From Gammaproteobacteria bacterium (GTDB lineage: Bacteria > Pseudomonadota > Gammaproteobacteria > Steroidobacterales > Steroidobacteraceae), in assembly GCA_009926865.1 (NCBI GenBank), contig RFOD01000025.1:1-32279 (forward strand): 32,279 nucleotides of DNA, in the 5' to 3' direction. Shown here piece after piece: positions 1-32,279 of this stretch; positions within the stretch are counted from its first letter, which is position 1; every line of letters begins with the position of its first letter. Both the position numbers and the translations under genes were made by a program. The notes under the pieces were generated by a model. It saw only the letters and a program-made list of their open reading frames with translations. It made no database searches and was not told where the DNA came from.

Positions 1-1002
1 GACGGCTAGCGCACGCTGTACGGCGCGCATCACAAAATCATGCACCTGTCGTGAATCGCGAAAACGCAATTCCAATTTCTGAGGATGGGCATTGACATCC
101 ACAGAGCGCGGCTCGAGCTCCAAGTACAGCAAGCAGGCGGGCTGCCGTCCGTGATAGAGCACATCACGATACCCGAGGCGCAATGCGCTTCCGAGTAGCT
201 TATCTCGCACCGCCCGGCCATTTACGTACCAATATTGTTGGTCGCTGCTGGTGCGCGCAGCCTCCGGTTGACCCAACCAACCCCAGAGACGGACCGAGCC
301 TGAACGCATGTCGATAGGTAACGCTGCTTCAATGAAATCGCGCCCCATGATGAGTCCAATTCGTTGACGCTGAGCCTCGGAAGAGGCTGCGACCGGTACA
401 TCGATTAAGGTTTTTGAACCCTGGCGTAGCCGAAAGGCCACATCAAAGCGCAGCAATGCATAACGCTGAATCAAACGCAGGATATGACCGGTCTCGGTAC
501 TCTCCGCGCGCAAAAATTTACGGCGTGCGGGCGTGTTAAAGAACAAATCTCGCACTTCCACCAACGTGCCTGCTGCGAGTGCGGCCGGCGTGAGCTCACC
601 CACGCGGCCCCCTTCGACGGACAAACCCATCGCATGCTCGACGGCTTTTGGCCTCGAAATGAGCTTTAGACGCGATACCGAGGCTATCGATGGCAGGGCT
701 TCACCCCTAAAGCCCAAGGTTTCGATCGCCGCCAAATCCTCAACGGTTACGATCTTACTGGTTGCGTGTCGCGCAATCGCCAGCGCGAGTTCATCCGCTG
801 GAATCCCCGCACCGTTATCGAGCACACGTACGAGTTGCGCACCACCCGCCTCGATATCCACATCAATTCGGGTCGCTCCCGCATCGAGACTATTTTCAAT
901 TAATTCTTTGACGAGCGAGGCCGGTCGCTCGACGACCTCACCGGCTGCAATTTGATCGACCAGCTCACCCTGAAGCTGGCGGATGGGGGCGCGCTCAATC
1001 AA
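1..1002 (-). CDS. mutL: DNA mismatch repair protein MutL, N-terminal part (cut by window edge)
   Basis: GHKL-family ATPase that links mismatch recognition by MutS to downstream nicking and strand removal. The 334 visible codons hold the whole N-terminal ATPase region: catalytic Glu about 33 and Mg-binding Asn about 37 in KELIENSLDAGA, the DNGAGI nucleotide-binding motif at about 62-67, GFRGEAL at about 97-103, and the NTPARRKFL segment. The C-terminal dimerisation domain lies beyond base 1. The only sensible start is a TTG at 1002, which overlaps the TGA stop of the upstream amidase gene (TTGA). It places the conserved IRQL...DQIAAGEVVERP segment a few residues from the N terminus, as in other MutL proteins. 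Last gene of the nnr-tsaE-amiB-mutL run and probably translationally coupled to amiB. Identity is certain; the TTG start is an inference. Confidence 0.95.
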   Translation of the reverse strand, partial: MIERAPIRQLQGELVDQIAAGEVVERPASLVKELIENSLDAGATRIDVDIEAGGAQLVRVLDNGAGIPADELALAIARHATSKIVTVEDLAAIETLGFRGEALPSIASVSRLKLISRPKAVEHAMGLSVEGGRVGELTPAALAAGTLVEVRDLFFNTPARRKFLRAESTETGHILRLIQRYALLRFDVAFRLRQGSKTLIDVPVAASSEAQRQRIGLIMGRDFIEAALPIDMRSGSVRLWGWLGQPEAARTSSDQQYWYVNGRAVRDKLLGSALRLGYRDVLYHGRQPACLLYLELEPRSVDVNAHPQKLELRFRDSRQVHDFVMRAVQRALAV

Positions 1003-2255
1003 AGCTGACCGCCGCGTGTCACACCCTCGCGCTCCGCCACGACAGGTGATGATTTACGCTCAGACGCCAAACGCGACCCGTCGGGAGGATGGTCAATGAA
1101 ATACTGACGCACCCCTTGAAAGATCGCCTCGGAGAGCTTTTGGCGATGGCTCGCGCTCGTCAATCGGCGCTCATCCGCGGGATTGGAGATGAAAGCCGTC
1201 TCCACCAACATGGAGGGGATATCCGGACTCTTTAACACCACAAAGCCCGCTTGCTGGACTTTGGGCTTTCGCACCTCAGCCACCTTACCGAGCGAATCGA
1301 GCACCCGCTGCGCCGCCTCCATGCTGTTACCAATCTGTGCCGACTGCACTAAATCGACCAGTACCGAGGCCAAGGCGGGCTCTTGCTCATCGATGGCACC
1401 CCCGCCGATCAAGTCAGCGGCGTTTTCACGATCGGCCAGTAGACGCGCCTGCTCATCGCTCGCCCCTTTCAGAGACAAGACATAGACCGAAGAGCCTGAG
1501 ACGCGCGCATCGAGTACTGCGTCGGCGTGGACCGAGACAAATAACTGTGCGCCCGAATCTCGCGCCCGGCGAATCCGTTGTCGCAAGGTCAAAAAATAAT
1601 CGCCATCACGCGTCAAAAACGCTCGCATCCCGGGCTCGCGATTGATCCGTGCGGCAAGTAGGCGCGATATCTCAAGCACCACATCTTTCTCGCGTGTGCC
1701 ACCACGACCAATCGCACCGGGGTCCTTGCCCCCATGCCCCGCATCAATGGCGATCACCACGTCTTGCCCAGCAAAGGGTGACGAATCAGCGGCCTTCACC
1801 GCCTTGAGTGGCTCGGGCGCGGACGCAGAGAGAGAAGCGTCCGAGGGTGCCTCGCCTTGAATACTCAAGATCACCTCGGCGGTCCGCGAACCTGAGGTCG
1901 TCGGCTGCTGCCAACGGACACTCGCCCCTTCGGGGAGCTCGAGGACCACGCGCCACCCACCGTCGGGACGCGCCGCCTGACGAATATTGAGGACGGCGCC
2001 GGTAGCCGCTGGCAACTTCAGCGTGCGTGCGGAGGTTGAGGCCAAATCGATCACCGCACGATTGGGTTGACTCAACCCAAAGAAACGGACCGTCGTCGCT
2101 TGATTGAGACGCACGTTCACCTGAGTCTGAGTGCCCTCGGCACGCAAGGCGATCTCTCGAAGTTCAGCGGCAGGAGTACGCAGGCTCACGAGAGACGCGA
2201 GCAACGCCCCGATCACGACCACCCCATATTTCCACACCACCCGCGAACTCGACAT
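999..2255 (-). CDS. amiB: N-acetylmuramoyl-L-alanine amidase, AmiB/AmiC type
   Basis: Periplasmic zinc amidase that cleaves the peptide stem from glycan strands so daughter cells can separate. Order from the ATG at 2255: signal peptide (about 1-30, ending TPAA), AMIN targeting domain (about 32-133), low-complexity linker, Amidase_3 domain (about 165-388). Zinc ligands H174 (DAGHGG), E189 (TREKD) and H243 (SVHAD), plus catalytic E352 (VETAFISN), are all present. The segment at about 262-325 matches the helical insertion that blocks the active site in division amidases until an EnvC/NlpD-type activator binds. No LysM domain is visible. A GTG at 2345 overlaps the tsaE stop (GTGA), but it would put 30 residues ahead of a well-formed signal peptide. 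The ATG at 2255 has an AGGG upstream and is preferred, though not proven. Confidence 0.92.
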   Translation of the reverse strand: MSSSRVVWKYGVVVIGALLASLVSLRTPAAELREIALRAEGTQTQVNVRLNQATTVRFFGLSQPNRAVIDLASTSARTLKLPAATGAVLNIRQAARPDGGWRVVLELPEGASVRWQQPTTSGSRTAEVILSIQGEAPSDASLSASAPEPLKAVKAADSSPFAGQDVVIAIDAGHGGKDPGAIGRGGTREKDVVLEISRLLAARINREPGMRAFLTRDGDYFLTLRQRIRRARDSGAQLFVSVHADAVLDARVSGSSVYVLSLKGASDEQARLLADRENAADLIGGGAIDEQEPALASVLVDLVQSAQIGNSMEAAQRVLDSLGKVAEVRKPKVQQAGFVVLKSPDIPSMLVETAFISNPADERRLTSASHRQKLSEAIFQGVRQYFIDHPPDGSRLASERKSSPVVAEREGVTRGGQL

Positions 2256-2341
2256 CGCGTGAGAACCCTGCGCGCTCAGCATGCGCGAAGGGTACGTCGA
2301 AAGACCCAATAAATTCCACAAAATTAACGATCTACCGCGGG

Positions 2342-2875
2342 TCACTTAGGGACTTTGTGGAGGTTTACGGCCTCCATCCAACGCCTGCCGTGTGGCGTCT
2401 TTGCCTCGAGCTGAGCGCTACGACCCGCCTCCAGCACCGCTAAGCTGCACACGACATCGGCAGGCGGCAAGAGCGATCCACCGCGCTCAGGCCATTCGAT
2501 GAGCCACACCCAGCCCGCTTGATCGAGATCCGCCAAACCCAAGCTATCCAATTCTTCTGGCTCTGCGAGCCGATAGAGGTCAAGGTGCACGACACCCGCT
2601 AAGGCCGCAGCGGACTTGCGCCCAGGCTGCGTTACTGGCTCTCCAAGTTCTGTAGCAGGGTAAATTTCCAGCAACGCATAGGTCGGACTTTTGACCACCC
2701 GCTGAACATCGAGCGCCTGGAGAAAGCCGCGGGCGAAACAGGTTTTACCTGCACCCAGATCCCCACGCAAAGAAAGTTTAAGCGCGCCCGAACTGCCCGC
2801 AATCACGCTCAACATCGCGCGCGCGTAGTCTCCGGCGAGCGCGAGCGTTGCGGTTTCATCGCTGAGCGCGATCAC
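2342..2875 (-). CDS. tsaE: tRNA threonylcarbamoyladenosine biosynthesis ATPase TsaE
   Basis: Small P-loop ATPase that works with TsaB and TsaD to make the t6A37 modification of ANN-decoding tRNAs. The 177-residue product has the Walker A motif GDLGAGKT at about 38-45, the SPTYALLEIY segment, VHLDLYRL, and the IEWPERGG motif typical of the family. It is somewhat longer than the usual 150-160 residues because of an extra stretch (about 73-90) before VHLDLYRL and a slightly longer tail. The GTG start overlaps the nnr stop by 4 bases (GTGA). Order nnr-tsaE-amiB-mutL is the usual gammaproteobacterial cluster, which supports the call. Confidence 0.95.
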   Translation of the reverse strand: MIALSDETATLALAGDYARAMLSVIAGSSGALKLSLRGDLGAGKTCFARGFLQALDVQRVVKSPTYALLEIYPATELGEPVTQPGRKSAAALAGVVHLDLYRLAEPEELDSLGLADLDQAGWVWLIEWPERGGSLLPPADVVCSLAVLEAGRSAQLEAKTPHGRRWMEAVNLHKVPK

Positions 2876-4428
2876 CTACGACCTCGAATAAGCTCGCCTA
2901 ACAAACCGGGCAACTCGGTCACCAGTTGACTCGCTCTTAAGCCACGATCGATTTTTTGGCGCGCTGCGAGCCGATCGCCTGCCTCGGCGTGCAACCACAC
3001 GCCAGTGCAAGCCGCTTGCCATGCCGAGACGCCCTGCGCGCGCAAGCCCGCAATGATACCCGTCAGGACATCCCCCATCCCTGCGGTCGCCATCGCAGGG
3101 TTACCTGCTGTACACAACGCGGGCGGCTCGGTGGACTGACCAATGAGCGTACCGGCACCTTTGAGCACACTCACCCCTGCATAGCGCGTACAAAGCTCGG
3201 CCAGTGCCGCGATTCTGTCGGCTTGTATCTGCGCGCTAGTCACGCCGAGCAACCGTGCAGCCTCTCCAGGGTGAGGCGTCAACACATAATCTGACTGCTT
3301 CAAATCCGCCCCATGCGCCGCAAGCAGCGTCAACGCATCTGCATCGACCACCATGGTTTTATTCAAAGATATCACCAAAGAAAATAGTGCTTGTGCCCAC
3401 TCATCGAGACCCAACCCGGGGCCTAGCGCAATCACATCGGCTTTAGTGAGTCCAGGCAAGGCATCGCTCGCTTTATCAAGCGCCGAGACCATGACTTCAG
3501 CAGGGCCGCTGGCAATGGCTGCGGCTGAGCTACGCGCGCAGAGCACCGTCACCCGCCCCGCACCCACCGCTAAGGCGGCTTCGGCGGTCATCCGAGCCGC
3601 CCCAGGCATCCCCTCACCGCCACCGACGACAATGACGTGACCGGCTTGCCCCTTATGCGCCTCACGGTCACGTGCCCGCCAGTCCTGCGCCAACGCCGCG
3701 CCGGTCAATCGCCGTACCCGTGGTCGCGCACTTCGCGCCGCGGAGGGAATATGCAGCGGCGCCAAACGACACCCCCCTGCGTACCGTGGCCCTTCGTTCA
3801 ACCAAAGACCCACCTTATCCACAATGAATGTCACGGTTCGTGATGCGCGTACGGCAACACCCCGGACGCGCCCGCTATCGGCACACAGCCCCGACGGTAC
3901 ATCGAGCGCGAGGACGGGACGCCCGACGGCATTCATCGCCGCGATTACGGTGGCGAACGGCTCGCGCACCGCTGAGCTAAGCCCGGTGCCCAGCAAGGCA
4001 TCAATGATGACATCCGCTTGGGCACAATATTTTTCACAGACCTTCGCAAGGCCCTCACCTGACTCGGTTAGTGAAGACAAAGAAACAATCTCAACACTCG
4101 CTGCCTGACAATCTTTGGCGGCCAGCGCAGCGTCCCCCGTCAGCCTCGAAGGCTCCGCTACCGCGATGACCTTCACTCGCCAGCCTTGCCGCGAAGCATC
4201 GCGTGCGAGCACATAGCCGTCACCGCCATTATTGCCAGCCCCACAGCACACAAGCAGCTCGCGCGCCGCTGGCCACTCGGCACGAAGCGAGATCAAAGCT
4301 GCGGCGGCGGCCTGCTGCATTAACGAGTAACTGGGGCAACCGTAGTCTTGGATCGCACGCGTATCGATCGACCTAGCCTGCTCAGCCGTAAAAAGCTCGC
4401 CCCCCGCCACATCGCGCAGATCCTGCAT
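2872..4428 (-). CDS. nnr: Bifunctional NAD(P)HX epimerase / ADP-dependent NAD(P)HX dehydratase
   Basis: Repairs hydrated NADH and NADPH: the N-terminal YjeF_N domain interconverts the R and S epimers, and the C-terminal ribokinase-like domain dehydrates S-NAD(P)HX using ADP. Seen from the ATG at 4428: epimerase motif GAGNNGGDG at about 63-71, the YVLTPHPGEAARLLG segment, VLKGAGTLI, and GMGDVLTG at about 450-457 carrying the catalytic Asp. Length (about 518 residues) matches the fused family. An upstream ATG at 4452 would add eight residues but lies upstream of the minus-strand -10-like hexamer at 4441-4436, so 4428 is preferred. Head of the nnr-tsaE-amiB-mutL run and divergent from queG. Confidence 0.95.
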   Translation of the reverse strand: MQDLRDVAGGELFTAEQARSIDTRAIQDYGCPSYSLMQQAAAAALISLRAEWPAARELLVCCGAGNNGGDGYVLARDASRQGWRVKVIAVAEPSRLTGDAALAAKDCQAASVEIVSLSSLTESGEGLAKVCEKYCAQADVIIDALLGTGLSSAVREPFATVIAAMNAVGRPVLALDVPSGLCADSGRVRGVAVRASRTVTFIVDKVGLWLNEGPRYAGGCRLAPLHIPSAARSARPRVRRLTGAALAQDWRARDREAHKGQAGHVIVVGGGEGMPGAARMTAEAALAVGAGRVTVLCARSSAAAIASGPAEVMVSALDKASDALPGLTKADVIALGPGLGLDEWAQALFSLVISLNKTMVVDADALTLLAAHGADLKQSDYVLTPHPGEAARLLGVTSAQIQADRIAALAELCTRYAGVSVLKGAGTLIGQSTEPPALCTAGNPAMATAGMGDVLTGIIAGLRAQGVSAWQAACTGVWLHAEAGDRLAARQKIDRGLRASQLVTELPGLLGELIRGRR

Positions 4429-4434
4429 AGGCCT

Positions 4435-4444
4435 GAGTATACTC
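4435..4444. promoter_or_regulatory. Palindromic -10-like element between nnr and queG
   Basis: The ten bases GAGTATACTC form a perfect palindrome, so a TATACT hexamer reads on both strands (4438-4443 plus; 4441-4436 minus). The queG ATG lies 8 bases downstream on the plus strand and the internal nnr ATG 8 bases downstream on the minus strand, so both transcripts would be nearly leaderless. No convincing -35 is seen on either side. This is an inference from spacing only. Confidence 0.4.
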
Positions 4445-4450
4445 GCGCGC

Positions 4451-5536
4451 ATGGATCATCCCGACCTCGCAGCACTGCGTCGCGAGCTCACCCCTTTAGC
4501 GAAAGGATTGGGCTTCGCCGCGGTCGGCGTCAGTGATCTTACGCTCAAAGAGGACGAAACCCACTTGATCCGCTGGCTGCAGCAGGGGTTTCACGGTGAG
4601 ATGCAGTACATGGAGCGCCACGGCCATCTGCGTGCGCATCCGGCTGAATGGGTTCCGGGTGCCATACGCGTGATCAGCGTACGCATGGATTATTGGCCCG
4701 CTGAAGCGTATCCGGCTCAAGCGATCCTGGATGATCCCGAGCGAGCCTATGTATCGCGTTACGCGCTCGGACGGGATTATCACAAAGTGTTACGTCGCGC
4801 TCTGCATCGTCTCGGTGAAGCCTTGGCCGAACGCATCGGTCCGTTCGGCTATCGCGTCTGCGTGGATTCTGCACCCGTGCTGGAAAAAGCGGTCGCTCGA
4901 AAAGCCGGACTCGGCTGGATTGGTAAACACACCAATCTCATTCATTCGAGCGAGGGTTCTTGGTTTTTTCTCGGTGAATTATTGACCGACCTACCCCTTC
5001 CCATCGATGTACCGGCGAGCGCGCACTGCGGCACTTGTGAAGCCTGTCTTCCAGCCTGCCCGACTGGGGCTATCGTTGCGCCTTGGCAGCTGGATGCCCG
5101 ACGATGCATTTCTTATTTGACGATCGAGCTCAAAGGCGCCATTCCGATAGAGCTACGACCGCTGATAGGTAATCGCATTTACGGTTGCGATGATTGTCAG
5201 CTCGTCTGTCCTTGGAACAAATTCGCACGTGACGCGAGTCACCCGGACTTTCGGATGCCGCGCCATCATCTCGACCGGGCGAGCCTCTGTGAGCTTTTTC
5301 TTTGGACTGAAGAAGATTTTTTACTCCGCACCGAAGGCTCAGCGATCCGCCGCATCGGCTATCAGCGTTGGCTCAGAAATCTCGCCGTCGCGCTGGGTAA
5401 TGGCCCGCCGACCGACGATGCACTGGCGGCTCTCAACACCCGCGTTCAACATCCTTCCGCACTCGTCAGAGAACATGTCACCTGGGCGCTTGAGACACTC
5501 GCCAAGCGAAAACTGGAGCACGCCTCGAGCGCCTAA
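4451..5536 (+). CDS. queG: Epoxyqueuosine reductase QueG
   Basis: Cobalamin- and iron-sulfur-dependent reductase for the last step of queuosine formation, epoxyqueuosine to queuosine in the wobble position of GUN-decoding tRNAs. The 361-residue protein has the DUF1730 region, the VDSAPVLEK motif (Asp139, the likely proton donor), and two 4Fe-4S cysteine sets: C193-C196-C199-C203 (CGTCEACLPACPTGAI) and C246-C249-C253 (CDDCQLVCPWNK) with C219 between. A HEAT-like C-terminal segment follows. Start at the ATG close behind the palindromic -10; no Shine-Dalgarno is visible. Its end converges on panC, and the two stop codons share bases. queE and queC of the same pathway lie 7 kb away. Confidence 0.96.
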   Translation: MDHPDLAALRRELTPLAKGLGFAAVGVSDLTLKEDETHLIRWLQQGFHGEMQYMERHGHLRAHPAEWVPGAIRVISVRMDYWPAEAYPAQAILDDPERAYVSRYALGRDYHKVLRRALHRLGEALAERIGPFGYRVCVDSAPVLEKAVARKAGLGWIGKHTNLIHSSEGSWFFLGELLTDLPLPIDVPASAHCGTCEACLPACPTGAIVAPWQLDARRCISYLTIELKGAIPIELRPLIGNRIYGCDDCQLVCPWNKFARDASHPDFRMPRHHLDRASLCELFLWTEEDFLLRTEGSAIRRIGYQRWLRNLAVALGNGPPTDDALAALNTRVQHPSALVREHVTWALETLAKRKLEHASSA

Positions 5537-6405
5537 ATCCCGTCGAACTCCAAGTTATCAATGAGTCGGGCGCGACCGAGTCGAGCCGCAGCGAGCACCA
5601 CACCAGGGACCTCGGCCGCGTACACATACGGTAACAAGCTCGCCGCATCGCGCACCACAAAATAATCCACCTTAAAACCCAAGCCTTGCAAATACGCTCG
5701 GCTCTCGTCCTCGATCGCTGCGATCGCCTCGCTCGAGATCCCCTTTGGGCTAAGCGCCTGTAACGCTTTCACCGCTTGTTGTAGGCTGCGATAAAGCGCT
5801 GGCGCCTGTGCTCGCTCCTCTACACTCAAATATTGGTTGCGCGAGCTCAAGGCCAAGCCATCCTCGGCGCGTACGGTCGGTGCCCCGATGATCTCGATGG
5901 GCATACATAAATCCTGCGCCATACGACGAATGATCGCCAACTGCTGAAAGTCTTTGCGCCCAAACACGGCGGCATCCGGCTGCACGATACCAAATAAGCG
6001 CGCAACCACACTCGTGACGCCCACGAAATGACCGGGTCTCACAGCGCCACAGAGCTCATCGGAAATCGCCGGCACCGACACACGAGTCGCCTGCTCCTGA
6101 CCAGCAGGATAGATTTCTTTGGCATCAGGGATAAACAGCATATCGCACCCCGCGGCCTCCAGCATCTCGGCATCGCGCTCTGGCGTTCGCGGGTAATGGT
6201 TAAAGTCCTCGTTGGGACCAAACTGCATGGGGTTGACGAAAATACTCGCGATAAAACGCTGGCCGTGCGCTCGGGCTCGCTCGATGAGACTGATATGTCC
6301 CTCGTGCAAATTGCCCATCGTTGGGACAAAAGCGATACGCTCGCCCGCGGCCCGCCATTTGCACGCTGCAGCACGTACCTCAGCGGTTGTGGTGATGATC
6401 TGCAT
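5533..6405 (-). CDS. panC: Pantothenate synthetase PanC
   Basis: Joins pantoate and beta-alanine with ATP, through a pantoyl-adenylate, to give pantothenate for coenzyme A. The 290-residue protein carries TMGNLHEGH (about 29-37, the HIGH-like adenylation motif), FVNPMQFGPNEDF, GRKDFQQL, and LSSRNQYL (the KMSKS equivalent). Start chosen at the ATG giving MQIITT, which fits family N termini; in-frame TTG (6423) and GTG (6411) codons upstream are less likely. It lies 27 bases behind panB on the same strand, so the two probably share a transcript. Its 3' end overlaps the queG stop by 3 bases. Confidence 0.96.
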   Translation of the reverse strand: MQIITTTAEVRAAACKWRAAGERIAFVPTMGNLHEGHISLIERARAHGQRFIASIFVNPMQFGPNEDFNHYPRTPERDAEMLEAAGCDMLFIPDAKEIYPAGQEQATRVSVPAISDELCGAVRPGHFVGVTSVVARLFGIVQPDAAVFGRKDFQQLAIIRRMAQDLCMPIEIIGAPTVRAEDGLALSSRNQYLSVEERAQAPALYRSLQQAVKALQALSPKGISSEAIAAIEDESRAYLQGLGFKVDYFVVRDAASLLPYVYAAEVPGVVLAAARLGRARLIDNLEFDGI

Positions 6406-6432
6406 ATCCACTTTTTCAGTCAAAAATTTGGC

Positions 6433-7263
6433 TCAGTCAAAACAATGTTCGGGCGCGGGATACGACCCTGCCTTGACGGCCTGCACAAACTGACGCATCG
6501 CCGTAAGGTTGTCGCCCGCCTCCGCCATACAATTGAGCACAAAGCGGGGCTGACGACCGGTCGTGATCCCAAGCACGTCGTACAACACCAAAATCTGCCC
6601 ATCGGTGTGCGGGCCTGCACCAATCCCGATCACGGGCACCCGCAGTGCTTCAGTAATTTTTTGACCTAGGCTCGTCGGGATACATTCCAAGAGAATCATA
6701 TCCGCACCTGCCGCCTCGAGATCGATCGCGTTCTGCAACATACGCTCAGCGGCATCATCACTACGCCCTTGGACGCGAAAGCCTCCCGTCTTGTGTACTG
6801 ATTGAGGTTTCAGGCCTAGATGCGCGCACACTGCGATGTCATGCGTTGCCAAAAATTCAACGATCTCCAGTTGTGACGGCCCACTCTCGAGCTTGACGAT
6901 TTCCGCACCACCCTCTTGCATTAGACGAACGGAATTTGCCAGTGCAATATCTTTGGTGGGATAGCTTGCAAACGGCAAATCCGCCATCAATAAGGGCCTA
7001 TGGAGCCCGCGCGATACCGCTCGACAGTGATACACCATGTCATCCATCGTGACGGGCACCGTCGTGTCATGACCCTGAATCACCATACCGAGCGAATCAC
7101 CCACCAGCACGAGATCAGCATCCGCCTCATCGACCAACACGGCGAAGCTCGCGTCATAACAGGTTAAAGAGGCGATCTTCTCACCGTCCGCCTTCATTTT
7201 ATGCAGCGTGGCGAGCGAAACGGGTGGGCGCGCAGAGTCGCGTAGTTGTAAATGGGTATACAT
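6433..7263 (-). CDS. panB: 3-methyl-2-oxobutanoate hydroxymethyltransferase PanB
   Basis: First committed step of pantothenate synthesis: transfers a hydroxymethyl group from 5,10-methylene-tetrahydrofolate to 2-oxoisovalerate, giving ketopantoate. The 276-residue TIM-barrel protein has Mg-binding LVGDSLGMV and ADLPF segments and the catalytic glutamate in MILLECIP. The ATG at 7263 gives a normal N terminus (Thr-Leu-His-Lys-Met-Lys at about 19-24, then the conserved LTCYD). It follows the deoxynucleoside kinase gene by 32 bases and precedes panC. The folate-linked enzyme FolK is in the same gene run. Confidence 0.97.
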   Translation of the reverse strand: MYTHLQLRDSARPPVSLATLHKMKADGEKIASLTCYDASFAVLVDEADADLVLVGDSLGMVIQGHDTTVPVTMDDMVYHCRAVSRGLHRPLLMADLPFASYPTKDIALANSVRLMQEGGAEIVKLESGPSQLEIVEFLATHDIAVCAHLGLKPQSVHKTGGFRVQGRSDDAAERMLQNAIDLEAAGADMILLECIPTSLGQKITEALRVPVIGIGAGPHTDGQILVLYDVLGITTGRQPRFVLNCMAEAGDNLTAMRQFVQAVKAGSYPAPEHCFD

Positions 7264-7295
7264 AGGTACGTTCTTCTCCGCTCGGCGTAACCGCC

Positions 7296-7955
7296 TCAGA
7301 GCATGCTCGGTCTGACGGGATTGAAATACAGGCGACCACGTTTCATTCGGGCAATCGCCGAGAGTAGCTCCGCAAAATCCGCTTCATTGGCGAGTGGATC
7401 TAAGGTGGCCGCGTTCACGATCAATAGGGGCGCGGCATCATAATCATGAAAAAATCGTGCGTAGGCCTCGTTAAGCTTTTCGAGATAGGGCCGATCTATC
7501 AAAGACTCCATACGCAAACCGCGACGACTGATTCGCTGCAAAAGCACATCAACCGGTGCCTGCAAATAAATCACCAGATCAGGTTTAGGCGGCTCAATGA
7601 CCAGGCGATCATAGACCTGATCGTAGAGACCAAACTCGGCATCATCCAAGGTTACCCGTGCGAACAATCGATCTTTCTCGAGTAGGTAGTCCGCAACGCG
7701 TACGCTTGAAAAAAGATCCTGCTGCTTAAGACCTGCCAGCTGTTGCGTGCGTTGAAATAAAAAATGCAACTGCACTGGCAAGGCGGTGCCGACAGGATCG
7801 CGATAAAACTTTTCGAGAAAGGGGTTTTGCTCCGCCTGCTCCAGGATCAAGTCGGCTGACCAGAGCTCTGCCAGACGCCGTGCCAGCGAGGTCTTGCCGA
7901 CACCTATCGGCCCCTCGATCACGACGTAGCGATGTGCTGTGGATGTCTCCGCCAT
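7296..7955 (-). CDS. Deoxynucleoside kinase family protein
   Basis: Predicted to phosphorylate deoxynucleosides (dAdo/dGuo-type kinase) for nucleotide salvage. The 219-residue product has the P-loop GPIGVGKT at about 15-22, a YLLEKDRLF segment (the family's ERS/EKDR substrate region), and the arginine-rich lid around RISRRGLRMES. A position between panB and folK is recurrent for this family in gammaproteobacteria, where it is often annotated only as deoxyadenosine/deoxyguanosine kinase. Start at the ATG at 7955. It sits inside the pcnB-folK-dNK-panB-panC run and is probably co-transcribed. The exact nucleoside preference cannot be read from the sequence. Confidence 0.9.
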   Translation of the reverse strand: MAETSTAHRYVVIEGPIGVGKTSLARRLAELWSADLILEQAEQNPFLEKFYRDPVGTALPVQLHFLFQRTQQLAGLKQQDLFSSVRVADYLLEKDRLFARVTLDDAEFGLYDQVYDRLVIEPPKPDLVIYLQAPVDVLLQRISRRGLRMESLIDRPYLEKLNEAYARFFHDYDAAPLLIVNAATLDPLANEADFAELLSAIARMKRGRLYFNPVRPSML

Positions 7956-8013
7956 GACTCGACCTGCGGCCTTAGCTCGCCCCTGCCCGTTGGTACTGCG
8001 TCTTCATATCTGA

Positions 8014-8517
8014 TCAAGACCACCGCTGAATGCCGCGCGGTGCGACCCGTGCGGCCAACTCGCGCACGCGTCCCCATGGCAGGCATAAATCCTCAGCGAT
8101 ATCCCGAAGAGGATACAAAACGAATTCGCGTTCGGGTATGCCAGGGTGCGGTAACGAGAGCTGATCGCTCTGACTGACGTGGGTCCCATGCGCTAAAAGA
8201 TCGAGATCAATTTCTCGCGGTCCCCAGCGCAGCTCGGATCTCGTTCTGCCGAGCGCTCTCTCGATCCCCTGTAGCGCCTGTAGCCATCGCTCGGGGCTGA
8301 GTTCACTCAAAAAACCCGCAGCTGCGTTACAAAATTCCGCTTGCGCAACAGGCCCCCAAGGTTGGCTGCGGTATAGCGGCGATCGACACATGAGGCGAGT
8401 GCGTTCTAAGCCCGCCAGCAGCACGATAGCTTGCTCTATCAACGCTGGCGAATCGCCCACATTACTACCGAGTCCAATGTAGACCGGTTGCCAACGGGGC
8501 CGATCAGCTTGCGCCAT
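8014..8517 (-). CDS. folK: 6-hydroxymethyl-7,8-dihydropterin pyrophosphokinase FolK
   Basis: Transfers pyrophosphate from ATP to 6-hydroxymethyl-7,8-dihydropterin, the step before dihydropteroate synthase in folate synthesis. Seen: YIGLGSNVGDS near the N terminus, LYRSQPWGP, the core RWGPREIDLDLL with the two magnesium-binding aspartates, and LPHPGIPEREFVLYPL. About 167 residues, normal for the family. The ATG at 8517 is preferred; a GTG at 8529 would add four residues. Both starts lie inside the 3' end of pcnB, so translation is probably coupled to it. Confidence 0.96.
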   Translation of the reverse strand: MAQADRPRWQPVYIGLGSNVGDSPALIEQAIVLLAGLERTRLMCRSPLYRSQPWGPVAQAEFCNAAAGFLSELSPERWLQALQGIERALGRTRSELRWGPREIDLDLLAHGTHVSQSDQLSLPHPGIPEREFVLYPLRDIAEDLCLPWGRVRELAARVAPRGIQRWS

Positions 8518-9949
8518 CAGCGCCGCCACGGGCGATCACACCAGGCCCCCGACGGGGGCGACGACGTCCTCCTCGGCGACGCGACGAATGACCTCGCTCC
8601 GAGCCCCCTGCCGTCGCCGCGCACATGGCCTCGCGCTCTTCGGGCCCGACCGTCTGCAGACGACGCCACCACTCGACCCAACGCCTATCGGCCATGCCGA
8701 ACTCACCACGTAATTCAAAAAGATCGAAAGCGGCCCGAAACTTTGGATGCTCAAGCGTCCGCAGCGCTCGTCTGCCCCGCGGTTGCTCAAGCCGACTCTG
8801 CAAGGCATACATATCGCGTATCCCGAGTATGAAGCGCCGATGAATGGCCACCCGCTCCTGTATCCGACGCACCTCCAAATCGACCGCATCGAGAATCGTT
8901 CCAATCTCACGCCACTGGGTAGGTGGCGCTTTTTCGATCGTCCGACCAATTGGCCCATACAGTAAGATGGCAAACAAAAAACCGGGCGTGACAGACTTAC
9001 CCGCGTGCACTCGCTCATCGGTATTTTTGAGCCCTTCTCGCAATAAGCGCTCAGGCGCACTACCGGGGTACTGCTGGAAAAACTCAGCGACATTTGGCAA
9101 GAGGCTCGCTAGCAAGCCTCTTGCGCGCAGGACATCGAAGCTTTGTAGCCCATGACCCGTCAAAAAAAGCTTCAGTGACTCATCAAATAATCGGGCTGCG
9201 GGCACGCCCTGCAATAAATATTGTAGAGAACGAATAGGCTCCGCTGTCGATGGTTCCAATGAAAAGCCAAGCTTCGCTTCAAAACGCGCAGCGCGCAGCA
9301 TTCGCACCGGATCTTCTCGATAGCGCGTTTCAGGGTCTCCAATCAGTCGCAATCGTCGAGCCTGAACATCTTCAAACCCACCGCAGTAGTCCCATACCGA
9401 GAAATCAGCGATATTGTAGTAGAGCGCATTGCAAGTGAAATCCCGCCGCCAAATATCGTCATCAATGCTGCCGTAGACGTTATCGCGCAAGATCCGCCCG
9501 CTCTCATCGATTAGTCGATCTTCATCATTGCGATCGAAGATTTCTGGTGCCGAAGATTCAGACATAGGCGCTTGCGACTCAGAGGTGTCAACAAAATCAC
9601 CTTCCAAAGCCCCATCGAGCACCTCAACCTCTTCGCCTTGCGAGGGAGCGGTCGACGCTCTAAAGGTCGCGACCTCAATGATCTCGCGTCCAAAATAAAC
9701 ATGGGCCAAGCGAAAACGTCGACCGATCAACCGACAGTTACGAAATAATCCTCGCACTTGCTCGGGCAATGCATCGGTCGCGACATCAAAATCTTTCGGC
9801 TCGAGACCCAACATGAGGTCGCGAACACAGCCACCCACCAAAAATGCCTGGAAGCCCGCTTCGCGCAAGCGATAGAGCACACGTAAGGCCTCGGGCGAGA
9901 TTTTCGAGCGAGATATGGGGTGCGCGTCACGCGGAATGATGCGAGCCAA
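8504..9949 (-). CDS. pcnB: Poly(A) polymerase I PcnB
   Basis: Adds 3' poly(A) tails that mark RNA for decay. It carries the class II nucleotidyltransferase core FLVGGCVRDL (about 36-45) with catalytic aspartates in KDFDVATD (about 52-58), the LIGRRFRLAHV motif that separates poly(A) polymerases from CCA-adding enzymes, and DIWRRDFTCNALYY. The tail is basic (RRRGGRRRPRRG). An acidic insertion of roughly 25 residues (around 98-150) lies between the IIEVATFR strand and the RDNVYGSI segment. The open frame runs upstream to 10144, but that part crosses tRNA-Glu and its promoter on the other strand. The first usable start after it is the TTG at 9949, giving ARIIPRDAHPISR as in relatives. The start is uncertain because the ribosome site is weak. 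Confidence 0.93.
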   Translation of the reverse strand: MARIIPRDAHPISRSKISPEALRVLYRLREAGFQAFLVGGCVRDLMLGLEPKDFDVATDALPEQVRGLFRNCRLIGRRFRLAHVYFGREIIEVATFRASTAPSQGEEVEVLDGALEGDFVDTSESQAPMSESSAPEIFDRNDEDRLIDESGRILRDNVYGSIDDDIWRRDFTCNALYYNIADFSVWDYCGGFEDVQARRLRLIGDPETRYREDPVRMLRAARFEAKLGFSLEPSTAEPIRSLQYLLQGVPAARLFDESLKLFLTGHGLQSFDVLRARGLLASLLPNVAEFFQQYPGSAPERLLREGLKNTDERVHAGKSVTPGFLFAILLYGPIGRTIEKAPPTQWREIGTILDAVDLEVRRIQERVAIHRRFILGIRDMYALQSRLEQPRGRRALRTLEHPKFRAAFDLFELRGEFGMADRRWVEWWRRLQTVGPEEREAMCAATAGGSERGHSSRRRGGRRRPRRGPGVIARGGADGAS

Positions 9950-9991
9950 AGCCGGTGTCCGTGGGGAGCGTTCAAAGTGTTTGCGTTCTGC

Positions 9992-10019
9992 TTGAGCAAT
10001 GGGACGGTAGGAATATAAT
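9992..10019 (+). promoter_or_regulatory. Sigma-70 promoter for tRNA-Glu (and the LOG gene)
   Basis: TTGAGC (9992-9997) and a perfect TATAAT (10014-10019) are 16 bases apart, followed by a GC-rich discriminator (GCGCGCC) of the kind found at stringently controlled stable-RNA promoters. The predicted start near 10026 is about 26 bases before the tRNA-Glu 5' end. It lies within the spurious upstream extension of the pcnB frame. Confidence 0.75.
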
Positions 10020-10051
10020 AGCGCGCCTCGTCGGACATGACTTGGCTCTGC

Positions 10052-10127
10052 GCTCCTTTCGTCTAGAGGCCCAGGACATAGCCCTCTCAAGGCTGTAACA
10101 CGGGTTCGAATCCCGTAAGGAGCGCCA
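10052..10127 (+). tRNA. tRNA-Glu, anticodon CTC
   Basis: Complete 76-nt cloverleaf: acceptor GCTCCTT pairs with AAGGAGC, discriminator G73 and an encoded CCA. The anticodon stem TAGCC/GGCTG encloses loop CTCTCAA (anticodon CTC, codon GAG); T arm ACGGG-TTCGAAT-CCCGT. The D region GTCTAGAGGCCCAGGAC is characteristic of bacterial tRNA-Glu. The acceptor 3' strand AAGGAG also fits as a Shine-Dalgarno for the next gene, six bases downstream. Confidence 0.97.
10117..10122 (+). promoter_or_regulatory. Ribosome binding site embedded in the tRNA-Glu acceptor stem
   Basis: AAGGAG, the 3' strand of the tRNA acceptor stem, lies 11 bases before the GTG at 10134. An in-frame TAA at 10116-10118 means the downstream gene cannot start earlier than this. 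Folding or 3' processing of the tRNA would hide or remove the site, so translation of the LOG gene may depend on unprocessed transcript. Spacing is longer than ideal. Confidence 0.5.
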
Positions 10128-10133
10128 TCTCTC

Positions 10134-10919
10134 GTGACACCCACTGACGCCCAAATTGAGCAACTTCGAGCGCAAATTACCGCGCATCCCAGCTATCGGC
10201 TGGCCGAAGACGATCTCGAGTTTCTTGAAAGCGATGCCGCACGGGCGGTCAGGCTCGCCCTAGAATTTCACCGTACAGAGACCTATCTGCAGGCAGCGGG
10301 CATCGAATCCACCGTGGTGGTGTTTGGTAGCGCTCGGGTCCCCGCCCCCGAAAGCGGTTTGGCAACCCCCCGACAAGTTGGCTACTACGAAGAGGGTCGG
10401 CGGTTTGGCTTTGAGCTGAGCTCAAAGGCGCTGCACACCCAGGGCTGTCATCAGCTCGTTGTGGCCACAGGGGGTGGACCCGGACTGATGGAAGCGGCAA
10501 ATCGCGGCGCATATGAAGCCGGTGCACCGAGCATTGGCTTTAACATTCGATTACCGCACGAGCAGTTTCCGAATCCGTATATCACGCCGGGACTCGCGTT
10601 CAGTTTCCGCTACTTTGCGCTGCGTAAAATGCACTTCATGTTTCGCGCTCGAGCGCTCGTTGCCCTACCGGGCGGCTTTGGCACGTTAGATGAAGTCTTT
10701 GAGGCGCTGAATCTAGTACTCACACGCACCATCGAGGTTATGCCAATCGTCTTGGTGGGGCGAGAGTACTGGCAGCGAGTGCTGGATCTGGATTACCTCG
10801 CCACCGAGGGCTTCATAGACCTCGCCGACCAAGAGCTCGTGCACCTCACTGATTCTGGTAGTGAGGCGGCCGAGTTTGTTCTCGCACGCTGCGGTTGTGA
10901 CAAACCGCCACCGCCTTAA
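10134..10919 (+). CDS. LOG-family (TIGR00730-type) nucleotide 5'-monophosphate phosphoribohydrolase-like protein
   Basis: Rossmann-fold protein of the LOG / 'lysine decarboxylase-like' family. Characterised members cleave the N-glycosidic bond of (cytokinin) riboside or purine 5'-monophosphates; the substrate here is unknown. The family signature is complete: VVVFGSARVP at about 61-70, GGGPGLMEAAN at about 113-123, and PGGFGTLDE at about 179-187. The 261 residues include an N-terminal helical extension of about 55 residues, as in longer members. GTG start at 10134: a stop at 10116 excludes earlier starts, and no ATG, GTG or TTG follows in frame before the conserved fold begins. The gene begins six bases after tRNA-Glu and has no promoter of its own that I can see, so it is probably read from the tRNA promoter. 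Confidence 0.9.
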   Translation: MTPTDAQIEQLRAQITAHPSYRLAEDDLEFLESDAARAVRLALEFHRTETYLQAAGIESTVVVFGSARVPAPESGLATPRQVGYYEEGRRFGFELSSKALHTQGCHQLVVATGGGPGLMEAANRGAYEAGAPSIGFNIRLPHEQFPNPYITPGLAFSFRYFALRKMHFMFRARALVALPGGFGTLDEVFEALNLVLTRTIEVMPIVLVGREYWQRVLDLDYLATEGFIDLADQELVHLTDSGSEAAEFVLARCGCDKPPPP

Positions 10920-10960
10920 GGGCTGATCGCGATTGGCGCGAGCTCCGTGACGACGACAAT

Positions 10961-10991
10961 GGCTCCTCGTATTCATTTTTATTGAGGAGCT
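10961..10991 (+). promoter_or_regulatory. Hairpin sequestering the hsp20 ribosome binding site (candidate RNA thermometer)
   Basis: GGCTCCTC (10961-10968) pairs over eight contiguous positions (one G-U) with GAGGAGCT (10984-10991), leaving a 15-base AU-rich loop. The 3' arm contains the whole Shine-Dalgarno GAGGAG (10984-10989), 8 bases before the ATG. Small heat-shock genes often use such structures as temperature-opened switches. The T-run lies in the loop rather than after the stem, so it is not an intrinsic terminator. The fold is seen in the sequence; heat control is inferred. Confidence 0.6.
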
Positions 10992-10997
10992 GTTCAC

Positions 10998-11435
10998 ATG
11001 AACCTAAGCCAATGGGAACCCTTTCGCGAGGTCGAAGAATTCATGAGCCGTATGACACCTGCGTTGACGCGCTGGCGTCGCGAAACCAACGGCAGCGCTG
11101 CCATTCAATGGTCGCCCACCGCTGATATCAGCGAGACCGACAAAGAATTCCTCATTTGCGCAGAACTACCGGGTATTGCCCGAGAGGATGTCAAACTCTC
11201 AATCGAAGATGGGGTACTGACCTTGTCGGGCGAAAGACAGCACGAAAAAGAGGACAAAACCGAACGCTTTCATCGCATCGAGCGCTTTCAAGGCTGTTTC
11301 GCCCGCAGCTTTTCTTTGCCGGAAGCCGCTGATACATCACGCATTCACGCTGAATCGCACGATGGCACACTTACCGTACACATCCCGAAAACCGCCAAGG
11401 CTGCAACCAAGCGTGTCGACATCAAGGTCAGCTGA
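10998..11435 (+). CDS. Small heat-shock protein, Hsp20 / alpha-crystallin family
   Basis: ATP-independent holdase that binds unfolding proteins. The 145 residues fit the family: a short N-terminal arm (about 1-40), an alpha-crystallin domain (about 45-138) with AELPGIAREDVKLSIEDG and the DGTLTVHIPK signature, and a short basic tail ending VDIKVS. No C-terminal IXI motif is obvious, although the last residues (VDIKV) are IXV-like. It has a strong GAGGAG ribosome site 8 bases before the ATG, held in a hairpin (10961-10991). It follows the LOG gene by about 80 bases on the same strand. No clear sigma-32 promoter was seen, so it may be partly read through from upstream. Confidence 0.95.
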   Translation: MNLSQWEPFREVEEFMSRMTPALTRWRRETNGSAAIQWSPTADISETDKEFLICAELPGIAREDVKLSIEDGVLTLSGERQHEKEDKTERFHRIERFQGCFARSFSLPEAADTSRIHAESHDGTLTVHIPKTAKAATKRVDIKVS

Positions 11436-11475
11436 TCGAACGGCCAAGTGATTGCAGAGCGCATCGATCGTCGCT

Positions 11476-12207
11476 TCACTGCAAGCGGATAGTGATATCA
11501 CCCACACCGGCAGCGGCGACAATTTCTTTGTCGCCCTTGCCGGCCGCGCCGACTCGTACGACGCCACGACCCCGAGAACTCACACCCTCACCGGAGATCG
11601 TCACTTGACCTACCCCCACACTGCCGCGCACTGCGCCGGCCGTGGCTTGTTGAGTGACGATTTCGATATCGCCTACACCGACATCGACATCAATGATCCC
11701 GTTGGCGATCCTGGCTTCGACTTCGCCGACGCCGAGATCAACTTCGAGCTTGGCGGTCATCGCCTCAATCGTCAGTTCACCCACACCCGAGTTCACTTCC
11801 AACAAACCGAGCATTCTTCGGGGCAAGGTAATCTGCCAATCACCCGAGATTTTTTCCTCCTCGAGTGCGAGACGAAGTTGATCCCCTCGTCGCTCGATCT
11901 CGATATCCACCTCAGCAACGTCACGCCGCCCGCCAAACCAGCTTCGGTCCCCCCGGATCTTCACCTGCACCTCAATCTTTTCCGTCTCGCCGAGACGAAC
12001 CACCATCTCACCGACGCTATTGACGACCGTGAGTCGCGTCGTGCTCCCCCACTCCAGACTATGAGCACGCGTGACACGGCTGGTCGCTTGTTTATCGCCA
12101 GACTGTGCTGACGTCGGCGTCATGACGAGCGCTAGCACGCCGAGTATGAATCCGCTCGTCCAGCGTGCAATGCCAGCGGGCTGGTGCGGGAAATGATGGT
12201 GAGTCAT
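11476..12207 (-). CDS. Exported DUF4097-like repeat protein (putative adhesin family)
   Basis: Function unknown. The 243-residue product starts with a signal-peptide-like region (hydrophobic core at about 18-33, cleavage probably near TSAQS). It continues as all-beta repeats: SGVGELTI, LGVGEVEARI, VGVGDIEI, VGVGQVTISG and a final AGVGDITIRLQ, spaced about 18-25 residues apart. This 'GVG' ladder resembles DUF4097/DUF2807 beta-helical proteins, some of which are called putative adhesins, and the mature protein would be periplasmic or surface exposed. ATG at 12207 with GGGAC upstream. It stands alone, convergent with hsp20 and downstream of tRNA-Lys on the same strand. A 7-base inverted repeat lies about 25-45 bases upstream. 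A long antisense frame over it is a shadow. Confidence 0.8.
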   Translation of the reverse strand: MTHHHFPHQPAGIARWTSGFILGVLALVMTPTSAQSGDKQATSRVTRAHSLEWGSTTRLTVVNSVGEMVVRLGETEKIEVQVKIRGDRSWFGGRRDVAEVDIEIERRGDQLRLALEEEKISGDWQITLPRRMLGLLEVNSGVGELTIEAMTAKLEVDLGVGEVEARIANGIIDVDVGVGDIEIVTQQATAGAVRGSVGVGQVTISGEGVSSRGRGVVRVGAAGKGDKEIVAAAGVGDITIRLQ

Positions 12208-12231
12208 GGAACGTCCCTAGCCTTAAGTTGA

Positions 12232-12253
12232 GTGTTATACATCACCATAACAC
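12232..12253. promoter_or_regulatory. Inverted repeat upstream of the DUF4097-like gene
   Basis: Perfect 7-base arms GTGTTAT and ATAACAC flank an 8-base spacer. The minus strand reads TATAAC at 12239-12234, which could serve as a -10 for the gene starting at 12207. The geometry resembles a dimeric regulator operator over a promoter. No matching regulator gene is in the window. Confidence 0.4.
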
Positions 12254-12307
12254 ACAGCCCGTCACCGTGCCAATCGGGAAATGCCTAAGCGCGGCGTAAG
12301 CGGGGAA

Positions 12308-12383
12308 TGGTGGGTCCTGACAGATTCGAACTGTCGACCAACTGGTTAAAAGCCAGCTGCTCTACCGACTGAGCTAAGGACCC
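12308..12383 (-). tRNA. tRNA-Lys, anticodon TTT
   Basis: Complete 76-nt cloverleaf on the minus strand: acceptor GGGTCCT/AGGACCC, discriminator A73 and encoded CCA. The anticodon loop is CTTTTAA (anticodon TTT) and the T loop TTCGAAT. It is very close to tRNA-Lys of other gammaproteobacteria. It lies 23 bases behind the queC stop on the same strand and may be part of the tol-pal-que transcript. Confidence 0.97.
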
Positions 12384-12406
12384 ATCCGTGGGGAGGAGCC
12401 GCTATT

Positions 12407-13087
12407 TTATACATATCGCGTCGGATCGGTCACACCTGCTGCGGTAAATCCCTCGGCACGCAGGCGACAGGAGTCACACACGCCGCAGGCTCTGCCCTCA
12501 GCGTCGGCCTGATAACAGGACACCGTCAGCGAGTAATCCACGCCAAGGCGCAACCCCTCGCGGATGATCTCGGCCTTGCTCAGCGAGATTAATGGCGCTT
12601 CGATCTTTAGAGCCTGCCCCTCCACACCCGCTTTGGTGGCTAGCATCGCCAAGCGCTGATAGGCCTCAATGAATTCGGGCCGACAGTCGGGATATCCCGA
12701 ATAATCGACAGCATTCACCCCCATAAAAATATGTTTCGCTCCAATTACCTCCGCCCAGCCGAGCGCGAGCGAGAGCATCAACGTATTACGTGCGGGCACA
12801 TACGTGCTCGGTATCCCTTCGGTGGGACTCGTCGGCACTACAAGCGCCAAATCAGTTAGAGACGAGCCGCCAATCCCTGCGAGATCGACCCCCATCACCC
12901 GATGCTCCACCACACCAAACACTTGCGCCACCCTCGCCGCAGCCGCAAGCTCGGCTGAGTGGCGCTGCCCGTAATGCACAGACAAGGCATAGCACTCAAA
13001 GCCGCGCTCTTGGGCCATGGCGACTACCGTGGCAGAATCCAGCCCGCCCGAAAGCAAGACCACCGCTTTTTGATGAGAGCGACTCAT
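12407..13087 (-). CDS. queC: 7-cyano-7-deazaguanine synthase QueC
   Basis: ATP-dependent conversion of 7-carboxy-7-deazaguanine to preQ0 in queuosine synthesis. The 226-residue PP-loop protein has SGGLDS at about 13-18, the [11 protein letters not shown] segment, and the C-terminal zinc-binding cysteines in [14 protein letters not shown] and CDSC. ATG overlaps the queE stop (ATGA), so translation is coupled. queE makes its substrate, and queG, elsewhere in the window, finishes the pathway. It precedes tRNA-Lys. Confidence 0.97.
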
Positions 13088-13734
13088 CGTCCTGGCGCAT
13101 TACCCCAAAGATATTTATGTAACTGAACCTGCAAACGCACGTTCAGACCGTCCGCTAACATCCAATCGGCGAGCTCGCCGGGGGCGAGAATCTCGTGGCT
13201 GGGTGAAAATAACACCCCACAGCGTCGATCGAGCGCGCGCGATCTGACCTGTTCACGGCTCCACTCATAATCAGCCCGATCGGCGATCACAAACTTCAAT
13301 AAATCTGCTGGAGTTAAACGCTCGAGCTCCTCGTAGCGATTACGTCGCTCCTCACCTGAGGCAGGTGTTTTGACATCCACCACTTTCACTACGCGGGAAT
13401 CGACTTGCGCCAGTGACATTGCACCACTCGTTTCGAGCGACACGCGATAGCCCGCCTCACACAAGGCGCTGAGCAAGGCATGCACCGCCGCCTGCGCCAA
13501 CGGCTCGCCCCCGGTGACACACACATGACGAGTCTTGAGCTCGGCGACCCGCGCCAAGATATCGGGCAACGTCCACCATTGTCCGCCACTGAATGCATAG
13601 GCCGTGTCGCAATACACACAGCGCAAAGGACAACCCGTGAGCCGAATAAAAACCGTAGGAATCCCCGCTGTGTCGGCTTCACCCTGCAAAGAGCGAAATA
13701 TTTCTGTGAGCTTGAGTCGCGGCGTGCCGCTCAT
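13084..13734 (-). CDS. queE: 7-carboxy-7-deazaguanine synthase QueE
   Basis: Radical-SAM enzyme that contracts 6-carboxytetrahydropterin to 7-carboxy-7-deazaguanine. The 216 residues show the substrate-side [10 protein letters not shown] motif, the CX3CX2C cluster motif [11 protein letters not shown] (C35, C39, C42), and the SAM-binding [10 protein letters not shown] at 13734 overlaps the cpoB stop (ATGA) and its own stop overlaps queC, forming a coupled pair. Insertion of queE-queC between cpoB and tRNA-Lys is a known gammaproteobacterial arrangement. Confidence 0.97.
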
Positions 13735-14540
13735 GGCGACTCCGAGCCCGATGCGGCATCCCCCATTCGGCCAAGTGCCTGTCGCGCAAGTGGCGCCGCC
13801 GCCGAATCAGGGTAGCGACTCGACACCGTTTCAAAACTCTTCCGAGCCGCATTAAAGCGCTCAAGTTCTAACTCACATAGTCCGCGCTTTAACCAAGTGT
13901 CCGCCGCTTTACCCACATCGGCTATTTCGCTACTCACTTTCTCAAAGTATTCGAGCGCACGCGCGTAATCGCGTAACAAAAAATAGGCTTGGCCGATCCA
14001 GTAGCGTGCGTTGTCGGTCAGCGCATGCGTTGCATGCTGCTGTAGAAAAACCTCGAAGGCCGCGATGGACGCGGGGTAGTCTCCCGCGTTCAGTGATGCG
14101 AGCGCCCGAGCGTACAACACCTCAGGGGTTTCGACCGCAGCAGCCTCGACTGCAGACGTCTCAGCCGATACCGCGGGCGAGGCAGTCGTCTCTGTGCTAC
14201 CCGACTCCGCGGCGACGACCGTTGAGCGTTCAACCCGCAGCTCTGCCCACTCACGCTCGAGTGCGGCCAGGCGACGCTCCTGATCTACGGTCACGGCACG
14301 GTGTTGTTCGCGTAGGGTTTCAAGCTCCCTTGTGAGCAACTCTATCTCACCGCGTTGCTCACGACTCAAGGCCGATAAGGTCTCAATGCGCTGCAACATC
14401 TCAATTAGAGCTTGTCCTTGCACGATCTGCTCGAGACGCTCGACACGCAGTCCCATTTCTTCGACCAAAGTTCGAGTCGACTGCGCCTGAGCCACGAGCG
14501 GACTCAGTAATAGGAGCGCGACACTAAGCGGACGAATCAC
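13731..14540 (-). CDS. cpoB: Cell division coordinator CpoB (YbgF)
   Basis: Periplasmic TolA-binding protein that, in E. coli, coordinates peptidoglycan synthesis by PBP1B with Tol-driven outer-membrane constriction. The 269 residues comprise a signal peptide (MIRPLSVALLLLSPLVAQAQ), an N-terminal coiled coil (about 25-95) for trimerisation, an Ala/Thr-rich linker (about 105-135), and TPR repeats including YARALASLNAGDYPAS, ARYWIGQAYFLLRDY and AARKSFETVSSRYPDS. GTG start overlaps the pal stop (GTGA). It is the last envelope gene in the tol-pal run, before the two queuosine genes. Confidence 0.95.
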   Translation of the reverse strand: MIRPLSVALLLLSPLVAQAQSTRTLVEEMGLRVERLEQIVQGQALIEMLQRIETLSALSREQRGEIELLTRELETLREQHRAVTVDQERRLAALEREWAELRVERSTVVAAESGSTETTASPAVSAETSAVEAAAVETPEVLYARALASLNAGDYPASIAAFEVFLQQHATHALTDNARYWIGQAYFLLRDYARALEYFEKVSSEIADVGKAADTWLKRGLCELELERFNAARKSFETVSSRYPDSAAAPLARQALGRMGDAASGSESP

Positions 14541-15118
14541 CGTCCGTACACCAATTCCACTCGACGATTTAAGGCCAATGACGCCTCATCTTCGCCAGCA
14601 GCGGCCAAGCGCTCTTCACCGTAACTGACCGTCTCGATCCGCAGATCTGCGATGCCAAGCAGCCCTAAGGCGCGTCGCACGCTCTGCGCCCGACGCTCGC
14701 CCAAGCCGATGTTGTACTCCGGCGTTCCACGCGGATCGGTATGACCCTCTAAACGCAATTTCAGGTCGGTTCGACTGCTCAAAAAATTTGCATGATCGGT
14801 CAGCGTCGACTGCGACTCAGCGGATAGCTCCGCGCTATCGAAAGCAAAATAAATGACCAGACGTTGACGCAGGACCTCGGGCAAGCCGATATCCCCATCT
14901 TCTCCTTGGCCGACCACGCTCGTCACGGTCGCGACCCCCGTCTCATCCGCTTGCGCGGCGGCCGCAGCCGCGGCGGCCTCTGCCTGTGCTTGCGCCGCAG
15001 CACGTGCGGCCGCTTCGCGTGCAGCGGCCTCTGCCTCATCGGCTTGTCGATCTGTCGAAGCACACGCACTCAGCGTGAGCACGAGCGCCAAAGTTACCCA
15101 TATTTGCAGCCTGTTCAT
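14537..15118 (-). CDS. pal: Peptidoglycan-associated lipoprotein Pal
   Basis: Outer-membrane lipoprotein that binds peptidoglycan and TolB to pull the outer membrane inward during division. The 193 residues start with a lipoprotein signal (lipobox LSAC, acylated Cys19). A very Ala-rich charged linker follows at about 29-57, then an OmpA-like domain with FDSAELSAES and LEGHTDPRGTPEYN. The ATG at 15118 has an excellent AGGAG 8 bases upstream; a TTG at 15136 in the same frame is rejected. The linker, almost only Ala with scattered Glu, Arg and Gln, is unusual and probably helical. Confidence 0.96.
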   Translation of the reverse strand: MNRLQIWVTLALVLTLSACASTDRQADEAEAAAREAAARAAAQAQAEAAAAAAAAQADETGVATVTSVVGQGEDGDIGLPEVLRQRLVIYFAFDSAELSAESQSTLTDHANFLSSRTDLKLRLEGHTDPRGTPEYNIGLGERRAQSVRRALGLLGIADLRIETVSYGEERLAAAGEDEASLALNRRVELVYGR

Positions 15119-15170
15119 GCCGGTATCTCCTGCCAAAGCCTGCCTATTATCTCACGCGCGCCGCAGCCGA

Positions 15171-16436
15171 TCACTCTGCCGGCAGCGGCCCCCAAGTCGG
15201 TTCGCGCACCTCGCCGCGCTCACTCTGCAATCGGGCGCGCGTGAGTCCATCGACGCTGACTGTCGCCAACACGCTGCGCCCAGCTTCCCGCGTGGCATAA
15301 ATCAGCATAGATCCCGCCGGGGAAAAACTCGGTGACTCATCCTGCGAGCCCGTTGTCAGGATTTGCAGGGTACCGGACTGCACATCTTGCTTGGCGATCC
15401 GATAGGCCGCACCCTCACGGGTCACAAAGGCCAGAGTTCGTCCATCTGGACTCACGCGGGGTCGCGCGTTATACGCCCCTTGAAAGCTCAGCCGTCGCGC
15501 TCTCGCCTGTGGCCTCGCCTCCATTTCATAGATCTGCGGTCCGCCTGCCCGATCAGAGGTAAAGAGGATACGACTCCCATCCACCGACCAAGCCGGCTCG
15601 GTATCGATAGCCGGATGATCCGTCAAACGCTCGAGCGCGCCGGTCTGCAAATCGAGCACGTGAATATCGAGGTTCCCGTCACGCGAGGACAGCGTCAGCG
15701 CCAGACGTCGACCATCGGGAGAAAACGCGGGCGCACCGTTCACACCCGCTCGGGAAGACACCCGACGACGCTCGGCCGTCCGTAAGGTCTGTACATACAC
15801 TGCTGATCGCTGGGACTCGAATGAGACATAGGCGAGACTTTGACCATCCGGCGACCAAACAGGTGACATGAGCGGCTGCTTAGATTCGAGAATGATTCTA
15901 GGACTCTCGCCATCGGAATCCGCCACCACCAAACGGTAGCGACGCTGCGTCACCGGACCATCGACCGAGACATACGCAATCCGCGTCGCAAATGCAGAGC
16001 GGATCCCAAGGATTTTCAGGTGTACCCGATCACTGATTCGATGCGCTGCCTGACGCCAGATACTCGGCGTCGCATCAACGCGCTCACGCAACACCACCTG
16101 GTTAGTCAATAAATTACGTAATTCAAATTGGATCGTCAAAGATTTTGCATCAGCCGCTATAACTTGACCAGTTACCAAATAATCCGCTGCCGAACGCGAA
16201 GTGGTGCGAAAACGCCCGCTGCCCCCAAGGTCTGCTGCGATCACGCCGGCGGTATCACGGGGATCTCCCACAAAGGGGGCGACCGCAACGGGGATCGGGT
16301 CTGTGACACCCGAGGTAATATCGACGCGTAATTGCGCGTTAGCCAAACGCGCCCCAAGAACCGCACATAAAACCCACAGACTCAACAATATTAGACGCCT
16401 GAAGGCGATGCGATGACTCAGTGACTCATTGATCAC
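15171..16436 (-). CDS. tolB: Tol-Pal system periplasmic protein TolB
   Basis: Periplasmic partner of Pal and TolA. The 421 residues consist of a signal peptide (to ANA at about 34), an N-terminal alpha/beta domain beginning LRVDITSGVTDPIPVAV, and a C-terminal six-bladed propeller with repeated SPDG/SVDG motifs (for example MSPVWSPDGQSLAYVS, PAFSPDGRRLALTLS, PRVSPDGRTLAFVT). The GTG start at 16436 lies inside the end of tolA (11-base overlap), with GAGG upstream. Length is normal for the family. Confidence 0.97.
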   Translation of the reverse strand: MINESLSHRIAFRRLILLSLWVLCAVLGARLANAQLRVDITSGVTDPIPVAVAPFVGDPRDTAGVIAADLGGSGRFRTTSRSAADYLVTGQVIAADAKSLTIQFELRNLLTNQVVLRERVDATPSIWRQAAHRISDRVHLKILGIRSAFATRIAYVSVDGPVTQRRYRLVVADSDGESPRIILESKQPLMSPVWSPDGQSLAYVSFESQRSAVYVQTLRTAERRRVSSRAGVNGAPAFSPDGRRLALTLSSRDGNLDIHVLDLQTGALERLTDHPAIDTEPAWSVDGSRILFTSDRAGGPQIYEMEARPQARARRLSFQGAYNARPRVSPDGRTLAFVTREGAAYRIAKQDVQSGTLQILTTGSQDESPSFSPAGSMLIYATREAGRSVLATVSVDGLTRARLQSERGEVREPTWGPLPAE

Positions 16437-17313
16437 GGGGCTTGAACCTCAACTCCACAATACGTTCAAACAGGGCAGGATCCGGTGGCGGCGGTAAGGG
16501 TGATGCCCGAAAGGCCGCTGCCTCAATGGATTGTCGCACCACCGCGTCTGCATTGCATACACGCACCTCCACGCCCACCACCGCGCCACCCGGTACCTGG
16601 GTCACCCGCACCAAACAATCGAGTCCCGCTTGGGTAGTCGGCGGCCGGATCCACGCGCGCTCCACTTTTGACTGAATGGCAGCCGCCCATTCGGCCGATT
16701 GCTGCAACCGACGCTGCGCCTGCTGCCGCTCCTCGCTCTCACGCTGGCGCGCCAACTCCTGCTCGCGGGCCGCCTTGATCTGCGCATCAATCTCTGCACG
16801 GCGCTTTTGTTCTGCGAGTCGCTTTTCTTCGGCGCGGCGTTTTTCCTCCGCGACACGCATCTCCTCCGCACGACGCTTCTCCTCGGCGATGCGCTTTTCT
16901 TCAACGCGGCGCTTCTCGTCAGCGATTCGCTGGGCTTGCGCACGTCGTTTTTCCTCGGCGGCCTGTGCTTCTTGAGCTGCCTTTTCACGCGCGATTCGCT
17001 CGGCCGCTTCTCGCGCTGCTTGTGCTTCGAGCTCGGCCTGCGCTTTACGCGCTTCCAACGCTTCGCGCTCTGCTTCCGAATCCTCTGACACCGCCTCTAC
17101 GGGCGAAGGCGCCTCTTCGCTCGGCATAGGCATCGGCGCCGGAACAACCGGCGACGGTCGCGAGGGAGCCTCCAACATGACCACCGCCTCGATCGACACA
17201 CTCGATGCGGGCGCGATCACGGGACGATCAAAAAGAAACCCTGCAATCAGGATCGCAATCGCCAAACCCAGATGAATGGCGATAGACAGTCCGTACGCTT
17301 GCCAGCGTTGCAT
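16426..17313 (-). CDS. tolA: Cell envelope integrity protein TolA
   Basis: Inner-membrane rod that transmits force from TolQ-TolR to TolB and Pal. One membrane segment (about 8-28) is followed by a Pro-rich stretch (about 50-75), a long charged helical domain II (about 76-205) and a compact C-terminal domain III (about 206-295). Domain III has the conserved cysteine pair C233 and C253 and ends VELRFKPRD. Domain II contains near-perfect 12-residue repeats (136-171). The 295-residue length is shorter than E. coli TolA (421), mainly through a shorter domain II. ATG at 17313, 10 bases behind tolR. Confidence 0.95.
   Translation of the reverse strand: MQRWQAYGLSIAIHLGLAIAILIAGFLFDRPVIAPASSVSIEAVVMLEAPSRPSPVVPAPMPMPSEEAPSPVEAVSEDSEAEREALEARKAQAELEAQAAREAAERIAREKAAQEAQAAEEKRRAQAQRIADEKRRVEEKRIAEEKRRAEEMRVAEEKRRAEEKRLAEQKRRAEIDAQIKAAREQELARQRESEERQQAQRRLQQSAEWAAAIQSKVERAWIRPPTTQAGLDCLVRVTQVPGGAVVGVEVRVCNADAVVRQSIEAAAFRASPLPPPPDPALFERIVELRFKPRDQ
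16801..16908 (-). repeat. Three 36-base in-frame repeats in tolA domain II
   Basis: Encodes three 12-residue units of the pattern R-(A/V)-E-E-(K/M)-R-(I/V/L)-A-E-(E/Q)-K-R at TolA residues 136-171. Charge periodicity suits a long single helix. Such repeats vary in number between strains by slippage. Confidence 0.8.
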
Positions 17314-17323
17314 GCCGCGACCG

Positions 17324-17776
17324 TCAGGGTTGGCGTGACTCGCGCACGCCCGGTTCGGTCAAAAATCCCACGCGTTTGGCACCGGCCGTTTGTAGTACCA
17401 GCATCGTCGCCACAATCTGCCCATAGGCGACCTGTTGATCAGCCTTAATGAATACATTGATATTCGGCGCGATCAATAGCTCGGCCGCGATCCGTTCAGC
17501 TAACTCATCCTCATCAACCGGCGACTCCGGTGTCTCCCCGCGATTAAGATATCGAACACCGGCTCGATCAATGGATACCACCAACGGCTCTCGGTTCTGA
17601 TCCTGTGCGAGATCAATCGCTGGCGCATCCGCATCTGGTAGATCGACGTTCACACCTTGCGTCAACAGCGGCGCCGTGACCATGAAGATGATCAATAGCA
17701 CCAGCATGACGTCGATATACGGTACGACGTTAATGTCGCCCATCGGCCGGCGGCGTCGACGCGAAGCTTGACTCAT
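17324..17776 (-). CDS. tolR: Tol-Pal system protein TolR
   Basis: ExbD/TolR-family component of the proton-driven Tol motor. The 150 residues include the cytoplasmic N terminus (RRRRRPMGDINVVPYIDV) and a single membrane helix at about 22-42 carrying the conserved aspartate (YIDVMLVLLIIFMV) thought to carry protons. A periplasmic domain ends QTAGAKRVGFLTEP. ATG at 17776, 11 bases behind tolQ; the genes are co-transcribed. Confidence 0.97.
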   Translation of the reverse strand: MSQASRRRRRPMGDINVVPYIDVMLVLLIIFMVTAPLLTQGVNVDLPDADAPAIDLAQDQNREPLVVSIDRAGVRYLNRGETPESPVDEDELAERIAAELLIAPNINVFIKADQQVAYGQIVATMLVLQTAGAKRVGFLTEPGVRESRQP

Positions 17777-17787
17777 CGCCTCGATCC

Positions 17788-18465
17788 TCAGTGCTCGCCG
17801 CGTGAGGCGTGACGCTGCAATATCGTCGAGAACTCTTCAATGAACGCATCAAAGCGCATCTCGAGTCGCCACACCTGATCGGCGAATCGGTTGTAAGCAA
17901 TCACCGCGGGGATCGCCGCAAAAAGACCCATCGCCGTGGCGATCAGGGCCTCGGCAATGCCGGGGGCCACGGTCTGCAGACTCGCCTGCTGCACACTACC
18001 GAGACCAATAAAGGCATGCATGATGCCCCATACGGTGCCGAACAAACCGACATAGGGACTGGTTGAGCCCACCGTCGCCAAGGCCGACAGACTGTGCTCC
18101 ATGTGTTCCATTTCTTTGATCTGCTGCGCCTTCATCGCGCGACGAGCGCCCTCAAGTAGCGTGTCTGACGGATTGTTTCCCTGTTGCTTCAAGCGTGCGA
18201 ACTCGCGAAACCCGGCGCGGAAAATACTTTCGATGCCGCGCGATGCTCCGCGCGAGTCGATACCGCGGTAAAGCGCGCCCAAATCACCACTTGCCCAGAA
18301 TTCACTCTCAAAACGCTCTAAATCCGCTTTGATCGTCGCCAAGATACTGCGCTTACGAAAGATCACACTCCAAGAAAAAACCGAAGCTCCCACCAAGAGC
18401 AGCATCACCAACTGCACGATCAGCGTCGCCTCGAGAATCAATCGCAGAATTGACAAGTCATTCAT
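17788..18465 (-). CDS. tolQ: Tol-Pal system protein TolQ
   Basis: MotA/TolQ/ExbB-family subunit that forms the proton channel with TolR. The 225-residue protein has an N-terminal membrane helix (about 10-35), a cytoplasmic loop, and two C-terminal helices in the segment [18 protein letters not shown] to [11 protein letters not shown]. The ATG at 18465 has GGAG seven bases upstream and overlaps the ybgC end by 8 bases. The frame extends to 18507, but that would only add a hydrophilic leader unlike the family. Confidence 0.97.
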
Positions 18466-18865
18466 GAAGATACTCCGCAATTCGCTTTGGACGCAGACTC
18501 TGCGCATCGACGCAGACGACCCGCACTTGCGCCTCGACTAGCAAGTCATCCCCGCGATGAATCGTCTGATCAAACCATGCAGTGGTGCGACTATCGGGGC
18601 GGTATCGGCAGCTCACTCGCAGCTCATCGTCGAGTCGAGCTGGGCCGCGATAGTCGACTTCTACGCGTAACACCATAAACAGCACCCCCGGGTCGATCGC
18701 TAAGGCCTGTTGGGAGTAGCCTTTGGTACGCAGCCATTCAGTCCGACAACGCTCGAGGAACTTCAAATAATTCGCGTAGTACACCACGCCGCCGCCGTCG
18801 GTATCTTCCCAATACACGCGGATAGGATACGAGAATGAGAGCCCCTCATTCATACGCTCACTCAC
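18458..18865 (-). CDS. ybgC: Tol-Pal-associated acyl-CoA thioesterase YbgC
   Basis: Hot-dog-fold thioesterase of the 4-hydroxybenzoyl-CoA thioesterase type, always found at the head of tol-pal operons and linked to phospholipid or acyl-ACP metabolism. The 135 residues include the signature [21 protein letters not shown] with the catalytic aspartate, and the ERCRTEWLR helix. The histidine found after VVY in some members is a tyrosine here, which also occurs in relatives. GTG at 18865 overlaps the ruvB stop (GTGA) with GGAGAG upstream, and the end overlaps tolQ. Confidence 0.95.
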
Positions 18866-19908
18866 GCGCTCTCTCCGGGCCCATCAAACAGCGGTAGCGC
18901 CGCATCAGTGCGTACCGGAGGCGTTAGACCAAAGTGGGCGTACGCGGTCTTGGTGACGACACGTCCACGCGCCGTACGCATGATGTATCCCTGCTGGATC
19001 AGATAAGGCTCGATCACATCTTCGAGGGTCCCGCGCTCCTCACCCACCGCCGCCGCCAAACTTTCGATACCGACTGGACCACCGTCAAACTTATCAATGA
19101 TGGTCGTCAATAGTTTTCGATCTAGAGTATCGAAGCCCTGCGGATCAACATCCAGCAAATCCAAAGCAGCGATGGCGAGCGCCTCATCGATCTGGCCGTT
19201 ACCACGTACCTCAGCGTAATCGCGCGCACGCCGCAATAAACGATTTGCGATACGGGGGGTCCCCCGCGAGCGTTCAGCGATGCGTCGCGCGCCGAGCTCA
19301 TCAATGGGCACGCCGAGGATTCCGGCAGAGCGCTGCACAATCAACGTTAAATCAGCGGCATCGTAAAACTCTAGACGCTGCACAATCCCAAAGCGATCCC
19401 GTAGCGGCGAGGTTAATAAGCCTGCGCGTGTCGTTGCGCCGACCAAGGTAAAGGGCGGCAAAGACAACTTGATCGAGCGCGCGGCAGGGCCCTCACCAAT
19501 CATGATATCGAGCTGATAGTCCTCCATCGCGGGATACAGCACTTCCTCGACCACCGGCGAAAGGCGATGGATCTCATCAACAAAGAGCACATCGCGCGGC
19601 TGTAAATTGGTGAGGATGGCAGCCAGATCCCCTGCCCGCTCAAGTACGGGCCCCGAGGTTTGGCGTAAGTTGACGCCGAGCTCGGCTGCCAAAATATTGG
19701 CCAAGGTAGTTTTACCTAAGCCGGGCGGCCCAAATATTAAAACATGATCAAGCGCCTCAGCGCGAGCTCTCGCCGCACCAACAAAGATTTCTAACTGCTC
19801 TTTGACGGGTCGTTGTCCCGTGTAGTCGGCGAGACGTTTTGGACGAATCGCGCGTTCAATCGCCTCATCCTCACCGCCCGCAGCGCCGGTCACAACGCGC
19901 TCGTTCAT
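18862..19908 (-). CDS. ruvB: Holliday junction branch migration helicase RuvB
   Basis: AAA+ motor that drives branch migration with RuvA at Holliday junctions. From the ATG at 19908 (348 residues): Walker A GPPGLGKT at about 60-67, Walker [10 protein letters not shown] around 108-116, sensor 1 VGATTRAG, arginine-finger region [10 protein letters not shown], and the C-terminal winged helix with VEPY-like [13 protein letters not shown]. The ATG overlaps the ruvA stop (ATGA). The open frame to 19959 is an artefact of the overlap. Confidence 0.97.
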
Positions 19909-20519
19909 GTCGCCCCTCCCCGCTCGCGAGCGACTCCTTGCAAGGCGCGGCGAATCCACTCTTCTGTGGACAAAGATTCTGACTCGCTACCGCTCGCAGC
20001 CTTGAGCATCCGAGTCACCTCAGCGGGCTTATAGCCGAGCGCCACGAGCGCAGCCTGCGCCTCGGTCTCTGGCGCAGCCGAACCCCACCCACCGAGCGTG
20101 ATACCAAGCTCTGCCGAGCTTTGTAGACGATCACGCATTTCAATCACTAAGCGCTCAGCCGTTTTACGACCGACCCCGGGAATACGGGTCAAAGCGCTGA
20201 CATCTTGCGCGGTCACACAGGCTGCGAAACCCTCAGCGCTAATACCTGAAAGAATCGCCAAGGCGAGCTTGGGCCCGACACCCGACACTTTGAGTAAACC
20301 GCGAAACAGCTTGCGCTCACTCTCGGTCAAAAATCCGTATAGAACATGCGCGTCTTCTCGCACCACGAGATGAGTCAGTAAGTAAACTTCCTCACCCACC
20401 GCTGGCAAATCAAAGAATGTGGACATAGGCGCTTCGAGCTCGTAACCGACCCCCGCCACTTCCAGCAATAAGCCGGGCGGGGTTTTTGCCACGAGTCGTC
20501 CGCGTAAGGAGCCGATCAT
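19905..20519 (-). CDS. ruvA: Holliday junction DNA-binding protein RuvA
   Basis: Tetrameric junction-binding subunit of the RuvAB complex. The 204 residues comprise an N-terminal OB fold ([21 protein letters not shown]), two helix-hairpin-helix motifs ([14 protein letters not shown] and [15 protein letters not shown]), and a mobile C-terminal domain ([19 protein letters not shown]) that contacts RuvB. ATG overlaps the ruvC stop (ATGA). Confidence 0.97.
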
Positions 20520-21100
20520 CCTGCTACTCCCGAGACGAGCCGCGCGAGCTTGCGGTGCTGCGCGTGACAGACAGCCACCGCGAGCGCATCTGCGGCATCG
20601 GCCGACAAGCGACCCACGGGCTTCAGCAAACTGTGCATCATGTGCGCAACCTGTAATTTGTCGGCTGCACCGAAGCCGACGGTCGCGAGCTTGATAGCGC
20701 GCGGCGCGTATTCGGCAAGCTGAACACGATCGCCCAGTGCCGCTAAGGCGGCGCCCCGCGCTTGGCCGAGCTTGAGCGCACTGTCGACATTGCGACTGAC
20801 AAAGACTCGCTCGATCGCCGCTTCTTGCGGCTTGTATTGCTCAAGCACGCGACTGACGCCGTTATAAATGGCACTGAGCCGTACCGCAACCGGTAACCGC
20901 TCCACCTCGATCCGACCATGTTCGAGACATCGCCACTCACCTTCAAAGATTTCGATCAAACCGAACCCCGTTCGTCGCGACCCGGGGTCCAAGCCCAGAA
21001 TACGCAACGGACCTTGCACGGTCGCCGAACCGACCACCTCCGCGACCGGCTGCACGGACGGATCGAAATTGCGCCAGGCTTTTGAGCCAAACCGCGCCAT
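20516..21100 (-). CDS. ruvC: Crossover junction endodeoxyribonuclease RuvC
   Basis: Resolves Holliday junctions by paired nicks. It holds the RNase H-like acidic residues: Asp in ILGLDPGSRRTGFG, Glu in AAIERVFVSRN, and the C-terminal aspartates in SADAADALAVAVCH. With the ATG at 21100 the protein is 194 residues and carries about 31 extra residues before the usual RILG(L/I)DPG start. That ATG has a good GAGG 8 bases upstream; GTG (21019) and TTG (21007) codons would give the normal length but lack a clear ribosome site. First gene of the ruvCAB-tol-pal run. Confidence 0.95.
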   Translation of the reverse strand: MARFGSKAWRNFDPSVQPVAEVVGSATVQGPLRILGLDPGSRRTGFGLIEIFEGEWRCLEHGRIEVERLPVAVRLSAIYNGVSRVLEQYKPQEAAIERVFVSRNVDSALKLGQARGAALAALGDRVQLAEYAPRAIKLATVGFGAADKLQVAHMMHSLLKPVGRLSADAADALAVAVCHAQHRKLARLVSGVAG

Positions 21101-21180
21101 GCTTTGCGCCTCAACGGCCTCTAATCGTGCCGATCATAGCGGTAAAGCCAACCGAACGCGCAGGCAGCTCTGACGAGCAC

Positions 21181-23836
<2,656 letters not shown>

Positions 23837-23898
23837 GTTCGGATCGTCCTCAAAAAAATCAGGGCAAAATCAATTCTTCGAATCACAATCGCGTGACG

Positions 23899-26862
23899 CT
23901 AGCCTCGGCTCCGCCGAGCGGTCGTCGTAGTCGCCTTCTTCGGTACCGTAGATTTGCGAGTGACTGAATCAGCGACTTCGTCACTGGCTAGGCGCTTAGT
24001 TTTGCGCGCACTCTCTTCGCGCGCTTGCGCACGTAGTGCAGCACCAACCAGTGATTTCTGCTCTGCATCGTGGATCTTGGCAATCCCCGTGGCGGGTGCT
24101 GCGGCCGGCGCACGCCCCGCATACAGAAGTTCATGGTCTGCCGATAAGGGACGCTCGAGCTGATGGCGGATTTGGTACCACGCGCCTTGATTCTGCGGCT
24201 CCTCTTGGCACCAAACGATCTCACGCGCGTTCGGGTAGCGACTGATGATGGCGTCGTATTCTTCAACTGGGAATGGATACAACTGCTCCAGACGAACCAA
24301 GGCAATATCTTTGATTTGTGACTCGCGTTGCTCTTTAAGGAGATCAAAGTACACCTTGCCGCTTGAGAGCACGATGCGGCGCACCGTTTTAGGCTCTACT
24401 TCATCCACATCATCGATAAGCGTGCGGAAGCTCCCTTGCTGCAATTCCTCCAACGAGGACACACTCATGGGGTGTCGCAACAAGCTTTTCGGCGTCATTA
24501 CCACGAGCGGCTTACGGAACCGCCTGAGCATCTGCCGACGCAACATATGAAACATTTGCGCAGGGGTTGAGGGCACGCACACCTGCATATTGAGTTCGGC
24601 GCAGAGTTGCAAGAAACGCTCAAGACGGGCGGAGGAATGCTCCGGTCCCTGCCCTTCATAACCATGCGGCAAAAAGAGCGTCAGACCGCAGTATCGACCC
24701 CACTTGGATTCGCCCGAGCTGATGAACTGATCAATGATGACCTGAGCGCCGTTAGCAAAATCCCCAAACTGGCCTTCCCAGATCACCAGCACGCCGGGAT
24801 CCGTGGTCGAAAAGCCGTACTCGAAGCCCATGACGGCTTCTTCTGATAGCACCGAATCAATCACCTGAAATCGCGGCTGACGCTCAGCGATGTGCTGCAG
24901 CGGGATATGAGTCGCACCCGACTCTTGGTGGTGCCACACGGCGTGACGATGGAAGAACGTACCGCGACCGCAGTCTTGGCCAGACAAACGCACTGCGTAG
25001 CCCTCTTCCAACAAACTCGCATAGGCCAGCGTTTCCGCGCAGCCCCAGTCAAGGAGCATGTCACCTGCCAACATTTTTTTGCGGTTCTCAACCACCTGTG
25101 CCACGCGAGGGTTCAACACAAAGCCGTCGGGAACTTCGGTAATCCGCGCACCGAGCGCCTGCATACGTCGCGGCTCAACACCCGTGGTCACACGCGCCGA
25201 CCAGTCGACCTCCATGTAGGGGCTCCAGTCGACGGTGAATTTATTACCAATCATGCCGAGCGAAGCGCGCGCCAGCGGCCGCCCCTCATCAAGGCCCGAT
25301 CGATAATCGTTCATCATGGCTTCCGCTTCGTCCGCGCTCAGCACTCCTTCGCCTACCAAGCGATCGGCATATTGCTTACGGGCGCTCGCGTGCTGGCGGA
25401 TGGCCTGATACATCACAGGCTGCGTCGCCGACGGCTCATCCGCTTCGTTGTGACCCAAACGCCGATAACACACGAGATCAATCACAACATCTTTGTGAAA
25501 TTTTTGGCGATAGCGCATCGCAAGTCGCGTGACAAATACCACTGACTCTGGATCATCGCCATTGACGTGGAAAATCGGCGCTTCGAGGATCTTAGCCACG
25601 TCTGAGCAGTACATGGTCGAGCGCGCATCATCCGGCCGTGACGTGGTAAACCCAACCTGATTATTAATCACGACGTGAACGGTGCCACCGGTGGAATAAC
25701 CACGCGCCTGCGATAACTGCATGGTTTCCATCACCACGCCCTGACCGGCGAAGGCGGCATCACCATGGATCAAAATCGGCACCACCCGCTCACCGAACTG
25801 ATCGTTACGGCGCTCTTGGCGAGCCCGAACCGAGCCCTCAACCACAGGGTTGACCACCTCCAGGTGTGAGGGGTTAAAGGCGAGTGCCACGTGTACATTA
25901 CCGCCCGAGGTACGCAAATCTGCAGAAAAGCCCTTGTGATATTTGACGTCACCCGAACCCTTAAGCTCGGTTGTATCGTAACGGCCTTCAAATTCCGAGA
26001 ACAAAACGGAAGGTGATTTACCGAGCACATTGACGAGCACGTTTAGTCGACCGCGGTGGGCCATACCGATCACGAATTCTTCGGCGCCCAAATCGCCACC
26101 GGTTTGAATGGCATCGTCCAAAAGCGCAATGAGTGCTTCGCCGCCTTCCAATGAGAATCGCTTTTGCCCCACATATTTGGTGTGCAAATAGCGCTCGAGA
26201 CCTTCGGCTGCCGTCAACTGCCAAAGAATATTGCGCCGCTCTTCCGTGACGAAAACCTGATTGAGGCGCCCCACCTGAAATTCATCCTGCAACCAGAGGC
26301 GCTCTTCGGTGTTGGAGACATGAGCGAATTCCGCTCCCACCGAGCCACAGTAGATTTTCTTGAGAGTGGCAATGATCTCGCGCAGCGTGGTGCGCTGCGG
26401 GATCTCGCGTTGGCGACTCCCCGTAAAAAACTCGGTATCGAGATCCGCATCCGACAACCCGAAGTAATCGAGATCGAGCACCCGAGGACGATCGCGGCGA
26501 GACAGTCCCAAGGGGTCAAGCTGAGCGACCAAGTGTCCACGGTTGGCGTAAATCTGCACCAATCGTGAAACCGCTCCTTGTTTGGCGCTGGCCTCACTCT
26601 CAATCGGGATCGCTCGCGCGCCACCGGCTTCTCGCGCAGCCTTGGCACGCTGGGCGATGGCGGCCCGAATCGACTGGTGCGACGGCTCATCGCCGATACG
26701 GCTCGCGCCATTGGCTCGCGGCAGTTTTTCAAAGTATTCCTGCCAGCGACGATCAACGCTCGCTGGATCGTGCAGGAACTGCTCATAGAGGGTTTCGATG
26801 TACTCGGCATTGCTGCCGAATGGAAGGGAGGTGTCGACCTGATCGCTGCGCGTAGCGCCCAT
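23899..26862 (-). CDS. sucA: 2-oxoglutarate dehydrogenase E1
   Basis: Thiamine-diphosphate enzyme that decarboxylates 2-oxoglutarate in the TCA cycle. About 987 residues from the ATG at 26862: N-terminal E2-binding helix (EYIETLYEQFLHDPASVD), the GMAHRGRLNVLVNVLGK motif, ThDP/Mg-binding GDAAFAGQGVVMETMQLS with INNQVGFTTS, and GHNEADEPS. The C terminus, past about residue 945, is an unusual Lys/Arg/Thr-rich tail (KTKRLASDEV... KKATTTTARRSRG) that E. coli SucA lacks. An upstream GTG (26913) in frame overlaps the TATAAT promoter hexamer and is rejected. A tRNA-Arg fragment lies just upstream. Confidence 0.96.
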   Translation of the reverse strand: MGATRSDQVDTSLPFGSNAEYIETLYEQFLHDPASVDRRWQEYFEKLPRANGASRIGDEPSHQSIRAAIAQRAKAAREAGGARAIPIESEASAKQGAVSRLVQIYANRGHLVAQLDPLGLSRRDRPRVLDLDYFGLSDADLDTEFFTGSRQREIPQRTTLREIIATLKKIYCGSVGAEFAHVSNTEERLWLQDEFQVGRLNQVFVTEERRNILWQLTAAEGLERYLHTKYVGQKRFSLEGGEALIALLDDAIQTGGDLGAEEFVIGMAHRGRLNVLVNVLGKSPSVLFSEFEGRYDTTELKGSGDVKYHKGFSADLRTSGGNVHVALAFNPSHLEVVNPVVEGSVRARQERRNDQFGERVVPILIHGDAAFAGQGVVMETMQLSQARGYSTGGTVHVVINNQVGFTTSRPDDARSTMYCSDVAKILEAPIFHVNGDDPESVVFVTRLAMRYRQKFHKDVVIDLVCYRRLGHNEADEPSATQPVMYQAIRQHASARKQYADRLVGEGVLSADEAEAMMNDYRSGLDEGRPLARASLGMIGNKFTVDWSPYMEVDWSARVTTGVEPRRMQALGARITEVPDGFVLNPRVAQVVENRKKMLAGDMLLDWGCAETLAYASLLEEGYAVRLSGQDCGRGTFFHRHAVWHHQESGATHIPLQHIAERQPRFQVIDSVLSEEAVMGFEYGFSTTDPGVLVIWEGQFGDFANGAQVIIDQFISSGESKWGRYCGLTLFLPHGYEGQGPEHSSARLERFLQLCAELNMQVCVPSTPAQMFHMLRRQMLRRFRKPLVVMTPKSLLRHPMSVSSLEELQQGSFRTLIDDVDEVEPKTVRRIVLSSGKVYFDLLKEQRESQIKDIALVRLEQLYPFPVEEYDAIISRYPNAREIVWCQEEPQNQGAWYQIRHQLERPLSADHELLYAGRAPAAAPATGIAKIHDAEQKSLVGAALRAQAREESARKTKRLASDEVADSVTRKSTVPKKATTTTARRSRG

Positions 26863-26904
26863 GATGGAAAAATGGCCCCCGAATCGCCAAACGTAAAACC
26901 GCGC

Positions 26905-26910
26905 ATTATA
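26905..26910 (-). promoter_or_regulatory. -10 hexamer of the sucA promoter
   Basis: A perfect TATAAT reads on the minus strand 42 bases before the sucA ATG. No good -35 is visible; at the right distance lies the GC-rich acceptor end of the tRNA-Arg fragment. This suggests an activator-dependent promoter or simply a weak one. Confidence 0.55.
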
Positions 26911-26919
26911 CACGAGGGG

Positions 26920-26968
26920 ATGGCGCCCCCGGCAGGAGTTGAACCTACGACCTACCGCTTAGGAGGCG
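26920..26968 (-). repeat. tRNA-Arg 3'-half fragment (att-like direct repeat, sucA side)
   Basis: 44 bases (26925-26968) are identical to the anticodon-loop-to-acceptor half of the intact tRNA-Arg at 29682-29725. After one mismatch at the discriminator (G73 here, A73 in the intact gene), the CCA and one more base also match. The 5' half is missing, so it is not a tRNA gene. This is the expected footprint of integration by a tyrosine recombinase at a tRNA 3' end. Confidence 0.85.
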
Positions 26969-27135
26969 ACGGTGCGTGCAAAAACCTGCAACCTGATACA
27001 AAGCGCAACTAACTGAAATATATAGCCTTTCTATCGCTAGTGGATGACGACAAGTGGGGCGCGATAGCGTCTACCCATGGCAAATCTGAGTGAGGCGCAG
27101 CCGACACTTTACAGCGATACCCCCTGACAGAACTG

Positions 27136-28179
27136 TCATTCAGGACTAATGACTTTTCCCGTCGCTACCAAAGACGCAAACACCGATGATTGCATCGCTT
27201 TATTCTCGGCCACTGACGCACTCGGGCGCGTCGCGAAAGCATCTAAGGGCCAGCCCTGAGCCGCGTCGTAAATCGGAGCATGCGCGGCAGGACATAATTC
27301 ACTCAGAAACGAAAAGCGACTACCCGCTCGACGACGGCGTAGGGCCTCAAGATCGATGGAGGCCGTGATGAGACACTCCTCGGTTCCAAAAGCCTTATTA
27401 AGTACGCGGCCAGTGAAATCGATAATTTGCGATTCCCCATGACACACGTTGGGTGGCAAGTCTGAATCAATATTAGGTCCGGAGTTCGCCATCAATAAAT
27501 AGCAATTATTCTCCCAAGCACGAGCCTTTCGAACCGCAGACCACGCGCCACCCCCCTCATCGAAATGTTCTGGCCCGCGCGCCTCGCTGGTGACATGAAG
27601 TAAGACCTCGGCCCCCCGCATCGTCAGACAACGCGCAACCTCTGGAAAATGGATGTCATAACACACCAGTACCCCAAGGCGACCCAGCGGCGTGTCCAAT
27701 ACAGGGAATAGCGATTCCGGTCCTCCGAACAAGCGGCAATACTCGGTATATACGTCCTGCGGCGTCGTCTTACCCGTTACGGAATACATCTTTCGGTAAC
27801 GCAAAGCCACCTCTCCGGACGGATCAATAATAAAAGCTGTGTTAAAAAATCGCCCGGGGAAGGCTGCTAACCTCTCATAAACCATCCCTGCGATATAAGC
27901 CTTGTGATCCTGCGCCGCTCGCATCAAGGGCTCGATCTCGGGACCCGGTAATTCCACTGATGCCTCGATCCACGCTGACGTGGAGACGCCTAATTCGAAC
28001 CCGTGGATACAAAACTCGGGTAACACGAATAGCCGACTCCCAAACGCGTTAGCCCCACGATTCACGAGGTCCGCGCAGTGCCGAGCATTTTCTAGCAGCA
28101 CCTCGCGGCGTACCGACTGGCCAGCCCGTACAACAGGGCGCACCCTAGACTGAATCACCGTTGAGGAATAGCTCGTCAC
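27136..28179 (-). CDS. Carbon-nitrogen hydrolase (nitrilase superfamily, amidase type)
   Basis: Predicted cytoplasmic amidase or carbamoylase acting on a small amide; substrate unknown. The 347-residue protein has the Glu-Lys-Cys triad: E55 in FVLPEFCIHG, K130 in LRYRKMY, and C173 in VLVCYDIHFPE. The VRKARAWENNCYLLMAN segment is also typical. CYDxxFPE is the form seen in amidases and carbamoylases rather than in true nitrilases, which usually have a CWEN-type motif. The C terminus is extended by about 60 residues beyond the core. The GTG at 28179 has AGGAG 8 bases upstream and decides the start; a TTG at 28206 is rejected. The stop lies within a 14-base palindrome (27125-27138). Divergent from an MFS transporter within the tRNA-flanked island, suggesting uptake and hydrolysis of one compound. 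Confidence 0.88.
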   Translation of the reverse strand: MTSYSSTVIQSRVRPVVRAGQSVRREVLLENARHCADLVNRGANAFGSRLFVLPEFCIHGFELGVSTSAWIEASVELPGPEIEPLMRAAQDHKAYIAGMVYERLAAFPGRFFNTAFIIDPSGEVALRYRKMYSVTGKTTPQDVYTEYCRLFGGPESLFPVLDTPLGRLGVLVCYDIHFPEVARCLTMRGAEVLLHVTSEARGPEHFDEGGGAWSAVRKARAWENNCYLLMANSGPNIDSDLPPNVCHGESQIIDFTGRVLNKAFGTEECLITASIDLEALRRRRAGSRFSFLSELCPAAHAPIYDAAQGWPLDAFATRPSASVAENKAMQSSVFASLVATGKVISPE

Positions 28180-28218
28180 TTGAGTTTCTCCTGAGCCGAC
28201 ACGCAAGAGGTCAACTGC

Positions 28219-28240
28219 TCGTTTAATCGGTACGAAACGA
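28219..28240. promoter_or_regulatory. Inverted repeat in the amidase/transporter intergenic region
   Basis: Perfect 6-base arms TCGTTT and AAACGA with a 10-base spacer, placed 39 bases from the amidase GTG and 27 from the transporter ATG. Location between divergent catabolic-type genes fits an operator controlling both. No regulator gene is in the island, so a regulator would have to act from elsewhere. Confidence 0.4.
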
Positions 28241-28267
28241 CACTAAGAACTAGGCTAGAGTGACAAT

Positions 28268-29596
28268 ATGACCCAAGCACGCGATGAATATCCAGTCACG
28301 ACTGCATGGTACGTGGTCGGTCTGCTGACGGCGGTCTATATCGTCTCATTTATCGATCGCCAAATTCTCAGCTTGTTGATTGAGCCGATCCGACAAGAAA
28401 TGGGACTCAGCGACTTCCAGATGTCATGGATCGGTCCTCCAGCCTTCGCTATTTGTTTTTTATTTTTTGGATTAGTGTTTGGTAATTTAGCCGATCGATT
28501 CGGACGCCTCAGATTGATCGCGCTCGGGTTAGCACTGTGGTGCGGCATGACGGCCGCCTGTGCATTCGCCGAGACCGCCCTCGAAATGTTCGTCGCTCGC
28601 ATGGGAGTTGGGGTAGGTGAAGCGGTTCTCACGCCTTGCGCCTTGTCACTGATCAGCGACATGTTCGCGAGAGACAAAGTGGGCAAGCCGATCGGCGTAT
28701 ATTCATCTGGAGTAGCGCTCGGCTCAAGTCTTGCATTCATTTTGGGTGGTGCACTTATTCTATGGTTGGAGCGTGGCGATCACGATCCGTTTTATTTTTT
28801 TGGCATCAGCACTACGTGGCGAGAAACTTTTCTCCTAGTTGGTCTACCAGGTCTACTACTGCTGCCTCTTTTACTTTGGGCCAAAGAGCCGGCTCGAAGG
28901 GAGCGATTAACGGATATTCATACAATCTCGTTTTTTCAGACAGCTCAATTTTTGAGTAAAAATAGGCGAGTGTATATACCTCTTTTCTTTGGAAAATCTG
29001 CTTTTAACCTGATCGCTTATGCTCATTTCTGGATCGTACCGATGTTCGCTAGAACTTGGGGCTGGAGCCCGGCGCGTACGGGCGCTATATGGGGTACCAC
29101 GTTACTCTTGTCGGGACTTACCGGAGTTCTCATAGGCGGTTGGTTGAGTGATTACTGGTACCGTAACGGCCGAAAAGAGGCAGCGATCCGCACGATGTGG
29201 CTCGCGTTGCTGATCACGATACCGCTACACGCGGTCGCTCCGCTGATGCCCTCGGGAGAACTCGCGATCGCGTTATTCATACCTGCACTCGTTGCGGCTG
29301 GCGCAGGTAGTTCTGCTGGGTCCACCGCCACCATGCTCGTCACGCCCAATGAGTACCGTGGTCAAATGATCGCTCTATCCTTACTAATCGCTAGCGGATT
29401 AGGTCAATTTCTCGGTCCGACCACCGTAGCAGGACTGACTGACTTCATTTTTGCCGACCCGAAAGCGCTACGTTACAGCCTATCTCTTGCAGTGTTTTCC
29501 TTCAGCATTGTCGCTTTTTTGATCTTATCTTCAGGTCTCAAAAGATATACGACTACGGTGACTGAACTTGAGGAGCGGTTAGGTAAGAAACCCTAA
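28268..29596 (+). CDS. Major facilitator superfamily transporter
   Basis: Integral inner-membrane carrier of 442 residues with about 12 predicted helices. MFS signatures seen: YIVSFIDRQILSLLIEPIRQ in helix 1 (as in the Spinster-like/anion-cation-symporter groups), the loop 2-3 motif GNLADRFGRLRLI, and GVGVGEAVLTPCALSLISDMF in helix 4-5. The central loop KEPARRERLTDIHTISFFQ separates the halves. The substrate cannot be named; pairing with the divergent amidase suggests an amide or nitrogen-containing organic acid. Codon use is noticeably more AT-rich in parts than in surrounding genes. ATG at 28268 with only a weak ribosome site. Two CCCTAA copies straddle the stop codon. Confidence 0.9.
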   Translation: MTQARDEYPVTTAWYVVGLLTAVYIVSFIDRQILSLLIEPIRQEMGLSDFQMSWIGPPAFAICFLFFGLVFGNLADRFGRLRLIALGLALWCGMTAACAFAETALEMFVARMGVGVGEAVLTPCALSLISDMFARDKVGKPIGVYSSGVALGSSLAFILGGALILWLERGDHDPFYFFGISTTWRETFLLVGLPGLLLLPLLLWAKEPARRERLTDIHTISFFQTAQFLSKNRRVYIPLFFGKSAFNLIAYAHFWIVPMFARTWGWSPARTGAIWGTTLLLSGLTGVLIGGWLSDYWYRNGRKEAAIRTMWLALLITIPLHAVAPLMPSGELAIALFIPALVAAGAGSSAGSTATMLVTPNEYRGQMIALSLLIASGLGQFLGPTTVAGLTDFIFADPKALRYSLSLAVFSFSIVAFLILSSGLKRYTTTVTELEERLGKKP

Positions 29597-29676
29597 AAAC
29601 CCTAAGTTGTTCGCGATGCTAAACACACCGTGAAAACCACAACAACCCATCTATGCGGGGTTATCGATTGATTTAT

Positions 29677-29725
29677 ATGGTGCCCCCGGCAGGAGTTGAA
29701 CCTACGACCTACCGCTTAGGAGGCG
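29677..29725 (-). repeat. att-like direct repeat within intact tRNA-Arg
   Basis: Partner of the copy at 26920-26968. The perfect 44-base core (29682-29725) spans the anticodon loop, T arm and acceptor 3' strand. Crossover anywhere within this core would leave the tRNA functional. Confidence 0.85.
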
Positions 29726-29753
29726 GTCGCTCTATCCACTGAGCTACGGGGGC
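29678..29753 (-). tRNA. tRNA-Arg, anticodon CCT
   Basis: Complete 76-nt cloverleaf on the minus strand: acceptor GCCCCCG/CGGGGGC, D arm GCTC-AGTGGATA-GAGC, anticodon stem ACCGC/GCGGT with loop CTCCTAA (CCT, codon AGG), T loop TTCAACT, discriminator A73 and encoded CCA. It lies 21 bases behind tRNA-Ala in the same orientation. Its 3' half is duplicated next to sucA. Single-copy rare-codon tRNAs like this are common integration targets. Confidence 0.97.
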
Positions 29754-29774
29754 CCGGGAAGACGAACGGGAAAA

Positions 29775-29850
<76 letters not shown>

Positions 29851-29864
29851 ACACAAGGGCGGCG

Positions 29865-29870
29865 ATTCTA
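29865..29870 (-). promoter_or_regulatory. Candidate -10 of the tRNA-Ala/tRNA-Arg operon
   Basis: TAGAAT on the minus strand, 14 bases before the tRNA-Ala 5' end, followed by a GC-rich discriminator (CGCCGCCC) typical of stable-RNA promoters. No strong -35 is seen. Confidence 0.45.
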
Positions 29871-29914
29871 GCACTGCTTGTGCCTTCCCCTGCGACGACC
29901 CCGCCTCGCCGCTC

Positions 29915-29944
29915 CGAGGGCCGAAGGTACGAGGGCCGAAGGTA
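29915..29944. repeat. 15-base perfect tandem repeat
   Basis: CGAGGGCCGAAGGTA occurs twice with no spacer (29915-29929 and 29930-29944). It is followed by a partial AGGGCC. It lies between the tRNA-Ala promoter and the fatty acid hydroxylase start, upstream of both. Function unknown; a slippage duplication is the simplest explanation. Confidence 0.85.
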
Positions 29945-29980
29945 AGGGCCAGCCTGAAAGCCACGACCCCTGAGCCCCGA

Positions 29981-31117
29981 ATGGCTACCCAAACCCCGGC
30001 AGCCTGTGATCGAATCGCGCTTGTGAACCCAATCGTCTACGCCATTCCGATCTTTATGCTGACGATCCTCGCCGAGGCGGCGATCGCCCACGGTCTTGGC
30101 CGACGGGTCTATAACTTGGCAGATGCCATCACCAGCCTGAACTTCGGCATCCTCAGTCAAGTCTCGGCCGCATTCTCGCGGGTGCTCGGCTTGGGTGTTT
30201 ACATGTGGGTCTTTGAACACGGACGTTGGCTCACCCTTCCCTCCGATGCCCTTTGGGTCTGGGTCGCAGCACTCATCGCCTATGACTTTCTCTACTACTG
30301 GGTGCATCGGTGCGGACACGAGGTTGAACTCATGTGGGCCGCTCACCAAGTGCACCACTCCTCTGAGTACTTCAACCTATCGACCGCATTGAGGCAGACT
30401 TCCACCGGGGTGCTGTTTTCTTGGCCATTTTATTTGCCGATGGCCTTACTCGGCGTACCCCCCGTTGTATTTGCTGTCGTCGCGCTGATTGATCTCTTGT
30501 ATCAGTACTGGGTGCACACCGAATTGGTCGGAAAACTTGGGACACTCGATCGCATTCTCGTCACGCCCTCCAATCACCGCGTCCATCATGGGCAAAATGA
30601 TTACTGCATTGATCGTAACTACGGCGGGATCCTCATTATTTGGGATCGACTGTTTGGCACCTTCGCCGAGGAGCGTGACCTAGAGCCTGTGGTTTATGGA
30701 ATTCGCAAACCGCTCAATAGTTTCAATGCGATCTGGGGCAATCTGAATGTCTTTGATGCTCTTTGGCGTCGCTGTCGTCACGCGAGCAGCCTGTGGCAGG
30801 CTATCCAAGTGTGGTTTGCTCGACCGACCACTGTCGCGGCGCTGCAGCAAGAACCCATCCATCGTGAGCGCTTGCAGTCGCGAGCCCCCGATCGCCTTCA
30901 ATATTATGTGGTCGTGCAGTATGCGTTACTCGCCGTCATCGCAACCTATTTCTTTGCAATCACTGAGACGCTGAATGCTCTTTCGCGCACGGGCTATGCG
31001 CTCTGGATCATAGGCTCCGTCTGGTCGCTTGGCGCACTACTTGAGCAGCGCGCCTATGCAAAGATACTTGAGGGGACGCGTTGGCTACTCAGTCTTGGGA
31101 TGCTGGTCTTGGTTTAG
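29981..31117 (+). CDS. Fatty acid hydroxylase / sterol desaturase family membrane protein
   Basis: Di-iron membrane oxygenase family acting on lipid C-H bonds; the substrate is not predictable from sequence. The 378 residues include at least six hydrophobic segments and the histidine boxes HRCGH (109-113), HQVHH (122-126) and HRVHH (199-203), with an extra histidine at WVHTE (179). The segment NYGGILIIWDRLFGTF is a family hallmark. A C-terminal region of about 90 residues with two further membrane segments (about 305-350) extends past the core. ATG at 29981 has a weak ribosome site. The 3' end overlaps the convergent response-regulator gene by 33 bases. Confidence 0.9.
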   Translation: MATQTPAACDRIALVNPIVYAIPIFMLTILAEAAIAHGLGRRVYNLADAITSLNFGILSQVSAAFSRVLGLGVYMWVFEHGRWLTLPSDALWVWVAALIAYDFLYYWVHRCGHEVELMWAAHQVHHSSEYFNLSTALRQTSTGVLFSWPFYLPMALLGVPPVVFAVVALIDLLYQYWVHTELVGKLGTLDRILVTPSNHRVHHGQNDYCIDRNYGGILIIWDRLFGTFAEERDLEPVVYGIRKPLNSFNAIWGNLNVFDALWRRCRHASSLWQAIQVWFARPTTVAALQQEPIHRERLQSRAPDRLQYYVVVQYALLAVIATYFFAITETLNALSRTGYALWIIGSVWSLGALLEQRAYAKILEGTRWLLSLGMLVLV

Positions 31118-31897
31118 CAGCAAGCGATCCGCCAAACTAGCACGCAACTCACTCGGTGAGCATCCATAACGCTCCCGAAACGCCTTGGTAAAATTCGCCG
31201 GCGTGGAATAACCGAGGTTATCTGCGATGACCGACACGCTGACATCGGACTTCATTAATAAGTCGTGCGCTCGTCGTAGTCGTTCCTCCCGAAACCAACT
31301 AAACACCGGCTGACCACATAACAACTGAAACGCCTCGTTTAGACGCCTACGATTACTCCCCACCATTCGCGCGAGTTCATCGAGACTGGGAGGTGAATGA
31401 ATGAGATCGAGCAATACACGCTGTGCACTTCTCACCAAGACCGCATCCCGCGTGGCCTCCGAGGGCGATACCGCAGGATGAGTCGCATCGGCCGCACGCC
31501 GCTCCGCTAAACGTAAATGCACCCCGACTCGCGCGAGCACCTCCTCGGGGTCGAACGGCTTAGTGATGTAATCCACCGCCCCCAAAGAAAATCCAGTTAA
31601 GCGATCATCTAAATCCGTCGCGGATGTCAGGAAGATGACTGGAATGTCAGCCGTGCGAGCATTCGCTTTGAGCAAGCGACACACCGCGTAACCATCCATA
31701 TCGGGCATGTGAACATCCAGCAATATCAAACCTGGTTGTAGTGCCACCGATTGTTCGTAGCCTCGCTCACCCTGTGTAGCCACACTGATACGCAGGGCGC
31801 GTAAAGCCAGAAAATCTAGCAAGACGCGTAGATCCGTGATGGAGTCATCGATGAGTAATAGGTCCGCGCGCGACGCACGCGGGTGATTCATGCTCAT
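31085..31897 (-). CDS. Response regulator with AraC-type DNA-binding domain
   Basis: Phosphorylation-controlled transcription factor. The 270 residues begin with a receiver domain (about 12-130): acidic pair D17/D18, phospho-acceptor D61 in LLDVHMPDMDGY, Thr/Ser at 91-92 (FLTSAT) and Lys113 (YITKPFD). A short linker follows, then an AraC/XylS helix-turn-helix pair (about 165-258) with SLDELARMVGSNRRRLNEAF and VSVIADNLGYSTPANFTKAF. ATG overlaps the stop of the upstream kinase gene (ATGA), so the two are coupled and probably form one phosphorelay. Target genes are unknown; the convergent hydroxylase is a neighbour but shares no promoter region. Confidence 0.92.
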   Translation of the reverse strand: MSMNHPRASRADLLLIDDSITDLRVLLDFLALRALRISVATQGERGYEQSVALQPGLILLDVHMPDMDGYAVCRLLKANARTADIPVIFLTSATDLDDRLTGFSLGAVDYITKPFDPEEVLARVGVHLRLAERRAADATHPAVSPSEATRDAVLVRSAQRVLLDLIHSPPSLDELARMVGSNRRRLNEAFQLLCGQPVFSWFREERLRRAHDLLMKSDVSVSVIADNLGYSTPANFTKAFRERYGCSPSELRASLADRLLLNQDQHPKTE

Positions 31898-32279
31898 GCT
31901 TCGACCACCAATAGCTCCAACCGACCAAAATCGACTTCAATGACCGCCTCTTCTACTGCGTCGGCGAACGACGCAAAGCGCGGCTCGCGTCCGCGCAAGG
32001 CCTGCGCCCACTCACGAATCGCGGTCACCTCGCCGAAGGCGACCAGTTGACGCAGTTCCGCGAGATCGTCATCGCCCGGTCGAAGCAACGACCCTGTCAA
32101 ACCCGACGAGGGGTTGACATCAAATAGCCACTGTAGATCGAGCAGATCTCCCAACCTTTGTAGTAAGTGTGTGTGTTTCAAGGGACGCAAAAATGTCGCC
32201 GCAAAACGAACAGAATGATTCCAACCAATCGGTTCTTGCGGCAAAGCAGCCGAAATCAAAAGAACTGGGACTGCTGGCT
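31894..32279 (-). CDS. C-terminal end of a (probable hybrid) sensor kinase, cut by window edge
   Basis: Open to the window edge. The visible 128 codons start with the end of a receiver-like domain: PVLLISAALP (beta-4) followed by AATFLRPLKHTHLLQRLGDLL, where the RPLK segment corresponds to the conserved KP lysine region. A C-terminal tail rich in acidic residues contains DDLAELRQLVAFGEVTAIREWA and ends VDFGRLELLVVEA. This tail pattern is common at the end of hybrid histidine kinases. The LRPLK form has Arg where the conserved Lys would normally stand, so the receiver may be degenerate. The kinase core lies outside the window, so 'kinase' is inferred from the coupled response regulator. Confidence 0.7.
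   Translation of the reverse strand, partial: PAVPVLLISAALPQEPIGWNHSVRFAATFLRPLKHTHLLQRLGDLLDLQWLFDVNPSSGLTGSLLRPGDDDLAELRQLVAFGEVTAIREWAQALRGREPRFASFADAVEEAVIEVDFGRLELLVVEA

Follow-up and report, generated by a model that had tools for sequence, protein, structure and literature searches.

Mobile DNA with attachment sites at tRNA genes has been described in several forms that resemble the locus considered here. CIMEs (cis-mobilizable elements), as they are characterized in PMC5704250, keep attL and attR at the 3′ end of a tRNA gene and have no integrase or transfer genes; they derive from an ICE or IME by decay and are mobilized in cis once a live element has accreted. In the anticodon-centred class A islands described for Islander, a regenerated tRNA gene and a displaced 3′ tRNA fragment lie in the right order and orientation more than 2 kb apart, with an integrase inside the island, and the anticodon class is a frequent type of attachment site, accounting for 2,083 of the 3,919 Islander islands (PMC4383910). 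Tycheposons, finally, are presented in PMC10872708 as cargo islands of 4–200 kb with a tRNA at the border, nutrient genes and a tyrosine recombinase.

The DNA analysed here, called the window throughout, is the entire contig RFOD01000025.1 (C21) of 32,279 nt from a draft genome of 2.32 Mb in 103 contigs, with a completeness of 97%. It contains an islet of two genes bordered by an intact tRNA-Arg(CCT) gene on one side and a displaced copy of the 3′ half of that gene on the other (Table 1). Its geometry is that of a known sort of mobile DNA, a tyrosine-integrase islet without its integrase, which is of an ordinary kind, is well preserved and is best called CIME-like. Like a CIME, it has putative attL and attR ends in the form of 49-nt repeats that reach CCA on both sides and whose core is common to integrase-bearing elements, and genes for integration or transfer were found neither among its ORFs of at least 90 aa nor by Pfam analysis of the cargo nor by a six-frame PF00589 search. 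It differs from the CIMEs as portrayed in PMC5704250 in that its cargo is limited to two metabolic genes, no accretion with a live element is seen at the islet, and its origin may lie in a phage just as well as in an ICE or IME, which is why only likeness is claimed. As in Islander class A islands, the 3′ fragment lies downstream in the same orientation and the 2,757 bp between the copies fall within 2–200 kb; since the islet has no internal tyrosine integrase, the filter described in PMC4383910 would reject it, as would other island finders that require an integrase. The likeness to tycheposons is confined to the tRNA at the border and the type of cargo, whereas the islet, with 2.7 kb and no tyrosine recombinase, is smaller and simpler than the elements covered in PMC10872708.

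The tRNA-Arg repeat pair and the site in congeners

Table 1. Features of the islet and its flanks (positions in the window).
Feature	Position	Strand	Basis or remark
sucA (2-oxoglutarate dehydrogenase E1), chromosomal flank	23899–26862	−	ORF; congener matches
Displaced tRNA-Arg 3′ fragment, tRNA positions 29–76 plus one base; other putative att end	26920–26968	−	Repeat search
Cargo 1, nitrilase-superfamily amidase, 347 aa	27136–28179	−	Pfam PF00795; GTG start inferred
Cargo 2, MFS transporter, 442 aa	28268–29596	+	Pfam PF07690
Intact tRNA-Arg(CCT)	29678–29753	−	ARAGORN; Rfam tRNA E 5e-15; congener comparison
tRNA-Ala(CGC)	29775–29850	−	ARAGORN; upstream partner of tRNA-Arg

The sole direct repeat family reported in 26000–30500 (minimum 16 nt) is a tRNA-Arg pair of 49 nt, 26920–26968 and 29677–29725, with copies that are 98% identical, in the same orientation and spaced by 2,757 bp. 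It includes an exact block of 44 nt (26925–26968 = 29682–29725) that corresponds to tRNA-Arg positions 29–72 and is the longest exact direct repeat in the whole window, 20 codon-shuffled controls having maxima of 14–17 nt. An earlier note on this DNA had described a perfect 44-base tRNA-Arg copy near sucA in the orientation of the intact gene, with G73 near sucA, A73 in the intact tRNA and CCA in both, and the alignment agrees with it on every point: the single mismatch of the pair is position 73. Both copies have the T-stem pair A51-U63. Among 217 family genomes, exact matches to the central 41 nt of the 44-mer are the two in the window and one in the own tRNA of G199; in the source genome there is no further copy besides the two ends of the islet, and its tRNA-Arg(CCT) gene was found once.

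From CCA to the start of sucA the distance is 58 bp for the displaced fragment and 2,815 bp for the intact tRNA. The flanking ORF is taken here to be sucA, as in the earlier note, and its start was set at the ATG common to congeners. GC content is 52.0% in the islet and 58.3% and 56.2% in the flanks. A promoter and terminator scan returned one promoter-like match (1.7 expected) and six terminator-like matches (2.7 expected), and Rfam at E≤0.1 returned the two tRNAs and one match on the opposite strand of a tRNA, below its gathering score. No PADLOC defence family was matched, and PHROGs gave nothing beyond weak or function-unknown families.

The corresponding site was compared within the genus, in a set of 24 genomes including the source genome that was searched with the N-terminal part of sucA. 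Twenty genomes matched, and the upstream DNA was compared in 18 of the 19 matching congeners, G005 being omitted because its contig begins within sucA. After setting aside G001, in which N's extend from inside tRNA-Arg almost to sucA, and G006, in which the contig end folds back and the tRNA ends lie on the strand opposite sucA, 16 readable congeners were available. The interval from tRNA-Arg to sucA is free of genes in 14 of these, and the cargo of the window is found there in none. Ten have one tRNA-Arg end only, 80–119 bp from sucA; four (G004, G009, G018 and G023) have one or two additional short tRNA-Arg 3′ ends without genes, the last end being 70–96 bp from sucA; and two (G016 and G019) have 2.2 and 2.0 kb of unrelated genes without a second tRNA end. 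tRNA-Ala precedes tRNA-Arg in most congener loci too. The insertion is restricted to the source genome among the genomes seen, and its site is the tRNA end. The empty site anticipated in the earlier note, with a single tRNA-Arg end carrying G73 beside sucA, is the one present in the ten congeners, and the gene content that it proposed to compare is not alike in all relatives.

Considering these observations, it is likely that the islet is what is left of an element of the anticodon-loop class that used a tyrosine integrase at tRNA-Arg(CCT), a CIME-like remnant with cargo only. A site-specific integrative element would have recombined into the 3′ half of the gene through a tyrosine integrase, crossing over around the anticodon loop; the tRNA would have been restored by the element's copy of positions ~29–76, while the earlier 3′ end would have been displaced toward sucA. 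Both this arrival by integration and the loss of the integrase are inferred: the integrase and any transfer genes may have been lost afterwards or may never have been present, and the outcome would be an islet of 2.7 kb in which the two att ends enclose genes for an uptake transporter and a carbon-nitrogen hydrolase. Such an islet would be a clean and very small case of site-specific elements leaving metabolic cargo beside core genes without a recombinase of their own.

Cargo genes and their relatives

The amidase matches Pfam CN_hydrolase (E 2e-42). The catalytic triad of nitrilases is Glu-Lys-Cys, and residues E55, K130 and C173 of the amidase, located in the motifs LPEF, YRKM and VCYD, align with the places of this triad in an alignment with Nit2. 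Its relatives of solved structure (22 sequences, E 1e-22 to 3e-11) include Nit2, formamidase, aliphatic amidase and N-carbamoyl hydrolases. The transporter matches MFS_1 (E 3e-39), the best NCBIfam model being TIGR00893 at a score far under its cut-off. The two genes probably allow the cell to use an organic amide or an N-carbamoyl compound.

Close relatives of both genes are present in G005, G019 and G003, with identities of 83, 76 and 76% for the amidase and 77, 68 and 70% for the transporter, the G003 pair and the G005 transporter being cut by contig ends. In all three genomes the pair is at other loci without tRNA-Arg, which shows that the cargo has not been travelling only by the tRNA-Arg route. 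The amidase is present at no less than 75% identity in 4 of the 24 genus genomes; the best matches in G013 and G017 are at 52%, yet both genomes match G005 fully over an 88-aa stretch of sucA. A pattern-based scan that detects close relatives only, covering one genome each of 84,980 species, returned three loci above 75%. Amidase relatives on plasmids are all under 60% identity, and short peptide patterns, again sensitive to close relatives only, found none in viral contigs.

The cargo is conserved, in that differences between relatives fall mostly on third codon positions (0.19/0.09/0.65 at positions 1/2/3 for the amidase compared with that of G005), which speaks for purifying selection. The GC content of the homologues elsewhere is within about 2 points of that of their own surroundings. 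Since the divergence of the cargo is about equal to that of sucA (82% between the window and G003, 77% between the window and G019), the cargo may have been exchanged within the genus or may have resided there for long and been lost repeatedly. The earlier note had also suggested a search at tRNA-Arg for a bigger island that combines this cargo with an integrase; none was found. In G019 an inverted repeat of 67 nt (L147, 4147–4213 and 6576–6642; 88% complementary) brackets the pair; one of its arms overlaps the end of the MFS gene, and it looks like an inverted duplication formed at a rearrangement.

Integrases at tRNA-Arg(CCT)

Gene order and repeats in the same family and in viral contigs indicate that the 3′ end of tRNA-Arg(CCT) is a used integrase target. 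In G164, a genome of another genus of the family, a 447-aa integrase (Phage_integrase, E 3e-23) lies next to tRNA-Arg(CCT), and a 64-nt repeat (92%) beginning at tRNA position 27 has its distal copy 3,662 bp away. The resulting 3.66-kb islet (L226, G164:C41, 87–3838) also contains a HigB-like toxin and an HTH ORF. It resembles the islet of the window in the tRNA, in a repeat boundary only two bases apart and in a length of a few kb, and differs from it in having an integrase, in its other content with the HigB-like/HTH pair and in both its tRNA ends being C51-G63 and G73. A search of the other 216 family genomes found nothing that matches the G164 integrase at E≤1e-40. A second integrase of G164, 90% identical, lies on C196 near another tRNA-Arg(CCT) of the same assembly and is perhaps a strain variant. 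Integrase-like ORFs directly after tRNA-Arg(CCT) were also found in G024, G029 and G195 (Pfam was run for G024 and G195); in G024 this is a 451-aa integrase with a 27-nt repeat from the T loop on, the two marking another type of element.

IMG/VR was searched with a pattern of the tRNA core in which three T-stem letters were left free, and six contigs matched. Five (L234, L235, L236, L238 and L239) have the core from about position 26–29 to CCA without the tRNA 5′ half, as would be expected of an attP, while the sixth contains an intact tRNA gene. In four of the five, one or two integrase ORFs lie nearby, with a Phage_integrase ORF above the Pfam cut-off within about 1.3 kb; the fifth has no integrase in the 1.6 kb examined. 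The anticodon-to-CCA core of tRNA-Arg(CCT) appears as an integration site common to viral elements and small islets.

The six-frame PF00589 search of the source genome gave no match on the contig of the window, so there is no tyrosine recombinase between the repeat copies, in agreement with the earlier note, in which the cargo was an amidase and a transporter without a recombinase. Elsewhere in the genome PF00589 matches three places, two strongly and one weakly. The strong matches, which are presumably XerC and XerD, have scores in ranges for which 24 and 21 of the 24 genus genomes also have a match. The weak one (L149, G000:C14:60–1442), with a Pfam score under the cut-off, is an integrase-like ORF of 460 aa that stands at the beginning of its contig, some 140 bp away from tRNA-Phe (L149, 60–1657). 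This integrase was considered as a helper acting in trans and rejected because of its association with tRNA-Phe both here and in five of the eight places of its relatives, including the four best. With its own place included, nine such places were checked, six beside tRNA-Phe, one beside tRNA-Met and two with no tRNA in the available DNA. tRNA-Phe is a second integration site of the group, with relatives of this integrase beside it in G014, G011, G005, G022 and G159.

The earlier note had left open whether the islet is a deletion remnant or a minimal element mobilized in trans, and it is the former that the data favour. It is unlikely that the islet is a minimal mobile unit whose excision and movement depend on the integrase of some phage or element that resides in the same cell and shares its att core. 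Both putative att ends are intact over 44 nt, viral contigs hold attP-like cores with nearly the same boundary, and the cargo is patchy in the genus, all of which would suit such mobility; in a genome that is 97% complete, however, none of the PF00589 matches lies at tRNA-Arg, and the 41-nt core has no copy there beyond the two ends. The remnant explanation, for its part, has four findings against it: no integrase-bearing version with the cargo of the window was seen, the cargo pair of G005, G019 and G003 lies at other loci, both tRNA ends share a T-stem pair that is absent from the congeners and would not result from one plain integration, and the exact 44-mer of the window occurs in none of the viral contigs.

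The two tRNA ends and the tail repeats of congeners

The bases at positions 51, 63 and 73 bear on which tRNA end is the older one. An identical 76-nt gene with G73 and C51-G63 is present in all 16 congeners whose tRNA-Arg is complete, and a seventeenth, G011, agrees with them over the 3′ half, so that G73 and C51-G63 are found in 17 of 17 and A51-U63 in none. The sucA tree places the window within the genus, after the branching of G016 and G019, at weak support (85/63 and 85/80); if instead the window had branched off first, the T-stem change could have gone either way. In a sample of 35 tRNA-Arg 3′ halves from other genera of the family, which is enriched for the T-stem pair of the window through the way the sequences were found, 20 have C51-G63 with G73, 13 have A51-U63 with G73 and two have A51-U63 with A73. 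The last two are G195 and G204, and G195 has its integrase directly after that tRNA. From these distributions G73 is very probably ancestral and A73 derived, and it is plausible that A73 was brought by the element. The intact gene is best read as a chimeric att end, in which a host 5′ half would be joined to a 3′ half with A51-U63 and A73.

The earlier note had taken the fragment beside sucA for the original tRNA end and A73 for an element-derived base. This reading finds partial support: the fragment has the genus-wide G73, but since both copies have A51-U63 while the congeners have C51-G63, the displaced fragment is not simply an untouched host end. A plain exchange of the 3′ half with a congener-like host would leave C51-G63 beside sucA, and a further step has to be assumed. 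Three such steps fit the data: the host lineage may have switched to A51-U63 before integration, the element may have brought A51-U63 and A73, followed by partial gene conversion of the displaced copy in the T stem, or A73 may be a later point mutation. A bolder version appears improbable, in which a two-gene, integrase-less element is still moved in trans, its arrival rewrote the 3′ half of the sole tRNA-Arg(CCT) to A51-U63 and A73, and the displaced copy, as a mosaic of an element-type T stem and a host-type G73, would bear witness to an exchange of strands or a conversion that spanned the att core. The surprising part of the locus is small and lies in this mosaic of the two ends, whose mixed base pattern cautions against always regarding a displaced fragment as the unaltered ancestral end.

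It is very doubtful that a tail repeat came first and that the cargo was inserted between its copies by homologous or illegitimate recombination. The one or two extra 32-nt tRNA ends in G004, G009, G018 and G023 and the same arrangement at the fold-back contig end of G006 would provide a starting point for this, but the congener repeats begin at about position 45 after a 36-nt spacer, whereas the copy in the window begins at position 29 without a spacer, with a boundary like that of the integrase-bearing elements and the viral cores. An assembly chimera joined at the 44-nt repeat is scarcely credible: a draft of 103 contigs, a repeat near k-mer size and the fold-back in G006 would make it conceivable, but both flanks keep the Ala-Arg-sucA order of the congeners, the difference at position 73 shows the copies to be two real sequences, and the cargo has congeneric homologues.

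The tail repeats themselves (L033, L032, L035 and L042 in G004, G009, G018 and G023) form 68-nt units, in which the 32-nt tRNA-Arg 3′ ends are identical to the gene and the 36-nt spacers are variable, with ACCTC after two bases at the start and CACTCCA or similar at the end. Folding of the four 68-nt repeats gave nothing exceeding shuffles. The repeat of G018 is absent from its near relatives G014 and G022. The E. coli tyrT gene has tRNA-tail repeats, which those of the congeners resemble; a literature search linking 'rtT RNA' with 'tyrT' found no entry. At the end of G006:C140 (L043, 297–586) the fold-back is a 304-bp inverted self-match, probably an assembly artefact, whose mirrored half shows a similar tail repeat. 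In another genus (G182:C100, 117675–119236) tRNA-Arg(CCT) again lies close to the start of sucA, so that the proximity of the two genes may go back a long way within the family.
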